Assembly: GCF_006658505.1 (NCBI RefSeq)
Contig: NZ_VFUZ01000024.1
Location: forward strand, 1 to 64,000
Reading direction: 5' to 3'
From: Mesorhizobium sp. B2-4-15
GTDB lineage: Bacteria; Pseudomonadota; Alphaproteobacteria; Rhizobiales; Rhizobiaceae
DNA length: 64,000 nucleotides
The notes under the pieces were generated by a model, which worked only from the letters and a program-made list of their open reading frames with translations, was not told the origin of the DNA and ran no database searches. This document shows, in pieces, positions 1 through 64,000 of the stretch; position 1 is the first letter of the stretch, and each line of letters begins with the position of its first letter. Both the position numbers and the translations under genes were made by a program.

Positions 1-411
1 GGCCAGCGGGGTATCGTCGGCCGACAGGCCGTTGCCGGTGATGTCGGTGTATTTGTGGCCCGAGATCGAGAACAGCTTGAAGTTGTCGAAGTCGAGCCCG
101 GTCTGGTTGGTGCCAGAAGTGCCGGTAATGCCGTAGCCGGCAGCACCGACCGTCTGCACATAGCCGTTCGGCAGGACTTCATAGACCTTCTTGCCGGCAT
201 AGCTGGCGTCAAGCCCGCCGAATGACCAGCTGCCGTCGGCGGCGGTCACGGTCTGGTTGGCCGCGCCGTCGTCGTTGGCCCCGTTGCCGTTCTTGTCGAT
301 GAAGATCGTCACGTTGGCCAGCGGGGTATCGTCGGCCGACAGGCCGTTGCCGGTGATGTCGGTGTATTTGTGGCCCGAGATCGAGAACAGCTTGAAGTTC
401 CCGAAGTCGTT
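1..411 (-). repeat. Tandem 315-bp coding repeat (105 codons)
   Basis: Bases 1-84 are identical to bases 316-399. Two changed bases follow, then identity resumes to about 94/409. The period is therefore 315 bp, an exact multiple of three, inside the SdrD-B-like repeat gene. Near-perfect nucleotide identity means recent duplication or ongoing gene conversion. The array continues beyond the left edge, so copy number is unknown. Confidence 0.9.
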
Positions 412-1842
412 GTTGTGGCTGGACTGCCCCGCTGCCAAAGTGACGGTGTACTCGCCCTCTGGGGTGTTCGGCGCATCCTGCGTCCATCCCGCTTGCGGCA
501 CCTCGCGGATCGTGTAGGTGCCGGGCGTGACGGTGAATTTATAATACCCGTTCGCGTCGGTGACCGCAAACGGCTCGCCCGCATCCAGGTGGTTGTTGTT
601 GTTGGCATCGAGATAGATCGTCCAGCCGCTGAGAGCCGGCTCCCCGGCCTCCCAAATATGGTCGGTGTTCAGGTCGTTGAACTTGTGGCCATCGATCACC
701 TGGCCGATCTGGCGGTTCCATTCCTCGAAACCGGAATTAGCCGCCCAAGTGCTCGGCTCCGATTCGTTTGGCCCTTGATAGCCGCCGGCTTGATAGCCGA
801 ACGCAGAATAGAGATAGATATAAGGCTGGCTCGCATTGAAATCGGCGACCGGAACCAGCAGCGACATGTCGGTGGTGTTGCCGCTACCCGGCTGGAGCTG
901 GCCGTTCAACCCAACAAACGTATCGCCGCCGCTATCCATATTGTAGATCAGCGAAGCGTTGTCGGCCCCCGGGAAGCCGCCCGTACCCTGTTCCGGGGTC
1001 GCTCCGGGATCGTAATCATGCAAATCAGCGGTAGGTGCCTGCCAGATCTGAAGTGTATCCAATGAAAGGTTCTGAGCGACGCCTTTGTTGGCCTGATTGA
1101 TGTCAAGATCAAACCGATAGTAGCCGACACCATCTACGAATTGAATCGGAATGTCGGAAATATTCAGTGAATGAATGAAGTTGGTGCCGCCCTTTCCGGC
1201 ATTATCCAGGACGAAATCGTTAAAATCCGTATTATATCCCTGCTCCGTAGTGCCGTTTCCATGAGCCTGGACTTGGGAGAAAGGAGCAAGCAGACCCGTT
1301 CCGGCACCGATGACGAGGTTCGAGGACGAAAAGAGTGCACCGTTAATCGTTACGGTGTTTTCAAAGGTCAGATCGTTGGGTGGCGGGTTAGGCGGCAGCG
1401 CATCGGTAAAGTTCGCCGTTGCCGAGGCGCCGGAGGCAGCGTCGGTCGCGGTCAGCACGAAGGCCTGGTTCGCCGCGTCGGCATTGACATACCATGAGGT
1501 CTTGACCGAGCCGTTGACGATCCCATCCAGGTCGCCGACGCCACCGTCGGTGACGGTCCAGGGCGTACCGGTTCCGGTGAGATCATAGGCGAGCACATCA
1601 TCCGCGGTGCCGAGGATCCCATCAGCGCCTGCGGCGATGTGGGCGACCTGGAACGTGAACGTGCCGCCGTCCGCGATATCGGTGGTCGTGATCCCCACCG
1701 TCTCGCCGGGCACGTAGTCCGCATCCGCATGATCGAGCGAGACTGCAAGTGGCGGAACGGGATCGGTGCTTCCCGTCGTGGTGGGATCTGATGTCGCAAG
1801 CAGATCAGTCGTCAGATTGTCCGTAATATCGCTAGAGGCCAT
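1..1842 (-). CDS. Large SdrD-B-like repeat protein, probable type I secretion substrate (C-terminus outside window)
   Basis: An uninterrupted reading frame of 614 codons runs from an ATG at 1842 to the left edge. An AAGGGG ribosome binding site lies just upstream of the start. There is no N-terminal signal peptide, which suits type I secretion, where the signal is C-terminal (not visible here). The first ~380 residues are acidic, Asn/Gly/Thr-rich and of unknown fold. From about residue 382 come prealbumin-like SdrD-B-type modules: one divergent copy with DANGYYKF and GTYTIREVPQAGW, then near-identical 105-residue modules starting with FKLFSISGHKYTDITGN at about residues 479 and 584. Gene order (exporter, adaptor, then this gene on one strand) makes it the likely cargo. 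It probably acts at the cell surface, for example as an adhesin or matrix protein. The repeats are directly visible; the function is inferred. Confidence 0.75.
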   Translation of the reverse strand, partial: MASSDITDNLTTDLLATSDPTTTGSTDPVPPLAVSLDHADADYVPGETVGITTTDIADGGTFTFQVAHIAAGADGILGTADDVLAYDLTGTGTPWTVTDGGVGDLDGIVNGSVKTSWYVNADAANQAFVLTATDAASGASATANFTDALPPNPPPNDLTFENTVTINGALFSSSNLVIGAGTGLLAPFSQVQAHGNGTTEQGYNTDFNDFVLDNAGKGGTNFIHSLNISDIPIQFVDGVGYYRFDLDINQANKGVAQNLSLDTLQIWQAPTADLHDYDPGATPEQGTGGFPGADNASLIYNMDSGGDTFVGLNGQLQPGSGNTTDMSLLVPVADFNASQPYIYLYSAFGYQAGGYQGPNESEPSTWAANSGFEEWNRQIGQVIDGHKFNDLNTDHIWEAGEPALSGWTIYLDANNNNHLDAGEPFAVTDANGYYKFTVTPGTYTIREVPQAGWTQDAPNTPEGEYTVTLAAGQSSHNNDFGNFKLFSISGHKYTDITGNGLSADDTPLANVTIFIDKNGNGANDDGAANQTVTAADGSWSFGGLDASYAGKKVYEVLPNGYVQTVGAAGYGITGTSGTNQTGLDFDNFKLFSISGHKYTDITGNGLSADDTPLA

Positions 1843-1913
1843 GATTTTTCCCCTTAACTTTGAATGCGGCACCGTCGGGTGCGGTTACTTATCGTCGTTT
1901 CTATTTTCATTTC

Positions 1914-1932
1914 CCGCCTGAGGCGGGTTTTT
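1914..1932 (+). terminator. Short GC hairpin with T-run, between hlyD-like gene and repeat-protein gene
   Basis: CCCGCC, loop TGA, GGCGGG is followed on the plus strand by TTTTTT. It looks like an intrinsic terminator but reads on the strand opposite to both flanking genes. On the minus strand the A-run precedes the hairpin, so it should not stop the secretion operon transcript; it could limit antisense transcription or act as an mRNA processing site. The palindrome is certain; the role is not. Confidence 0.35.
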
Positions 1933-3233
1933 TACTGTCTGAAGGCTCTGGTGATCTGGTCCTGCAACGGCTTCACGAGGTAGGACATCACCGAACGGTC
2001 CTCGGTCTTGATGAAGGATTCCACCGGCATGCCGGGCACCAGCTTGACCTCGCCGAGGCGCGCAACCTGGGCGGCGGTCGTCCTGATGCGCACGGTGTAG
2101 TAGCTGACACCGGTGCGCTGATCGGTTGCGATGTCGGGCGAGGTCCGCTCGACCACGCCGTCGATCTGCGGCGTCGTGCGGGTGCTGAATGCGGAAAAGC
2201 GCAGCGAGGCCGACTGGCCGACCCATAACTTGTCGATGTCGCTGGGCGCGATCCTGGCTTCCACGGCAAGGCTGTCATTGTCCGGCACGACCTGCATGAT
2301 CGTCTGGCCGGCCTGAATCACGCCGCCGATCGTATAGGCGAGCGACTGTTGTACGACGCCGTTCTGCGGCGCGCGAACGTCGACCCGCTTCAACTGGTCC
2401 TCGGCGGCGACCTTGCGCTCCAAGAGCTCGCCCATCTTGCCGTCGATGTCGCGCAGGTCGCTGTTCACTTCGGTGCTGAGGTCAAGGTCGATCTGGATGA
2501 TCTGCAGCTTGATCTCCGCGATCTTTCCTTGAGCCTGCGCCTGCGCGGCAACGAGCTGGCCGCGTTCGCCATCGAGGCGCGTGGCTTCGCGCTCGGCCGA
2601 GGTCAGGCGATCGATGGAAATGAGCTTCTTGGCCCAAAGCGCGCGCACCGAAGCGAGCTCCTTTTGCTCCAGCTCGATCTCCTTGCTCTTGGCATCCGCC
2701 TGTGCGACGTCGCCGGCGATCTCCTTCTCGAGTTGGGCGATGCGTTCCCCGAGCTGGCTTTTCTGACCGGCGCGGGACATGCGTCGGGTCTCGAAATGCT
2801 GCTTCTCGCCAGCCACCGCCTCGGCGACGTCGGGATCAGCGACGCGATCCAGAAGATCATTCGGGAAGATGATGGCGTCGCTGCCGCGGCGCTCCGAATC
2901 GAGACGGGCCTTACGCGCCGTGAGCTGGTCGAGCGCCTTGCTCACCACCGCGAGATTGGCGGCCGGCATGGTGCGGTCGAGGCGAAGCAAAAGGTCGCCG
3001 GCCTTGACGCGGTCGCCGTCGCGGGCATCGATCTCGGCAATGATGCCACCGGTCGCATGCTGAACGTTCTTGACGTGAGAATCGACGACGAGCGTGCCGG
3101 GGGCGATGACCGCGCCGGCAATCTCGGTGACCGAGGCCCAGCCGCCGACGCCTCCGCCGAGCAGCAGCACGGCTCCGAGCCCAAGCCTCGTGTAGAAGCG
3201 GATCGACGCATGCGAGGCGCCCGACGGAGTCAT
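1932..3233 (-). CDS. HlyD-family type I secretion periplasmic adaptor
   Basis: This 433-residue membrane fusion protein bridges an inner-membrane ABC exporter to an outer-membrane TolC-like channel. One N-terminal membrane segment lies at about residues 17-35 (GAVLLLGGGVGGWASV). It is followed by the first lipoyl half (GGIIAEIDARDGDRVKAGD), a long Glu/Lys/Arg-rich coiled coil at about residues 95-290, the second lipoyl half (VRAPQNGVVQQSL) and a beta-barrel C-terminus. Length and order match PrtE/HlyD adaptors. The start ATG sits one base after the stop of the exporter gene, with a GGGAGGG site, so the two are translationally linked. No TolC gene is seen in the window. Confidence 0.9.
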   Translation of the reverse strand: MTPSGASHASIRFYTRLGLGAVLLLGGGVGGWASVTEIAGAVIAPGTLVVDSHVKNVQHATGGIIAEIDARDGDRVKAGDLLLRLDRTMPAANLAVVSKALDQLTARKARLDSERRGSDAIIFPNDLLDRVADPDVAEAVAGEKQHFETRRMSRAGQKSQLGERIAQLEKEIAGDVAQADAKSKEIELEQKELASVRALWAKKLISIDRLTSAEREATRLDGERGQLVAAQAQAQGKIAEIKLQIIQIDLDLSTEVNSDLRDIDGKMGELLERKVAAEDQLKRVDVRAPQNGVVQQSLAYTIGGVIQAGQTIMQVVPDNDSLAVEARIAPSDIDKLWVGQSASLRFSAFSTRTTPQIDGVVERTSPDIATDQRTGVSYYTVRIRTTAAQVARLGEVKLVPGMPVESFIKTEDRSVMSYLVKPLQDQITRAFRQ

Positions 3234-3234
3234 G

Positions 3235-5274
3235 TCAGTTCCCTCCCTCAGTTCCGTTAGCGACAGCCGGGGCGCCGGATTCCGCGGCCACCCTCAGCGT
3301 TGGACCGGCGGCCGGTACGGGCCGCAGCGTCGGGAACATCTTGGCGAAGACCTCGTCCTTCGGTCCGAAGTCGTGGATGCGCCCCTGATTCATCGCCAGG
3401 ACAAAATCGACCGCCGTCAGCACGTTCGGACGATGGGCGACGATGACAACCACGCCGCCGCGTTCGCGAACGCCAAGCATGGCCCGGATCAATGCCTGCT
3501 CGCCATCCATGTCGAGGTTGGAATTCGGCTCGTCGAGCACCACGAGGAACGGATCGCGATAGAGCGCGCGGGCGAGCGCAATACGCTGGCGCTGTCCGGC
3601 CGAAAGCGCCTCGCCATGCTCGCCGATCTCAGTCTCGTAGCCCTGACGGAACCCCACGATCAGTTCGTGCGCGCCCGCGGCCTTGGCCGCGGCGATGATT
3701 GCATCCGCATCGGCGTCCGGCTCGAAGCGGGCGATATTTTCGGCCACGGTGCCGGCGAACAGTTCCACATCCTGCGGCAGGTAGCCGATATGGCGGCCAC
3801 GCTCTTGTGACGACCACTGGTCGAGATCGGCGCCGTCCAGCTTGACGCGACCGCTTACGGGCTGCCAGGCCCCGACGAGAGCCCTGACTAAGGTCGACTT
3901 TCCCGAGCCGCTTGGGCCGATGATACCCAGCCCGTGGCCCGCCTCCATGGCGAAGCTGGCATCCTGCACCAGCAGCCGCTGGGTTCCCGGGGCCACGATG
4001 GCGGCGCCGTGCATCATGACATTGGCGTTTGGCGCCGGCAGCAGCATCGCTTCGGCTTCGGCGGGCATAGCCGCAAGCACCCGGCTCAGCCGGTGCCAGC
4101 CCTGGCGCGCGCCGACGAACCCCTTCCAATTGGCGATCGCGAGATCGACCGGCGCCAGTGCGCGGCCGCTGATGATGGAAGCGGCGATGATGACGCCCGC
4201 CGTCGCCTGCTCCTCGATAACCAGCCATGCGCCAACGCCGAGCATGGATGACTGCAGCAGCATGCGCAGTACTTTCGAGACCGCGCCGAAACTGCCGGCA
4301 ACGTCGCTCACCTTGCGCTGGTCGGCAATGTATTCGAGGTTGGCATCTTCCCAACGTGCGGCAAGCCCGCCAGCCATGCCCATGGCGGCGACGACTTCCG
4401 CATTGCGGCTGCCGGCCGTAATCAGCCCGCTACGCCGGTTCCCGCTCAAGGTTGCGGAAGACACCGGTTTTCGCGTCAACCGCTCTGCGAGCAGGGTCAG
4501 CAAGACCAGAACGATCGCCCCAAACAGCGCCGTCACGCCAAGCACCCAGTGGAACATTAAGATGATGATCAGATAGATCGGCATCCATGGAAGGTCGAAC
4601 AGCGCCGTTGGACCCATGCCGGACAAGAAGCCGCGCACGCTATCGAGATCCCGCATCGGCTGCAGGCTGTCACCCTCGCGCCCAGCCTTCAGCGGCAGTC
4701 TCAGCGTCGACGTATACACACGGTGACCAAGAGCCTCGTCGAGAGCGCCGCCGATCCTAACCAGAACCCGCGCGCGCACGAAATCGAGAAAGCCCTGCCC
4801 GCAGTAAAGGATGATGAGCAGTATCGAAATGCCGACGAGCGTCGGCAGGCTGCGGCTCGGCAGCACGCGGTCATAGACCTCGAGCATGTAGAGCGAGCCT
4901 GCGAGCATCAGCAAATTGAGCATGCCGCTGAACAAGCCGACCGCAAGGAAGGCCGACCGGCAGCTGGCAAGCGCCGCGGAGAGCTCCGAGCGAGCGGAGC
5001 CGGCCGGCCGCCGGCCGATCGGTCTCGCCGACGGCTTGCCACGTGCCACGGTCGGATGATGTGCGTCGCCGATGGCATTTCGTACGGCGTCGCCGCGAGC
5101 GCGGAATATGGCCAGGCAACCGAAACTCGCTATCGCCACCGCGCCGAGCATCGAGCCCGGCGATGTATGCCGGCCGGAACCCAGGAGAAAGAAACTGACG
5201 ACGCATGCGATGAGGATCAAGCCGAAAAGCTTGATCTTTGCCTGCTGCGATCGAAACGTTGCCTTGCCCATCAT
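3235..5274 (-). CDS. PrtD-like type I secretion ABC exporter (permease-ATPase fusion)
   Basis: This 679-residue half-transporter exports an unfolded substrate in one step using ATP. The membrane domain spans about residues 105-370. The ATPase follows, with Walker A GPSGSGKST (453-461), signature LSAGQ (557-561), Walker B LVVLDEP (577-583) and a switch histidine in IVAHRP. The membrane domain carries no obvious peptidase module, as in PrtD and unlike HlyB. The N-terminus is unusual: about 100 residues with two extra hydrophobic stretches (about 16-34 and 42-57) and an Arg/Pro-rich linker precede the canonical core. An internal start would remove them, but no better start is evident. It is first in the three-gene secretion operon. 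Confidence 0.9.
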   Translation of the reverse strand: MMGKATFRSQQAKIKLFGLILIACVVSFFLLGSGRHTSPGSMLGAVAIASFGCLAIFRARGDAVRNAIGDAHHPTVARGKPSARPIGRRPAGSARSELSAALASCRSAFLAVGLFSGMLNLLMLAGSLYMLEVYDRVLPSRSLPTLVGISILLIILYCGQGFLDFVRARVLVRIGGALDEALGHRVYTSTLRLPLKAGREGDSLQPMRDLDSVRGFLSGMGPTALFDLPWMPIYLIIILMFHWVLGVTALFGAIVLVLLTLLAERLTRKPVSSATLSGNRRSGLITAGSRNAEVVAAMGMAGGLAARWEDANLEYIADQRKVSDVAGSFGAVSKVLRMLLQSSMLGVGAWLVIEEQATAGVIIAASIISGRALAPVDLAIANWKGFVGARQGWHRLSRVLAAMPAEAEAMLLPAPNANVMMHGAAIVAPGTQRLLVQDASFAMEAGHGLGIIGPSGSGKSTLVRALVGAWQPVSGRVKLDGADLDQWSSQERGRHIGYLPQDVELFAGTVAENIARFEPDADADAIIAAAKAAGAHELIVGFRQGYETEIGEHGEALSAGQRQRIALARALYRDPFLVVLDEPNSNLDMDGEQALIRAMLGVRERGGVVVIVAHRPNVLTAVDFVLAMNQGRIHDFGPKDEVFAKMFPTLRPVPAAGPTLRVAAESGAPAVANGTEGGN

Positions 5275-5819
5275 TTGCAGACCGACGCCTTACTGAACTC
5301 CACAGTCGCAGCTTTCCTTGCACATCCCGGACACGTAAGCCGCCGGGATTGGCATGTCGGCCGCGCAAGGCGGCTAACTACCCCATGCCGAAAGGCGTGC
5401 GGCGCCCAATTTTTTGCGGGAGAAGAAGGATCAGAGCGCCACGCGAACCGCGCACAACCATTCAATCCGGCCCTGAGCGGCCAGCCGATGGCGGTACACG
5501 GACGAGCGTGGCTAAATAATAATGGCTGCGACGACTATAAAAGCCGCGCTTCGTACCTCCCGCCCCAGTAGCGCCGCAACTCATCGTAACCGATGAAAAA
5601 TATTAGCAGCACCTTATATTAACAAATCCTTAACTCTACCGGTGCCGTGCGTCAACGGGAAATTCAATGAAGACTCAGTGACAAGCCTCAAGCTTACGCC
5701 TCGTTGTCCTCGATCACATGCCCAGCGACGCTGCTTATCGGCTGCGATAACAGCCTACCCATGAGCTTGATGAACATCGACACTGCATCGTCGGTGAGCT
5801 TCTGGCCACATGGCGGCGC
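5275..5819. other. Non-coding stretch upstream of the secretion operon
   Basis: No credible gene was found in these 545 bases. The only distinctive feature is an AT-rich island at about 5515-5645, clearly below the surrounding GC level, which probably holds the promoter of the secretion operon. The remainder resembles degraded coding DNA and leads into the pseudogene mosaic. Confidence 0.5.
5585..5645 (-). promoter_or_regulatory. AT-rich candidate promoter region for the type I secretion operon
   Basis: Read on the minus strand this block contains GTTAAGGATTTGTTAATATA, giving plausible but unproven -35-like and TATAA-like elements in an otherwise GC-rich region. It lies about 320 bp upstream of the exporter start, so the leader would be long. 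The composition is plain; promoter identity is inferred. Confidence 0.3.
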
Positions 5820-6060
5820 TCATTCGGCCACCATGGAAGTGGTGTGGATGCCGGTGTCGTTGATCAGGATATCAATCCGGCCAAGTGCCCCTTCCACCTT
5901 CTTGACAGCACGCGCCGTCGGGTCGAGCGCGGAGGTCGGCTCGTGTAGGACAACGAGTTCGGCTTGGTGACCATGGCGCGTCCAATGCCGACGCCCTGCT
6001 GTTGGCGGAGGAAAGCTCGGATGGATAGGGGTCCAACATGGCAGGCGCCTTTCCGCGACC
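5820..6060 (-). pseudogene. Decayed ABC-transporter ATPase fused to short-chain dehydrogenase remnant
   Basis: Read on the minus strand in shifting frames, the DNA encodes YPSELS, then RQQQGVGIGRAMVTKP, then ELVVLHEPTSALDP. This is the signature-to-Walker-B stretch of an ABC ATPase. It runs straight into KKVEGALGRIDILINDTGIH, a typical short-chain dehydrogenase core, and stops after TTSMVAE. At least two frameshifts and the join of two unrelated families show that this is debris rather than a gene. Neither parent gene is otherwise present at this spot. Confidence 0.65.
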
Positions 6061-6306
6061 GGAGGCGCCGTCAATGCCCCCAAGTCTCATCGACTTTAGA
6101 TTCTGGAAAGGCACGATCAGCCTTTCGTTGCAGCCGCGACGAGATATTTTTCCCGAGGGAAAGCTGATCGCGATCATGCAGCCCCCCGCACAGGCGGTGG
6201 GCATGCCGGTCGCGCGCTCAGCGTGTAGAGCCATGCCGAACAGATCGTGCGGTTCGTCAGGGTCGGCCAGCGTGTCGGCGATCCTGGGGCTCAGGGCAAG
6301 CGACGT

Positions 6307-7653
6307 CTAAAGGGAAGGTCCCAGATGGATGGGACTGCCGTCGCTGAACCGGGACAGACGGAACCTGTGAAGGCTGTGTCCTGTCTCGTTGCCCTGGATC
6401 AAATCGGACAGGATACGGCCCATGCCAGGCCCTATGCCGAAGCCATGGCCACTCATCCCTGTCGCAATGGCCAGGCCGGGAACCGCGGCCGCGCGGTCGA
6501 CAACAGGCACGACGTCCGGCATCGCATCGATCATGCCGGCCCATCTGGCCTTGAGCGGCACCGCGTCGAATTGCGGGAAAAGGCTCCTGAAGCCGGCGTC
6601 GATGGCGCGAAGGGCCCTGGCCTCGGGAGCAGGATTGAGAACGCGCATCCTTTCGAACGGGCTTTCCTTGTCCGCATCCCATTTGCGTGGGGTCGACCAG
6701 GCGTCCGGATAGGCACGGGGTGCCGCCGGCCGGTAGCGCGTGCCGAACGGACTTGCCTTCAGGGCGGGCAGATATTTCGGTGCGTGGCGAAAAGCGTCCG
6801 GCCCTACATAGAGCAGATGGCTGCCTCCCGCCGCCAGCGTATACCCGCCATCCTTTCTACGCCGGAACGCGATGTGTTCGTCCGCGGCGGCGCCCGCGTA
6901 GATTTCCGGCATAGGCGCGGTCGCCACGACGGTCGTTCTGACACTGAGCTGCGGGATCGAAACTCCGTGCGCGCGCAGGAACAGCGATGTCCACGCGCCG
7001 CTGGCGACAAGCACGTTCGATGTGGCAATGCGGCCTCGTTCGGTCCAGACGCCGCTGATGCGCCCAGCGGAGATATCGAGCATGCGTGCGGCACAGTTCT
7101 CGATGATGGTGACACCCTGGCGAGCGGCCAGGCGGGCAAGCGCCGGCACAGCGACCCAGGGCTCGGCACGCATGTCCGACGGCGTGGTCATGGCGCCCTT
7201 GAAGGAGCGCGACATGGTCGGAATCAGCCTCGCGGTCTCACCCTGGTCGAGAAGACGTGTGTCGACGCCGTGAGCTTCGGCGATCTTCAGGAACTTGGCG
7301 AAACCGGCCATTTCCTTGTCGGTGCGCGCAAGGTAGGTAACGCCCGTCTGCGTCAAACCTATGTCCTCGCCGGTCTCCTCGGCCAGTTGCCGCCAGAGAC
7401 GCTGCGCTTCGATGACGATGGGCAGTTCGTCCGCATCGCGGCCCTGCTGGCGTATCCAGCCCCAGTTGCGCGAGGACTGCTCGGCGGCGATGCGCCCCTT
7501 CTCCAGCAAAGTCACCGGTATGTTGCGCCGCGCCAGGAACAAGGCCGCGGTCACGCCGATGATGCCGCCGCCGACAATCACGACATCCGACGTCTTCGGC
7601 AGCGGCGCTTGAAACTGGATTGGAGTGGCTTCAGTGAAGGGGAAGGTCGTCAA
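6307..7653 (-). CDS. FAD-dependent amino acid oxidase/dehydrogenase family (DAO) oxidoreductase
   Basis: The protein is about 448 residues, with an N-terminal Rossmann FAD motif (DVVIVGGGIIGVTAALFLAR) and a C-terminal ATGMSGHGFGIGPGMG segment that typically contacts the flavin. The family (D-amino acid or glycine oxidase, sarcosine oxidase-like) oxidises C-N bonds of amino acids or amines; the substrate cannot be named from sequence. The preferred start is a TTG at 7653, about nine bases after an AAAGGA site; an upstream in-frame ATG at 7689 gives 12 more residues without a better site. It stands alone between the pseudogene region and the catabolic locus, on the same strand but about 340 bp from the lactonase gene. 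Confidence 0.85.
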   Translation of the reverse strand: MTTFPFTEATPIQFQAPLPKTSDVVIVGGGIIGVTAALFLARRNIPVTLLEKGRIAAEQSSRNWGWIRQQGRDADELPIVIEAQRLWRQLAEETGEDIGLTQTGVTYLARTDKEMAGFAKFLKIAEAHGVDTRLLDQGETARLIPTMSRSFKGAMTTPSDMRAEPWVAVPALARLAARQGVTIIENCAARMLDISAGRISGVWTERGRIATSNVLVASGAWTSLFLRAHGVSIPQLSVRTTVVATAPMPEIYAGAAADEHIAFRRRKDGGYTLAAGGSHLLYVGPDAFRHAPKYLPALKASPFGTRYRPAAPRAYPDAWSTPRKWDADKESPFERMRVLNPAPEARALRAIDAGFRSLFPQFDAVPLKARWAGMIDAMPDVVPVVDRAAAVPGLAIATGMSGHGFGIGPGMGRILSDLIQGNETGHSLHRFRLSRFSDGSPIHLGPSL

Positions 7654-7801
7654 AGAGCATTGTCCTTTTGGTACGCCACGGCCCTGCACCGATGGCTGGT
7701 CCTGGCGGCGCGAGAGTCGCTCCCCTGGGACGTCGGCAACGCGTGAAGAGAGCGCTGGTCAGCACTACACGGCCGAACTCGGAAATCTGCGTGCCAGCAC
7801 A

Positions 7802-7972
7802 ATGAAATTGTTGGCCACCGTCGAGGCACTGCCGCGCCCGCTCTGTCGCAAGCTGGTCTTCGAGAAATATGTCGACACCATACCGATGAGCATCGAACGC
7901 ATCGAGGCGGACCTGCGGCGCAAGGTCAAAAAAAGCCGGCGAGGAAAGCACCGTTGCTTAGCCGGGCAATGA
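7802..7972 (+). CDS. Short hypothetical protein, possible gene remnant
   Basis: A 56-residue frame begins MKLLATVEALPRPLCRKLVF and is rich in charged helical sequence (IERIEADLRRKVKK). The frame stays open upstream without an obvious start, so it may be the tail of a truncated gene. I do not recognise the family. It lies between two minus-strand genes and has no clear ribosome binding site, so it may not be expressed. Confidence 0.25.
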   Translation: MKLLATVEALPRPLCRKLVFEKYVDTIPMSIERIEADLRRKVKKSRRGKHRCLAGQ

Positions 7973-7995
7973 TGGCCATGGCATGATGCCGCAAC

Positions 7996-8841
7996 TCAGC
8001 TGTTTGGCTCTCGAAGCGCCGCCAGATCAATCTCGGTGACATGCCAGCGGCCAAGATTTGCCGTGTAAAGTTTGTCGCCCTTGAAGGCGATGTTGGTGGG
8101 GTGCGCCAGCGTGGTTGCCGCCGGGTCCTCGATCAGCACTTCGAGACCTTTGTCGACGCGCCAGCGATAGATGCGGCTTGGCTCGTAGCACGAGATGAAC
8201 AGCGAGCCGTCCGGCGCGAAGGCGACGCCGTCGGGAACGTTGTGCACGCCATCGACGACGACTTTTCGCGGCCCTGCCGTGCCGTCGGCATGGATCGGCA
8301 CATGGCTGATGCAGGCTGCATCGCTTTCCACGACATAGAGGCCGCTCTCGTCCGGCGCCATGGCGATGCCGTTGGCGAACGACATGGCCTCCCGACACCA
8401 CAGACCGCCCTCGCCCGTCTCAAGGTGGTAGCGGAAGATGCCCGAGCGATGATCCTCGCCAATGCTGTCGGACACGTAGAGCCAGCCCCTTGCCTCATCG
8501 ACTATGGGATAATTCGGCACACGGATGCCGGACGACGCGAAGCGCTCCATCTGGCCTGTCGCGGCGTCCCAGCGGAAGATCGCGGCATGCCTGAGATCGC
8601 AGGCAAAGCAGTTCCCCGCGCTGTCGAAGGCGATGCCGAGCAGAAAGCCGTCCGTGCCACCCATGCGCTCGACCGAACCGCCATCGGGGGCGAGCCGCAG
8701 CAGGTCGCCGGTTTCGGTGCCGCACCAGATCGATCCGTCACGGTGGACCGCAACGCCCTCCGGGTGCGCGACGCGCGGACTGGTGAAGATGCCGTCGAAG
8801 AAGACGCGCGCGGCGGACATGTCGAGCAACGGCTTGGCCAT
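7996..8841 (-). CDS. SMP-30/gluconolactonase/LRE family protein
   Basis: This 281-residue six-bladed beta-propeller has typical SMP-30 segments: HPEGVAVHRDGSIWCGTETG near the N-terminus, ANGIAMAPDESGLYVVES, and NVPDGVAFAPDGSLFISCYE. Members hydrolyse sugar lactones or related cyclic esters using a divalent metal. Its start is six bases after the stop of the fused CoA-transferase gene, and it ends the long minus-strand operon. That setting supports a lactone-opening role in breakdown of the imported sugar-like compound; the exact lactone is unknown. Confidence 0.85.
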   Translation of the reverse strand: MAKPLLDMSAARVFFDGIFTSPRVAHPEGVAVHRDGSIWCGTETGDLLRLAPDGGSVERMGGTDGFLLGIAFDSAGNCFACDLRHAAIFRWDAATGQMERFASSGIRVPNYPIVDEARGWLYVSDSIGEDHRSGIFRYHLETGEGGLWCREAMSFANGIAMAPDESGLYVVESDAACISHVPIHADGTAGPRKVVVDGVHNVPDGVAFAPDGSLFISCYEPSRIYRWRVDKGLEVLIEDPAATTLAHPTNIAFKGDKLYTANLGRWHVTEIDLAALREPNS

Positions 8842-8847
8842 GGGTCC

Positions 8848-10635
8848 TCAGCTTTCGGTAAGCGATCTCTGGGCGGCGATACAGCGTGCGACCATGGCGC
8901 GGTCGGCCGCAAGAATCTTCGCGATGAGCGCACCGCGCTCCTTGGCGCTGACGAATTCCAGGCGACGCAGGCCGAGTGGGTCGATGCGGTTTCGCAAGAT
9001 GGCAAGCGCCTCCCCGGAAGGCAGCGGAACCTCCCGGCAATCGGCGCCGAATGTCACCGCGAAACCGGTGGCGTCGCGGATCTGCTGGTACGTAACGCCG
9101 GGCATGATCTCGACGACGGTCAATTCCCTGGATATCTGATCGAGCCGGAAGACGCAGAGATCGGTGAAGACCAGCGCCTTGCCGGTGCGATAGCCCATCG
9201 GCTCGCGCTCGGCCGGCGTCAGCAGCCCACGGGCGGAGCTCGCGATCTCCACCTTATCCACCAGTGACTGGACCGAATGGCGTGGGAGATAGAGCAAATA
9301 GTCGCGATGCATGTTGGCGACGTCGGCCATGCCGCCCTGCCCCGGCAGCCGGATCGGGCCACCGCCCGGTTTGCGCAGTTCGATGGTGTTGACGCGGCCG
9401 CGCCGGTCGACCTGGGCGGCGCCGACGATCTCATGGGTCACCGCACCCGCCTGATAGTAGGTCGAATAGGTGTCGTCGCCACCGGCATGCGCTACCGCCG
9501 TCTCGCAATCCAGGCTCTCGATCAGCGACAGGATCATCGGGCTCGGCGCGATGTCGAGGTGGCCGCAGCTCATTGTCGCGATGATCATGTCGGGCGCGTG
9601 GGTAGCCTTGGCCAGCCGGTAGGCGACGTTGGCCAGCGGCGACACCGCGCCGGCGCTGGCAAAACTCTCATTGTCGAGCTCGGCCGCGATACGGGCGGCA
9701 ATGATCTCGTCGATGGACGCTTTCATTTCGCCGTGCACCGGCGTGGGCATCGCGACGACCGTTTCCGCACGAACCTTTGCAGCGTCTTGAAGCGGCGCCG
9801 GAACACCTTTGGAAGGCAGGCGCAGATTGTCCTCCAGTGGTGTTTCCCGGGCCGCGAATGCCTCCGCCAATCGCTGATAGTCCGTGACATAGAATGGCAG
9901 GCACGAGGCCGGATAAGCGCCGCCGGGCGCCAGCGCTATGGCCGAAACCTGGTTGCGGGTGAGGATGCTCTGGCGCTCGTCATGCCGAAGCGTCCCGACC
10001 GGCACGATCTCCTCGACCGTGACCAGCACCTGTCGCGCGGCTCCCGCCATGGCGAAGTCCAAGGCGCGCGGCCCGATGATCTGCACATTGCCGCTTTCAT
10101 CCGCGCGCTGGGCGTGGACGACGAAACTATCGAGCCGCAATGGTGGGATGAACCCGGTGGCGGCTCCGGAAATCGGATCGGACGCAGCATGCGCACCTGG
10201 CACCCGCGCCAGCATGTCTGATCCCCGCGGAAGCTGGAACGGCATGGATGGCAGGTTTTGCTGGGCGGCGCGCAGCGCCTGGATCATCGCGAGCGCCGTC
10301 CAATCGCGAACCGGAATGGCACCGCTCTCAGCGGCGGCACGGAACCGGGGCGGCAGGCCGAAAATGTCGAGGCTGGAAAAGCAAAGGTCGATTTCCGCCA
10401 CAGCATCTGCTTCGAGCATCAGTTCGAGCGGCAATCCACCTGCCCAGCATACGTAGTGCAAGTCCTTGGCGCCCGATTGGGCTATCGCACGCAGCAAGGC
10501 GATCGGCAGCCGGGCGAAATGGTGGCCGCCGACGCCGAGCGAGCCGCCTTGGCCGACCATCGCGGCCAGTCCGGCGACATCAGTGAAACGCGGCCGGTTC
10601 GGCTTGACCAGGGACATTGCGGCACGGTTCGTCAC
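8848..10635 (-). CDS. Fused two-domain class I CoA-transferase (GctA/GctB- or IpdA/IpdB-like)
   Basis: The 595-residue protein is a natural fusion of alpha and beta CoA-transferase domains. The alpha half (about 1-300) contains GQGGSLGVGGHHFARLP and VVHAQRADESGNVQ. The beta half (about 320-595) contains AARIAAELDNESFA and TDLCVFRL. Class I transferases carry a catalytic Glu in a beta-domain S-E-x-G-like motif; here the corresponding stretch reads ATMSCGHLDIAP without that Glu. IpdAB-type homologues also lack it and act as ring-opening hydrolases, so hydrolysis of a cyclic or beta-keto acyl-CoA is as plausible as CoA transfer. The ATG overlaps the epimerase stop by four bases. Confidence 0.75.
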   Translation of the reverse strand: MTNRAAMSLVKPNRPRFTDVAGLAAMVGQGGSLGVGGHHFARLPIALLRAIAQSGAKDLHYVCWAGGLPLELMLEADAVAEIDLCFSSLDIFGLPPRFRAAAESGAIPVRDWTALAMIQALRAAQQNLPSMPFQLPRGSDMLARVPGAHAASDPISGAATGFIPPLRLDSFVVHAQRADESGNVQIIGPRALDFAMAGAARQVLVTVEEIVPVGTLRHDERQSILTRNQVSAIALAPGGAYPASCLPFYVTDYQRLAEAFAARETPLEDNLRLPSKGVPAPLQDAAKVRAETVVAMPTPVHGEMKASIDEIIAARIAAELDNESFASAGAVSPLANVAYRLAKATHAPDMIIATMSCGHLDIAPSPMILSLIESLDCETAVAHAGGDDTYSTYYQAGAVTHEIVGAAQVDRRGRVNTIELRKPGGGPIRLPGQGGMADVANMHRDYLLYLPRHSVQSLVDKVEIASSARGLLTPAEREPMGYRTGKALVFTDLCVFRLDQISRELTVVEIMPGVTYQQIRDATGFAVTFGADCREVPLPSGEALAILRNRIDPLGLRRLEFVSAKERGALIAKILAADRAMVARCIAAQRSLTES

Positions 10636-11648
10636 AGCGCGGATGCCTCGATGCGATAACGGGTCACGAACGGTTGTTCTGGCGAGAAGTCCAGCGCCGT
10701 CGCGATACCGGATTGGGCGATGGGATTGTCGGCCTTAGCGGTTGCCGGGCCGAGCCCGAAGGGCGAGCTGACCGGCTCGATGCCGATGGCGACATGGCGC
10801 CCATTCCAGGGAGCCGCCTTGCGGCCGCGATTGGAGTACCAGAGCAGGAGGCTTGGGAAATGCTCCTTCTGCCACCCAAGCGTCACCCGGTACCCGTCCT
10901 CATGGTTGGCGAGCGTCGCCATGCCGTCGACGCCTTCGATCTGCAGCAGTTCCTCGGTGTCCGCGGCCAATGGCAGGCGCGAGGCGTCAGCCATTCCGCC
11001 GCCTCGGGCGGGCACGCTGCTCAAGTCGGCGAACGTCGAGTTCCGGGCAAACAGCTCAGCACCCGGTTCGACATCGTGAGGATAGGTACGGCCCTGCTCG
11101 AAGTGGCCGAGTTCTAGCGTGGCCGCGCCCGTCTCGAAAGGCAGCCGGAACACCGGATGCAGGCCGATCGGCAAGCGGCAGGCGCGGCGGACGACGACCT
11201 TGAATTCAATGTCGATGGCTGGCGCTGATTGATCAGGTGTTATCGTCCGTTCAACCCGCTCGACAGGGCTGCCCCGGGGATAGTCCAGTATCAGCGACAG
11301 CGACCCGCTCCGGTTGTGGTGCCAGCTCCAGTCATGGTTGGAGCTGTGGCCATGGACCTCTTCATCCTGTTCCGGCGGCCCCATGACGCGTGCCCAATTC
11401 CCGGGCCATTCGTCGGCAGGCACCGAATAGCCGAAGGGCACGCAAGGCCATTCACCGCGCAGTTTACGCAGGATACCAGGCAGCGCTCCCGCCTCCGGTT
11501 CGTTCGACCACGGTGCAACGTGCATTGGCGAGACCTGCCGGCCATCGGGCAGCAGGAACGTGACCGGCGCCAGCATCGCGCCGAGCCGCTGGACGGTCAG
11601 CGCGCCATGCGCCCAGCCCAGTCCGCGATACTCGTCGTTGCCCTTCAC
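10632..11648 (-). CDS. Aldose 1-epimerase-like (galactose mutarotase superfamily) protein
   Basis: The 338-residue product has the mutarotase-like beta-sandwich pattern. It contains SNHDWSWHHNRSGSLSLIL, GLHPVFRLPFE with a conserved His-Pro, and GRHVAIGIEPVSSPFG near the C-terminus, where the family usually places a catalytic Glu. Enzymes of this fold interconvert sugar anomers or bind sugar rings. It overlaps its neighbours by four bases on both sides (ATGA junctions), so it is co-translated with the enoyl-CoA hydratase and the fused CoA-transferase. Its presence argues that the operon substrate is a cyclic sugar or sugar derivative. The fold is fairly sure; catalysis is inferred. Confidence 0.7.
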   Translation of the reverse strand: MKGNDEYRGLGWAHGALTVQRLGAMLAPVTFLLPDGRQVSPMHVAPWSNEPEAGALPGILRKLRGEWPCVPFGYSVPADEWPGNWARVMGPPEQDEEVHGHSSNHDWSWHHNRSGSLSLILDYPRGSPVERVERTITPDQSAPAIDIEFKVVVRRACRLPIGLHPVFRLPFETGAATLELGHFEQGRTYPHDVEPGAELFARNSTFADLSSVPARGGGMADASRLPLAADTEELLQIEGVDGMATLANHEDGYRVTLGWQKEHFPSLLLWYSNRGRKAAPWNGRHVAIGIEPVSSPFGLGPATAKADNPIAQSGIATALDFSPEQPFVTRYRIEASAL

Positions 11649-12427
11649 GGCCCGGCCTTCTTCACAGCACTCCTGTCGGCGAATTCCCTGACGCGTTGCT
11701 GGCCGATCTCGCCGCGATAAAGATCGCCCAGTATGTCGCGCTCCATGGCGAGGCCGTCGGCCAGATCACCCGACATGGCATGCGCGGTCAGCGCCTTCAG
11801 CCCTTCGATGGCGGCGGCGGGCTCGGCGGCGATCATCCCCGCCAGTTCCAGCGCACGCGGCATCAGCCGGTCGACATCGACGATCTCATTGACCAGCCCG
11901 GCATGGACGAATTCCGAGGCCGGCACGATGGCTCCGGTCATCAGGAGAAGATTGGCGCGGTTGCGGCCGAGCTTGGCGACGGTGCGCTGCGTGCCGCCGC
12001 CGCCCGGGATCAGCCCGAGCTTGATTTCCGGCAGGCCGAGTTTGGCGAACTGGTTGGCGATGACGATATCGCAGCACAGCACCAGCTCCATGCCGCCGCC
12101 CAGAGCGAAACCATTGACCGCGGCGATCACCGGTCTGCGGTTGTTCTCGATTGCCGCATACATGCGCGTGCCGGCAGCCTGGAACGTGTCGAATTCGGGG
12201 CCGGTTTGCGCGGCATATTCCTTGATGTCGGCACCGGCCATGAAGCCGCGCCCCTCGCCGGTCACCACGATCGCGCCGATGCCCTCCTCGGCCGACAGAG
12301 CCTCGAAGGCCTCGGTGATCTCGCCTTGCATCAGCCGGTTCATGGCGTTGAGCTGGTCGGCGCGGCGGAAGGTGACGATCGCGACGCGGCCGGCGGTTTC
12401 GACGGTGAGTGTCTGGTAGGCGCGCAT
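11645..12427 (-). CDS. Enoyl-CoA hydratase/isomerase family protein
   Basis: The 260-residue crotonase-fold enzyme has the CoA oxyanion-hole segments FMAGADIKEYA and NGFALGGGMELVLCCDI. Both catalytic glutamates of true hydratases are visible: Glu114 (GGGMEL) and Glu134 (GLPEIKLG), 20 residues apart as in rat crotonase. It should add or remove water across the double bond of an acyl-CoA. It starts two bases after the CaiB-like gene stop and overlaps the epimerase gene by four bases. A hydratase inside a sugar-import operon suggests that the substrate is activated as a CoA thioester. Confidence 0.9.
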   Translation of the reverse strand: MRAYQTLTVETAGRVAIVTFRRADQLNAMNRLMQGEITEAFEALSAEEGIGAIVVTGEGRGFMAGADIKEYAAQTGPEFDTFQAAGTRMYAAIENNRRPVIAAVNGFALGGGMELVLCCDIVIANQFAKLGLPEIKLGLIPGGGGTQRTVAKLGRNRANLLLMTGAIVPASEFVHAGLVNEIVDVDRLMPRALELAGMIAAEPAAAIEGLKALTAHAMSGDLADGLAMERDILGDLYRGEIGQQRVREFADRSAVKKAGP

Positions 12428-12429
12428 CG

Positions 12430-13635
12430 TCAGGCCGCATCCACGGTCATGTCGCCGGACGCTTCCAGCGCCGCGATCTCATCCTTCGACAGGCCGAACT
12501 CGGCCAGGATCTCGCGGCCGTGCTGGCCGACCAGTGGGGCCGGCCGCTCGATGGTCGCCGGCGTCTCGCTCATCTTGACCGCGGGCGCCACGACCCGCAC
12601 CTTGCCCCCACGAGGGTGATCGTAGCTGGTGATCATACCCATATGCGTGACCTGCGGGTCCTCGGCCGCGCGGCGGATATCCTTCACCTCCGCGCACCAG
12701 ATGTCGGCCGCCAGAAGCCGCGCCAGCAAATCCTGCGTGCCGAATTTCTTCGTCTCGGCGTTGACCTTCTCGAACACCTCGTCGCGCTTGTCGAACAAGG
12801 TCTTCAGGTCGTCATAGAGGGCGAGCTGCGGTGCCTCCAGCACTTCGTACAACGTCTTGAACGGGCTCATGGCGATTGACACGTAGCTGCCGTCCCTCGT
12901 CTCGTAGATGCCGAACGGCGCCTGCATGCCGGGATGGCCGATGCCGGAGTTCGGGCGCACGAAATCCTCGCCGAGGTTGAGCACGGCGACATATTCCTGG
13001 TTGAGATGCGCCAGAAGGCCGGCCAGCAGGTTGACCTCGATCTTCTGGCCCTTGCCGGTCTTCTCACGATAATAAAGCGCCGACAGGATGCCATAGACCA
13101 TGTTCATGGCTCCGATCTGGTCGGCGAGGCCCGCGCCGGCGGGAACCGGAGCCTGGTCACCACGGCCAGTGTTGGCGATCAGCCCGGCGAGCCCCTGGAT
13201 CAGCATGTCCTGGCCGGGGCGTTCGACATAGGGGCCTTCCTCGCCATAGCCCGAACCCGAGCAGTAGATGATGCGCGGATTGACGGCCTTGAAGTCCTCA
13301 TAGCCATAGCCGAGCTTGGCCAGCACGCCGGGGCGGAAATTCTGCACCACCACGTCGGCGCTCTTGGCCATCTCCATGACGATGGCATGGACCTTGCGGC
13401 TCTTCAGGTTCAGCGCGATCGAGCGCTTGTTGCGGTTCCAGGCGAGGAAGTTCGGGCTTTCCGAGCCGCCCACCCATTTGGCGAAGAAGGTCATGCCGCG
13501 GAACATATCGCCGGCGCCGGCGCGCTCGACCTTGATGACATCGGCGCCCATGTCGCCGAGCAGCTGCGTGGCGAACGGCCCCTGCAGCAGATGGCTGAAG
13601 TCGAGGATGCGGACGCCTTCGAGGGCCTTGTTCAT
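12430..13635 (-). CDS. CaiB/BaiF family (class III) CoA-transferase
   Basis: The protein is 401 residues, normal for the family, beginning ALEGVRILDFSHLLQGPFAT. It holds NRNKRSIALNLKS and the catalytic aspartate in PGQDMLIQGLAG (Asp143). Class III transferases move CoA between a donor thioester and a carboxylic acid, as for formyl-CoA, carnitine or mesaconate. With the adjacent hydratase and dehydrogenase it probably activates an acid made from the imported compound. It lies 21 bases after the dehydrogenase stop in the minus-strand operon. The family is sure; the acid is not predictable. Confidence 0.9.
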   Translation of the reverse strand: MNKALEGVRILDFSHLLQGPFATQLLGDMGADVIKVERAGAGDMFRGMTFFAKWVGGSESPNFLAWNRNKRSIALNLKSRKVHAIVMEMAKSADVVVQNFRPGVLAKLGYGYEDFKAVNPRIIYCSGSGYGEEGPYVERPGQDMLIQGLAGLIANTGRGDQAPVPAGAGLADQIGAMNMVYGILSALYYREKTGKGQKIEVNLLAGLLAHLNQEYVAVLNLGEDFVRPNSGIGHPGMQAPFGIYETRDGSYVSIAMSPFKTLYEVLEAPQLALYDDLKTLFDKRDEVFEKVNAETKKFGTQDLLARLLAADIWCAEVKDIRRAAEDPQVTHMGMITSYDHPRGGKVRVVAPAVKMSETPATIERPAPLVGQHGREILAEFGLSKDEIAALEASGDMTVDAA

Positions 13636-13656
13636 TTCATGTCTCGTTTCAAAGTT

Positions 13657-14442
13657 TCAAAGCAGTTCGGGAACGTAGCGCGGCGCGGCGGTCAGTCCGC
13701 CGTCGACGCGCAGATCAGTACCGGTCGTGAAGCCCGCCGCGTCGGAGGCGAGATAGACGGCCGCCTCTGCCACTTCGGAGGGCTCGCCGATACGGCCGAG
13801 CGGATGCATTTTTACCCAGGCCTTGGCGAGGTTGCCGCCGATTTCCTTGATCAGTCTGTCGTTCATCGGCGTGTTGATGGTGCCGGGCGAGATCGAATTG
13901 ACGCGGATGTTCATCGGCCCGAATTCGACCGCCATCTGGCGCGTCATTGCCATCACCGCGCCCTTGGCGCCGGCATAGGCGGTCCAGCCGTCGAGGCCGA
14001 TATGGCCTTGTGCGGAAGCCATGTTGATGATCGAGCCGGACTTCTGCGCGATCATGTGCGGCAGTGCATATTTGCAGCCGCGAAACACGCTGGTCAGGTT
14101 GACCGACATCAGCCGATGCCACTGCTCGTCGGTCATTTCGTGCACGGGCATGCCGCCGATGGCGATGGCGGCATTGTTGACCAGGATGTCGAGACGCCCG
14201 GTCTTCTTCACGGCACTGTCGATGAGGCCCGCGATATCGGCCTCCCGCGAGACATCGCAATGCACATAGTCGGCCCGATGCCCGGCTGCTCGCAATACCG
14301 CCGCAAAATCCTCGCCCGCGCTATCGGCGATGTCGCCCAGGAAGACGTGCGCCCCTTCCCGCGCCATGGCCTCGGCAATCGCATGGCCGATGCCGTCCGC
14401 GGCGCCGGTGATGACAGCGGTTTTTCCGTCGAGACGAGCCAT
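13657..14442 (-). CDS. Short-chain dehydrogenase/reductase
   Basis: The 261-residue classical SDR has the cofactor motif TGAADGIG, NNAAI, catalytic Ser in NMASAQGH and YAGAK (Tyr-x3-Lys). The C-terminal segment GTDLRVDGGLT is typical. It would oxidise a hydroxyl of the imported compound or reduce the matching ketone with NAD(P). The ATG at 14442 follows the permease stop by one base and has a GGAGG site; an in-frame ATG at 14496 would reach back into the permease gene and is less likely. Its place between transporter and CoA-transferase genes makes it a probable first intracellular step. Confidence 0.9.
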   Translation of the reverse strand: MARLDGKTAVITGAADGIGHAIAEAMAREGAHVFLGDIADSAGEDFAAVLRAAGHRADYVHCDVSREADIAGLIDSAVKKTGRLDILVNNAAIAIGGMPVHEMTDEQWHRLMSVNLTSVFRGCKYALPHMIAQKSGSIINMASAQGHIGLDGWTAYAGAKGAVMAMTRQMAVEFGPMNIRVNSISPGTINTPMNDRLIKEIGGNLAKAWVKMHPLGRIGEPSEVAEAAVYLASDAAGFTTGTDLRVDGGLTAAPRYVPELL

Positions 14443-14443
14443 A

Positions 14444-15439
14444 TCAGCCTCCGTTCGCGCGCCGGCGTTTCGCCTCGTCGAAGGCGACGGCCGCAATGAT
14501 GATCATGCCGGTGATGACCAGCTGCCATTCGGTGGGCAGGCCGAGCCCGCGCAGACCATTGGACAGGAACTGCAGGATGAGCACACCGAGCGCCATGCCG
14601 GTCAGGCTGCCGATGCCACCGGCAAGGCTGACCCCGCCAAGCACCGTGGCGGCCACGACCTGGAATTCGAAATTCAACCCCGCCGTATGCTGCGCCGAGC
14701 CGACCCGCGCGGCCAGGATGATGCCGGCGACCGTCGCCAGCAGCGCGCTGATGATGAAACAGACGAATTTGACGCGCCGCACATCGTAACCCGCCAGACG
14801 CGCCACTTCCTGATTGCCGCCAACGGCGTAGATCTGTCGCCCGAACGGCCGGTGCCGCATCATGTAGCCGAAGGCAACAAGCAGGATTATGGCAATGACC
14901 GCCGAATACGGCATGATGTTGAACAGCCGGCCATCCGACAGCGCGATGAAACTGTCGAGGCTGGCATCGTCCGGGATCGCGCGTTGGCCGGTGTAAAGAT
15001 AGACGCCGCCGCGCATGATGAACATCGTGCCGAGGGTCACGATCAGCGAGTTGATGCCGGCATAAGCGGTGAGATAGCCGTTCACCGCGCCGATGATCAG
15101 CCCAAACAGCAGCGCACCACCGACACCGAGGAGAAGCGAGTTGGTGTCGTTCATGATGATGATCAGCGGCAGGGCGATGGTTGCCAGCAGCGATCCTATG
15201 GAGATGTCCACTTCGCCGGAGATGAAGACGACCGCGCAGCCGATGCCAGCGATGAGCGGCAGCGAGGCCTGGCCAAGCACATTGGTCAGGTTGCGCACGG
15301 AAAAGAAATTCTCGACGGTGACGGAGAAGAACGCCAGCACCAGGATGAGGCAGACAAGCAGAGCCAGCTCCTGCCGGGCAAAGAGCCGCGCCAGCGTGGA
15401 TGGCTGGGTTTTTGCGGAAGCCGTGCTAGCAAGGCTCAT
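14444..15439 (-). CDS. RbsC-like sugar ABC transporter permease
   Basis: The 331-residue polytopic protein has about ten hydrophobic segments and the BPD_transp_2 hallmarks: ISGEVDISIGSLLA, GAVNGYLTAYAGINSLIVTL, PFGRQIYAVGGNQEVARLAG and GGVSLAGGIGS. It forms the membrane channel for sugar uptake with the ATPase encoded just upstream. It is one of two permease genes in this operon, so the channel may be a heterodimer. The spacing to the ATPase stop is 48 bases. Confidence 0.92.
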   Translation of the reverse strand: MSLASTASAKTQPSTLARLFARQELALLVCLILVLAFFSVTVENFFSVRNLTNVLGQASLPLIAGIGCAVVFISGEVDISIGSLLATIALPLIIIMNDTNSLLLGVGGALLFGLIIGAVNGYLTAYAGINSLIVTLGTMFIMRGGVYLYTGQRAIPDDASLDSFIALSDGRLFNIMPYSAVIAIILLVAFGYMMRHRPFGRQIYAVGGNQEVARLAGYDVRRVKFVCFIISALLATVAGIILAARVGSAQHTAGLNFEFQVVAATVLGGVSLAGGIGSLTGMALGVLILQFLSNGLRGLGLPTEWQLVITGMIIIAAVAFDEAKRRRANGG

Positions 15440-15487
15440 CGCTTGCTCCCTTCGAAAAGGCTGGGCCGATCGCGAAGCGTCATTGTC

Positions 15488-17020
15488 TCACCCGATCGCC
15501 GCATTGAGGATGTTCTCTTGCGTCGCTTCATCGCGCGACATGATCGCGGTCAGCCGGCCTTCGCACATCACCGCGATGCGGTCGGACAGACCAAGCAGCT
15601 CCGGCATCTCGGACGTCATCATGACCACCGCCAGGCCTTCGCCGGCGAGCCGGTCGATCAGCGCGAAGATTTCCGATTTGGCGCCGACATCGATGCCGCG
15701 CGTCGGCTCGTCGACGACGATGACCTTGAGGCCGCGCATCAGCCAGCGCGAGATCAGCACTTTCTGCTGGTTGCCGCCCGACAGGTTCTTCACCTGCTGG
15801 AACAGGCTCGGCGTCTTGATGCGGAAGCGGTCGACATAGTCCTGCACCGCGCGGTGCTCCTTCGCTTTGTCGACGAAGCCCAGTCGGGCGAAGGCACCAA
15901 GCGAGGCCAGGCTGGCATTCTGGTAGACAGGTAGCTCGCCCATCAGTCCCTCGCTCTTGCGGTCTTCGGTGAGCAGGCCGATGCCGAGCCGGACGCCGGT
16001 GCGCGTGTCATGCGGCGCGAGCCGGCTGCCGTCGACGGTGATCTTTCCCGAAATGATCGGATCATAGCCGACGATCGCCTTGGCGAGTTCGGTGCGGCCC
16101 GCCCCCATCAATCCGAAGAAGCCAAGCACCTCGCCGGCGCGTGCCTCGAACGACACATCGTCGAGCTTCTTCGCCGTGCTGAGCTTCTCCACCGACAGGG
16201 CAACCTTGCTGCCTGCCGCGCCGCGCTGGCGGGGAAACAGATTGTCGATGCGCCGGCCGATCATGTCCTGGATCAGCGTGTCGCTGGTGTGTTCGCCGAT
16301 CGGCTTGGTCGAGATGTGACGCCCGTCGCGCAGCACCGTCACCGTGTCGGCGATCTCGAAGACCTCGTCGAGCTTGTGGCTGACATAGACCACAGCGATG
16401 CCGAGGCTGGCCAGCCGTTGGATGACGGTGAACAGCAGCGAGACCTCGTTCGGCGTCAGCGAGGACGTCGGCTCGTCCATCACCACCACGCGGGCTTCAT
16501 GGGCGAGCGCGCGTGCTATCTCGACCATCTGCTGCTGGCTGACAGGCAGCGATCCGGTGCGCGCCGCCGGATCGACGTTGAAGCCGATGCGATTGAACAG
16601 GGCGGCTGAATCGGCGCGGATCTTCTTCCAGTCGATCGAGCCGGCCCTGCCGGTCGGATAGCCTTCGAGGAAGATATTCTCGGCGACGGTGAATTCGGAA
16701 ATCAGCGCGATCTCCTGGAAGACGACCTTGATGCCTTCCTTCAAGCTGTCGCGCGGCGACTTGATGTCGACCTCGCGCCCGCGCAGCCGAATGGTGCCGG
16801 CATCCTTGCCATAGACGCCGGCCATGATCTTGATCAGCGTCGACTTGCCGGCGCCGTTCTCGCCCATCAGGGCATGGATCTTGCCGGGCTCAAGGGTGAA
16901 GTCGACATTGTCCAGCGCCACCACGCCCGGGAAGCGCTTGTCGATGCCGCGCAGCTCCAGCGCCGGCACATCTTTGTCGATGACCACGCCTTCGCCGGGG
17001 TGAAGAAAATCAACGGACAT
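15488..17020 (-). CDS. RbsA/MglA-like sugar ABC transporter ATPase (two fused ABC domains)
   Basis: The 510-residue protein has two nucleotide-binding halves. The first has Walker A GENGAGKST (about 53-61), a degenerate signature VSQQQMVEIARAL and VVMDEPTSSLT. The second has the degenerate GLMGAGRTEL loop usual for this family, a full LSGGNQQKV signature and VIVVDEPTRGIDVG. It powers import of a monosaccharide-like solute. Its start overlaps the end of the upstream permease gene by 11 bases. The substrate of such ATPases cannot be read from sequence. Confidence 0.93.
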   Translation of the reverse strand: MSVDFLHPGEGVVIDKDVPALELRGIDKRFPGVVALDNVDFTLEPGKIHALMGENGAGKSTLIKIMAGVYGKDAGTIRLRGREVDIKSPRDSLKEGIKVVFQEIALISEFTVAENIFLEGYPTGRAGSIDWKKIRADSAALFNRIGFNVDPAARTGSLPVSQQQMVEIARALAHEARVVVMDEPTSSLTPNEVSLLFTVIQRLASLGIAVVYVSHKLDEVFEIADTVTVLRDGRHISTKPIGEHTSDTLIQDMIGRRIDNLFPRQRGAAGSKVALSVEKLSTAKKLDDVSFEARAGEVLGFFGLMGAGRTELAKAIVGYDPIISGKITVDGSRLAPHDTRTGVRLGIGLLTEDRKSEGLMGELPVYQNASLASLGAFARLGFVDKAKEHRAVQDYVDRFRIKTPSLFQQVKNLSGGNQQKVLISRWLMRGLKVIVVDEPTRGIDVGAKSEIFALIDRLAGEGLAVVMMTSEMPELLGLSDRIAVMCEGRLTAIMSRDEATQENILNAAIG

Positions 17021-17993
17021 TGGCTCTGTTCCGGATGATATCGAGATAGGTGGCCAGGATGATGACGACGCCCGGCACCACCATCTGCAGGTCCTGGTTC
17101 CAGCCGAGGATGATGATGCCGTTGTCGATCACCTTCAGCACCAGCACGCCGAGCAAGGTGCCGAACAGCGAACCGCGGCCGCCGAGCAGGCTCGTGCCGC
17201 CGAGGATGACGGCGGCGATGACCGTCAGTTCGAAGCCACGGCCGGCGGTCGGCTGGCCGGCATTCATCAGCGACGACAGGATCATGCCGGCGACGCCAAC
17301 GCACAGGCCGGTGACGACGAAGGCAAACAGCTTGAGGCGTTCGGAACGCAGGCCGGACAGGCGCACTGCCTTTTCATTGGCGCCGACCGCGTAGAGGTAG
17401 CGGCCGAGCGTGGTGAAACGCAGTGTCACATAGGCGACCACGAAGATCAGCGCCGCCAGGATGACGGGAACCGGCACCGCGCCGACATAGCCGGCGCCGA
17501 GATCGGTGAAGCTGGCCAACTGGTTGTGGTTCTGCACCGCCTCGCGGGTGAAGAGATAGACGCCGCCCTGCAGCATCATCATGGTGCCGATGGTGGCGAT
17601 CAACGAATTTACCCGCAATCGGGTGACGACCAGCCCGTTGAACAGGCCGACCCCGCCGGCAAAGGCAAGGGCCGCCAGCATGCCCAGCGTGAGGCTGTGG
17701 GTGGAATTGAGCACCGCCATGCCGATGCAGCCGACGAAGGCGAGCGACGCGCCGACCGACAGGTCGACCTCGGCGGTGATGATCAGCATGGTCATGCCCG
17801 AGGCGACGATCAGCACCAGCGCGCATTGGCGCAGGATGGCGATGATGTTGGCCTCCGAATAGAACTGTGGCGCGGCGATCGAGATAGCGATGCACAGCGC
17901 TGCCAGGATGACACCCAGCACAAGCTGGCTGCTGCCCAGAAGCTGGCCGCCGATAAAGCGCTTCGGCGCGGTGGCGTGAGTAAGCTCGCTCAT
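17010..17993 (-). CDS. RbsC-like sugar ABC transporter permease (second)
   Basis: The 327-residue permease is paralogous to the one at 14444-15439. It has TAEVDLSVGASLAFVGCIG, GLFNGLVVTRLRVNSLIATIG, TTLGRYLYAVGANEKAVRLSG and GGTSLLGGRGS. It belongs to the same transporter as the neighbouring ATPase, whose start it overlaps. It follows the binding-protein gene by 110 bases, a gap that holds a strong hairpin. Confidence 0.92.
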   Translation of the reverse strand: MSELTHATAPKRFIGGQLLGSSQLVLGVILAALCIAISIAAPQFYSEANIIAILRQCALVLIVASGMTMLIITAEVDLSVGASLAFVGCIGMAVLNSTHSLTLGMLAALAFAGGVGLFNGLVVTRLRVNSLIATIGTMMMLQGGVYLFTREAVQNHNQLASFTDLGAGYVGAVPVPVILAALIFVVAYVTLRFTTLGRYLYAVGANEKAVRLSGLRSERLKLFAFVVTGLCVGVAGMILSSLMNAGQPTAGRGFELTVIAAVILGGTSLLGGRGSLFGTLLGVLVLKVIDNGIIILGWNQDLQMVVPGVVIILATYLDIIRNRANVR

Positions 17994-18063
17994 TTCAGTC
18001 CATTCCGGGCCGATTGTCCCAGGCGTCGCGCCTGTCCTTGGCCGTCAACAGCTCTTGACCATG

Positions 18064-18090
18064 TGCCCTTCCCGCGGCGCGGGAAGGGCA
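18064..18090 (-). other. Strong intergenic hairpin between binding-protein and permease genes
   Basis: TGCCCTTCCCGC, a three-base loop and GCGGGAAGGGCA form a perfect 12-bp stem 14 bases after the binding-protein stop. There is no T-run on the minus strand, so it is unlikely to be a simple terminator. As in other binding-protein operons, such a hairpin could protect the upstream message and give more binding protein than permease. Confidence 0.6.
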
Positions 18091-18103
18091 ATGTCGGCCG
18101 GCC

Positions 18104-19135
18104 TTACTTCTTCAGGTCAGCCGAGGTCTTCATGCACTTTGCCGGCGGCTGCAGCGCGTTGACGGCATCCCATTTGATGGTACGGATCTTGCCGTCATAA
18201 TCGTAGTACTTGTTCCAGTCCTCGCCGTTCATCGGCGCGGTCGGGCTGACGATGTGCTCCGGCACTTCCTCTTTGTTGAAGAGCTTGACCGCCGCATCGA
18301 TGGCGGTGAAGCCTTCCTTCTCCGGGAACATCGCGGCTTCGATACGGTAGGACGGCTCGTTCTGCATCGCGTTGATGAAGGCAAGGCCTTCGCCGCCAGT
18401 GCCGACGGTCAACAGGCCGTCCTGCGACTTGCCAGCCGCCTTCCAGGCCTGCAGGCCGCCCAGCGAGGATGAATCGTTGATGCCGTAGATGATGTTGATG
18501 TCGGCGTTCTTGGCGAGGGCCGCCGATGACACTTCCAGCGCGCGGTCCGGGTTGCCGCCACCATCGAGGTCGTGGACCATGACCGCATCAGGAACGATGG
18601 TCTTCAGCCCGTCCATGAAGCCGTGCGAGCGCAGCACCGTGGCCGAAAGCAGCGGCAGGCCGACATTCATCACCTTGGCAACGCCGCCGAGCTTTTCCTT
18701 GGCATATTTGCCGGCTTCGACGCCCGACATGTAGCCGGTGTCGTAATCGCAGATGGCGACCATCGTGGTCATGCCCTTGACCGGGTTTCCCTCGAGCACA
18801 ACGGGGATGTTGGCGGCTTTGGCCTGACGCAGCAGCGGCACCACGCCTTCCTCGTTCACCGGGGTGATGATCAGCACGTCGACGCCCTTGGCGATAAAGT
18901 CCTCGGCCGCGGCGACCTGCTTCGATATATCGAGATTGGCGTCCTGCACCTCGACCTCGATGCCGAGTTCCTTGCCGTGAGCCTTCATGCCCTTGATGAC
19001 GTTCTGGTACCACTCGTGGGTGGCGTAGTTGGTGACGTAGCCGATGCGCTTGGGCATGTTCTCGGCATGCGCGGCTGCCGCGCTCATCGCCAGCACGGCG
19101 GCGGATGCGAACAGGATTGACTTGGACCAGTGCAT
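18104..19135 (-). CDS. Periplasmic sugar-binding protein (RbsB-like, Peripla_BP_4)
   Basis: The 343-residue precursor starts with a clear Sec signal peptide ending AAAAHA (cleavage near residue 24). The mature part has the two-lobe type I binding-protein pattern: GYVTNYATHEWYQNVIKGM, ADINIIYGINDSSSLGGLQA and GTGGEGLAFINAM. It captures a sugar or polyol in the periplasm and feeds the transporter encoded downstream. The start ATG at 19135 is supported by GGGAGAAG just upstream; the frame is open further but lacks a signal peptide there. Ligand identity cannot be assigned. Confidence 0.92.
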   Translation of the reverse strand: MHWSKSILFASAAVLAMSAAAAHAENMPKRIGYVTNYATHEWYQNVIKGMKAHGKELGIEVEVQDANLDISKQVAAAEDFIAKGVDVLIITPVNEEGVVPLLRQAKAANIPVVLEGNPVKGMTTMVAICDYDTGYMSGVEAGKYAKEKLGGVAKVMNVGLPLLSATVLRSHGFMDGLKTIVPDAVMVHDLDGGGNPDRALEVSSAALAKNADINIIYGINDSSSLGGLQAWKAAGKSQDGLLTVGTGGEGLAFINAMQNEPSYRIEAAMFPEKEGFTAIDAAVKLFNKEEVPEHIVSPTAPMNGEDWNKYYDYDGKIRTIKWDAVNALQPPAKCMKTSADLKK

Positions 19136-19163
19136 TTTCTTCTCCCAGGTTTTATCGCTTTTG

Positions 19164-20015
19164 TTAATCGCTGAACGGGTAGTCCCGCCGTTCCGGGTCG
19201 GCACGTAAGGAAGAGGTGGATTCGCCCCAGCCGAGCGCCGCCGATATCTTTTCGGCGGCGGCCCGGGTGCGCTCGAAGACGGTATCGCGGTCGAACCGCG
19301 CCGCCTTCTGCGGCAGCAGCGGAACGGTGAGCGCGGCAATGACGGCGCCGGTGTGGTCGCGCACCGGCATCGAGATGTTGGTGCAGGCTTCGACCGCCAG
19401 CGAGGCACGCATCTCGTAACCGAGCCTGGCAACCTCGTTCAGCCGCGCTTCGATTTCGGCCCGGCTGCCCTGGCCTTCGCCGGCGGCCACGATGCGCTCG
19501 ACGATGCGGTCGCGCTCGGCGCGGTTCGAATGGGCAAGCAGCACGGCACCCGAGCTGGTTTCGAGGATCGGAAAATGCGACCCCAACGCCACCGAATAAC
19601 GCATGGGCAGCGGTGAATCGATCTGCAGAACCACCAGCGCATTCTGGCCTTCGCGCACCACGAGGTGGCAGCTCTGGTCGGCATTGGCGGTCAATTCGCG
19701 CATCACCGGCAGCGCGCATTCGACAAGCCGGTTCACCGGCGGATGCATGTGCGCCAGTTCGAACAGCTTCAGCGAGAGCCGGAAGCGGTCCGATTGCATG
19801 CGGAAGATGTAGCCGCGCTTCTCCAAGAGAAGCAGAATGCGGTAAATCTCGTGGATGGAGCGGCCAAGGCCGGTCGCGATCTCGGTCTGGGTCAGCGTTT
19901 CGGCGCTGGTCGCCATGAACTCCAGAACGTCGAGCGCTTTCTCCACCGCCGGCACGCGATAGCCATTGCGGCCGCTTTCGCTGTCGTCCAGGGTCTCGGC
20001 AACGCTGGCGGCCAT
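19164..20015 (-). CDS. IclR-family transcriptional regulator
   Basis: The 283-residue regulator has an N-terminal winged helix (VEKALDVLEFM, TQTEIATGLGRSIHEIYRIL) and the IclR effector domain with SSGAVLLAHS and IAALTVPLLPQ. IclR proteins bind small-molecule effectors and repress or activate nearby catabolic operons. Its ATG shares one base with the stop of the upstream gene (TAATG), so the two are translationally coupled. It is the obvious local regulator of the sugar importer and CoA enzymes; direct repeats at 21217-21249 are candidate binding sites. Confidence 0.9.
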   Translation of the reverse strand: MAASVAETLDDSESGRNGYRVPAVEKALDVLEFMATSAETLTQTEIATGLGRSIHEIYRILLLLEKRGYIFRMQSDRFRLSLKLFELAHMHPPVNRLVECALPVMRELTANADQSCHLVVREGQNALVVLQIDSPLPMRYSVALGSHFPILETSSGAVLLAHSNRAERDRIVERIVAAGEGQGSRAEIEARLNEVARLGYEMRASLAVEACTNISMPVRDHTGAVIAALTVPLLPQKAARFDRDTVFERTRAAAEKISAALGWGESTSSLRADPERRDYPFSD

Positions 20016-21154
20016 TAGGCGATGCTCCGTTCCGGTTGCCTGGTTTCGCGGTAGAGGCGATTGACGTGGTCCGCGAGTTCGGCCGCCGATAGATCGCCGT
20101 CTATCGCTGCGGCCGCATGCGGCGCGCATTCGCGGAAGAAGGTGATGAAACCCGGATGCGTCGGACGCAGATAGGAGGAGCTGATCGTCCGCAGCGTGGA
20201 GGAGAAGAAATCACCGGAGAGACCGTTGACCCCAGCGTCCTTCCAGGCAGCCAACGATCCGGGCTGTCCGCCCGCCTTCACGTAGTCGCCCCGCTGGTAT
20301 TCGGGCGAGCACAGGAACAGCGCGTAGTCGATCGCGGCCTGCTTGTGCTTCGACTGGGCGCTGACGCCGATACCGGCACCACCGAGCAAGGCGCCGGCGG
20401 CGTGCGGGGTCGGCACGTCGGCAAAGCGCAGATACGGCCTGTCGATTTTCGAGGCGTAGTTCACATAGCCGAATGCGAACGGCACATAGACCACATCGTC
20501 ATGCGCGATCATGTGATCGTAGCAGCGGATCGGGTTCCATTTCGATGAGTTCGGATGCGACAGCGCCGCAAGCTCCCGCAATTGCCCGATCGCCTGCTCG
20601 ACCCTTTCCCTGGCAATGAATTGCTCGCCCTTCTCCTGTGGGCTGCCAAGCGTCAGAAGCATGCACATGGCATCCGTCGGTACGAACGGCAGGCCGAGCC
20701 ACTTGCCGTCCCTGCGCGCGCGCTGGCCGAGTTCGACCACCTCTTCATGCGTGCGCGGCACCGGTCCGTAGCGCTCCAGAAGATCAGGACGGTAGGAGGC
20801 GACCTGGCAAGCGGCGTCGATCGGCAGCGCCCACTGGCGCCCGTTCTTTTCGTAAGAGCGCCAGGAGGCACCGACTGAATCGTTTTCGAAGAAGCGGATT
20901 TGCTCGGCCGACAAATAGGCATCGAACGGCACCATCAGTTCGTCCTGCGCGATGTCGCCGATGAAGGGATGGTCGAACACGACCAGGTCATAGGTGCCTA
21001 GCACCAGGCCGAGGGCGCCCTCGCCGAACTCATAGAGGCTGCGGCGGTCCCACTCGATTTCCAGGCCAGGATTGCCAGCGCGATAGGGCGCGACGCTGGC
21101 GTCCAGCGGACCCCAGCAACGTCGATGATCCCACGCAAGACCACGCAGTCTTGT
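20015..21154 (-). CDS. Family 1-like solute-binding protein without signal peptide
   Basis: The 379-residue product resembles extracellular solute-binding proteins (SBP_bac_1): VVFDHPFIGD, EKNGRQWALPIDAACQVA, YALFLCSPEYQRGDY and GGQPGSLAAWKD. It begins MTRLRGLAWDHRRCWGP with no hydrophobic signal sequence. The start at 21154 follows a GGGAGGAA site by about ten bases; a longer start at 21223 also gives no signal peptide. The gene is translationally coupled to the IclR regulator and has no dedicated permease partner of its own class. It may act in the cytoplasm as a ligand sensor or scavenger, which is inference. Confidence 0.75.
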   Translation of the reverse strand, partial: TRLRGLAWDHRRCWGPLDASVAPYRAGNPGLEIEWDRRSLYEFGEGALGLVLGTYDLVVFDHPFIGDIAQDELMVPFDAYLSAEQIRFFENDSVGASWRSYEKNGRQWALPIDAACQVASYRPDLLERYGPVPRTHEEVVELGQRARRDGKWLGLPFVPTDAMCMLLTLGSPQEKGEQFIARERVEQAIGQLRELAALSHPNSSKWNPIRCYDHMIAHDDVVYVPFAFGYVNYASKIDRPYLRFADVPTPHAAGALLGGAGIGVSAQSKHKQAAIDYALFLCSPEYQRGDYVKAGGQPGSLAAWKDAGVNGLSGDFFSSTLRTISSSYLRPTHPGFITFFRECAPHAAAAIDGDLSAAELADHVNRLYRETRQPERSIA

Positions 21155-21216
21155 CATTTCAGGCAATTCCTCCCTGGAACCGGGCATCTCCACCCGGCCC
21201 GCTTTAGTAGCAGGTA

Positions 21217-21249
21217 TTTTCACATGTACAAGTAACTTTTACATATGCA
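21217..21249. promoter_or_regulatory. Direct repeats, candidate IclR operator/promoter
   Basis: TTTTCACATGTACA (21217-21230) and TTTTACATATGCA (21237-21249) form an imperfect direct repeat with a 20-bp period, close to two helical turns. Each copy contains a small palindrome (ACATGT, CATATG). The block is AT-rich and lies 60-95 bp upstream of the chosen start of the binding-protein/IclR operon. The pattern is visible; the regulator assignment is inferred. Confidence 0.45.
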
Positions 21250-21274
21250 AACAGCCACTCGCCTACCGGGGGCT

Positions 21275-22459
21275 TCACGCCAGTTCGAACCGCTCCACGG
21301 CGCGCATGATGCCGCGCAGTTCGGCGAGGCCTTTGAGCCGGCCGATCAGCGAGTATCCTGGATTGATCTTTTCCTTGCCGATGTCGTCGGCCAGCAGATG
21401 GCCGTGGTCCGGCCGCATTGGAATGCGCCAGTCCGCACGGCCTTCCTTCCGCCGGCGCGCCTCTTCCTGCATCAAAGCGAGGATGACGTGCGCCATGTCG
21501 GTGCCACCCTCGAGATGCTCGGCCTCGTGGAACGAGCCGTCCTCCTCGATGGTGATGTTGCGCAGATGCACGAAATGGATGCGGTCGGCGAATTCCTTGA
21601 TCATGGCGACAATGTCGTTGTCGGCACGCGTGCCGTAGGAGCCGGTGCAGAAGGTCAGCCCATTGGCCGGGCTGTCGACGGCATTGAGGATGAAACGCGC
21701 ATCCTCAGCAGTCGAAACGACGCGCGGCAGGCCATAGAGCGAGAATGGCGGATCGTCAGGATGGATGCACATGCGCACCCCCTCGTCTTCGGCCGCCGGA
21801 ATGATCTCGCGCAGGAACCAGGCAAGGTTGTCGCGCAACTCCTTCGGCCCGATCGCATCGTATTCCGCCAAGGCCTCGCGAAAACTGTCCCTGTTATAGC
21901 TGCGCTCGGTCGCCGGCAGGCCGGCGATAAGGTTGCGCTCGATCTGGTCGATCCGCTCTGGCGTCAGCACCTTCAGCCGCTTCTCGGCCTCGGCAATGCG
22001 CGCCGGCATATAGCTGGCGGCGCCATTCTTGCGCTGCAGCACGAAAAGATCGTAGGCGGCGAAGTCGATGGCGTCGAAGCGCAGCGCGTAGCCCGTCGTC
22101 GGCAGGCGATACATCAAGTCGGTGCGGGTCCAGTCCACCACCGGCATGAAATTGTAGCAGATCGTCTTGATGCCGGCCTTGGCGAGCGCGCGGATGCTGT
22201 CGCGATAATAGCCGGCATAACGCTCGCGTTCGGGCGCGCCGATCTTGAAGGAATTATGGACCGGGATGCTCTCGACGACCGACCATGTCAGGCCGGCTGC
22301 CTCGATGATCCGCTTGCGCTCGAGCACTTCGGCCTCAGGCCAGGCCCTGCCGTCGTAGATGTGGTGAAGGGCTGAAACCACACCGGTGGCGCCAGCCTGC
22401 TTGACATGCTCAAGCGTCACCGGATCATCCGGACCATACCAGCGCCAACACTGTTCCAT
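21275..22459 (-). CDS. uxuA: Mannonate dehydratase
   Basis: The 394-residue TIM-barrel enzyme converts D-mannonate to 2-keto-3-deoxygluconate. Diagnostic segments are [20 protein letters not shown] at the N-terminus, [15 protein letters not shown], and the metal-site motifs [24 protein letters not shown] and RPDHGHLL. Length matches UxuA. It is transcribed divergently from the GntR regulator gene at 22599, and the shared 139-bp region holds GntR-type operator sequences. It is separated from the following binding-protein gene by a regulatory gap, so it may be its own unit. Confidence 0.93.
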
Positions 22460-22478
22460 GAAGCCTCCTAATCGTCAG

Positions 22479-22579
22479 ATGGTGCAAACCATATTGTTGG
22501 ACCACAACCCTGTCAACAGCACCTTTTTGCAACCCTGCAGTTGATTTCCTTCCAATCAAACTCTAATCTGGTCCAACAA
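22479..22579. promoter_or_regulatory. GntR-family operator sites in the uxuA/gntR divergent region
   Basis: TTGTTGGACCA (22494-22504) and its exact reverse complement TGGTCCAACAA (22569-22579) each match the FadR-subfamily pattern TNGTNNNACNA. A further palindrome ATGGT-GCAA-ACCAT lies at 22479-22492. One site flanks uxuA and the other sits seven bases before the regulator's ribosome binding site. The divergently encoded GntR protein is the natural candidate to bind them and control both directions. Confidence 0.7.
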
Positions 22580-22598
22580 ATAAACAAGGAGGTAGCCG

Positions 22599-23378
22599 TT
22601 GGAACAGGCTGGGCACGATCTGGCGGAAGATGCCGGCGTCAGCAGCTCTGCCGTCGACCAGACGGTGCGGCAGATCCTCGACCTCATTCGCAACCGCGCC
22701 ATGTCCGTTGGCGACGTCCTGCCTACCGAGCGGGAACTCGGCGAATTGTTCGGCGCCAGCCGCAACACGATACGCGAGGCGCTGCGCACCATCCGCACCT
22801 ACGGGCTGATCGATCCCAAGCCGCGTGTCGGCGCGGTGCTGGCCGATCGCCAGAATGTCGCGATCCAGAATTTTTTCGCCGCGCAGATGGACATCTCCAA
22901 GACGTCGTTCAACGACATCCAGGGATTTCGCCGCATTATCGAGGTGAGCATCGGCGACCACATCATTCTCAACGCCAGCGTCGCCGAACTCGGCGCCCTG
23001 GATGAGGTCAACGGCCTGATAGAAACCGCCAAGGATGTCCAGGAAGCCGCGCAGCGCGATTTCGATTTCCACATGGCGCTGATGAAGCTCGCCGGCAACC
23101 GCATGCTGGTGCAGACGTACCAGTTCCTATCGCCCGTCATCCAGCACATCATGACCGTCGGCAAATCGATCCGCCCGGTGCTCGGTGAAACACGCCGTGC
23201 CCATGGCGAGATTATCGCCGCGCTGCGCGCACGCGACCGCATCGCCTACAGCTACCTGATGAGCCGGCATCTCGATTTCGGCTTGCGCTTCGTCCCGGAC
23301 GATCTCGAAAATGCCCGCGCCGCGCCGATGGTGCCGTCGCCAGACATGTCATCTTCCAAGGATTTGCCCCATGCTTGA
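22599..23378 (+). CDS. GntR/FadR-family transcriptional regulator
   Basis: The 259-residue regulator has an N-terminal winged helix (VLPTERELGELFGASRNTI) and an FCD-type all-helical ligand domain with DFDFHMALMKLAGNRML, the Asp/His pattern that often binds a metal and an organic acid. The start is a TTG preceded at six bases by a perfect AAGGAGG (22586-22592). Its gene overlaps the next one by eight bases, so it heads an operon with sugar-acid enzymes and sits divergent to uxuA. Its probable effector is a sugar acid such as a uronate or aldonate. Confidence 0.9.
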   Translation: MEQAGHDLAEDAGVSSSAVDQTVRQILDLIRNRAMSVGDVLPTERELGELFGASRNTIREALRTIRTYGLIDPKPRVGAVLADRQNVAIQNFFAAQMDISKTSFNDIQGFRRIIEVSIGDHIILNASVAELGALDEVNGLIETAKDVQEAAQRDFDFHMALMKLAGNRMLVQTYQFLSPVIQHIMTVGKSIRPVLGETRRAHGEIIAALRARDRIAYSYLMSRHLDFGLRFVPDDLENARAAPMVPSPDMSSSKDLPHA

Positions 23379-24156
23379 TTTTGAGAACAAGGTTGCGCTG
23401 GTGACCGGCACGACCGGCATCGCGCTCGCCACCGCAAGGCGCCTGGCCCAAGGGGGTGCTGCGATCATCGCCTGCGGCATCGACCGGACAGCCAACACCG
23501 CCATGCAGGAAAGCCTCGCCAAGGCCGGAGCCAAGGCGCTGGTGCAGACCGTGGATGTTTCCGTCTCCGACCAGGTTCGCGATGCGGTCGCGGCCGGTGT
23601 CGCGAAGTTCGGCGGCATCGACATCATCGTCAATTCCGCCGCGGTCCATCCCTACGGAACCGCGACGACGACCGACTGGGAAACCTGGAACCGGGCGATG
23701 ACGGTCAATGTCGGCTCGATCTATCTGACCGCGCATTTCGGCATCCCGGAAATGGTCAAGCGCGGCGGCGGCGCCATCGTCAACGTCGCTTCGGTGCAGG
23801 GCTTTGCCTGTCAGCAGAACGTCGCCGCCTATGCGACGACCAAAGGCGCCATCCACACGCTGACACGTTCGCTGGCGCTCGACTACGCGGCTTCAGGCGT
23901 CCGGGTCAATTCGGTGAGCCCGGGTTCGATCCGCACGCCGATCCTCGAGAAAGCCGCGCGCGGCGACAATGGCAGCGATGCCGATGTCGAAGAGGCCTAC
24001 AGGCGCTTCGGCGCGGCCCATCCGCTCGGCCGCATCGGCGAACCGGAAGAGGTGGCGGAGTTCATCGCTTTCCTGTGCTCGTCCAAGGCCGGCTTCTGCA
24101 CCGGCGCCGATTACAAGATCGACGGCGGCCTGACCGCCGGCATCGGTGTGAAGTAG
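23371..24156 (+). CDS. Short-chain dehydrogenase/reductase
   Basis: The 261-residue SDR has TGTTGIALATARRL as cofactor motif, where the middle glycine of the usual G-x3-G-x-G is replaced. It also has NSAAVHPYG, catalytic Ser in VASVQGF, YATTK and the C-terminal TGADYKIDGGLT. It probably oxidises or reduces a sugar acid in the same pathway as the two mannonate-dehydratase-like enzymes. The ATG at 23371 overlaps the end of the regulator gene; the frame is open further upstream but that region codes for the regulator. Confidence 0.88.
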   Translation: MLDFENKVALVTGTTGIALATARRLAQGGAAIIACGIDRTANTAMQESLAKAGAKALVQTVDVSVSDQVRDAVAAGVAKFGGIDIIVNSAAVHPYGTATTTDWETWNRAMTVNVGSIYLTAHFGIPEMVKRGGGAIVNVASVQGFACQQNVAAYATTKGAIHTLTRSLALDYAASGVRVNSVSPGSIRTPILEKAARGDNGSDADVEEAYRRFGAAHPLGRIGEPEEVAEFIAFLCSSKAGFCTGADYKIDGGLTAGIGVK

Positions 24157-24160
24157 AAAC

Positions 24161-25279
24161 ATGAAGATCGGTCTTGGCCTTTACCGGGAGTCGCTGACCC
24201 CGGACAATTTCCGTTTCGCGCGGCAGGCGGGCGCGTCTCACATTGTTGCCCACCTCACCAATTATTTTCGCGGCCGCGACCCTTCGCTGTCAGCCGGCAG
24301 CGAGAAAGAAGGCTGGGGTGACTGCTCCACCGATGAACTTTGGAGCTACGAGGATTTCGCCGGCCTGGTGAAGACGGTGCGCGAGAATGGGCTGGAAATC
24401 GCGGCGATCGAGAATTTCTCGCCGCGCTTCTGGTCCGATGTGCTGCTCGGCGGACCCGACAGGGCAAAGCAGATCGAAGGGTTGAAGCGCCTTGTCCGCG
24501 ATGCCGGGCGCGCCGGCATTCCCTGCATCGGCTATAATTTTTCCATTGCCGGTGTCTGGGGCTGGTCGCGGGGACCGTTCGCGCGCGGCGAGGCGATGTC
24601 GGTGGGGCTCGACCTCTCGGCCATCGACCCCGATCTACCCCTTCCCGACGGTGTGGTCTGGAACATGCGCTACCGCGCCGGACGGCCGGATTCCGAACCG
24701 GTGAAAGTCACCAGCGACGAGCTTTGGCAGCGGCTTGACACCTTCCTGCGCGAGATCGTGCCGGTGGCCGAGGAGGCCGGCGTCGTGATGGCGGCGCATC
24801 CCGACGATCCGCCGGCCGAGGCGCTGCGCGACGCGGCGCGGCTCGTCAACCGGCCGGAGAAATACGACCGGCTGATGGACATCGTCGATTCACCGTCCAA
24901 CGGGCTCGAACTCTGCCTCGGCTCGCTGCAGGAAATGCCAGGCGCCGACGGCATATACGAACATGTCCGCCGCTTCGCGCAGCGCAAGCGTATCGGCTAC
25001 ATCCACTTCCGCAACGTGCGCGGCAAGGTGCCCAGATACCACGAGACCTTTGTCGACGACGGCGACATCGACATGGCCGAGATCGTGCGCATCCTGCGCG
25101 ACGAGGGCTATGACGGCGTGATGATTCCCGACCATACGCCGGAAATGTCCTGCGACGCGCCCTGGCATGCCGGAAAGGCTTTTGCCCTCGGCTACATGCG
25201 CGCGCTGGTCCAGAACGCCGCATCGCTCGGGCCCTCCCGCACCATCCAATCAACCAGCGCCCGGAGGCAAGCCTCATGA
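24161..25279 (+). CDS. Mannonate dehydratase-like TIM-barrel protein (UxuA paralogue)
   Basis: The 372-residue protein is related to UxuA but clearly divergent. It keeps the metal-site landmarks AAHPDDPP, LCLGSLQEM, YIHFRNV and IPDHTPEM. The N-terminus reads MKIGLGLYRESLTPDNFRF and the middle insert CIGYNFSIAGVWGWSRGPF differs from uxuA. It may dehydrate a different aldonate. Its gene starts five bases after the dehydrogenase stop and overlaps the RraA-like gene by four bases. Two such paralogues on either side of one GntR gene suggest two related substrates or successive steps. Confidence 0.85.
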   Translation: MKIGLGLYRESLTPDNFRFARQAGASHIVAHLTNYFRGRDPSLSAGSEKEGWGDCSTDELWSYEDFAGLVKTVRENGLEIAAIENFSPRFWSDVLLGGPDRAKQIEGLKRLVRDAGRAGIPCIGYNFSIAGVWGWSRGPFARGEAMSVGLDLSAIDPDLPLPDGVVWNMRYRAGRPDSEPVKVTSDELWQRLDTFLREIVPVAEEAGVVMAAHPDDPPAEALRDAARLVNRPEKYDRLMDIVDSPSNGLELCLGSLQEMPGADGIYEHVRRFAQRKRIGYIHFRNVRGKVPRYHETFVDDGDIDMAEIVRILRDEGYDGVMIPDHTPEMSCDAPWHAGKAFALGYMRALVQNAASLGPSRTIQSTSARRQAS

Positions 25280-25977
25280 CCACATCCACCCGCCTCTATG
25301 CAGACGACGCTGAAATGTACCGTCTGTTTGAGAAGGAGCTCTTTGTCGCGGTCGTCGGAGACGTGATGGACACGCTTGGGCTGCAGCATCAGTTCCTGCC
25401 GCCCGTGTTCAAGCCTGTCGACGAGAAGACGCGGCTGCTCGGCCGGGCCATGCCGGTGCTGGAAACCGATATTTTTCCATCAAGTGAGCCGACGCGCAAT
25501 CCGCTGATGACCAAGCCGTTCGGGCTGATGTTCGAGGCACTTGACGATTTGAAGCCCGGCGAGATCTACGTCGCCAGCGGCGCCTCGCCCCGCTACGCGC
25601 TGTGGGGCGAATTGATGTCGACGCGAGCGAAAATCCTCGGCGCGCATGGCGCGCTGGTCGACGGTTTTGCCCGCGACACGGACGGCATCAAGGCGCTGGG
25701 TTTCCCTTGCTTCTGCACCGGCTACTACGCGCAGGACCAAGGCGTGCGCGGCAAGGTCGTCGATTATCGCTGCGCAGTCGAAATCGGCGGCGTGCGGATC
25801 GAACCGGGGACACTGCTGTTTGGCGACAAGGAAGGTGTCCTCGTCGTTCCACGGCAAACCGAGGAAGAGGTGGTGCGGTTGGCCCTGGAAAAGGTGCGCG
25901 GCGAAAAGCTCGTCGCCAGGGCGATCCGCGAGGGCATGAGCGCGGTGGAGGCGTACAGGACCTTCGGCATCATGTGA
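25276..25977 (+). CDS. RraA-family aldolase-like protein
   Basis: The 233-residue protein has the RraA/HMG-aldolase signature: GDVMDTLG near the N-terminus, GALVDGFARDTDGIKALGF with the conserved Asp-Gly and Arg-Asp, and LFGDKEGVLVVPR. Family enzymes perform retro-aldol or decarboxylation reactions on 2-oxo acids; the RNase E-inhibitor role of E. coli RraA is not implied here. At 233 residues it is longer than RraA (about 160) and like the aldolase group. As last gene of the operon (ATGA overlap with the dehydratase) it probably cleaves a keto-deoxy sugar acid. Confidence 0.85.
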   Translation: MTTSTRLYADDAEMYRLFEKELFVAVVGDVMDTLGLQHQFLPPVFKPVDEKTRLLGRAMPVLETDIFPSSEPTRNPLMTKPFGLMFEALDDLKPGEIYVASGASPRYALWGELMSTRAKILGAHGALVDGFARDTDGIKALGFPCFCTGYYAQDQGVRGKVVDYRCAVEIGGVRIEPGTLLFGDKEGVLVVPRQTEEEVVRLALEKVRGEKLVARAIREGMSAVEAYRTFGIM

Positions 25978-26007
25978 TTTCCGATGGAGCCCTGATGCTC
26001 AGCTGTT

Positions 26008-26613
26008 TCACGCCCTCAATGTCCGCAAGGTGATCGAATAGCGATGCTCGGCAAGCGGTGGGATGCTGTGCTCCCATTCGGTGCGCGAAGGGCCTGTCAT
26101 GAGATAGGCTGACCTCGGCTCGACCAAAATGGTCCGGCGGTCCCACCCGTCACTGTTCTTTCGACGAAGCCGGAAGCTGCAGAGCGCCAGCAGCGAGACG
26201 CCAGCCACATCTTCGAAATGCGGCTTGTCGCGATGCCAGCCGATGCCGGCACCAGGCCGGTATTCATTGATCAGCACCTGCGCGAAGGCCTCGGCAGGCC
26301 GGCGCGCAAAGGCCGCGACCTTCTCGCGCAAAGGCAGCAGAAAATCGGGGATCGGCGGCGCCTCGACGACTTCGCGCCGATCGTAATCGTAGCGCAGGCC
26401 GAACCCGACGACGCGCCGGTTTGCGAGATGGCCATGGAAATCGAACGCCTGGAAAGGCAGTTCTTCCAGATGCTGGACGAGCTGTGTCTCTTCCTGCGGG
26501 GTGATCAATCCGGCCTGGTAGGCGAACCCCTCCGGCAGATCCGAGGCATCGCCAAAGAGATCGTGCTGGAGTGCGACGTTGCGGGCGGTGGCTTTCGATT
26601 TGAGCGGCGACAT
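26008..26613 (-). CDS. AlkB-like 2-oxoglutarate/Fe(II) dioxygenase
   Basis: The roughly 200-residue protein has the full AlkB core: INEYRPGAGIGWHRDKP with the HxD iron ligands, the distal iron His in EWEHSIPP and RYSITLR with both oxoglutarate-binding arginines. AlkB enzymes remove methyl groups from damaged bases by oxidation, releasing formaldehyde. The start is uncertain: an ATG at 26613 is used here, and a TTG at 26643 adds ten residues. It is a single-gene unit, convergent with the RraA operon. Confidence 0.9.
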   Translation of the reverse strand: MSPLKSKATARNVALQHDLFGDASDLPEGFAYQAGLITPQEETQLVQHLEELPFQAFDFHGHLANRRVVGFGLRYDYDRREVVEAPPIPDFLLPLREKVAAFARRPAEAFAQVLINEYRPGAGIGWHRDKPHFEDVAGVSLLALCSFRLRRKNSDGWDRRTILVEPRSAYLMTGPSRTEWEHSIPPLAEHRYSITLRTLRA

Positions 26614-26744
26614 CCCGCCTAGATGGTGAGGAGCGTACCCCAAGGCAATATCGGCACCCGCTCCAGACGTGACACAGATTATGGCTGCACGGAACCAGAC
26701 GTTGCCCTGGCGGATTTATCCGGCTGAGCAGTCAGGTTGCCAAG

Positions 26745-26945
26745 ATGCCGTCGACAGCGATCCAAAACACACAATACGATCCCGCGACCAGGGTCCTCTC
26801 CGTCTGGTTCGTGCCGACCGGCTATCGTTACGACTACATGGACGTTCCCCTCGCGACCTATACCGCTTTCAGGAAGTCCTCCTCGAAGGGCCGCTTCTTC
26901 AACGAATACATCCGGGATAATTATACGTATCGTCGCGTGGCATGA
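26745..26945 (+). CDS. KTSC domain-containing small protein
   Basis: This 66-residue protein consists of one KTSC domain: STAIQNTQYDPATRVLSVWF, YRYDYMDVP and SSSKGRFFNEYIRDNY. The domain is named for a short conserved Lys-Thr-Ser-Cys-like core; here the loop is SSSKG. KTSC domains occur alone or attached to nucleic acid enzymes and their function is poorly defined. The gene starts about 130 bp from the divergent AlkB start and ends just before the convergent DUF763 gene. Confidence 0.85.
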   Translation: MPSTAIQNTQYDPATRVLSVWFVPTGYRYDYMDVPLATYTAFRKSSSKGRFFNEYIRDNYTYRRVA

Positions 26946-26967
26946 CCCGAACGCGATGCGTCCGCCA

Positions 26968-28242
26968 CTACTCCCCTGTCATGCCCTTCTTGTCCCGCTC
27001 GACGGGCGCATTGTCCGGCGCTGCCTCCCAGCCAAATACACTGCGGCCGCCAAGCAGATGCGACTGGTCGAATTCGCCGGCGACAATCTCCTTCAGGCTG
27101 GGACCGGTGACATACCGCTCGACCTGCCGAGCCTGATCGTCGAGCCGCCTCAACGCGCCGATTTCCTCCTCGCGGCCAAGCTTGGCCTTGTGCACGGCCG
27201 ACTTCAGCACGCCGATCGTCTCGTCATAGACCTTGAGCGGAACGGGAAACGGGTGCCTGTCCTTGCCGCCATGCGCGAGCGAGAAACGGCCGGGATCGGA
27301 AAAACGGCACGGCGCGCCATGCACCACCTCGGCCACGAGCGCCAATGCGCGCACCGTGCGCGCGCCCACACCGGGCACCAGCAGAAGCTCGGAAAAATCC
27401 GCCGGGCCGCGTTCGGCGGCCGCCGCCATGTTTCCATGCAGGCGGCGCATGACGACATCGCTTTCGCGAACGTCATGATGAGCCGGCATGACCAGATGCG
27501 GCAGCAGCGGCTGTTCCGGAGCCGGCAGAGTGCCCGAATTCAGGGCAGCGAACTCCCGCAGGATGCGATCCGGGCCGAGGTCATGAAGCAGATCCAGTTG
27601 GCCCAGACGCGAGGCCTCGGCACGATGGTCGGTCAGGTTGACGATTTCGCCCTGGTTGGCGCCCTCGATGGCGGCGTGCGGCTGATCGACGAAACTCTCC
27701 AGACCTTCGGACAGCCAATGGTAGCGGCGTGCCACCTTGCTGTCGCCGTTCATGCCTTGCTGCACCACCACCCAGTCGCCGTCGTCGGTGACGATGAAGC
27801 CGTGCAGATAGAGATCGAAACCATCCTGGACCGCGGCGCTGTCCACCTTGGCGACAAGCCGGCTGGCGGTGGCCAGGCGTATCCCGTCGAAGCCGATGCG
27901 CTCGCCGATCGCGGCAAGTTCATGCGGGGTCTTGCGCGAATGCGCGCCACGGCCGCCGCAGACGTGGATACCGAGTTCGCCAGACAGCGGCGTGAGGCCG
28001 CGTTTCAAGGCGCCGACAACGCTGGTCGTGATGCCGGATGAATGCCAGTCCATGCCCATGACGGCGCCGAAGGACTGGAACCAGAACGGATGCGCCAGCC
28101 GCCGCAGCAATTCGTTGCGGCCATAGTGATGGATGATCGCCTCGCACATCACGGCGCCAAGACGCGTCATGCGGTCGCCCAGCCATTTCGGCACGCGTCC
28201 GCCGTGAAGTGGAAGATCAGCACTGCCCGATCGCTGCGCCAC
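26968..28242 (-). CDS. DUF763 domain-containing protein
   Basis: The 424-residue protein begins RSGSADLPLHGGRVPKWL, the hallmark of DUF763. It continues with HPFWFQSFGAVMGMDWHSSG, IHVCGGRGAHSRKTP and a helix-hairpin-helix-like LLLVPGVGARTVRALAL near residue 300. DUF763 is widespread in archaea and some bacteria and has no settled function; the HhH-like segment suggests DNA contact. It is transcribed convergently with the KTSC gene. The family is confident; any repair role is inference from the motif and the neighbouring AlkB gene. Confidence 0.9.
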   Translation of the reverse strand: MAQRSGSADLPLHGGRVPKWLGDRMTRLGAVMCEAIIHHYGRNELLRRLAHPFWFQSFGAVMGMDWHSSGITTSVVGALKRGLTPLSGELGIHVCGGRGAHSRKTPHELAAIGERIGFDGIRLATASRLVAKVDSAAVQDGFDLYLHGFIVTDDGDWVVVQQGMNGDSKVARRYHWLSEGLESFVDQPHAAIEGANQGEIVNLTDHRAEASRLGQLDLLHDLGPDRILREFAALNSGTLPAPEQPLLPHLVMPAHHDVRESDVVMRRLHGNMAAAAERGPADFSELLLVPGVGARTVRALALVAEVVHGAPCRFSDPGRFSLAHGGKDRHPFPVPLKVYDETIGVLKSAVHKAKLGREEEIGALRRLDDQARQVERYVTGPSLKEIVAGEFDQSHLLGGRSVFGWEAAPDNAPVERDKKGMTGE

Positions 28243-28262
28243 GCCTGTTGCCCGTTCCGGTG

Positions 28263-28276
28263 TCTGTCCGGACAGA
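28263..28276. promoter_or_regulatory. 14-bp perfect palindrome upstream of the DUF763 gene
   Basis: TCTGTCCGGACAGA is a perfect palindrome centred 27 bp upstream of the DUF763 start. It could be an operator for that gene, but no regulator is encoded next to it. Only the symmetry is seen. Confidence 0.35.
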
Positions 28277-28378
28277 TAAGTCTCCCGGGCGGTTCAGGGA
28301 AGCCCGGAATGGGCCTATCCCCGATGGCCGATGAGAGTCTAGCCGGTTTTCAGCCCGCCGCGAGCCGAACCCGTCCGG

Positions 28379-28915
28379 CTATCTCACCACGCGTTTCTCG
28401 AGCTTGCGGGCCAAAGTACGCCGGTGCAGGCCAAGCCGGCGCGCGGTTTCGGAGATGTTGAAACCGGTCTCGACGAGCGTTTCGTGGATGCGCTCCCATT
28501 CGAGGTTCTTGATCGAGGTGGGACGGCTGCTCAGCGAAACCGAAACGTCGCCTTCGGCCCGGCCGAAGGCGGCTTCGATGTCATCGGTATTGGCGGGCTT
28601 CGCCAGGTAATGGCATGCGCCAAGCTTGATCGCCTCGACCGCCGTGGCGATGCTGGCAAAGCCGGTCAGCACGACGATCCTCATCGAAGCGTCGCGGCCG
28701 CTCAGAAGCTTGACGCATTCCAGCCCGGAGCCGCCGGCTCCCAGCTTGAGGTCAACGACGGCGTAGGCCGGAACAGCGGTTTCGAGGGCGCGAGCCAAGT
28801 CTTCCCTGCCGTGGCAGACCATGACGTCATAGTCGCGCTTTTCGAAGGAGCGCTTCAGCGTTTTCGCGAAGGTCGCGTCGTCCTCGACGATAAACAGGGA
28901 TCGATCAGCCCTCAT
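28379..28915 (-). CDS. actR: Redox response regulator ActR/RegA
   Basis: The 178-residue regulator has a receiver domain (LFIVEDDATFAKTL, phospho-acceptor Asp in YAVVDLKLGAGG, conserved Lys in YLAKPANTDD) and a C-terminal Fis-type helix-turn-helix (ISETARRLGLHRRTLARKL), without a sigma-54 ATPase domain. This architecture and length are those of ActR/RegA/PrrA, the global redox regulator of alphaproteobacteria. The start at 28915 has a GGAG site and overlaps the end of actS; upstream in-frame ATGs at 28921 and 28927 are also possible. It is the last gene of the cyo-surf1-actSR operon. Confidence 0.92.
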   Translation of the reverse strand: MRADRSLFIVEDDATFAKTLKRSFEKRDYDVMVCHGREDLARALETAVPAYAVVDLKLGAGGSGLECVKLLSGRDASMRIVVLTGFASIATAVEAIKLGACHYLAKPANTDDIEAAFGRAEGDVSVSLSSRPTSIKNLEWERIHETLVETGFNISETARRLGLHRRTLARKLEKRVVR

Positions 28916-30257
28916 GATCATCTCCATCGGTCAGCGCCGCGAGCGGCAGCGAAAGGGTGACACAAGCCCCCTGCTCCATGTTGCGCGCCGAAAAGTCGCC
29001 TCCCAGCTTTCGAACCACATTCACCACCAGGAAAAGACCAAGGCCACCGCCGGGCCGTCCCTTGCTCGACATATAGGGCTGGCCGAGCGCGGCCAGAATA
29101 CCCTCGTCGAAACCGGGCCCGCGGTCGCGCACGGCAATCACCAGTTTCTCGCCCTGCCGCTCGGCGGTGACGCCGACCCAATCCTGCGATGCTTCCTGGG
29201 CGTTGTCGAATACGTTGAAGATGACCTGCTTCAGCGCCGTGTCGGACACGATCTGCTCGTCGGGTTCGAAATCGTTCCTGTAATCCAGATTGAGCGGCTG
29301 GCGGCTGACACGCCATTCCTGGACAAGATCGTCGAGGAAATGGCGGATGCTGGTGCGGATCGTACCCTCGCCCCTCGCCTGCCCCGAAGACATGAGAATG
29401 CCCGACACGATGCTTTTGCAGCGCTCGATCTGCGCCTGCATTTCGGCCATGTCTCCGGCCAATTCGCGGTTGCGGGTGACGCTTCGCATCTGGCGCCAGT
29501 CGGAGAGGATAACGGAGATGGTCGAAAGCGGCGTGCCCAGCTCATGCGCGGCACCCGAGGCCAGCAGGCCCATGCGCACGATGTGGTCCTCCTCGGCCGA
29601 TCGCTGGCGCAGATCGGCGAGATAGGCATCGCGCTCACGCAAATTACGGTTGATGCGGGTCATGAAGATGACGATCAGGCCGGCTGCCAGCACGAAGCAG
29701 ATGAACATGCCGCGTATATGCAGGGCCAACAGGTCGCTGCCGCCGTGATGCGGGATCGCGATCGGCTGGAACTGGAAGGTGAGGAAGACGAAGCAGGCGG
29801 AGGCGGCCACCACCAGGATCCAGGTGGACCACGGTGTCAGCAGCGCGGCGCCGAGGGTGATCTGCAGCAGGTAGAGCGACACGAATGGATTCGAGGCGCC
29901 GCCGCTCAGGTAAAGCTGGATGGTCAATGCCGCCATGTCGAAGATCAGCGCGACGAACAGCTGTGCGTTGCTGATCGGCCGCTGGCCACGCAAGACCAGG
30001 AGGCTGAAGATGTTCAGCCCGATCAGGAAAAGCACGACGCCGGCCATCTCCGGCAAGGGCAGCGGGATGGCGAACCAGTATTCCGTCACCAAAATGGTAA
30101 GCACCTGACCAGCCACCGCCAACCAGCGCAGCTGGATGAGCAGGAACAGGTTCTTCCTGTTCGCCGCATCGGGATTGGCGGCCGCACCACCCTTGCCGGC
30201 AATGGACGCCGCCGCGAAGGACTTGTCGTTGCGAAGTGCTTGCGTCGGGATGCTCAT
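28905..30257 (-). CDS. actS: Redox sensor histidine kinase ActS/RegB
   Basis: The 450-residue kinase has six hydrophobic segments in the first ~210 residues, including GGASNPFVSLYLL, which matches the conserved quinone-binding signature of RegB. The phospho-acceptor His lies in ASGAAHELGTPLSTI. A Cys in QIERCKSIVSG sits in the dimerisation region, where RegB has its redox-active cysteine. The ATP domain shows NVFDNAQEAS and RPGGGLGLFLV. It senses the quinone pool and oxygen state and phosphorylates ActR. It overlaps surf1 by four bases, so kinase and quinol oxidase are made together. Confidence 0.93.
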   Translation of the reverse strand: MSIPTQALRNDKSFAAASIAGKGGAAANPDAANRKNLFLLIQLRWLAVAGQVLTILVTEYWFAIPLPLPEMAGVVLFLIGLNIFSLLVLRGQRPISNAQLFVALIFDMAALTIQLYLSGGASNPFVSLYLLQITLGAALLTPWSTWILVVAASACFVFLTFQFQPIAIPHHGGSDLLALHIRGMFICFVLAAGLIVIFMTRINRNLRERDAYLADLRQRSAEEDHIVRMGLLASGAAHELGTPLSTISVILSDWRQMRSVTRNRELAGDMAEMQAQIERCKSIVSGILMSSGQARGEGTIRTSIRHFLDDLVQEWRVSRQPLNLDYRNDFEPDEQIVSDTALKQVIFNVFDNAQEASQDWVGVTAERQGEKLVIAVRDRGPGFDEGILAALGQPYMSSKGRPGGGLGLFLVVNVVRKLGGDFSARNMEQGACVTLSLPLAALTDGDDHEG

Positions 30258-31072
30258 CTTGCCGGCCCTTGCCGCGAGCGGCGGCCGATCATCGGCGCGC
30301 CCAGGGCGACGGCGAGCATCGCAGCGAGCGTGAACCAGGTCAAAGCATAGACCAAATGGCTGTTGCGGAAATTAACGACAGTCAAACCGCCGCGCGGCCA
30401 GTTGTCCATGCCGGACGCTTCCGCATCGACGAAATAGGGGGCGACATCCGTCAGGCCGCGCACGGCTGCGATGGCGGCAACGTCCCGCGAATACCAGCGA
30501 TTGTCCGCGGCATCGTTCTTGCGCAGGAAGCCGCCGCCGGGTTCGCTCATGCGCAACAGCCCGTCAATGACGGCCGGCGCGGTGAAACCACTACTCTCCC
30601 GTTCGAATTCTACCTTGCGCTCCTGCGGAATGAAGCCGCGGTTGACCAGCACGACGAAGCCGTGGTCGGTCCGCATCGGCGTCAGCACCCAGTATCCGCC
30701 GCCAAGCTCCGTCACCGCCTGCACCAGCGTGTTGGCGCCGCTCAGAAAGCGTCCGGCCAGTCGCACATGGCTGTATTCGGACCCGGCCGCGGTCAAGCCG
30801 TTCCAACTGACCGGGCCAGGCGCATCGACGACGGGAGCATGGATACGTTGATCGACGCGGGCGATCAGGTCAAGTTTCCAGACGCGCCTTTCCAGCTGCC
30901 AAATGCCAAGCCCGACAAACACCAGCACACCGAGGATACCGAGCAGCAGGAGGAAAAGACGCGACGCGGGCGATCTGCCCGCGTGCTTGCGTGACGCGGT
31001 GCGCAGACGGATGCCAGCTTGGCCGTCCCGTGCCTCGATAGTGGTGCTCCCCGCGCCCGGCGGCGGGCTCAT
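30254..31072 (-). CDS. SURF1 family cytochrome oxidase assembly protein
   Basis: The 272-residue protein has a SURF1 layout. An N-terminal membrane segment (LFLLLLGILGVLVFVGLGIW) is followed by QLERRVWKLDLI, the periplasmic domain with VLVNRGFIP, and a C-terminal membrane helix after NSHLVYALTWF. SURF1 proteins help insert haem into haem-copper oxidases. The ATG at 31072 overlaps the cyoD stop by four bases. Its place in the quinol oxidase operon indicates that it serves the Cyo enzyme. Confidence 0.92.
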   Translation of the reverse strand: MSPPPGAGSTTIEARDGQAGIRLRTASRKHAGRSPASRLFLLLLGILGVLVFVGLGIWQLERRVWKLDLIARVDQRIHAPVVDAPGPVSWNGLTAAGSEYSHVRLAGRFLSGANTLVQAVTELGGGYWVLTPMRTDHGFVVLVNRGFIPQERKVEFERESSGFTAPAVIDGLLRMSEPGGGFLRKNDAADNRWYSRDVAAIAAVRGLTDVAPYFVDAEASGMDNWPRGGLTVVNFRNSHLVYALTWFTLAAMLAVALGAPMIGRRSRQGPAR

Positions 31073-31446
31073 GGCATCTCGCGCATGTCGTGAAGCCCCG
31101 GCATCATGTTCGCGTTGAGGTGGTACATCACCCAGAGCGAGCCGGTCAGCACGATGACGACCAGGATCAGCGTGAAGATCAGCGCCAGCATCGACCATCC
31201 GCCCTCCGAGGCGGTGTTCATGTGCAGGAAAAAGACCATGTGGACCACGATCTGCACCGCCGCGAAGACCATGACCACGATGGCCGTGGCCTGCCTGTTG
31301 TCGATGGCGCCGGTCATGACCAGCCAGAACGGGATGGCGGTCAGGATCACCGACAGGACGAATCCGGTCAGGTAGCTTTTCAGCGTTCCGTGCGCGGCGC
31401 CGCCATGCGCGGGGCCGTGATCGGCGGCGTGATCGTGAGCGTTCAT
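31069..31446 (-). CDS. cyoD: Cytochrome o ubiquinol oxidase subunit IV
   Basis: The 125-residue subunit has a His-rich start (HDHAADHGPAHGGAAHG) and three membrane helices, including SYLTGFVLSVILTAIPFWLV and VVHMVFFLHMNT. Both are typical of CyoD, which stabilises the oxidase around the CuB centre. The start overlaps the cyoC stop by four bases. Confidence 0.93.
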   Translation of the reverse strand: MNAHDHAADHGPAHGGAAHGTLKSYLTGFVLSVILTAIPFWLVMTGAIDNRQATAIVVMVFAAVQIVVHMVFFLHMNTASEGGWSMLALIFTLILVVIVLTGSLWVMYHLNANMMPGLHDMREMP

Positions 31447-32075
31447 CGCAACATCCCCATCAGATAGACGAAGGTGAAGACGCCGATCCAGACGACGTCG
31501 AGGAAGTGCCAGAACATGCTGAGGCACATCAGGCGGCGGCGGTTCGCCTCGATGAGGCCAAATCTCGCGACCTGCACCATCAGCGTCACCAGCCAGACCG
31601 TGCCGAAGGTGACATGCAGGCCGTGCGTTCCCACCAGGGTGAAGAAGGACGACAGAAAGGCGCTGCGCTGCGGCGTGGCACCCTCATGGATCATGTGGGC
31701 GAATTCGTAGAGCTCGATCGAAAGGAAGGCCAAGCCGAACAGGCCGGTCACGGCGAGCCAGGCCTGTGTCGCGGCCACGCGGCCCTTGTCCATGGTCAGC
31801 ATGGCAAAGCCATAGGTGATCGAGGAGAAGAGCAGCATGGCGGTGTTGACCGCCACCAGATCGAGATCGAACAGGTCCTTGGGCGCGGGACCGGCCGCGT
31901 AGTTGCCGCCGAGCACGCCATAGGCCGCGAACAGCATCGCGAAGATCAGACAATCGCTCATCAAGTAGAGCCAGAAGCCAAGCATGGTGCTGCTGCCTTC
32001 GGCATGCGCATGCTCTTCTTCCAGATGAAAGACCGGCTCGGTGTCGGCCGTGATTGTCCTCGATAGCATGCTCAA
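31443..32075 (-). CDS. cyoC: Cytochrome o ubiquinol oxidase subunit III
   Basis: The 210-residue protein has five membrane segments and conserved stretches MLGFWLYLMSDCLIFAMLFA, TLVGTHGLHVTFGTVWLV and MFWHFLDVVWIGVFTFVYLMG. It is the short, five-helix form of subunit III found in bo-type quinol oxidases. It begins three bases after the cyoB stop. Confidence 0.95.
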   Translation of the reverse strand: MSMLSRTITADTEPVFHLEEEHAHAEGSSTMLGFWLYLMSDCLIFAMLFAAYGVLGGNYAAGPAPKDLFDLDLVAVNTAMLLFSSITYGFAMLTMDKGRVAATQAWLAVTGLFGLAFLSIELYEFAHMIHEGATPQRSAFLSSFFTLVGTHGLHVTFGTVWLVTLMVQVARFGLIEANRRRLMCLSMFWHFLDVVWIGVFTFVYLMGMLR

Positions 32076-32078
32076 ACC

Positions 32079-34076
32079 CTAGACCCGAGCGGCGAGAAGC
32101 GTCGTCCTCGCCTCTTCCGTTTGCGTGACCTCGGCCGCCGGAATGTGGAAGTCGCGGTGATAGTTGAAGGTGTGGCCGATCGCGGTGGCGATCAGACAGA
32201 CGAAGCTCAGCGCCGCCAGCCACCAGATGTACCAGATCATGCCGAAGCCGAGCGCGACGCTGAAGGCCGCTAGGATGATGCCGGTGCCGGTGTTATCAGG
32301 CATATGGATCGGCCTGAAGCCGGAAAGCGGGCGCCGATAGCCGGCCTTCTTCATGTCCCACCAGGCATCGTTGTCGCGGATGACCGGCGTGAAAGCGAAG
32401 TTGTAGGCCGGCGGCGGCGAGGAGGTGGACCATTCGAGCGTGCGACCGCCCCAGGGATCGCCGGTGACATCGACGAGTTCGGCACGTCTGCGAACCGAGA
32501 CGAAGATCTGGATCAGGAAAGCGCCGATGCCGAAGGCGATCAGCACCGCGCCGAAGGCGGCGATCACAAACCAGATCTGCAGCGAAGGATCGTCGAAGAC
32601 GCGCATGCGGCGCGTGACGCCCATCAAGCCCAGGATGTAAAGCGGCATGAAGGCGAACCAGAAGCCGACCACCCAGCACCAGAACGAGACCTTCCCCCAG
32701 AACGGATCGAGCTTGAATCCGAAGGCCTTGGGCCACCAGTAGGCAATGCCGGCGAACAGGCCGAACAGCACGCCGCCGATGATGACGTTGTGGAAGTGCG
32801 CGATCAGGAACAGGCTGTTGTGCAGCACGAAGTCCGCCGGCGGCACCGCCAGCAGCACGCCGGTCATGCCGCCGACGACGAAGGTGAGCATGAAGGCCAC
32901 TGTCCACATCATCGGCAGTTCGAAGCGGATGCGGCCGCGATACATCGTGAACAGCCAGTTGAATATCTTCGCCCCGGTCGGGATCGAGATGATCATCGTG
33001 GTGATGCCGAAGAAGGAATTGACGCTGGCGCCGGAGCCCATGGTGAAGAAGTGATGCAGCCAGACGAGATACGACAGGATGGTGATGACCACCGTGGCGT
33101 AGACCATCGAGGTGTAGCCGAACAGGCGCTTGCCGGAGAAGGTCGAGGTGACCTCGGAAAAGACGCCGAACAGCGGCAAGATGAGGATGTAGACTTCCGG
33201 GTGACCCCATATCCAGATGAGGTTCACATACATCATCGGGTTGCCGCCAAAGTCGTTGGTGAAGAAGTTGGTGCCGACATAGCGGTCGAGCGACAGCATC
33301 GCGAGCACCGCCGTCAGCACCGGGAAGGACGCCACAATCAGCACGTTGGTGCAAAGCGACGTCCAGGTGAAGACAGGCATGCGCATCATCGTCATGCCAG
33401 GCGCGCGCATCTTGATGATCGTGCAGATCAGGTTGATGCCCGACAGCGTCGTGCCGACGCCCGCCACCTGCAGCGCCCAGATGTAATAGTCGACGCCGAC
33501 GTCAGGACTGTAGCCGATGCCGGAGAGCGGCGGATAGGCGAGCCAGCCGGTGCGGGCGAATTCACCGACGAACAGCGACGCCATGACCAGGATGGCGCCG
33601 CCGACCGTCATCCAGAAGCTGAAATTGTTGAGGAAGGGGAAGGAGACGTCACGTGCGCCGATCTGCAGTGGCACGACGAAATTCATCAGCCCGGTGACGA
33701 AGGGCATCGCCACGAAGAAGATCATGATCACGCCATGGGCGGTGAATATCTGGTCGTAGTGATGCGAATTGAGATAGCCCTCGGAGCCGTTGAAGGCGAT
33801 GGCCTGCTGGAGCCGCATCATGATGGCGTCCGAGAAGCCGCGCAGCAGCATGATCAGGCCGAGCACCATGTACATGATGCCGATCTTCTTGTGGTCGACG
33901 CTGGTGAACCACTCACGCCAGAGATAGCCCCACAGCTTGAAATAAGTGATCGCGCCGAGAAGGGCGATGCCGCCGAGCGCCACCGCGACGAAGGTGGCGA
34001 CGACGATCGGCTCGTGCAGGGGCAGCGATTCCCAGGTGAGACGGCCGAAGATGAACTTGGTCAAAGAGTCGGGCAT
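32079..34076 (-). CDS. cyoB: Cytochrome o ubiquinol oxidase subunit I
   Basis: The 665-residue catalytic subunit of a haem-copper quinol oxidase reduces oxygen to water and pumps protons. The key residues are present: the cross-linked His-Tyr in [12 protein letters not shown], the CuB ligands in WLHHFFTMG, the haem ligands in [12 protein letters not shown] and the K-channel Lys in [10 protein letters not shown]. Length and N-terminal extension match CyoB rather than CtaD. It lies ten bases after cyoA and is followed by cyoC, cyoD and surf1. Confidence 0.96.
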
Positions 34077-34086
34077 CGGCTATCTC

Positions 34087-35268
34087 TCACAATTCGCGCC
34101 GCAGCAGGCCGAGCGGCGGCGTACCCGCCTCGGCGCGACGGCTCTCGGTCCCGGGCCGCAGCAGCCCCGCCCCGCGAAGCGGGGAGAGATCCTTCGCCGA
34201 CCAGTTCGTCGGCGTGGCATCGCCGGCGGCGCGCGCCGCCGCGGCAGCTTCCTCCGCCGTGCAGATGCTTGCGACATAGGACGGGTCGTTGCCAAATATC
34301 GCGCCGCGCCGGGCGAGCTTGTCATATTGCAGCAGCAGCGTGTTGCGGACGCCCGCGAGACCAAGGCCACCCTTGGCATCGATCGACATCATCTCATTCA
34401 TGCACATCTTGCCGCGCTCGACGCACAGATTGAGGATGGCGCCATAAAGGTCGGAATCGACGGAAGCGTAGTGGCGGACCGGTTCGTTCTCGCTCGGCTT
34501 TTCGAGTTCGAGATAGCTGTCGCGGTTGAGCGCCGCCGACGCGGTCTTGGCCTGTGCCACCCACTGGTCGAAAGCCTGGTCGGACAGGCCGTGGAAAGCG
34601 AAACGCATCCCCGAAAAGCCGGCGCCGCTGTAGTTGGCCGAGAAGCCGCTATAGGTGCCCGGCTGGTTGATGACGGCGTGCAGCTTCGTCTCCATGCCGG
34701 GCATGGCATAGATCTGTCCGGCAAGTGCCGGAATATAGAAGGAATTCATCACCGCCGACGAGGTGATGCGAAAGTCGATCGGCTGGTTGACCGGCGCGGC
34801 CAGTTCGTTGACTGAGGCGATGCCATAGTCCGGATAGATGAAGAGCCATTTCCAGTCGAGCGCCACGACCTCGACCCTGAGCGGCTTGTGCAGTTGGGTA
34901 ACGGGCTGGCCCGACTCGATCCGGTCGATCCGGCGGTATGGGTCGAGCAGGTGCGTGCCGAGCCAGGTCAGCGCGCCAAGGCATATGATGATGAGCAGAG
35001 GGGCGGCCCAGATCACCAGTTCCAGCTTCGTCGAATGATCCCAGTCCGGCGTGTAGGTCGCCGAGGCGTTGGATTGCCGGTAGCGCCAGGCGAAAAAGAC
35101 AGTCAGCGCCATGACCGGCACGATGATGACCAGCATCAGCAGGGTCGAGACCACGAGCAGGTCGCGCTGCTGGGCCGCGACGTCGCCCGCGGGCGCCAGC
35201 ACGACCAGATCGCAGCCGCTCAACAGCCCGGCCAGGGGAAACAGAAGCAAGGCTCCAAATCGTTTCAT
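34087..35268 (-). CDS. cyoA: Cytochrome o ubiquinol oxidase subunit II
   Basis: The 393-residue precursor is a lipoprotein: the start MKRFGALLLFPLAGLLSGC ends in a lipobox Cys (residue 19). Two membrane helices (LLVVSTLLMLVIIVPVMALTV and LELVIWAAPLLIIICLG) precede the periplasmic domain with ALDWKWLFIYPDYGIASVNE. The CuA-binding cysteines of cytochrome c oxidases are absent, so it is a quinol oxidase subunit. The C-terminal ~90 residues extend beyond the cupredoxin core with several Cys. The start at 35268 is set by the signal peptide; the frame is open 60 codons further upstream. Confidence 0.94.
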   Translation of the reverse strand: MKRFGALLLFPLAGLLSGCDLVVLAPAGDVAAQQRDLLVVSTLLMLVIIVPVMALTVFFAWRYRQSNASATYTPDWDHSTKLELVIWAAPLLIIICLGALTWLGTHLLDPYRRIDRIESGQPVTQLHKPLRVEVVALDWKWLFIYPDYGIASVNELAAPVNQPIDFRITSSAVMNSFYIPALAGQIYAMPGMETKLHAVINQPGTYSGFSANYSGAGFSGMRFAFHGLSDQAFDQWVAQAKTASAALNRDSYLELEKPSENEPVRHYASVDSDLYGAILNLCVERGKMCMNEMMSIDAKGGLGLAGVRNTLLLQYDKLARRGAIFGNDPSYVASICTAEEAAAAARAAGDATPTNWSAKDLSPLRGAGLLRPGTESRRAEAGTPPLGLLRREL

Positions 35269-35354
35269 CAAACGCTGCCCTCGATGGACCGCAGCAGCCG
35301 TCCATGCTGCAGCGCGGTATCGACAAGGGGCTACCGCTGGCGGCGGCGCGGTGA

Positions 35355-35375
35355 CATTGGACAATTTGTCCAATG
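35355..35375. promoter_or_regulatory. Perfect palindrome in the cyoA/MFS divergent promoter region
   Basis: CATTGGACA, ATT, TGTCCAATG is a perfect inverted repeat with 9-bp arms. It lies 87 bp upstream of cyoA and 96 bp upstream of the divergent MFS gene, a good place to control both. The shape suits a dimeric regulator such as an Rrf2- or Crp-type protein; no such gene lies beside it. The symmetry is certain; the regulator is unknown. Confidence 0.6.
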
Positions 35376-35470
35376 CCCAGCTGGGGTGGCTTTGGCACAG
35401 TGTGCAGCGCACAATGGGATCCCGGGAATTAGGTCCCTGACACCTCATTCCACTCAGTGACGACGGACAA

Positions 35471-36793
35471 ATGGCTCAGACTTCGAGTGCCGAAACGAAC
35501 AGCGGGCTGATCGGCTCGGATCATGGCCAGGTCAGCGCGGGCGATATCGCTGTCGGCGTGATCGTGGGCAGGACGTCGGAATTCTTCGACTTCTTCGTCT
35601 ATGCGATCGCCTCCGTCATCGTGTTTCCCAAGCTCATGTTTCCGGCGCACGATCCGCTCGTCGGCACGCTCTACTCCTTCTGCATCTTCGCGCTGGCCTT
35701 CGTCGCGCGCCCATTCGGCTCCGTGCTGTTCATGGCGGTCGATCGCGCCCATGGCCGCGGCGCGAAACTGACGATCGCGCTGTTCCTGCTCGGCACGTCG
35801 ACCGTCGCCATCGCGTTTCTGCCTGGCTATGGCGACATTGGTGCTGTCGCCGTCTGGCTGCTGGCGCTGGCCCGCATCGGACAGGGGCTGGCGCTTGGCG
35901 GTACATGGGACGGGCTGCCCTCGCTGCTGGCGCTGAACGCGCCGCGGAACCGGCGCGGCTTCTATGCCATGATCCCGCAACTGGGCGCGCCGATCGGGCT
36001 CATCGTGGCGAGTTCCCTTTTCGCCTTCTTCGTCGCCAACCTGTCGGCCGACGACTTCTTCTCGTGGGGCTGGCGCTATCCCTTCTTCGTCGCCTTCGCC
36101 ATCAATGTCGTGGCTCTGTTCGCCAGGCTGCGCATCGTCGTCACACCCGAATTCGCAAGATTGTACGAGAGCGGGGACCTGCAGCCGACCCGCATCAGGG
36201 ACACGATCAGGGCCGAAGGCCGCAACGTCGTCGTCGGCGCCTTCGCACCCCTGGCGAGTTTCGCCCTGTTCCACATGGTGACGGTGTTTCCGCTCTCCTG
36301 GGTGTTCCTGTTCACCAATGAGGGACCGGCGCGTTTCCTGGTGATCGAGGCGGTGAGCGCACTGTTCGGCATTGCGGCCATCGTCGCATCGGGTCCGCTG
36401 GCCGACCGCGTCGGACGGCGCGCGCTGCTCGGCGGCTCGGCGATCGCAATCGCGACATTCAGCGGTTTTGCCCCGCAGCTTCTCGATGGCGGCACCATCG
36501 GCGAGGCCTTGTTCATGGTGCTGGGCTTCATCCTCCTGGGGCTGAGTTTCGGGCAATCGTCCGGCGTTGTCGCATCGAGCTTTTCCCGACAGTACCGCTA
36601 TACCGGCTCTGCAATAACCTCTGACTTGGCATGGATGTTCGGCGCCGGCTTCGCGCCGCTCGCAGCCCTGCTGTTGGCCGGCAATTTCGGCCTCATCGCC
36701 GCCGGTGCCTATTTGCTCTCAGGCGCGGGCTGCACATTGCTTGCCCTGTGGATCGACGGCGGGCGCCCAGTCGCGGGCCGTCGAGGCGACTGA
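35471..36793 (+). CDS. MFS transporter
   Basis: The 440-residue major facilitator superfamily protein has about 12 membrane segments. It resembles the metabolite:H+ symporter group: GRTSEFFDFFVYAIASVIVF in helix 1, RPFGSVLFMAVDRAHGR in the first cytoplasmic loop and LADRVGRRALLGGSA in the equivalent second loop. The substrate is not predictable; the group carries organic acids such as citrate, alpha-ketoglutarate or shikimate. It is divergent from cyoABCD and shares its promoter region, so expression may follow respiratory state. Confidence 0.88.
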   Translation: MAQTSSAETNSGLIGSDHGQVSAGDIAVGVIVGRTSEFFDFFVYAIASVIVFPKLMFPAHDPLVGTLYSFCIFALAFVARPFGSVLFMAVDRAHGRGAKLTIALFLLGTSTVAIAFLPGYGDIGAVAVWLLALARIGQGLALGGTWDGLPSLLALNAPRNRRGFYAMIPQLGAPIGLIVASSLFAFFVANLSADDFFSWGWRYPFFVAFAINVVALFARLRIVVTPEFARLYESGDLQPTRIRDTIRAEGRNVVVGAFAPLASFALFHMVTVFPLSWVFLFTNEGPARFLVIEAVSALFGIAAIVASGPLADRVGRRALLGGSAIAIATFSGFAPQLLDGGTIGEALFMVLGFILLGLSFGQSSGVVASSFSRQYRYTGSAITSDLAWMFGAGFAPLAALLLAGNFGLIAAGAYLLSGAGCTLLALWIDGGRPVAGRRGD

Positions 36794-36823
36794 CCAGGCA
36801 CGACGACGGACGCTGGTCCCGTA

Positions 36824-37666
36824 TCAGAGCCTTTGCGCATGCCACTTCAGATGGTCGTCCATGAACGTCGAAATGAAGAAATAAGAGTGATCATAGCCGT
36901 CCTGCACGCGCAGTGTCAGGGGAATGCCGGCCTTGGCGCAGGCTGCTTCCAGGAGCCACGGCCTCAGCCCATCATTGAGAAATCCGTCCGACTTCCCTTG
37001 ATCGACGAGGAACTCCGGGAAGCGGTGGCCGTCCTCGATGAGCGAGGTGGCATCCCAGTTCCGCCATGACGCCTCGTCCGCGCCGAGATATTTCTCGAAG
37101 GCCGGCCTCGACCAGCCGGCGGTACTTGGCTGCACGATCGGGGCAAACGCCGAGCAGCTCTTGAAGCGCTCGGGATTCTTGAGCGCGATCGTCAGCGCGC
37201 CATGCCCACCCATCGAGTGGCCAAAGATCGCCTGGCGCGTCATGTCGGCCGGAAATTCCCGCGCGATCAACGCCGGCAGCTCCTCGGTCACATAGGAATA
37301 CATGCGATAGTTCCTGGCGTAGGGCGCTTGCGTCGCATCGACGTAGAAGCCGGCGCCGCTGCCGAACTGCCAATTCTCCTTCTCGTCGGGAATATCGGCG
37401 CCGCGGGGGCTGGTGTCGGGACAGACGACGATCAGGCCAAGCTCGGCGGCCATCCGCCTGTACTCGCCCTTGTCCATTACATTGGCATGGGTGCAGGTCA
37501 GGCCGGAGAGGTACCATACGACCGGACAAGGTTTTTCACGGGCCTGCGGCGGCACGAAAACGGCAAAAATCATGTCGCAGGAGCAGGCATCGGAAGCGTG
37601 GGAATAGACGCCCTGCACGCCGCCATGCGACCTGGCAGAGGAGATGGTCTTCATCCGGTCCGACAT
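36824..37666 (-). CDS. fghA: S-formylglutathione hydrolase
   Basis: The 280-residue serine hydrolase of the esterase D family has VVWYLSGLTCTHANVMDKGE, the nucleophile motif GHSMGGHGAL, an acid region FLVDQGKSDGFLND and the catalytic His in DGYDHSYFFI. It hydrolyses S-formylglutathione to formate and glutathione in formaldehyde detoxification. The ATG at 37666 has a GGAG site nine bases upstream; two other in-frame ATGs (37696, 37654) are possible. Its position just beyond the betaine transport and demethylation genes fits removal of formaldehyde from demethylation. The matching dehydrogenase gene is not in the window. Confidence 0.95.
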   Translation of the reverse strand: MSDRMKTISSARSHGGVQGVYSHASDACSCDMIFAVFVPPQAREKPCPVVWYLSGLTCTHANVMDKGEYRRMAAELGLIVVCPDTSPRGADIPDEKENWQFGSGAGFYVDATQAPYARNYRMYSYVTEELPALIAREFPADMTRQAIFGHSMGGHGALTIALKNPERFKSCSAFAPIVQPSTAGWSRPAFEKYLGADEASWRNWDATSLIEDGHRFPEFLVDQGKSDGFLNDGLRPWLLEAACAKAGIPLTLRVQDGYDHSYFFISTFMDDHLKWHAQRL

Positions 37667-37837
37667 GTGGTTCTTCTCCGCCTTTGGATTGTTCACGGGC
37701 GCCTGTCTAAGGCATTGACCGGGATCACGGCAAGGCTGGTGGATTGGACCATGACCGGCGGCACGGGCATTTTTTAGCGCCGCCGGTGTTGCGATCTTGC
37801 ATGTCCTGAAGTGGCCGCAACGCGAGGGGCCCGGAGG

Positions 37838-39367
37838 CTACCGGCCGGGCCTTCCCTGCACGATCCGATCGATGATCATGGCGCAGAGCAAAATCGCGAA
37901 ACCCGCCAGCAGCCCCTGCCCCACCGCCGCATATTGAAGGGCGTTCAAGACGTCCTCGCCAAGTCCCTTGGCACCGATCAGCGAGGCGATGACGACCATG
38001 GACAGGCACATCAATATGGTCTGGTTGATGCCGGCCATGATCGAGGGCATCGCAAGCGGCAGATCCACCCGCGTCAGCAGAAACCACCTTGTGGCGCCAT
38101 AGGCCTGCGCGGCTTCGCGGACGGCCGACGGCACACCTTGCAGGCCAAGCGCCGTCAAACGCACCACGGGCGGCGTGCCGAAAATCAAGGTGGCGATCAC
38201 GCCGGGGGGTTTGCCGATGCCGAACAAAGCGATCACGGGGATGAGATAGACGAAAGCGGGCATGGTCTGCATGAAGTCCAGCACCGGCCGCAATGCCGTG
38301 TAGACACGCGGCCTGCGCCCACACCAGATGCCGAGCGGAATGCCGATGGCCAGGCAGAGGACCGCTGCGGTGCCCAGCAAGGCCACTGTCTCCAGGCTTT
38401 TTTCCCAGAAGCCGAGGACGGCGAGATAGGCCAGTGCGGCGGCGGTGAAGATGGCGACGCGCGGCCCCGCCAATTGCCAGGCAAGGACGAGGATGATCGC
38501 CATCGTCACCGGCCAGGGCATTCCCGTCAGCGCATAGGCCAGGCCGTCGAGAACCAGAGATATCGCCCCGGTGACCACGCCGAACACGCCTTCTCCGCTA
38601 TGCGATATCGCCGCCATCAAGCCATCCAGTCCGGAGGACAGGGCGACCTGCCAGTCACGATTGGACGGCGCGACGGTGAGCCAGGCGGCCGGTGCCGCGA
38701 TGGCGAAGCGATAGACGGAAAGCCCGTAGGCGAGGAGACAGAAGACGAGCGCTCCCGTGGCGAGCGGATAATCGAGCCCGTGCCGCAGCGTGGGCTGCGA
38801 ACGCCATCGCGCGAACCGCCGCTCAAGCATCCTGTTGGCGAGAAATCCGGTGATGAGCTTGGCAACAAACAGCGTGAGGAGACCCGCTCCGATCAGCAGC
38901 GGCACTTTCGCCCTCGCCGTTTCGACCTGCTGCCTGGCGGCGCTCGCGGCCTTCTCCAAGGCCGCGGCAGACGATTTCAGGCCTTCGGCATTGTCGGCTC
39001 CCGCCGCCGTCGCGGCCTTTGCCTGCTCGGCGCGCGCTTCGGCCTGCTTGGTGAGCCGTTCGGCCCGCGCCATCTCCGCACCGCCCAGATTTCCGGCAGC
39101 GCCAACACCGATCTGAACCACCGCCAGCATCTCGAGGAAGAAGGCGATCCAGAACAGCACCATTGTGCCACGGGCGGCCGCCCACACCGGACCCAGCAGC
39201 GCCGCCGCGATGTTGAACGGCCAGACGGCATTTCGCGCGTCCCTGATGCGGGCGAACATCTCGACGTAATAGGCCGAATTCTGGACCACGAATTCCCGGA
39301 CAAGACCTTCTTCCGACGACCGGTCGTGCCCGACCATCGGCTTGGCTACCGGATCATGAGCGTTCAC
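37838..39367 (-). CDS. proW: Glycine betaine/proline-type ABC transporter permease with N-terminal extension
   Basis: The 509-residue protein has an ordinary ProW/OpuAB permease domain at about residues 300-509, with the EAA loop (REAAQAYGATRWFLL) and PPVVRLTALGLQGVP. The N-terminal half is unusual. Residues 20-90 hold AVWPFNIAAALLGPVWAAAR and a membrane segment, resembling DUF2628-type sequences. Residues 97-155 are an Ala/Glu/Lys-rich probable coiled coil, and further membrane segments follow. It overlaps the ATPase gene by four bases. Together with ProX and ProV it should import quaternary amines. Confidence 0.88.
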   Translation of the reverse strand: MNAHDPVAKPMVGHDRSSEEGLVREFVVQNSAYYVEMFARIRDARNAVWPFNIAAALLGPVWAAARGTMVLFWIAFFLEMLAVVQIGVGAAGNLGGAEMARAERLTKQAEARAEQAKAATAAGADNAEGLKSSAAALEKAASAARQQVETARAKVPLLIGAGLLTLFVAKLITGFLANRMLERRFARWRSQPTLRHGLDYPLATGALVFCLLAYGLSVYRFAIAAPAAWLTVAPSNRDWQVALSSGLDGLMAAISHSGEGVFGVVTGAISLVLDGLAYALTGMPWPVTMAIILVLAWQLAGPRVAIFTAAALAYLAVLGFWEKSLETVALLGTAAVLCLAIGIPLGIWCGRRPRVYTALRPVLDFMQTMPAFVYLIPVIALFGIGKPPGVIATLIFGTPPVVRLTALGLQGVPSAVREAAQAYGATRWFLLTRVDLPLAMPSIMAGINQTILMCLSMVVIASLIGAKGLGEDVLNALQYAAVGQGLLAGFAILLCAMIIDRIVQGRPGR

Positions 39368-40431
39368 GGTCGTGCGCCCTTTCTCAAACCCTCGAGGAGA
39401 GCTTGCCTGTCGACGATGCCGACAATCCCGCCACCATCGGTTACCGCCAGTGGAGCGGCATCCTGGGCGGCGAGTTCGACAAGCTCGGCCAGCGGCTGCT
39501 GCGAGGCGACCTTGCGCAACCGATCGATATCCAGCATTGAGCGATCCCGTGCCCTGAAGCTCTCGACGGGTTCCATGATGCGCCGCGCGGTGATGACCGT
39601 CAGGCGCGAAATATCGGCGACGAACTTTGCCACATATTCGTGCTTCGGCGCGGTGACGATCTCCTCGGGCGTGTCGATCTGGATGATGACGCCATCCTTC
39701 ATGATCGCGATGCGGTCGCCGATGCGGATCGCCTCGTCGAGATCATGCGTGATGAAGACGACCGTCTTGCCTATCGATCGTGACAGCGCGAGGAATTCGT
39801 CTTGAAGCTGCCGCCTTATCAGCGGGTCAAGCGCGCTGAACGGCTCGTCCATCAAGAGGATTGCCGAATCCGCGGCCAGCGCCCGGGCCAGTCCGACGCG
39901 CTGCTGCATGCCGCCCGAAAGCTCGTGGCAATAGCGATCGCCCCAGCCGGACAGGTTGACCTTGGCGAGCGCTGCCTCGGCGACATCGAAGCGACGCTGC
40001 TTGCTTGCCGCCTGGATTTCCAGCGGCAGGGCGACATTGTCGCGAACCGTCCGGTGTGGAAGCAGGCCGAAGCTTTGAAACACCATGCCGATCTTGCGGG
40101 ACCGCAGCGCCCTGAGTTCGGACGGCGTCTTGGCCATGATGTCCTCGCCGTCGACGAAAATCTTGCCGGCCGACGGTTCGAGAAGACGGTTGATATGGCG
40201 GATCAGCGTCGATTTCCCGCTGCCCGAAAGCCCCATGACGCAGAATATCTCCCCCGGAGCGACCGAAATGCTGACGTCGGCCACGCCGACCACGCAGCCG
40301 AACCGCTTGACCACCTCGTCCTTGTCGAGGTGCTCGCGCAGGATAGCCGTCATCGCCTCCGGCGCCCGGGCGCCGAAGACTTTCCAGACATCGTTCATGA
40401 CAATGGCGGCGGGACCGGCGGCGGCGTCCAC
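39364..40431 (-). CDS. proV: Glycine betaine/proline-type ABC transporter ATPase
   Basis: The roughly 355-residue ATPase has Walker A GLSGSGKST, signature LSGGMQQRVGLARAL, Walker B ILLMDEPFSALDP and a C-terminal CBS-like region ending PLAVTDGGGIVGIVDRQALL, as in ProV. An N-terminal segment, EAMTAILREHLDKDEVVKRF, precedes the core and is typical of this group. The start is uncertain: a GTG at 40431 is used here, and an ATG at 40398 is possible. The frame stays open into the proX coding region but without a good start. It follows proX and overlaps proW. Confidence 0.9.
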   Translation of the reverse strand: MDAAAGPAAIVMNDVWKVFGARAPEAMTAILREHLDKDEVVKRFGCVVGVADVSISVAPGEIFCVMGLSGSGKSTLIRHINRLLEPSAGKIFVDGEDIMAKTPSELRALRSRKIGMVFQSFGLLPHRTVRDNVALPLEIQAASKQRRFDVAEAALAKVNLSGWGDRYCHELSGGMQQRVGLARALAADSAILLMDEPFSALDPLIRRQLQDEFLALSRSIGKTVVFITHDLDEAIRIGDRIAIMKDGVIIQIDTPEEIVTAPKHEYVAKFVADISRLTVITARRIMEPVESFRARDRSMLDIDRLRKVASQQPLAELVELAAQDAAPLAVTDGGGIVGIVDRQALLEGLRKGARP

Positions 40432-40495
40432 GTCTATCGATCCCGCTCGGCGGCGAACAGGTGATGCAGGCTGTAAACCGTACGCCGGCCGACCG

Positions 40496-41461
40496 TCAGT
40501 GGCCGAACCACTTCGCCACGTCCTGAGGATGGGCCTTGATCCATTCCTTGGCCACATCGTCCGCCGGTTTCTTGTCGACTATGATTGCATACGCCCATTT
40601 GCTGATGTCGTCCGGGTTGAAGGTGATGCGCTCCAGCGCCGCGGTCAGGTCCGGCTGGCGTTGCGCAAGCGAGGCAGCATAGGCAACGTGCACGGTGGTG
40701 TCAGCATAGGCGGATGAGACTTTCGACTTTTCGAACCATTGCGGGTCGTCGTTGGGCTGCACGACGACAAATTTCGCCGGATCGTTTTTCGGCTCGGTCA
40801 GGAAGGCGAGCTTATAGCGGGCGAAATTCTGGTGCGGGCTGTAGCAGTAGCCGACCCATGGCTTGTCGGCCTTGGCGGCGCGGTCGAGCGAAGCTGCCGC
40901 CACCGCCTCGTCGGTCACCTGCAGGTCGAAGAAATCGGCAAAGCCATAGTCGCGGGCACGAACCTTCTCGATGTTGGTGGATTGCCAGCCTGACGCGCCG
41001 ATCCAGATTTCGCCCTTGCCATCACCATTGGTGTCGAAAAGCTTGGCATTGTCCGGATTGGCGAGATCCGAGACATCCTTGATGCCATATTTGTCGACGG
41101 TGACCTGGGTGACGCAGTAGCCCTGCTTGGCCTCATAGCCGTTTTGCGCGAGCTTCACGGTGCCGGCGCCCTTCACATACTTGTCCACGAGGCCCTGCTG
41201 GTTCGGCAGCCAGACATCCGGCCAGATGTCCACCTCGCCCTTGTTACGGCTCATCGCCTCCCAGATCACCGGGACGGCGGTGGTGGTCACCGTCGAAACC
41301 TCCAGCCCCAATTCCTGTTGGGCGGCGTCCTTGATGACGTTCATGACCGCTGTCGCGGTGGCGTAGTTCGGATCGGGCATCGTCACGTCCGCGGCGAGCG
41401 CCGAGGACACAGGCATCAGCAACAGAGCGCCGAATGCCGTTTCGAGTAGGTAGCGTTTCAT
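40496..41461 (-). CDS. proX: Glycine betaine-type periplasmic binding protein (OpuAC family)
   Basis: The 321-residue precursor begins MKRYLLETAFGALLLMPVSS and is cleaved after ALA (about residue 23). The body shows the OpuAC pattern, with VDIWPDVWLPNQQGLVDKYV, IGASGWQSTNIEKVRARDYG and KPWVGYCYSPHQNFARY. It binds a betaine-like osmolyte or nutrient for the ProVW transporter. The start has a GGGGA site six bases upstream. A LysR-type box lies about 80 bp upstream and matches one before the demethylation operon, which suggests a catabolic rather than osmotic role. Confidence 0.9.
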   Translation of the reverse strand: MKRYLLETAFGALLLMPVSSALAADVTMPDPNYATATAVMNVIKDAAQQELGLEVSTVTTTAVPVIWEAMSRNKGEVDIWPDVWLPNQQGLVDKYVKGAGTVKLAQNGYEAKQGYCVTQVTVDKYGIKDVSDLANPDNAKLFDTNGDGKGEIWIGASGWQSTNIEKVRARDYGFADFFDLQVTDEAVAAASLDRAAKADKPWVGYCYSPHQNFARYKLAFLTEPKNDPAKFVVVQPNDDPQWFEKSKVSSAYADTTVHVAYAASLAQRQPDLTAALERITFNPDDISKWAYAIIVDKKPADDVAKEWIKAHPQDVAKWFGH

Positions 41462-41535
41462 GATGTTCCCCATTGCGCTGATTTCGTTCAGTCTATCCAT
41501 CAGGTTAGCGGAACGCGCAGCCAATCCATCCCAAA

Positions 41536-41554
41536 TTTCCTCGCATTAGGAAAA
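41536..41554. promoter_or_regulatory. Candidate LysR-type operator upstream of proX
   Basis: TTTCCT (41536-41541) and AGGAAA (41548-41553) form an inverted repeat with a six-base spacer, within CGCATTAGGAAAA. The 11-mer CATTAGGAAAA (41544-41554) recurs at 48279-48289 before the demethylation operon, in the same orientation and at nearly the same distance from the minus-strand start. The LysR protein encoded at 48322 is the likely ligand. Confidence 0.5.
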
Positions 41555-41612
41555 ACGATGAGCCGCATAAGGTCATCACCTCGCAGCCGCATGCTCCTGA
41601 CTGGATGGCACC

Positions 41613-41705
41613 AGATCAGGATGACGTTTCGCCATCCTGATCTGTCTCTTTGTTGGAGCATGATCTTTCCCGAAAACCGGTTCCCACTTTTTGGGGATCA
41701 TGCTC
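41613..41705. repeat. Rhizobiales-type interspersed palindromic repeat (bipartite)
   Basis: Two hairpins lie side by side. AGATCAGGATG (41613-41623) pairs with CATCCTGATCT (41633-41643). GAGCATGATC (41656-41665) pairs with GATCATGCTC (41696-41705) around an ACCGGTTCCCAC-containing loop. This composite is reminiscent of short repeats dispersed in Mesorhizobium and Rhizobium genomes (from memory). The second arm ends on the last base of the methyltransferase stop codon, so the repeat may serve as that gene's 3' end structure. Confidence 0.7.
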
Positions 41706-43282
41706 TAGAAATACGCCTGATCCGGCTCGCTGGCCTTGCGCGCGGCAATGAAAGCCTGCAGCGCCTCGTCGATGGCCGGATCGAGGCCCGGGTCCTGATA
41801 CTCATCGAGCAGCCGTTTCCACTGCCGGTTGGCGCGCTGGGCGGCGTCGAGGCGCCCATCCTCGTTCCACTGTTCGAAGGAATTGTTGTCGCTGCTGGTG
41901 GACCGGTAGAAAGCCGACAGGAAGTTGGACTGCGTGTGTGCGCTGCCGAGGAAATGCGATCCCGGTCCGACCGCTTCGATCGCCTCCATCGCCTGTGCGT
42001 TGGCCGATAGATCAATGCCCTCGAACAGGCTGGCGACCTTGCCGCAAAGATCGGCGTCGATGACCGTCTTTTCGAAGCCGGTGACCAGTCCGCCTTCCAG
42101 CCAGCCGGTGGCGTGGTTGATCACATTGGCGCCGGCAAACATCGACATCAGGATCCCCCATGTCGCCTCCTGTTCGGCTTGGGCGTCGGGAAGCTTGGAT
42201 GCCGACAAGGAGCCGACAGTGTGGAACGGCACGCCGACACGGCGCGCCAGTTGCCCGCACGCCAGCACCATCTTGCCTGCTTCCGGCGTGCCGAAGGTCG
42301 GCGCACCGCTCTGCATGGAGATGGTGCTGGCAAAGCTTCCCATCAGGCAAGGCGCTCCCGGGTTGATCAGTTGCACAAGGCTGAGACTAGCGAGCGCTTC
42401 CGCCAGCACCTGCGCCAGCGTGCCGGCAACCGTGCACGGGCTCATCGCGCCGGCCAGAGTCCAGGGCGTGCAGGCAACCGGCTGGTTGTTGCGGGCATAG
42501 ACCTTCAGCGAGCCGGACATGTTGGCGTCGAGCACAAGCGGCGCATTGGTGTTGGACACGTTGTAGAGCACGGCGTTGTTGGTGACGAACTCTTCGCCGA
42601 AGACGATCTTGGCCATGTCGACAGCGTCCTGTGCGCGCTTCGAACCGATGAAGGCACCCATGAATGGCCGGTCGGAATGGCGGATGTGCGTGTACAGCAT
42701 GTCGAGATGTCGCTTGTTGGCCGGCAGGTCGACAGGCTCGCACACCACGCCGCCCGAATGATGCAGGTGCGGGATCATCTGATGGATTTTCACCAGGTCG
42801 CGGAAATCGCCGATCGTGGCATAGCGACGGCCACGGTCGAGGTCGTGGACGAAGGGCGGTCCCCAGGACGGGCACAGCACGGTGTTGTCGCCGCCGATCA
42901 TCACCGTGTTGGCGGGGTTGCGGGCATGCTGCCTGAATTGGGAAGGCGCCGTGGCACGGATGATCTTGCGGCACATGCCCGGCTCGAAGCGCACCCTCGT
43001 GCCCTGCACGTCGGCGCCCGCCTCCCGGAAGATGTCGAGGATTTCGGGGTCGTCATGGAACTCCATGCCGATCTCCTTGAGCAGCCGGTCGGCATTGGCC
43101 TCGATCAGGCTCAGCCCTTCCTCGTCGAGGATGTTGAAGGTGCCGATCCTGCGGCTGATATAGGGACGGCGCGGCGCCTGCTGCGCCATGCGCTGGCCCT
43201 GCCTTCCAGCCCTGCCCCCGGTTCGGGGTGCGTGAGCTTCGGTGGTGATCGTCGCGTCCGTGTTCATCTTTTTCTCCGACAT
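41705..43282 (-). CDS. Trimethylamine methyltransferase (MttB) family protein, non-pyrrolysine type
   Basis: The 525-residue protein belongs to the MttB superfamily: LIEANADRLLKEIGMEFHDD, GGDNTVLCPSWGPPFVHDLD, CLMGSFASTISMQSGAPTFG and HFLGSAHTQSNF. The frame contains no in-frame amber codon, so it is of the non-pyrrolysine type, whose known members demethylate glycine betaine, proline betaine or related quaternary amines onto a corrinoid protein. No corrinoid-protein gene is seen nearby. Its ATG shares one base with the stop of the upstream flavoprotein gene. The N-terminal ~40 residues are basic and Gln/Arg-rich and probably disordered. Confidence 0.88.
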   Translation of the reverse strand: MSEKKMNTDATITTEAHAPRTGGRAGRQGQRMAQQAPRRPYISRRIGTFNILDEEGLSLIEANADRLLKEIGMEFHDDPEILDIFREAGADVQGTRVRFEPGMCRKIIRATAPSQFRQHARNPANTVMIGGDNTVLCPSWGPPFVHDLDRGRRYATIGDFRDLVKIHQMIPHLHHSGGVVCEPVDLPANKRHLDMLYTHIRHSDRPFMGAFIGSKRAQDAVDMAKIVFGEEFVTNNAVLYNVSNTNAPLVLDANMSGSLKVYARNNQPVACTPWTLAGAMSPCTVAGTLAQVLAEALASLSLVQLINPGAPCLMGSFASTISMQSGAPTFGTPEAGKMVLACGQLARRVGVPFHTVGSLSASKLPDAQAEQEATWGILMSMFAGANVINHATGWLEGGLVTGFEKTVIDADLCGKVASLFEGIDLSANAQAMEAIEAVGPGSHFLGSAHTQSNFLSAFYRSTSSDNNSFEQWNEDGRLDAAQRANRQWKRLLDEYQDPGLDPAIDEALQAFIAARKASEPDQAYF

Positions 43283-45747
43283 CAGGCAAGCGTGAAGGCA
43301 GCCGGTTCCGCGGCATGGACGCCGCGCAGCCGCATATTGCCGGGATCATAGGGGGCTTCGCGAAGTTCCCGCGCCGCGAGTTCCTTTCCGAGGATAGAGA
43401 CGCTCAACCCTCCGGTCGGGACACCGGGGCGCAGATAGGCAAGCGCAATGGTCTTGCCGGTGCGGAAGCCATGGGCGCCGGAGGTGACGATCCCGACCGG
43501 CCGCTCCGCCTGCATCACGGCATGGGCGTAGAAAGGCAGCCTTTCGGCGTCATCATCGATTTCGAGAAGCACCATTCTCCAGGCGCCATCGCCGACGCGT
43601 GCGAGCATGGCCTCGCGGCCGACGAAATCCCGTCCCTCGGTTTTGACCAGGGCGTCCAACCCGGCTTCAAGCGGCGTCCGCTCCGTCGTCAGGTCGGCGC
43701 CCCAGGCACGATAACCCTTCTCCAGCCGCATGGCGTTGAGGGCGTGGATGCCGAACGGGCGCAGGTCGAAACGTCGGCCGGCCCTGGTGATCGAATCGTA
43801 GAGCTTGCCGAATTGCGCCAGCTGGACATGAAGCTCCCATCCCAGTTCGCCGGCATAGGACACCCGGAGCGCCGCCGCCTTGATGCCGGCGACACGGATG
43901 ATCTGGGCGGAAAGCCAGGGAAATCCCGCGTTGGACAGATCGGCCTCGCTCACCGTCTGCAGCAGATCGCGGGCACGAGGGCCCATGACGGCGAGCACGC
44001 CGCGCCTTTCAGTGACATTGTCGATTGTCACATTCGCAAAGGCCGCGGCACGAGTGCGCAGCAGGTCCTCGTCATGCCGCTCCGCCACAGCGGCGCTGGT
44101 CAGGTAGAACCAGTCATCGCCGAGGCGGGTCACCGTGAATTCCGACGCGACGCCGCCCTTTGCCGTCAGCACATGGACGAGGCCGATGCGACCCTGCCGC
44201 GTTGGCGGGCGATTGGCGCCAAGCGAATCCATGAAGGCGCTCGCCCCGGGGCCGCCAACTTCGAACTTGGAAAAGGCGGACAGATCGATGGCGCCGACGC
44301 CATCGCGCACGGCGAGACATTCGCCGCGCGCCGCTTCGAACCAGCCGGGCCGGCGAAAGGTCAGCGGCGGATCGCGATCGATCCCGCCGATGGCGAACCA
44401 GTTCGGCCGCTCCCAGCCATAGGCGGCGCCCAGCACGGCGCCCTGGTTTTTCTGGAGGTCGAGCGCCGGTGTGGTGCGGCGCGGGCGCCCGGCTTCACGC
44501 TCTTCATAGGGATAGTGGATGCCGAACTGCAGACCGAACCCTTCGACCGCCCTGTCGATGCGATAATCCCGATCGGCATAGTTGCCGAACCTGCGTGGAT
44601 CGATGGCGAGCGCGTCGCTCGGCGGCGCCCCGTCGACGATCCAGTCGGCGAGGAAACGTCCGGCGCCGCCGCCTTCCATCACCCCCATGCTGGAACCGGT
44701 CAGCAGCCAGGCGTTATCAAGGCCGAATGCGGGACCGATCAGAGGATTGGCGTCCGGGGTGAAGGTGATGGGCCCGTTGACCACCGTCTTGATGCCGGCA
44801 TTGGCAAGTGCGGGGACGCGCTCCATCGCCAGCGCGATGATATGCTCGACGCGGTCCAGGTCAGGCGGCAGCAACTCCATGCCGAATTCGGCCGGCACCC
44901 CGTCGATTGCCCAGGGCTGGGCCGACTTTTCATAGGGGCCGACGATATAGCCGTCGCGTTCCTGGCGCAGATACCAGCTTTCTTCGGGATCGCGGATGAT
45001 CGGCAATTCCTTGGCGCCGGCGGCAATGCGATCGGCGATTTCAGGCACCCTGTCGGTCACGACATACTGGTGCAGCATCGGCACGACCGGCAGGTCGAGC
45101 CCCATCATGGTGCCGATCTCACGGCACCAGGTGCCGGCGGCGTTCACCACATGCTCGGCGGTGATGTCGCCCTGCGTCGTGCGGACGAGCCACTCGCCGG
45201 ATGCCTTCCGTTCGATCGCCAGGACGGGATTGTGGCGGACGATCTCGGCGCCGCGCGAGCGCGCGCCGGCCGCCATCGCGTTGGTCGCCAGCGTCGGATC
45301 GACATGGCCGTCATTGGGCTCGTAGATCGCCCCGATAATGCCGTCGGTCAGGCAGAGCGGATAGATCTGCTTGAGTTCTTCCGGGCTCAGGATGTGAAAA
45401 TCATGGCCCACGAACCGGCCGAGCCCCTGAACATGGCGGAATTCGTCCATGCGGTCCCGCGAGCGGGTGATGCGCAGTGCGCCGCTGGCATGGAAACCTG
45501 TTGGCAGCCCGGTCTCGGCGGTCAGGATTTCCCGATAGAGCCGCACCGAATGCGCGCGCATCTCCATGATCGTCGCATTATGGGCGAAATGCGTGCAAAG
45601 GCCGGCGGCATGCCAGGTGGAACCGGCGGTCAACTCATGCTTCTCGACGAGGACGACGTCGCCCCAGCCGCGCTTGGCCAAGTGGTAGAGCAGGGAAACG
45701 CCCATGGCTCCACCGCCGATAATAACGACACGGGCATGCTGCCTCAT
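43282..45747 (-). CDS. Dimethylglycine/sarcosine dehydrogenase-like flavoprotein with GcvT domain (first)
   Basis: The 821-residue protein has an N-terminal FAD oxidoreductase domain (VVIIGGGAMGVSLLYHLAKR; LTAGSTWHAAGL, where the His is the usual covalent flavin site). A C-terminal GcvT-type folate domain shows RVSYAGELGWELHV and MRLEKGYRAWGADLT. Such enzymes oxidise N-methyl groups and pass the C1 unit to tetrahydrofolate. The substrate may be dimethylglycine, sarcosine or another N-methylated acid. It overlaps the second paralogue by four bases and MttB by one. Confidence 0.92.
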   Translation of the reverse strand: MRQHARVVIIGGGAMGVSLLYHLAKRGWGDVVLVEKHELTAGSTWHAAGLCTHFAHNATIMEMRAHSVRLYREILTAETGLPTGFHASGALRITRSRDRMDEFRHVQGLGRFVGHDFHILSPEELKQIYPLCLTDGIIGAIYEPNDGHVDPTLATNAMAAGARSRGAEIVRHNPVLAIERKASGEWLVRTTQGDITAEHVVNAAGTWCREIGTMMGLDLPVVPMLHQYVVTDRVPEIADRIAAGAKELPIIRDPEESWYLRQERDGYIVGPYEKSAQPWAIDGVPAEFGMELLPPDLDRVEHIIALAMERVPALANAGIKTVVNGPITFTPDANPLIGPAFGLDNAWLLTGSSMGVMEGGGAGRFLADWIVDGAPPSDALAIDPRRFGNYADRDYRIDRAVEGFGLQFGIHYPYEEREAGRPRRTTPALDLQKNQGAVLGAAYGWERPNWFAIGGIDRDPPLTFRRPGWFEAARGECLAVRDGVGAIDLSAFSKFEVGGPGASAFMDSLGANRPPTRQGRIGLVHVLTAKGGVASEFTVTRLGDDWFYLTSAAVAERHDEDLLRTRAAAFANVTIDNVTERRGVLAVMGPRARDLLQTVSEADLSNAGFPWLSAQIIRVAGIKAAALRVSYAGELGWELHVQLAQFGKLYDSITRAGRRFDLRPFGIHALNAMRLEKGYRAWGADLTTERTPLEAGLDALVKTEGRDFVGREAMLARVGDGAWRMVLLEIDDDAERLPFYAHAVMQAERPVGIVTSGAHGFRTGKTIALAYLRPGVPTGGLSVSILGKELAARELREAPYDPGNMRLRGVHAAEPAAFTLA

Positions 45748-48200
45748 GAAATTGTCTCCTCGCAGCCGCGCATCCGCGCTCCAGTTGGGTCATAGGGCGG
45801 CTTGTCGAGCGCCCTCAGCATATGGCGCGTGCCGGCCACCGCGATCTCGTAGTCGGAGGCCAGCACCTGTGCTTTCGTCTCACCCGGCTCGCAGGCAACG
45901 TAGCCAAGGCAAAGGCTCAAGCCGGTGCGTGAACCAAGACCGCCCGACGTGGTCAGGCCGGCAAGTTTGCCGTTCCGATAGATCGGCTCATCGTGAAGCA
46001 GAAGCGGATTGGCGCCGTCGACCGCGAAATGCAAGAGCCGGCGGCTGACGCCCCCGGCCTTCTGCGCCAGCAGCGGCTCACGGCCGATGAAATCGTTCTT
46101 CTTCCAGGAGACCGCGAAGGACAGGCCAGCCTCCAGCGGCGTGTCCTTCGGGCCGATATCGTGCCCCCAATGGCGATAGCCCTTTTCAAGGCGGCAGCCA
46201 TCCAGCGCATAATGGCCGCAGAAGACGAGGCCGTAGGCGCTGCCCGCCGCGGCGATCGTGGCGAGCAGGCTTTGCGCGCATTCGACCGGCACGTAGAGCT
46301 CGAAGCCGAGTTCGCCGACGAAGCTGACGCGGGTGGCCCGGACACTGACCATGCCGATGTCGATGCAGCGCGAGGTCGAGAACGGGAAAGCGGCATCGGA
46401 AAGATCGGCGTCGGTCAGGCTTTGAAGCAGGTCGCGGGAGCGCGGCCCCATGACGCCGAGCACGGCTTCCGAAGACGTCGCGTCGAAGACCGAGACGTCG
46501 AGGCCAAGATCCTCAGCATGGCGCCTGATCCAGGCAATGTCCTTCTGTCTGGTCGCCGCACCGGAGATCACGCGGAATGCGTGGGCGCCGTCGCGGGTCA
46601 CGGTCACGTCGGCCTCGATCCCGCCCCGCGCATTGAGCATCTGCGTATAGACGGCACGGCCTTCGGCGACATCGACGTCGTTGGCGCAAAGCCTCTGCAA
46701 CAACGTCCCTGCGTCGCGGCCAACTATGTCGAGCTTGGTGAAAGGGGAGAGCTCGAACAGGCCGACGCCCTCGGCCATGCGGCCGGCTTCCGCTTTCGCA
46801 GCACCCCACCATGGCTGCGCGCCGACCGAATAGCGGACTGCTCGTGCGGCCTCATCCCGGCCGAACCAGAGCGGCCGCTCCCACCCTGTCGGCGCACCGA
46901 AAACAGCGCCGGCAGCCGCGAAAGTCTGGTGAAAGACAGAACGCCTGACGTCGCGGCCCGCGCTCGGCTGCTTGTAGGGCCAGTGCATACGGAACAGATC
47001 GGCGACCGCTTCCTCCATCCGGGCGCCGACAAAGGATCTAGACGCGGCGGACCGGTCGAAGCGGGCAATGTCGAGCGCCCACAGATCAAGGCCTGGCTCG
47101 CCGTCGACGATCCATTCGGCCATCGCCTTGCCGGCGCCGGCCGAAGACATCATGCCCGTGGAATTGAAACCGGCGGCGACATGGAAGCCGCGCAGGTAAG
47201 GCGACTCCCCCATGAGCGGCCGCGTGTCGGGCGTGAAACTCTCGGGGCCGTTCATGAAGTGCCTGATGCCGGCTTGCGAGAGCGCCGGCAGAAGTTTAAG
47301 TCCGGCCGACATGAACGGTTCGAACTGATCCCAATCCTCCGGCAGTTCGAGGAATGGCCTATCGCCAGCCGGTCCGCGAACGTCGAATATCTTGGCATTC
47401 GGTTCGAACCCACCCAGAACCAGCTTGCCGGAATCGCCCTTGATGTAGATGCCCTCGTCGAGGTCACGCACGATGGGAAACGGATCCTGCAGGCCCGCAA
47501 TCGGCTCCGTCACCACATACATATGCTCGACCGCCTGCAGCGGCACCGGAACGCCGGCCAGAGCGCCGATATCGCGCGCCCAGGCGCCGGCGCAGTTCAC
47601 CACCGTTGCGCAGTCGATTGTGGCGCCGGACGCCAGCTTGACGCCGGCGACCCTGCCGTTCTTCGTCACGAAGCCAGTGCAGACGGCCCCTTCCAGGATG
47701 CGAATGCCGGCGGCGCGTGCGCCCTTGGCATAGGCCGCGCAGATGTCGACCGGATTGGCCTGACCATCCTCCTCGACCCACAGCGCGCCCTCGATGCCAT
47801 CCGGGACGATGCCGCGCACGCGCCCCGCAACGCCAGCGCCGTCGATCATCTCGACCGTCAGGCCACAGACATCGCCCATATGCGCGATACGCTTCAGCTC
47901 ATCCATTCGCTCCGGCCTGCGCGCCAGCCACAGGCCGCCTGTGCGCCGATACCCGGAGGCCTGGCCGGTCCGCTCCTCCAAGCGTGGAAACAATTCGGTC
48001 GCATATTGCGCAAGCCTTGTGAGATTGAGGCTGGCGCGCAGCGGACCGACGATGCCGGCAGCATGCCAGGATGTGCCGCTGGTCAGTTGGTGACGCTCCA
48101 GCAGAACGACGTCGGTCACCCCGAGTTCGGCGAGATGATAGGCTATGCCGAGGCCAATGACGCCGCCGCCAATGATCACGATGCGTGCGCTGTCATTCAC
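45744..48200 (-). CDS. Dimethylglycine/sarcosine dehydrogenase-like flavoprotein with GcvT domain (second)
   Basis: The roughly 818-residue paralogue has IVIIGGGVIGLGIAYHLAEL, LTSGTSWHAAGIV with the likely flavin-linked His, and the folate-domain stretches RVSFVGELGFELYV and CRLEKGYRHWGHDIG. It is clearly diverged from its neighbour, so the two probably act on successive methylated substrates. The start is taken as GTG at 48200, ten bases after AAAGG; an ATG at 48260 would add 20 residues. It is the first gene of the demethylation operon and divergent from the LysR gene. Confidence 0.9.
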   Translation of the reverse strand: MNDSARIVIIGGGVIGLGIAYHLAELGVTDVVLLERHQLTSGTSWHAAGIVGPLRASLNLTRLAQYATELFPRLEERTGQASGYRRTGGLWLARRPERMDELKRIAHMGDVCGLTVEMIDGAGVAGRVRGIVPDGIEGALWVEEDGQANPVDICAAYAKGARAAGIRILEGAVCTGFVTKNGRVAGVKLASGATIDCATVVNCAGAWARDIGALAGVPVPLQAVEHMYVVTEPIAGLQDPFPIVRDLDEGIYIKGDSGKLVLGGFEPNAKIFDVRGPAGDRPFLELPEDWDQFEPFMSAGLKLLPALSQAGIRHFMNGPESFTPDTRPLMGESPYLRGFHVAAGFNSTGMMSSAGAGKAMAEWIVDGEPGLDLWALDIARFDRSAASRSFVGARMEEAVADLFRMHWPYKQPSAGRDVRRSVFHQTFAAAGAVFGAPTGWERPLWFGRDEAARAVRYSVGAQPWWGAAKAEAGRMAEGVGLFELSPFTKLDIVGRDAGTLLQRLCANDVDVAEGRAVYTQMLNARGGIEADVTVTRDGAHAFRVISGAATRQKDIAWIRRHAEDLGLDVSVFDATSSEAVLGVMGPRSRDLLQSLTDADLSDAAFPFSTSRCIDIGMVSVRATRVSFVGELGFELYVPVECAQSLLATIAAAGSAYGLVFCGHYALDGCRLEKGYRHWGHDIGPKDTPLEAGLSFAVSWKKNDFIGREPLLAQKAGGVSRRLLHFAVDGANPLLLHDEPIYRNGKLAGLTTSGGLGSRTGLSLCLGYVACEPGETKAQVLASDYEIAVAGTRHMLRALDKPPYDPTGARMRGCEETIS

Positions 48201-48278
48201 CGGGCAAATACCTTTGTTGGGATCGAACGGCGCGATCTTTTCCCGGCAAGCCTCTTGCACTCAATCGAATTTTTGCAA

Positions 48279-48289
48279 CATTAGGAAAA
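48279..48289. promoter_or_regulatory. Candidate LysR-type operator in the divergent LysR/demethylation region
   Basis: CATTAGGAAAA is identical to 41544-41554 upstream of proX. It lies 79 bp from the flavoprotein GTG and 33 bp before the LysR start, a typical place for a LysR site controlling both directions. The left half (GAATTTTTGCAA) is less symmetrical than at the proX copy. Confidence 0.5.
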
Positions 48290-48321
48290 CTTATGAAGAC
48301 ATCGCGGACTGGAGTTGGCGG

Positions 48322-49299
48322 ATGAAGAGCGGCGGTTTCGATTTCAACCTGTTTCGATCCATCGAGGTCTTTGCGGCCGTCGTGGAGACAAGGCACGTCA
48401 CCCAGGCGGCCCAAATGCTGGGCATGACGCAGTCCGCCGCTTCGCAGCACCTGAAGAACCTCGAGACCGCGCTTGGCGTCAGCCTGATCGACCGCAATCT
48501 GCGCCCGATCGAACTGACCAAGGCAGGCATCGCATTGCATCGCCGCGCCATTGCCATCCTGGCCGAGGTGGAGGGGCTACGCACCGACGCGCGGCGGGTC
48601 AATGCCGCGCCGCTGCCGCTGCTGCGCGTCGCGCTTCTGGCCTCGATCGCGACGACACTGGCGCCGGCGCTTTCCGTGCTGGCCAGGAACACCTTCGGCA
48701 TTCCTGAACTCAGTCTCTTCGCCGGCCTGGCGACCGATCATGTCGCGTTGTTGCGGGCCCGGCGCGCGGACCTCGCCGTCACCTCCGGCGAGCTTTTCGA
48801 GATCGAGGGGCTGACGCGTTATCCGATCATGACGGAGAAGTTCCTGCTGGTAACGCCGAAGGGCTTCGCGGGCGATGTCGGCGACATCTTCAAGCTCTCC
48901 AAGAAGCTGGCCTTCGTGCGGTTTTCCAGGGAAACGCCGGTAGGCCTGCGGGTCGACCAGCATCTGAGCCGGCTGCGCATCGAAATCCCGCGCACCATGG
49001 AAGGCGACCGTTCGAGCGTGGTCATGGCGCCTGTCGCGGCCGGGATGGGCTTTGCGATCCTGACACCGACCCTGCTCATCGACGGGCTGGCGGAAGGCAT
49101 GGAGATCGATGTGCACGCTTTGCCGTTCACCGGGCTGTCGCGCAACATCCTGCTGGTGGCGCGGGAACGCGAACTGGGCAACCTGCCGGAAGCCTTCGCC
49201 ACGCGCACCGCCGAGGTGCTGACCAATGCGATCCGTACGCGCCTGCCTGGCCTTCCTCCCGATTGTTATGTGGTCGACCGCCCCTCATCGCAGGACTAA
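48322..49299 (+). CDS. LysR-family transcriptional regulator
   Basis: The 325-residue regulator has an N-terminal HTH (FNLFRSIEVFAAVVETRHVT, GMTQSAASQHLKNLETALGV) and a LysR effector domain containing AAGMGFAILTPTLLIDG. It is divergent from the demethylation operon and followed by the aminotransferase gene about 100 bp downstream on the same strand, so it probably controls both, and perhaps proXVW through a shared box. The start ATG at 48322 is set by the HTH; the frame is open upstream through the promoter region. Confidence 0.9.
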   Translation: MKSGGFDFNLFRSIEVFAAVVETRHVTQAAQMLGMTQSAASQHLKNLETALGVSLIDRNLRPIELTKAGIALHRRAIAILAEVEGLRTDARRVNAAPLPLLRVALLASIATTLAPALSVLARNTFGIPELSLFAGLATDHVALLRARRADLAVTSGELFEIEGLTRYPIMTEKFLLVTPKGFAGDVGDIFKLSKKLAFVRFSRETPVGLRVDQHLSRLRIEIPRTMEGDRSSVVMAPVAAGMGFAILTPTLLIDGLAEGMEIDVHALPFTGLSRNILLVARERELGNLPEAFATRTAEVLTNAIRTRLPGLPPDCYVVDRPSSQD

Positions 49300-49396
49300 T
49301 CGGCTCCATCATTTAAACTGATGGATATCTTTGGCGGTTCACACATTCCTCATTCAGTGTTCAATCCCTGCCAGGTTCCCAACACAGGAGACGGGC

Positions 49397-50725
49397 ATGA
49401 ATGCTCCTCACGCTCATTCTAATCTGGAGATCGACTGGTCGAGCGAGGCGATCGTCGACCGGCGAAACCGCTTCTATGCGGCCTCGCAGCGCAAGTTCGT
49501 GCCCTACAAGGACCCGCTGATCATCAAGCGCGGCAAGGGCCAGTATGTCTGGGATGACAAGGACCGCAAATACATCGACCTGCTCGGCATGAATCTTTGC
49601 ATTTCCGTCGGCCACGCGCACCCGCAGGTGGTGAAGGCCACCACCGAGCAGCTCGCCGAACTCACACATTGCACGACGATGTTCTATCACCCGGTTCCCG
49701 CGCAATATGCGGAGGAACTGGTGGCGACGATGCCAGGGGGCCATGACTGGGTGGTGCATTTCACCAACAGCGGCGCCGAGGCGATCGACCTTGCCTTGCT
49801 GATGGCCCGCAGCCACACCGGCAACATCGATATGCTCGCACTTGCCTCGAGCTATCATGGCGCCACCTTCGGAGCCCAATCGCTGACGGGAATATCGGGA
49901 TTTCGCCATCCCGTCCCACAGCTCGGCGGGGTGACCTTCGTGGCCGAGCCCAACCAGTATCGTGGTATCCACGGCGAGGGCGTCGAGCCCTATTTGAACG
50001 AGGTCGAGCGGGCCATAGCCACTTCAACCAGCGGCAGGTTGGCTGGCATGATCATCGAGCCGGTACAAGGCTATGGCGGCATCGTGCCGATGCCCCACGG
50101 CTACATTTCCGGCGCGTTCGAGCGTGTGCGCGCGGCTGGTGGCCTTTGCATCATCGACGAGGTGCAATCGGGCGTCGCACGCACCGGCGATGCCTTCTGG
50201 GCCTTCGAAACGCACGGTGTCGTTCCCGATATCGTCGTTGTCGCCAAAGGCGTCGGCAATGGCATCCCGCTTGGCGCCGTCATCGCCAAACGAGACGTCG
50301 CCGAATCCATGGCGGACAAGTTTCTTTTCCATACTTACGGCGCCAATCCGGTAGCCTGCGCGGCCGGACGCGCGGTTCTCAAGGTGATCCGCGAAGAGCG
50401 CTTGCAAGAGAATGCGCGAACGGTCGGCGCCGCACTGAAGACGAGGCTGCAGGAGCTCAAGAACCATTCTCGCCTGATCGGCGACATCAGGGGGGAAGGT
50501 CTCATGCTTGCCATCGAGTTGGTGAAGGATCAGACGACGAAGGAACCCGCACCCGAGGCCACACTCGCGATCTTCGAAGAAAGCCGGCGCAACGGCCTCG
50601 TTGCGAGCCGATCCGGACCTTATAGAAGCGTCATCAGGATGTGCCCGCCGCTTTGCCTGTCGATGGCGGACGTCGACGATGTGATGGAGCGATTTGTCAG
50701 GAGCTTCCAGAGCATCACAGCTTGA
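49397..50725 (+). CDS. Class III aminotransferase (AGXT2-like)
   Basis: The 442-residue PLP enzyme has GKGQYVWDDKDRKYIDLLG, HFTNSGAEAIDLALLMAR, the PLP-phosphate stretch CIIDEVQSGVARTG and the Schiff-base Lys284 in VVAKGVGNGIPLGAV. Class III enzymes transfer amino groups from omega-amino acids or beta-alanine-like compounds to pyruvate or glyoxylate; the closest pattern is the alanine-glyoxylate/AGXT2 group. The start has an AGGAG site. Its link with the demethylation genes suggests that it deaminates the amine left after demethylation. Confidence 0.9.
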   Translation: MNAPHAHSNLEIDWSSEAIVDRRNRFYAASQRKFVPYKDPLIIKRGKGQYVWDDKDRKYIDLLGMNLCISVGHAHPQVVKATTEQLAELTHCTTMFYHPVPAQYAEELVATMPGGHDWVVHFTNSGAEAIDLALLMARSHTGNIDMLALASSYHGATFGAQSLTGISGFRHPVPQLGGVTFVAEPNQYRGIHGEGVEPYLNEVERAIATSTSGRLAGMIIEPVQGYGGIVPMPHGYISGAFERVRAAGGLCIIDEVQSGVARTGDAFWAFETHGVVPDIVVVAKGVGNGIPLGAVIAKRDVAESMADKFLFHTYGANPVACAAGRAVLKVIREERLQENARTVGAALKTRLQELKNHSRLIGDIRGEGLMLAIELVKDQTTKEPAPEATLAIFEESRRNGLVASRSGPYRSVIRMCPPLCLSMADVDDVMERFVRSFQSITA

Positions 50726-50787
50726 TGGTCAACCGTTCGCCATCGCCCGGCAGAATGAGGATCACGCTCCCTCCGTGTTCCAGCCTA

Positions 50788-50823
50788 CGCGCTGTGCGAG
50801 ACATCCGCGCTGTGCGAGACATC
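50788..50823. repeat. Perfect 18-bp tandem duplication
   Basis: CGCGCTGTGCGAGACATC occurs twice head to tail with no mismatch. It lies about 65 bp past the aminotransferase stop in non-coding DNA. Two copies only, so it is probably a slippage event rather than a functional array. Confidence 0.9.
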
Positions 50824-51040
50824 GAGGCAAAGGGCCTGCCATCGGCCTAATCTTTGCGGAACACCGTGCGGGCCGCTGACGAGGAGCGCCGAGGCATGTC
50901 CAAGAGCAATCAGGACTTCCTGATGGAGAAATGCAACGACGCGGCGACGGGCAAGCCTACGCTCCATTCTGCGACAAGATCAGGATATTCGGCGGCGCCA
51001 ACAGGTAGCGCCCCCGGAAACGATCTCCACAGGGCGTAAA

Positions 51041-51070
51041 GGCCCGCCTCGGCTCCAGCCGGGGCGGGCC
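51041..51070 (-). terminator. Large GC hairpin, probable terminator of the oxidoreductase gene
   Basis: GGCCCGCC (51041-51048) pairs with GGCGGGCC (51063-51070), and the interior CGGCT/AGCCG continues the stem. On the minus strand it is followed by TTTACG, a weak T-run, about 105 bp after the stop of the oxidoreductase at 51174. On the plus strand there is no T-run. Confidence 0.5.
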
Positions 51071-51173
51071 AGCATTGACGTGGTGGACTTCGGATGGGCA
51101 ATGCCAGGGCCGAGGTGAGGCAGCGCCACATCGAGAATTGCACGAAGGCGGATCCCGACTATGGCGCGGCGCC

Positions 51174-52583
51174 TCATTCGACATGTCGCTCGGACCGGGG
51201 CGGCACATTCGACAGCAAGGGACCAAGTCCCTCGGCGATCGTCAGGTGCGTGATGACGGCGTCGCGCAGCTTCGGATAGGGCAAATTCGCCAGCATCGCC
51301 GTCTGCACCGCAGCCAGGACCTCGCCGGCCTCGGAGCCGATCATCGTGAAGCCGAGGATGCGGTCGTCGTCGCCGGCCACGACCACCTTCATGAAACCCT
51401 CGGTTTCGTCCGTCGCCTCGGTGCGCAGCACCGCACTCATCGGCAGCCTGGCGACCCGCACGATGATGCCCTGGCGCTGCGCCTCGCCCTCGCTCAGGCC
51501 GACGCGGGCGAGCGGCGGATCGGTAAACATCGTGTAGGGCACCAGCCGGTCGCGCGTGCTGCGATGCCCGCCGGCAAGATTGTCCCTGATGATGCGGAAG
51601 TCGTCGACCGATACATGGGTGAATTGCGGGCTGCCAGCGCATTCGCCGAGCGCCCAGACGTCGAGTGCGGCCGTCTCCAGCCGTTCGTTGACACTAATAA
51701 AGCCACGGGCGTCCAGCGCGACGCCGGCCTCGTCCAGGCCTATGCCGGCGGTGTTCGGGACGCGGCCGGCGGCAACGAGCAGATGGCTGCCCTCTATTGT
51801 CCGCTCGCCCGAAGCGGTGCGCACCGTCACGTTGACCTCTTCGCCGGAGCGGCCGCGCACCACAAGAGGTTCGGCGCCAACGAGAAAATCGATGCCTTCG
51901 ATCTCGAGAAGCCGCTGCATCTCTTCGGCGATGTCGCGGTCCTCCCGACCGACAAGCTGAGGTCCGGCTTCGATCACCGTCACCCGGCTGCCGAAGCGTC
52001 GATAGGCCTGCGCCATTTCCAGCCCGACATAACCGCCGCCGAGCACGATGAGATGCGGCGGCAACGTGTCGAGCTCGAGGGCGCCGATATGGGTGAGCGG
52101 CTGGGCTTCCTGAAGGCCGGGAATGCTGGGGATCGCCGCATGCGTGCCGACATTGATGACGACCTTATCGCCAGTGAGCAGGCGCGTGCCGCCTTCGTTC
52201 AGCGCAACTTCAATGGTCTTCGGACCAACGAAGCGCCCGCTGCCCATGATCAGCTCGGCGCCGCTGGTCTTATACGCATTGAGATGGAAGGCGATCTCGC
52301 GCTCGACCATCTCCTGCTTGCGTCGGCGGACCTTCACCATGTCGGTCGAGACCGGCCCGGTGACGGTGCCGAACTGGGCGGCGTTGCGGGAGAGGTGCGC
52401 GACGCGGGCGCTCCACACTTCGTTCTTGCTGGGCAGGCAGGCGACGGCGGGACAGGAGCCGCCAACCCAGCGGCGCTCGACGACCGCGACGCGATGGCCG
52501 GATCGGCCCAGATGCCAGGCAAGCGCCTTGCCGCCCTGGCCGCTGCCTAGGATCAGGAAGTCATAATGTTCTGGTTGGGGCAT
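51174..52583 (-). CDS. Pyridine nucleotide-disulfide oxidoreductase (Lpd/MerA-like)
   Basis: The 469-residue flavoprotein has FLILGSGQGGKALAWHL for FAD, VLGGGYVGLEMAQAYRRFG for NAD(P) and a dimerisation domain with THLTIAEGLGPL, which retains the His-x4-Glu pair. The redox-active site reads GGSCPAVACLPSK (Cys44, Cys49), the right C-x4-C spacing but with Pro-Ala-Val-Ala in place of the usual V-N-x-G. It is therefore probably an active disulfide reductase with an altered active-site helix; the substrate is unknown. No lipoyl-bearing partner or mer gene is nearby. The ATG at 52583 has a GGAGAA site. Confidence 0.85.
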   Translation of the reverse strand: MPQPEHYDFLILGSGQGGKALAWHLGRSGHRVAVVERRWVGGSCPAVACLPSKNEVWSARVAHLSRNAAQFGTVTGPVSTDMVKVRRRKQEMVEREIAFHLNAYKTSGAELIMGSGRFVGPKTIEVALNEGGTRLLTGDKVVINVGTHAAIPSIPGLQEAQPLTHIGALELDTLPPHLIVLGGGYVGLEMAQAYRRFGSRVTVIEAGPQLVGREDRDIAEEMQRLLEIEGIDFLVGAEPLVVRGRSGEEVNVTVRTASGERTIEGSHLLVAAGRVPNTAGIGLDEAGVALDARGFISVNERLETAALDVWALGECAGSPQFTHVSVDDFRIIRDNLAGGHRSTRDRLVPYTMFTDPPLARVGLSEGEAQRQGIIVRVARLPMSAVLRTEATDETEGFMKVVVAGDDDRILGFTMIGSEAGEVLAAVQTAMLANLPYPKLRDAVITHLTIAEGLGPLLSNVPPRSERHVE

Positions 52584-52697
52584 GAGCTTTCTCCGCTGCA
52601 TTCCGGAAAGGATAATGGCACATCCGACGGCAAGCGGACGAGTCCGTTCGCCTGCCGTCGCTCTTTACGCTTGATGCCGGACTAGCCAGGCAAGCCG

Positions 52698-53444
52698 TCA
52701 GCGCTGCCCGCCGGAGGCGGTGATGCGTTCGCCCGTCAGCCAGGCCGACTGGTCGGAGGCCAGGAAAACGGCCACGCGGGCGATGTCGTCGGGCTGTCCG
52801 AGCCGTCCCATCGGCAATGTCGCGCCGATGGTCCTGGCCGTCTCGCCTTCGATGCCCGCAACCGCCAGGCCTTCGGTTTCCGTCATGCCCGGGGCGATCG
52901 CGTTGACGCGGATCTTACGGGCGGCGAGTTCGTTGGCGAGCGCCTTGGTGATCGTGTCCACCGCGCTTTTGGAGGCCGAATAGACGACCGAATTCGGCAC
53001 CGGGTTGGCACTCGAAATCGTGCTGAGATTGATGACACTGCCACCATGGCCGTCAAAAACCCTTGCCGCTTCCTGCGTCGTCAGGATCGTGCTCAGCACG
53101 TTGGTATCGAATTGGCGATGAAATTCCGCTTCCGTCACCTCCTCCAGCGGCCCGAAACGGTAGACGCCGGCATTGTTGACGAGGATGCTAGGTGTGCCGA
53201 AGGTGGCCTTCGCCTCGGCGAAGAGCCGCTTCACGTCGGCGCCCTTGCTGACATCGGCCTGGATCGCAACGGCCTTGCCGTCGTCGCGCAGGATGTCGCC
53301 AACCACCTTGTCCGCGTCTTCCTTGCTCGAGCCGTAGTTGACCACCACCGCGGCGCCCGCCTTTGCGAATTGCCGCGCGATTGCCGCGCCAATCCCTTTC
53401 GAGGCGCCGGTCACGATCGCTACCTTGCCTTTCAACTCATCCAT
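52698..53444 (-). CDS. Short-chain dehydrogenase/reductase
   Basis: The 248-residue classical SDR has TGASKGIGAAIARQF, NNAGVYRFGP, catalytic Ser in NLSTISSA and YSASK. It ends GERITASGGQ, normal for the 3-oxoacyl-ACP reductase-like group (FabG-like). The substrate is unknown. It is divergent from a LysR gene, a common pairing in which the LysR protein controls the dehydrogenase. The ATG at 53444 has a GGAGAAAG site; the upstream frame would reach into the promoter region. Confidence 0.9.
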   Translation of the reverse strand: MDELKGKVAIVTGASKGIGAAIARQFAKAGAAVVVNYGSSKEDADKVVGDILRDDGKAVAIQADVSKGADVKRLFAEAKATFGTPSILVNNAGVYRFGPLEEVTEAEFHRQFDTNVLSTILTTQEAARVFDGHGGSVINLSTISSANPVPNSVVYSASKSAVDTITKALANELAARKIRVNAIAPGMTETEGLAVAGIEGETARTIGATLPMGRLGQPDDIARVAVFLASDQSAWLTGERITASGGQR

Positions 53445-53531
53445 GATCTTTCTCCTTCCTGTGAACCGCCGCCAATCGGCGTGTTGGTCAGGAGATAAAT
53501 CATGCATCATGCAGCGGGTAGCGCCGCTGAC

Positions 53532-53541
53532 ATCATATGAT
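53532..53541. promoter_or_regulatory. Palindrome in the SDR/LysR divergent promoter
   Basis: ATCATATGAT is a perfect 10-bp palindrome 16 bases before the LysR start and 88 bases before the dehydrogenase start, in an AT-rich stretch that also contains GATATATACGTATC. It is a reasonable binding site for the divergently encoded LysR regulator. The assignment is inferred. Confidence 0.4.
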
Positions 53542-53556
53542 ATATACGTATCTAGT

Positions 53557-54447
53557 ATGAATGATCGGCTTCAGCAACTTGCGATCTTCGTCCGCACGGT
53601 CGAGACCGGAAGCTTTTCCAAGGTGGCCCGCGAGTTCGCGTTGTCGCAGCCTTCCGTCTCGCGCACGGTGGCAGCGCTCGAGGAGCGGCTCGGCGTCAAG
53701 CTGCTGACGCGGACCACGCGCCAGCTCTCCCTCACGGATGCAGGCGAAGCGCTGCTTTCCAGGGCGCGCGAGGCGCTTGCCGGCGTAGAGGAAGCGGAAA
53801 ACGCCGCGCGCGGCGCGGACCGGCTGTCCGGCGTTCTGCGTGTGGCGCTGCCGGCGACCTTCGGCGCCAGGCAGATCGTGCCGCTCTTGCCTGGTTTCCT
53901 CGATCGGCACCCCCAGCTCAAGATCGATCTCATGATGTCCGACCGCTACGAGAACCTCGTTGCCGAGGGCGCCGACATGGCGCTTCGTCTCGGCAGTCAG
54001 CCGGATTCCAGCTTCGTGGCGCGCAAGCTTGCCACCGCCCGTCGCCTCTTCGTCGCTTCGCCCGACTACCTTGCGCGCCGTGGCACGCCGAGGACCCTTG
54101 CCGACCTTGCTCAACATCATCTCGTCGGCGGCCCGGGCGACGGCGGCGAGCAGAATTGGACGGCCCATCGTGATGGGGTGATCGAGGTCCACCCGGTCGA
54201 TCCGCGGGTGCGGACCCGTTCGGCGACAGGCGCGGTTGCCTCCGCGAGCGCTGGTCTGGGCATCGCGATCGCCTCGGCATGGATGTGCGCCGAAGAACTC
54301 GCCTCCGCGAGATTGGTGGAAGTCCTGGCCGATTATCGGCTCGAGCCCACAACCGCATATGTGGTCTTCCCGGCAGGGCGGCGCCCTTCGCAGAAAGCGC
54401 GTGCATTCAGCGATTACCTCGAACAGGTGCTGGTGACCGACCGGTAA
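53557..54447 (+). CDS. LysR-family transcriptional regulator
   Basis: The 296-residue regulator has an HTH with FVRTVETGSFSKVAREFALS and QPSVSRTVAALEERLGVKLL, and an effector domain with TRSATGAVASASAGLGIAI. It belongs to the group that starts MNDRLQQLAIF (CrgA/AaeR-like) and probably controls the adjacent dehydrogenase. The start at 53557 is set by the HTH; the longer frame begins inside the dehydrogenase gene. Confidence 0.9.
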   Translation: MNDRLQQLAIFVRTVETGSFSKVAREFALSQPSVSRTVAALEERLGVKLLTRTTRQLSLTDAGEALLSRAREALAGVEEAENAARGADRLSGVLRVALPATFGARQIVPLLPGFLDRHPQLKIDLMMSDRYENLVAEGADMALRLGSQPDSSFVARKLATARRLFVASPDYLARRGTPRTLADLAQHHLVGGPGDGGEQNWTAHRDGVIEVHPVDPRVRTRSATGAVASASAGLGIAIASAWMCAEELASARLVEVLADYRLEPTTAYVVFPAGRRPSQKARAFSDYLEQVLVTDR

Positions 54448-54706
54448 TCGAACCGCTCGCTGAGGCGACATTGCAGTGCCAGTCACGCCAGAGAGATGCG
54501 AACACGTGCATTGCTCCCCGACCAACGAGGCCAATGCGGCACCATGGTGCTGGGTGGCGATCGCCTTGTGCCGGGCTGGCCAATCGTCGGGCGGTCCTCA
54601 TATAGTACCTCCATCGTAGCTTGCGGACGCGGCGGACAGATGGACTATCTTCCGGTGAGGGAAAACCGCATGCACCCGTCCGGAGCCTCAACGAAGGGAG
54701 AGAACC

Positions 54707-55657
54707 TTGTCGTCTGCCGATGATCTGGAACGCTGGCCGGACCTGCCTTACGCGGCCTGGAAGGACACGTACGAGACCCTCCACTTGTGGACCCAGATCG
54801 TCGGCAAGATCCGCTTGATGCGCGAGCCCTGGCTGAACCATTCCTGGCATGTGCCGCTTTACGTGACCGCTCGCGGCTTGACGACCTCGCCGATCCCCAT
54901 GGGTGGGCGAGCATTTCAGATCGATTTCGATTTCATAGACCATCTGCTGTGGCTGAGGACGAGCGACGGTCACATCCGGCAAATCATGCTCGCGCCCAAA
55001 ACCGTGGCGGAGTTCTATGGCGAAGTAACGCTCGCGCTGGACGAACTCGGGCTCACGACGCCGATCTTCACCCAACCGTCCGAGATCGCCGACGGCGTCC
55101 CGTTCGATCAGGACCGTGTTCATGCCGCTTACGACCGCGACTATGCCAACCGCTTCTGGCGCATCCTGCTTTCGACGCACGCGGTCTTTTCGCGATTTCG
55201 CACGGGATACCTGGGCAAGGTCAGTCCCGTGCATTTCTTCTGGGGCGGTTTCGACCTCGCGGTCACGCGCTTTTCCGGCAGGCGGGCACCGCTGCATCCC
55301 GGCGGCGTGCCCGGCCTGCCGGACACGGTGGCCCGCGAAGCATATTCGCACGAGGTGTGCAGTGCCGGGTTTTGGCCGGGTGGCGGCCCGATCGACTACC
55401 TAACCTTCTATTCCTATGCCTATCCGGCGCCGGAAGGCTATGCATCGGCTGCTGTCCAGCCACCACAGGCGTTCTTCTCCAAGGAGTTCGGTGAATTCCT
55501 CCTGCCCTACGATGCCGTGCGCCGGGCGCGGGATCCGGAAGCCACGCTCATGTCGTTTCTGCAGAGCACCTACGAGGTGGCGGCCGACCTCGGCAAATGG
55601 GATCGCGACGCACTAGAATGCTCCGTCGGCGTGCCCTGTCGGCCGCGCCCGCTGTAG
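54707..55657 (+). CDS. DUF5996 family protein
   Basis: The 316-residue protein begins WPDLPYAAWKDTYETLHLWT and has NHSWHVPLYVTARGLTTSPI, VHFFWGGFDLAVTRFSGR and SHEVCSAGFWPGGG, all hallmarks of DUF5996. The domain has no known function; the many conserved Trp, His and Glu residues suggest a metal- or ligand-binding enzyme. The start is a TTG with GGGAGA upstream; no ATG is available before the conserved region. It is a single gene with 259 bp of featureless DNA before it. Confidence 0.85.
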   Translation: MSSADDLERWPDLPYAAWKDTYETLHLWTQIVGKIRLMREPWLNHSWHVPLYVTARGLTTSPIPMGGRAFQIDFDFIDHLLWLRTSDGHIRQIMLAPKTVAEFYGEVTLALDELGLTTPIFTQPSEIADGVPFDQDRVHAAYDRDYANRFWRILLSTHAVFSRFRTGYLGKVSPVHFFWGGFDLAVTRFSGRRAPLHPGGVPGLPDTVAREAYSHEVCSAGFWPGGGPIDYLTFYSYAYPAPEGYASAAVQPPQAFFSKEFGEFLLPYDAVRRARDPEATLMSFLQSTYEVAADLGKWDRDALECSVGVPCRPRPL

Positions 55658-55792
55658 ATTGGTGGCGGCCATGCCTTGCGCAATCACGCGTCCAGGCACC
55701 GCCGCCAGGGGCGACCGACAAAGGAATGGCGTGAACGACGTAAACTTTTTTGTTCGACAGGCGTTGTTCGTTCTCCAGACCGGGAGACAACC

Positions 55793-55915
55793 ATGCCAGA
55801 TGAAATCGCAAATCGCCGGCTAGGCCGCCAAGCAACGCCAGCGCAACATCGGTACTCCTCGATCCGTCGGCCAGCAGCCTATCGGCGTCGTGAAAGGTCG
55901 GTGAGATGTATTTAA
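55793..55915 (+). CDS. Short hypothetical protein upstream of the HAD-ATPase gene
   Basis: A 40-residue Arg-rich frame (MPDEIANRRLGRQ...) starts with an ATG six bases after GGGAG, a good site, and overlaps the start of the next gene by ten bases. It could be a leader peptide, or chance in GC-rich DNA. I do not recognise it. Confidence 0.25.
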   Translation: MPDEIANRRLGRQATPAQHRYSSIRRPAAYRRRERSVRCI

Positions 55916-57618
55916 TAGCCTTCGCGACGGATTACGACGGCACTCTTGCATATAACGGGACTGTCTCAAAAAAGACCATCTCCGCGCTCGAGCGGCTGAA
56001 AAAGACCGGTCGAAAGCTTATCCTGGTCACCGGCCGCGAATTGCCCGACCTCAAGCAGGTCTTTCCCGAGATGGCGCTGTTCGACAAGGTCGTCGCCGAA
56101 AATGGGGCGTTGGTCTATACGCCGGCCAGCGAAGAAGAACGCACCATTTCACCGGCGCCCTCGCCCGACTTTGTCGCCGCGCTGAAGAAGCGCGGCGTCA
56201 AGCCGCTATCGGTCGGGCGCTCGATCGTGGCCACCTGGGAGCCTCACCAGGCAACGGTGCTCGAGGTCATCAAGAAACTGGGACTGGAACTCGAGATCAT
56301 CTTCAACAAGGGCGCGGTGATGATCCTGCCGAGCGGCATCAACAAGGCGACCGGGCTTGCCGCTGTGCTGGAGGATCTTCGCCTGTCGCCGCTCAATGTG
56401 GTGGCGGTCGGCGATGCCGAAAACGACCACGCCTTCCTGAAAGCCTGCGGCTGCAGCGTCGCCGTCGACAACGCGCTGCCGGCGGTGAAAGACACCGCCG
56501 ATCTCGTGACGCGCGGCGCACGCGGCAAGGGCGTCGAGGAACTTATCAGCAAACTGATCAAGCAGGATCGCGCTATCGTGAAAAAGGGGCGCGACGGCGT
56601 CCTGCTCGGAACGGCAGGCGGCAAGGACATCCATCTGTCGCCGATCGATACGGTCCTGATCGCGGGGAGTTCCGGCATCGGCAAATCGACGCTGGCCACG
56701 GCGCTCACCGAACGGTTCGTCGAGGCGGGTTTTCAGTTCTGCATTTTCGATCCGGAAGGCGACTATGACGGCCTTCAAGGTGCGGTTGGGCTGGGCGACG
56801 GTTCGAGCGTGCCGACAAAGCAGCAAGTGCTCGATCTGATCGAAAAGCCTGATACCAATGTGATCGTCAACGGACTGGCTCTGCGTGTCGACGAACGCCC
56901 CGACTTCTTCGCCGACCTGCTGCCGGGCCTGGGCAATTTCCGTTATCGAACCGCAAGGCCGCATTGGCTGGTCATCGACGAAGCGCACCATCTTCTGCCC
57001 AGCCGGCGCGACGATACCCGTGCCGTGCTGTCCCTGGAATTGCCGGGCACGATCCTCATCACCGTGCATCCGGAGGCGGTCTCGGCGGATGTTCTGCGCC
57101 TGGTGACGGCGGTGATCGGCGTTGGCCCAACAGCCAAGAGCGTCATCCAGACATTCTGTCGTGAGACGAGAACCGAACCGCCAGGGCAAATGCCTTCGCC
57201 AAAGGGAGACCGCGTGCTGTTCTGGCGCCCGCAAATGGGCAAGAAACCAATGACCGTGAAGGTGATCGAACCGCGCCAGTCGCTCAGGCGACACAGCCGC
57301 AAATATGCCGAAGGCCAACTCGACGAGGCCGGCAGCTTCTATTTCAAAGGTCCCGACGATGCGATGAACCTGAGGGCGCACAATCTGATGATTTTCGCCC
57401 AGATGGCGGAGGGCATCGATGACAAGACCTGGGACTATCATTTACGCGCCGGCGACTATTCCGAATGGTTTCGCCACCAGATCAGGGACAAGGATCTGGC
57501 GCGCGAAACGGCAGCCGCCGAAAAGGACAAGACGCTATCGCCGCAAGAGAGCCGCAAGATCGTGCTCGACGCGGTGCGCCGGCGTTACACCGCTCCAGCC
57601 ACAGCGCCGGAAGAGTAG
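55906..57618 (+). CDS. HAD-IIB phosphatase fused to HerA-like ATPase
   Basis: The 570-residue protein joins two enzymes. Residues 1-215 are a Cof-type HAD hydrolase with the nucleophile and acid Asp9/Asp11 in FATDYDGTLAY, VTGR at 41-44, a Lys in SGINKATGLAAVLE and GDAENDHAFL at 169-178. Residues 240-470 are a P-loop ATPase of the HerA/DUF87 type with Walker A GSSGIGKST (254-262) and Walker B HWLVIDEAHHLL. The tail (about 470-570) is charged and helical. Fusion suggests ATP-driven movement coupled to dephosphorylation of a sugar or nucleotide; substrate and partners are unknown. No nuclease or transferase gene lies beside it. Confidence 0.85.
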   Translation: MYLIAFATDYDGTLAYNGTVSKKTISALERLKKTGRKLILVTGRELPDLKQVFPEMALFDKVVAENGALVYTPASEEERTISPAPSPDFVAALKKRGVKPLSVGRSIVATWEPHQATVLEVIKKLGLELEIIFNKGAVMILPSGINKATGLAAVLEDLRLSPLNVVAVGDAENDHAFLKACGCSVAVDNALPAVKDTADLVTRGARGKGVEELISKLIKQDRAIVKKGRDGVLLGTAGGKDIHLSPIDTVLIAGSSGIGKSTLATALTERFVEAGFQFCIFDPEGDYDGLQGAVGLGDGSSVPTKQQVLDLIEKPDTNVIVNGLALRVDERPDFFADLLPGLGNFRYRTARPHWLVIDEAHHLLPSRRDDTRAVLSLELPGTILITVHPEAVSADVLRLVTAVIGVGPTAKSVIQTFCRETRTEPPGQMPSPKGDRVLFWRPQMGKKPMTVKVIEPRQSLRRHSRKYAEGQLDEAGSFYFKGPDDAMNLRAHNLMIFAQMAEGIDDKTWDYHLRAGDYSEWFRHQIRDKDLARETAAAEKDKTLSPQESRKIVLDAVRRRYTAPATAPEE

Positions 57619-57685
57619 GTTCAATCGCTCATCCGCGTGCTGCCACGGATACGAGCCGGCAAGGCAGGCCAATCCGGCATCGTGG

Positions 57686-59965
57686 TCAAGTGACAAGATC
57701 CTCGATCCTGATCGGCAGGTCGCGAATGCGTTTTCCCGTTGCATGATAGACCGCGCTTGCCACGGCGGCCGCGGTTCCAACATTGCCGAGCTCACCCAGT
57801 CCCTTGACACCGGCCGGATTGACCTCGTGATCGATTTCCGGAACCAGGATCACCTCCACCTCCTTGATGTCGGCGTTGACGGGGACCAGATAATCTTGCA
57901 GGTCGCGGTTGACGTAACGCGCGTGGCGCTGGTCGATCTCCGTCGCTTCATGAAGGGCCTGACCGATGCCCCAGATCATGCCGCCCATCAATTGGCTTCG
58001 GGCGGTTCGCGTGTTCATGATGCGCCCAGCGGCAAAGGCGCCGACCAGTCGTGGTACCCGAACCTCCCGCGTATGGCTGTTGACGCGAACCTCGACGAAC
58101 TCCGCGCCGAAAGCATATTTTACCGAATCCTGATCCTGGTCGCCGCCGTGGAACTCCGACTCCCCGGCATAGAGTTTCTTCAGCGCCTCCGGCGAGGAAC
58201 CCCGTGGCGCGAATTCCGCATATTCCTCGATCGCGCCGATCTGCATGGTCTTGAAGAGGTCCGACAGAGCTGCCGACTTGCCATCATCGGCAACGATCTT
58301 TTCTCCTGCCATGTCGAGCTTCGCATTGCCGGAACCGGCAAGCGGACCACCCTCGCCCACGGCGGCCGCAAACAGTTTTTGACGCACCGCATCGCACGCC
58401 TTGAGAACCGCGGAGCAGACACTGGCGGTGGAGATCGAGCCTCCCGACACCGGTGCCGGCGGCAGGGCACTGTCACCCATTTCGACGCTGACCTTGTCCA
58501 AGTCGACGCCGAGGCGTTCGGCGGCCATCTGGCCGGCCACGGTGCGCACGCCGGTGCCGATTTCGTGCGAGCCGCACTGCACCCGGACCTGGCCATCCGC
58601 TGTCAAACGAATGCGGGCGGCACACGGCGCTACAGCGGTCGGGTAAATGGCGGTCGCGCATCCCATGCCGACCAGCCAGTCCCCGTCGCGCATCGAACCT
58701 ACCCTTGCCTCGCGCCTCGACCAGCCGAACGCCCTGGCGGCCTGTTCATAGCATTTGAGCAGCGACCGGCTGGAAAAGGGCTTTCCGCCGATCGGCTCCT
58801 TCTGCGGCTCGTTGATACGTCGGAACTCGATGGGATCCATGCCAAGCGCCACCGCCATTTCGTCCATGGCGTTTTCCAGCGCATAGACATAGGGCGTCTC
58901 GGGCGGCGATCGCATGTAACCCGGCGTGTTCCGGTCGGCACGGACCAGCGAGACATGCGTCAGCACCGAGCCATAGTTGTACATGCGGGCAGTGGCGGAG
59001 GCGCCGCCGACAACATAGGGATCGGGCCGGGACGTGACCTCCCAGCCCTCATGCGCGAATGCGGTGATGTGACCGTCCTTGCCTGCTCCGATGCGAATGC
59101 GGTGACGGGTTTCTGCCCGATAGGTCTGCGTGCCGAAAGCCTGCATGCGGCTGACCACGCAGCGCACCGGCCGACCCACACGACGAGCGGCGACCGCCAC
59201 GATCGCCGTACGAGCCGTCATCGGTCCCTTGGAACCGAATGCACCGCCAACATAGGGGCTGATGATACGCACATTGGCCGGATCGATCTTCAGCTGCCTC
59301 GCCAGTTCGATCTTCCAACCGGTGACGTTCTGGCTGGGCTCATGCACGGTGAGTTGGTCGCCCTGCCACCATGCCGTGGTTGAAAAGAGCTCGATAGGAT
59401 TGTGATGTTGGGTGGGTGTCGAATATTTCTGGTCGATCTTCACTTCGGCCGAGGCATAGGCGGAATCGAAGTCGCCGACCTTGGCGTCCTCCTTGTACAT
59501 CGGGCTTTTGCCGGCGGCCGGTTCGATCTTGGTTCCCTGGGAATCGAAGCTTGCGCTCGGGTTTTCCTGCGCGTAGTCGGCCTCAATCAGCATCGCGGCT
59601 TCTTCGGCTGCCTCGAAGCTCTCGGCGATCGTCAGGGCAATGATCTGGCCATCATGGAAAACGGTCTTGTCGTGCAACGGACCGATCGAACTAGCGCCGG
59701 TATTGCCGAATTTCGGCTTTTCGATCTGATCCATGTCGCCGATGCTGACGATGTCGAGCACGCCGGGGACGGCTCGCGCCCTGTCAAGGTGAAGAGCCTG
59801 GATCGCGCCCTTGGCAATCGTGCTGGTTGCAAGCGCGGCATAGGCGACATTCCCGGCGGCAAGGTCGGCGGAATAACCGGCCTGGCCGGTCACCTTCAGA
59901 CGGGCATCGATACGGGGAACCGGCTGGCCCATGTTCTCCTTCGGCGCGGGAGCGGCTTGGTTCAT
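57686..59965 (-). CDS. Molybdopterin-binding subunit of aldehyde oxidoreductase (PaoC-like)
   Basis: The 759-residue large subunit of the xanthine oxidase family has the PaoC/YagR pattern, with GQPVPRIDARLKVTGQAGYS near the N-terminus, YVGGAFGSKGPMTARTAIVA and QCGSHEIGTGVRTVAGQMAA. The catalytic Glu lies in KGLGELGNVGTAAAVA near the end. It oxidises aldehydes to acids at a molybdenum centre. The start at 59965 is two bases past the FAD-subunit stop; the frame is open further upstream only as a shadow of that gene. A dedicated chaperone gene (paoD) is not in the window. Confidence 0.93.
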   Translation of the reverse strand: MNQAAPAPKENMGQPVPRIDARLKVTGQAGYSADLAAGNVAYAALATSTIAKGAIQALHLDRARAVPGVLDIVSIGDMDQIEKPKFGNTGASSIGPLHDKTVFHDGQIIALTIAESFEAAEEAAMLIEADYAQENPSASFDSQGTKIEPAAGKSPMYKEDAKVGDFDSAYASAEVKIDQKYSTPTQHHNPIELFSTTAWWQGDQLTVHEPSQNVTGWKIELARQLKIDPANVRIISPYVGGAFGSKGPMTARTAIVAVAARRVGRPVRCVVSRMQAFGTQTYRAETRHRIRIGAGKDGHITAFAHEGWEVTSRPDPYVVGGASATARMYNYGSVLTHVSLVRADRNTPGYMRSPPETPYVYALENAMDEMAVALGMDPIEFRRINEPQKEPIGGKPFSSRSLLKCYEQAARAFGWSRREARVGSMRDGDWLVGMGCATAIYPTAVAPCAARIRLTADGQVRVQCGSHEIGTGVRTVAGQMAAERLGVDLDKVSVEMGDSALPPAPVSGGSISTASVCSAVLKACDAVRQKLFAAAVGEGGPLAGSGNAKLDMAGEKIVADDGKSAALSDLFKTMQIGAIEEYAEFAPRGSSPEALKKLYAGESEFHGGDQDQDSVKYAFGAEFVEVRVNSHTREVRVPRLVGAFAAGRIMNTRTARSQLMGGMIWGIGQALHEATEIDQRHARYVNRDLQDYLVPVNADIKEVEVILVPEIDHEVNPAGVKGLGELGNVGTAAAVASAVYHATGKRIRDLPIRIEDLVT

Positions 59966-59967
59966 AG

Positions 59968-60990
59968 TCAGACCTTCATATCGCGTGTTTCGAGCAGCGC
60001 CCGCACCAAAGTGCGTTTGCCAAGTGGTATCTTGAACGCGTTGTATCGCCTCGGCTGCGCTTCCGCGAAAGCGGCGTCGGCGGCCGTCTCGGCCACCTCC
60101 TGATCGAGCGTTTTGCCCTGGAGCGCCTCTTCCGCGGCTTTTGCCCGCCACGGCACCGTCGCCACGCCGCCCAGGGCTATTCGCGCATGCCTTATCATGT
60201 TGCCATCCAGATCGAGGGCGACGGCCGCCGAAGCCAAGGCGAATGCATAGGACTCGCGGTCGCGTATCTTCAGATAGTGCGAGCGGCGTGACCATGCCGC
60301 GAAAGGCACCTCGATGGCGACAATGACGTCGTCCGGCGCAAGATTTGTTTCAATGTCGGGCGTATCACCGGGAAGACGATGAAGTTTGGCGAACTCCATT
60401 CTGCGCGCGCCGCGCTTTCCTTCGATCTCGACGGTGGCATCGAGCGCAATCAACGCCTGGGCAAAATCGCCGTGATAGGTGGCGATACAGCCATCGCTTG
60501 TGCCGAGCACGGCATGCTGGCGGTTGAACCCTTCCATTGCCGCACAGCCGGAACCTGGATCGCGCTTGTTGCAGGGCCAAGAGGTCTCGCGGAAATACTC
60601 GCATCGCGTTCGTTGCAAGACATTGCCCGCAAGGCTGGCCATATTGCGGATCTGACCGCTGGCGGCGAGTTTCAGGCTCTCGGAGAGCAGAGGGCAGATT
60701 CGCCTGACATCGTCATTGTCGGCTGCCTCACCCATTCGAACCAACGCCCCGAAGCGGATGATGCCGTCACCGATCTTGATCTGTCGCAAGGTCGGTTCTC
60801 TCAGGGCGTTCAGATCGAGCAGCCGCTTGGGCTTGGCAACGCCGAGTTTCATGTAGTCAGCAAGGTTGGTGGCGCCGGCGATGAACTGAACGTCGGCTTT
60901 CGTCGGCTGATCCTGCTGGTCAGCAAAGCGCGAGGCGACCGCAACCGCGGCGGAGACGTCGGCAGGTCTTTCGTAGACGAAGGGCCGCAT
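59968..60990 (-). CDS. FAD-binding subunit of aldehyde oxidoreductase (PaoB-like)
   Basis: The 340-residue subunit starts MRPFVYERPADVSAAVAVAS and binds FAD through FIAGATNLADYMKLGV and SLAGNVLQRTRCEYFR. The Cys-rich stretch RTRCEYFRETSWPCNKR, continuing PGSGCAA, matches the extra 4Fe-4S site that marks PaoB/YagS within the family. It passes electrons from the molybdenum and iron-sulfur centres to an acceptor. It begins one base after the small-subunit stop with a GAGGAGG site. Confidence 0.93.
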   Translation of the reverse strand: MRPFVYERPADVSAAVAVASRFADQQDQPTKADVQFIAGATNLADYMKLGVAKPKRLLDLNALREPTLRQIKIGDGIIRFGALVRMGEAADNDDVRRICPLLSESLKLAASGQIRNMASLAGNVLQRTRCEYFRETSWPCNKRDPGSGCAAMEGFNRQHAVLGTSDGCIATYHGDFAQALIALDATVEIEGKRGARRMEFAKLHRLPGDTPDIETNLAPDDVIVAIEVPFAAWSRRSHYLKIRDRESYAFALASAAVALDLDGNMIRHARIALGGVATVPWRAKAAEEALQGKTLDQEVAETAADAAFAEAQPRRYNAFKIPLGKRTLVRALLETRDMKV

Positions 60991-60991
60991 G

Positions 60992-61624
60992 TCAGGACCT
61001 CCTCGTTTCGTCCCGCGCCTGGACAATGGCCGCGACGATGTTCGGATAGGCGGCGCACCGGCAAAGATTGCCGCTCATATATTCGCGGATATCATCTTCC
61101 GATCCCGCATGGCCTTCGTTGACGCAGCCGATCGCGGACATGATCTGGCCCGGCGTGCAATAGCCGCATTGGAAGGCATCATTGTCGATGAAGGCCTGTT
61201 GCATCGGATGCAGACTGCCATCGGCGGCGGCAAGCCCCTCGATGGTGGTAACGTCGCGGCCTTCGTTCATGACCGCGAAGCTTAGGCACGAGAGCACCCG
61301 TCTGCCGTCGACAAGAACAGTGCAGGCGCCGCATTGACCGTGGTCACAACCCTTCTTGGTACCAGTAAGTCCGGCATGGTCGCGCAGCGCGTCCAGCAGA
61401 CTGGTGCGATTGTCGAGGGCAAAATTGTAGGACTGCCTGTTGACGCGCATCGAAACCGCCGCAAGAGCGCGCGCATTGTCCTGACCGTCGGATGGCGGCT
61501 CCTCGGCTTTCGCCGACCGGGTAATGATCGGCATTGTCGCCGCTGCAAGAACGGATCCGCTCATGAAGCTGCGCCGGCTGAGTTTCGAAACGGTGGAGGT
61601 GCCGGTTGATATGACCTTGGGCAT
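60992..61624 (-). CDS. Tat-exported 2Fe-2S subunit of aldehyde oxidoreductase (PaoA-like)
   Basis: The 210-residue subunit has a twin-arginine signal (SKLSRRSFMSGSVLAAAT, Arg17-Arg18) ending near RSAKA. It then has two iron-sulfur clusters: CDHGQCGAC with LSC, and CGYCTPGQ with CRC. The signal should carry the whole assembled PaoABC complex to the periplasm, where it detoxifies aldehydes. The ATG at 61624 is the only start that exposes the Tat motif properly. It is the first gene of the three-gene operon and divergent from the small gene at 61782. Confidence 0.94.
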   Translation of the reverse strand: MPKVISTGTSTVSKLSRRSFMSGSVLAAATMPIITRSAKAEEPPSDGQDNARALAAVSMRVNRQSYNFALDNRTSLLDALRDHAGLTGTKKGCDHGQCGACTVLVDGRRVLSCLSFAVMNEGRDVTTIEGLAAADGSLHPMQQAFIDNDAFQCGYCTPGQIMSAIGCVNEGHAGSEDDIREYMSGNLCRCAAYPNIVAAIVQARDETRRS

Positions 61625-61781
61625 GGCTGGCTCGCGGCTGGCTTGAGTGGCCCGAACCGCCGAGATGCCACAAGGTTCCCCCCTCACGTCTCTGTGATCG
61701 CATTCCTCTTTGACAAGTAACTCCAGCGGGAACCTCCTTCCTTCAGCGGCGGTTCTTTGCCTGAGCAGGAGGCGATTAAGT

Positions 61782-61947
61782 ATGAGCGATCGACAAACCC
61801 GCCGTGAGAACGAAGGACCGGTCTTTCCGCACAAGACGCTCGGCAAGGCGAAATCGTCCTGAGAACCCGCACGGCCGGATCATCTTCATCGCCGGGCTGA
61901 TTGGTATCGTAGCGCTGGCAATCGTGCTGCGCCTTGCGATCGGCTGA
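61782..61947 (+). pseudogene. Small membrane peptide gene with apparent frameshifts
   Basis: An ATG at 61782 has a perfect AGGAGG site nine bases upstream and encodes MSDRQTRRENEGPVFPHKT before stopping at 61862. Shifting frame twice by one base gives ARQGEIVLRTRT and then GRIIFIAGLIGIVALAIVLR, ending at 61947: a ~55-residue peptide with one membrane helix, like small proteins I recall from Rhizobiales. Both shifts can be explained by one missing G in a G-run. It is either a decayed gene or a sequencing problem. Confidence 0.5.
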
Positions 61948-62063
61948 GGTGCCAAGCCGCGAGGGGTCATGTCCTTTGGACAGGAACCTTTGCCAAGGCC
62001 CTTCGTTGTTTTGCGTCCGCCGCCGGCGTCGACGAAAGCCTCGGTAACCCGAAAGCTATCCCC

Positions 62064-63398
62064 TTGGACACGAAAGTTGAAAGAGCCGACCCAAAAGCTG
62101 AGCGCGTCGATGAAACGCGAGCGGCGCTCCGCCAAGCGCGGGCTCAACGACCGCGTAATAGCGGTAAGGGAGGGCCGGACGCCCCGCCGCGGGACACCGA
62201 TCTGCTCGGTTTTCCCAGGCGTCATCCCTATGCGACAGCCGCCATTGCCCTTGTGCTGCTGCTGATCGTGGCGGGAGGCGTCATCTGGTGGCTCAATGCC
62301 CGCCAATACGAATCCACGGACGATGCTTTCATAGATGCCCGCACGGTCACCGTCAGCGCCGAAATCGCCGGGCGCATCACCGACGTGGCCGTCACCGACA
62401 ATCAGCCGGTGCGCAAGGGTGATGTCCTGTTGCGCATCGACGACAGCGACTACCGCGCATCGCTCGACCAAGCCGACGCCGGCGTGGCCGCCGCGCAAGC
62501 CGACATCGCCAATGTCGCGGCCCAGATCGAGGCGCAAAACGCCAAGATCGACGCGACGCAGAAGCAGGTTGCCCAGGCGCAGGCGGCGGTCGACTTCGCC
62601 AAGGCAGAGGACCAGCGCAATCGCGAATTGCTGGCCAAGGGAACAGCGACGCAACAGCAGGCACAGCAGGCGGCATCGACGCTGCGGCAGGACCAGGCAA
62701 CGCTCGACAGCACGGTGGCGGACGTGGCCGCGGCGAAGAGCCAGGTTTCGGTTTTGCAGGCGCAGACCAAAACCAGCGAAGCCAAGCTCCGGCAGGCAGA
62801 AGCCACCCAGAACCAGGCTCGCACGGCGTTGGCACGCACCACCATAACCGCGCCTGTCGCCGGCCGGGCAACAAACATTTCAGCCGCCATCGGCACCTAT
62901 ACCCAGCCGGGCCAGGTGCTGATGATGTTCGTTCCCAACGAGGTTTGGGTGAAGGCGAACTTCAAGGAGACCCAACTCGACCTGATGCGGGCCGGACAGC
63001 CAGTCGACATCGACATCGACGCCTATCCCGACAAGACTTTCCATGGCCGTGTCGACAGCATCCAGGCCGGCAGCGGCACCGCCTTCAGCCTGCTGCCAGC
63101 GGAAAACGCCACCGGCAACTTCGTCAAGGTCGTGCAGCGTGTGCCGGTCAAGATCGTCTTCGACAATGCGCCTGACGTGCTTCTGGGCCCCGGCCTTTCG
63201 GTGGTGCCGACGGCAAGGTGCGATGACCGGCGAAGCGACGCGCGGGCAAGACGAAAGCCGTTCGGCCGCCGGCGGCCGCAACCCCTGGCTCATCGCCATC
63301 GTGGTCTCCATCGCCACCTTCATGCTGGTGCTCGACACCTCCATCGCCAATGTGGCGCTGCGCAACATCGCCGGCAGCCTGGCGGCCGGCGTGGATGA
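62064..63398 (+). CDS. EmrA-like HlyD-family efflux adaptor, C-terminus frameshifted
   Basis: Residues 1-383 form a complete EmrA-type adaptor. A membrane segment (YATAAIALVLLLIVAGGVIW), YESTDDAFIDARTVTVSAEI, a long Gln/Ala-rich coiled coil, TTITAPVAGRATNISAAIGT and GPGLSVVPT are all present. At about 63213 the frame departs from the family: one extra base would give a short end such as KVR and a TGA at 63224-63226 overlapping the EmrB start by four bases. As it stands the frame runs to 63398 through 61 junk residues inside the transporter gene. The start is a TTG with a weak site. With EmrB it should form a multidrug efflux pump. Confidence 0.8.
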   Translation: MDTKVERADPKAERVDETRAALRQARAQRPRNSGKGGPDAPPRDTDLLGFPRRHPYATAAIALVLLLIVAGGVIWWLNARQYESTDDAFIDARTVTVSAEIAGRITDVAVTDNQPVRKGDVLLRIDDSDYRASLDQADAGVAAAQADIANVAAQIEAQNAKIDATQKQVAQAQAAVDFAKAEDQRNRELLAKGTATQQQAQQAASTLRQDQATLDSTVADVAAAKSQVSVLQAQTKTSEAKLRQAEATQNQARTALARTTITAPVAGRATNISAAIGTYTQPGQVLMMFVPNEVWVKANFKETQLDLMRAGQPVDIDIDAYPDKTFHGRVDSIQAGSGTAFSLLPAENATGNFVKVVQRVPVKIVFDNAPDVLLGPGLSVVPTARCDDRRSDARARRKPFGRRRPQPLAHRHRGLHRHLHAGARHLHRQCGAAQHRRQPGGRRG

Positions 63399-64000
63399 AA
63401 GCACCTGGATCATCACGACCTACCTTGTCGCCAATTCCGTCATCATTCCGGTCAGCGGCTGGCTGGCCAGCGTTGTCGGCCGCAAACGCTACTACATGTT
63501 TTGCGTCGCGACCTTCACAATCGCATCGCTGCTGTGCGGGCTGGCCCCGAATCTCGAAATGCTGATCCTGTTCAGGATCCTGCAAGGCCTTGGCGGCGGG
63601 GGCATGGCGCCAAGCGAGCAATCCATCCTGGCCGACACCTTTCCACCTGAAAAGCGCTCGCAGGCATTCGCCCTCTACGGTATCGCCGTCATCGTCGCGC
63701 CGACGGTCGGACCGACCCTAGGCGGGTGGCTGACCGACCATTTCTCCTGGCACTGGATTTTCTTCATCAACGTGCCGTTCGGCATCCTCTCGGTGGCGCT
63801 GGTCCAGTGGTTGCTGGTTGAGCCTAAGGTGCTCGAGGACGAACGCCAGGAGAGGCTGCGCGGCGGCCTGAAGATCGACTGGGTCGGCTTCCTGCTCGTC
63901 GCCCTGGCGCTTGGCTGCCTGGAAATCTTCCTTGACGAGGGGCAGCGCAACGACTGGTTCGCATCGACCTTCATCACCATTTTCGCCGTGATCTCGGCGA
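63223..64000 (+). CDS. EmrB/QacA-family (DHA2) MFS multidrug transporter, 5' part
   Basis: The frame is open from ATG 63223 to the right edge (259 codons). It shows DHA2 hallmarks: NPWLIAIVVSIATFMLVLDT in helix 1, WIITTYLVANSVIIPVSGWL, GRKRYYMFCVATFTIASLLC, FRILQGLGGGGMAPSEQSIL and motif C in VAPTVGPTLGGWLTDHFSWH. It exports toxic compounds with protons, together with the EmrA-like adaptor. The predicted proper EmrA stop would overlap its ATG. The C-terminal half lies outside the window. Confidence 0.93.
   Translation, partial: MTGEATRGQDESRSAAGGRNPWLIAIVVSIATFMLVLDTSIANVALRNIAGSLAAGVDESTWIITTYLVANSVIIPVSGWLASVVGRKRYYMFCVATFTIASLLCGLAPNLEMLILFRILQGLGGGGMAPSEQSILADTFPPEKRSQAFALYGIAVIVAPTVGPTLGGWLTDHFSWHWIFFINVPFGILSVALVQWLLVEPKVLEDERQERLRGGLKIDWVGFLLVALALGCLEIFLDEGQRNDWFASTFITIFAVISA

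Follow-up and report, generated by a model that had tools for sequence, protein, structure and literature searches.

A HAD-IIB phosphatase fused to a bare HerA/FtsK-type ATPase core and a DUF5752-like domain: a conserved three-domain family with a probable role in sugar metabolism

One gene of Mesorhizobium sp. B2-4-15 encodes a HAD-IIB phosphatase domain, the core of a HerA/FtsK-type ATPase and a domain distantly like DUF5752 in a single chain of 570 amino acids. It lies at 55906–57618 (+) of the window (i.e. the whole stretch of 64,000 nucleotides that was analyzed, from contig NZ_VFUZ01000024.1) and forms one open reading frame of 570 codons plus stop, starting with ATG; the architecture is common to 36 aligned relatives. 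The three-domain enzyme family is real and conserved, and it is assembled from known parts. Its role is probably in sugar metabolism, perhaps under stress. We give an even chance to the reading that the protein is a cytoplasmic sugar-phosphate phosphatase whose attached ATPase core binds ATP and serves in regulation or assembly. This reading draws on the domains, their intact motifs and conservation, the gene neighbourhoods, the absence of HerA-specific parts and a partial complementarity with OtsB. The first-pass annotation had described a HAD phosphatase fused to a HerA-type ATPase with intact motifs, which was confirmed by Pfam, a structure model, fold matches and motif counts; it had overlooked the third, C-terminal domain, which is also conserved.

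Pfam matched Hydrolase_3 (5.5e-33) and DUF87 (5.9e-7; 30.2 bits, cut-off 23.2) in the window protein, and an AlphaFold2 model built with 30 family sequences had a mean pLDDT of 87.6 and a pTM of 0.74. The gene appears monocistronic. According to the list of open reading frames, a gap of 248 bp (55658–55905) separates it from an upstream gene for a DUF5996 protein (54707–55657, +; 4.7e-139), which is absent from the list of recurrent neighbours. Downstream, a three-gene xanthine-dehydrogenase-type set (57686–61846, −; molybdopterin, FAD and 2Fe-2S subunits) is convergent with the fusion gene. With this upstream gap and the convergent downstream gene, the earlier description of the enzyme as stand-alone fits the window. 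Open reading frames on the opposite strand over the fusion gene also seemed conserved and were dismissed as shadows of the gene.

The HAD-IIB domain comprises residues 1–220 (55906–56565, +). HAD enzymes hydrolyse phosphate esters through an aspartyl-phosphate, and the HAD-IIB motif scheme consists of DxD (motif I), T/S (motif II), K (motif III) and GDxxND (motif IV); all motif residues are present in the window protein (D9, D11, T42, K147, D170 and D174). The domain scored 99.5 bits with TIGR01484 (HAD-SF-IIB; cut-off 41.8), i.e. a HAD core with a IIB-type cap. Motif counts covered 118 distinct family sequences; 110 of these are long, with at least 500 aa. D9 and D11 occur together in 116 of the 118 (109 of the 110 long sequences), K147, D170 and D174 in 117, and 116 have T or S at position 42. 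L063 and L114, the sequences that deviate, are both without an in-frame N-terminus. The HAD domain would be expected to hydrolyse a phosphate ester through an aspartyl-phosphate at D9, with D11 as acid/base.

In a fold comparison against the PDB, residues 2–223 of the model best matched 1wr8 (Z 26.8, 220 residues aligned, 28% identity), followed by the sugar phosphatases YidA, SupH, BT4131, MpgP, SPP and T6PP. The protein in 1wr8, PH1421, is an archaeal HAD-IIB enzyme of TIGR01487 and shares the fold and the HAD motifs, but it is a 231-residue chain without the ATPase and third domains. That this archaeal phosphoglycolate phosphatase and its family are the closest relatives of solved structure (TIGR01487 gave 102.4 bits, below its cut-off of 122.75) is one argument for a general HAD-IIB housekeeping phosphatase acting on phosphoglycolate or mixed sugar phosphates, with the ATPase as a sensor of metabolite damage or energy and the link to trehalose incidental. 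The varied neighbourhoods of fused copies point the same way, but OtsA was found at 5 of the 52 loci compared and four copies consisting of the HAD domain alone adjoin sugar-acting genes; we consider a housekeeping role unlikely. OtsB has HAD chemistry and a related fold in common with the window protein (6upb, Z 20.2) but belongs to a different HAD sequence family (PF02358), for which Pfam gave no match in the window protein at E ≤ 0.01. The window genome's own OtsB (258 aa), which coexists with the fusion gene, has no ATPase tail.

The second domain is a P-loop ATPase core of HerA/FtsK type at about residues 231–440 (56596–57225, +). DUF87 was matched by 28 of 30 ATPase domain sequences at E ≤ 0.001. 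HerA chains matched this part of the model in fold: 4d2i over residues 231–465 (Z 20.9, 222 residues aligned, 2.9 Å), 9x1m over 229–466 (Z 20.7) and 8xav over 229–494 (Z 20.4). When sequence profiles of the ATPase part were searched against the PDB, repeat and ABC proteins ranked highest, which was uninformative; the fold comparison was informative instead. In the Walker A motif, GSSGIGKS (residues 254–261; 56665–56688, +), G254, G259 and K260 are invariant in all 110 long sequences, as is the Walker B glutamate E359; the neighbouring D358 (both 56977–56982, +) is kept in 107 of the 110. D358 is replaced by Glu in L101 and by Gly in L111 and L112, all three of which retain E359.

The likeness to HerA (4d2i and drHerA) comprises the RecA-like core, Walker A and B, and an acidic residue after strand 2. 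Deinococcus HerA is described with two further parts, a NurA-binding HAS barrel at the N-terminus and a bundle of helices that is inserted into the chain after strand 2 (PMC9960219). The window protein has neither and carries a HAD domain in front instead. No HAS barrel was present in the model, where about 30 residues with one hairpin lie between the HAD domain and the P-loop. The helix-bundle insertion is absent as well, the distance from D282 (the acid after strand 2) to D358 being 76 residues versus 267 in drHerA (PMC9960219). Comparison with HerA did not place an arginine finger. The label "HerA-type" given earlier therefore stands for the RecA-like core and not for the rest of HerA, which is missing. 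Because these two parts of true HerA are lacking in the model, action as a DNA translocase is unlikely. From the missing DNA-handling parts we infer that the ATPase serves as a nucleotide-binding switch or as an assembly core.

The same absences (76 versus 267 residues) count against a defence or DNA-repair enzyme in which a HerA translocase would act with a phosphatase effector, as does the existence of the HAD domain without the ATPase. Such a function is suggested by the HerA fold, 8xav being an anti-phage defence complex, and by PADLOC, which gave only partial matches around the P-loop of the window protein (mad8, 1.7e-9 over residues 241–296). However, none of the nine window neighbours matched a PADLOC defence family at 1e-5. 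The phage search gave 14 records, none covering 80% of the protein, and the ten matches listed involved the HAD part only; a phage origin was dismissed for want of a full copy among these records. A scan of viral contigs with the ATPase alignment confirmed one distant relative among 135 candidate stretches. The defence role considered in the first-pass annotation is accordingly weakened by the PADLOC results, the phage search and the missing HerA parts, and we regard it as very improbable. Among annotated neighbours, no nuclease or Sir2 partner adjoined a family gene, and genes for metabolism, transport, sensing or stress prevailed, also in the neighbour tables of seven annotated relatives. 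There are two exceptions in the wider surroundings: genes for the RNA-guided endonuclease IscB and for an Rpn-family nuclease lie a few kilobases (14472–17115) from the HAD-only copy L089 on a Nostoc plasmid, and one Paraburkholderia copy has genes for a type VI effector and for RecQ at a distance of some kilobases.

The third domain spans about residues 458–565 (57277–57600, +). In all 110 long sequences F478, F480, F497, W509, H512, W521 and D528 are invariant. The family profile matched OrfY of Thermoproteus tenax (4cso) with E 4.9e-5, a value that arises from two stretches each weak alone, and in a model of the C-terminal part alone 4cso was again ranked first, weakly (E 0.42, probability 0.90). 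DUF5752 was matched by 26 of 33 family members at E ≤ 1 (best 1e-4); the window domain itself scored 14.3 bits, below the Pfam cut-off of 23. With this profile match and a top but weak fold match, and with one short copy in the window protein, the third domain is distantly like DUF5752/OrfY. Its profile was found in 7 of 200 sampled genomes, each time inside a full-length family member, and a full DUF5752 gene in 1 of 299 sampled genomes. This solo gene (L176:9033–9737, −) is flanked by genes for a glucan phosphorylase and a trehalose synthase of TreT type; two genes of the alpha-amylase family, which resemble TreZ and TreY, come next in the row. By eye, another gene nearby resembles a ROK kinase.

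Searching genome contigs confirmed 371 relatives, and the best 80 of the 371 match the query almost end to end. In the plasmid collection, eleven records hold at least 80% of the protein, from Sinorhizobium to Synechococcus and Nonomuraea. Full-length relatives thus occur in Pseudomonadota, a cyanobacterium (Synechococcus) and an actinobacterium (Nonomuraea); since the three-part chain is the same in all of them, the fusion is neither chance nor an assembly artefact. The family is sparse, being present in 10 of 398 phylum-sampled genomes (own genome and HAD-only copies counted), in 9 of 250 genomes from the order of G401 and in 24 of 296 from the order of G400 (centre genomes and HAD-only copies counted). 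The earlier statement that such a fusion is uncommon holds in this sense, yet 371 places in the genome-contig collection encode a relative.

Three alignments were used: A1 with 37 rows (from 39, after dropping L079, which ends early, and L120, which is like L121), A2 with 33 rows (L079, L120, L122, L128, L130 and L131 dropped) and A3 with 30 rows (A2 minus L082–L088 as well). Neighbours were compared on 46 loci (L072, L084, L089 and L108 not entered; L146 and L148 removed); a family gene was called in 42 of them and in none of L023, L140, L149 and L156. G897/G191 and G914/G194 were treated as the same genomes, their coordinates agreeing.

Six distinct relatives consist of the HAD domain only (L089, L160, L161, L162, L163 and L164), and five of them are 55–63% identical to the HAD domain of the window protein. 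In a tree of 50 chosen rows, five HAD-only copies branch among fused ones in three places, namely (i) L162/L163, (ii) L160/L161 and (iii) L089, whose exact place is weakly supported; L164 sits on a very long branch and is too divergent to place. The scattered branching of these sequences suggests repeated loss of the ATPase part. L074 lies outside the tree and is 94–96% identical to L071, L072, L073 and L075.

Several copies have neighbours that act on sugars. In Mesorhizobium, two HAD-only genes (L162 and L163) stand first in a row HAD>GT4>GDE>OtsA on one strand, where GDE is a debranching-type gene and OtsA the trehalose-6-phosphate synthase; fused copies of Aminobacter (L076 and L083) are divergent from a GT4>GDE>OtsA cluster; and another fused copy (L066) is near GT4>GDE>OtsA>OtsB. 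A fused copy of Caballeronia (L087) follows two GT4 genes by 15 bp, and that of L153 follows a ROK gene by 188 bp. A kinase-like gene precedes the HAD-only copies L160 and L161, at distances of 20 and 35 bp; these kinase-like genes (L160:6940–7998 and L161:6677–7918) are 55% identical over 339 residues, and that of L161 matches ROK at 1.5e-6. The OtsA-linked cases represent about three lineages and are not independent events. Many neighbours of fused copies are without evident tie to sugars. The related cluster in the window genome reads GT4>GDE>OtsA>OtsB and ends in a canonical OtsB, and that of G948 is free of any HAD copy within 19 kb. At L186:7097–9256, the debranching-type gene flanked by GT4 and OtsA is spread over more than one frame, and OtsB was not detected in the same genome. 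A stress enzyme, as the first-pass annotation had suggested, is plausible, some relatives adjoining trehalose-synthesis genes or a universal stress protein.

In the first six genomes, all four carriers of sub-clade 2 were without OtsB, and G000 and G946 had it. The OtsB pattern was then predicted beforehand for ten new genomes; nine agreed and one, G950, which has sub-clade 2 together with OtsB, did not. Altogether, the eight genomes checked for sub-clade 2 (support 97/92) all have OtsA and seven are without detected OtsB, whereas all seven genomes with sub-clade 1 only have both OtsA and OtsB. The corresponding Fisher p of 0.0014 (sub-clade 2 versus sub-clade 1 only, OtsB absence) is not corrected for kinship and overstates the association, because about three lineages lie behind these counts. 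The sub-clade-1 genomes G051, G067, G119, G167, G271 and G329 were assigned by 68–98% identity rather than by the tree, and the sub-clade-1-only status of six genomes is based on three scored candidates per genome. Outside the Fisher count are G946 (L066; OtsA and OtsB present), which was without a sub-clade 2 scan, and two plasmid records, of which L083's has OtsA and no OtsB and L082's has neither. Among 16 more distant fused carriers, OtsA and OtsB occur together in 14; G401 gave a match to OtsA but not to OtsB, and G398 to neither. The presence of a fused gene and OtsA in G401 (L081, L106) may mark a further displacement of OtsB.

Possibly the protein is a trehalose-6-phosphate phosphatase proper, i.e. 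an OtsB substitute with a regulatory tail, which in the window genome would be an additional enzyme for particular conditions; we consider this less probable than the favoured reading. In its favour are the HAD copies instead of OtsB beside GT4-GDE-OtsA (L162, L163, L076 and L083), the seven of eight sub-clade-2 genomes and G401. There is also the precedent of Sulfolobus acidocaldarius, where a GT4-type trehalose-6-phosphate synthase works although a canonical TPP homologue is missing; a HAD enzyme is predicted in its place (PMC7688234). Against it, the window protein belongs to sub-clade 1, with OtsB in all seven genomes checked, and is without a PF02358 match. As the window genome encodes its own OtsA and OtsB, it does not need the fusion protein as its trehalose-6-phosphate phosphatase, and the fusion protein is not the only candidate for that role there. 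Moreover, OtsA and OtsB had no match in the two genomes with kinase-linked HAD-only copies (L160 and L161), so the substrate cannot always be trehalose-6-phosphate. "Sugar-phosphate phosphatase" is therefore better supported than "trehalose-6-phosphate phosphatase". In Thermoproteus tenax, a fused synthase/phosphatase shows synthase activity only with a partner glycosyltransferase that is encoded in the same operon (PMC3634074). The Sulfolobus and Thermoproteus cases set a precedent for trehalose synthesis with unusual phosphatases and with protein complexes; they are no evidence on the window protein.

For the sugar-phosphate phosphatase with an ATP-binding core, we infer a substrate, ATP gating, an oligomer state and a role of the third domain. 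The substrate would most likely be trehalose-6-phosphate or a similar glycosyl phosphate from the metabolism of osmolytes. The HerA/FtsK-type core would bind and probably hydrolyse ATP, without DNA translocation, and may form a ring, or an oligomer of smaller size, through which ATP would control the gating or assembly of the phosphatase domains. The DUF5752-like domain may tether the protein to trehalose or alpha-glucan enzymes, or sense sugar. A more specific proposal starts from a HerA core that descends from a translocase and now serves as an ATP-reading ring. This ring would both cluster and gate the sugar-phosphate phosphatase domains and so tie the synthesis of trehalose-type osmolytes to the energy state of the cell, and sub-clade 2 would take the place of OtsB; in this full form the proposal is doubtful.

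Judged from titles and listings, a literature search on HAD and HerA/DUF87 fusions found no description of such a fusion. Searches on DUF5752 and on HerA/haloacid dehalogenase/domain architecture/ATPase returned nothing, and one on DUF87 and haloacid dehalogenase returned unrelated-looking titles only. Trehalose matters for the survival of heat and desiccation by Rhizobium etli (PMC3518184). The family provides a candidate for the missing trehalose-6-phosphate phosphatase of those Mesorhizobium and Aminobacter genomes in which OtsA is present and OtsB was not detected. If the favoured reading is true, a HerA/FtsK-type motor core would, without a DNA job, be serving metabolism.
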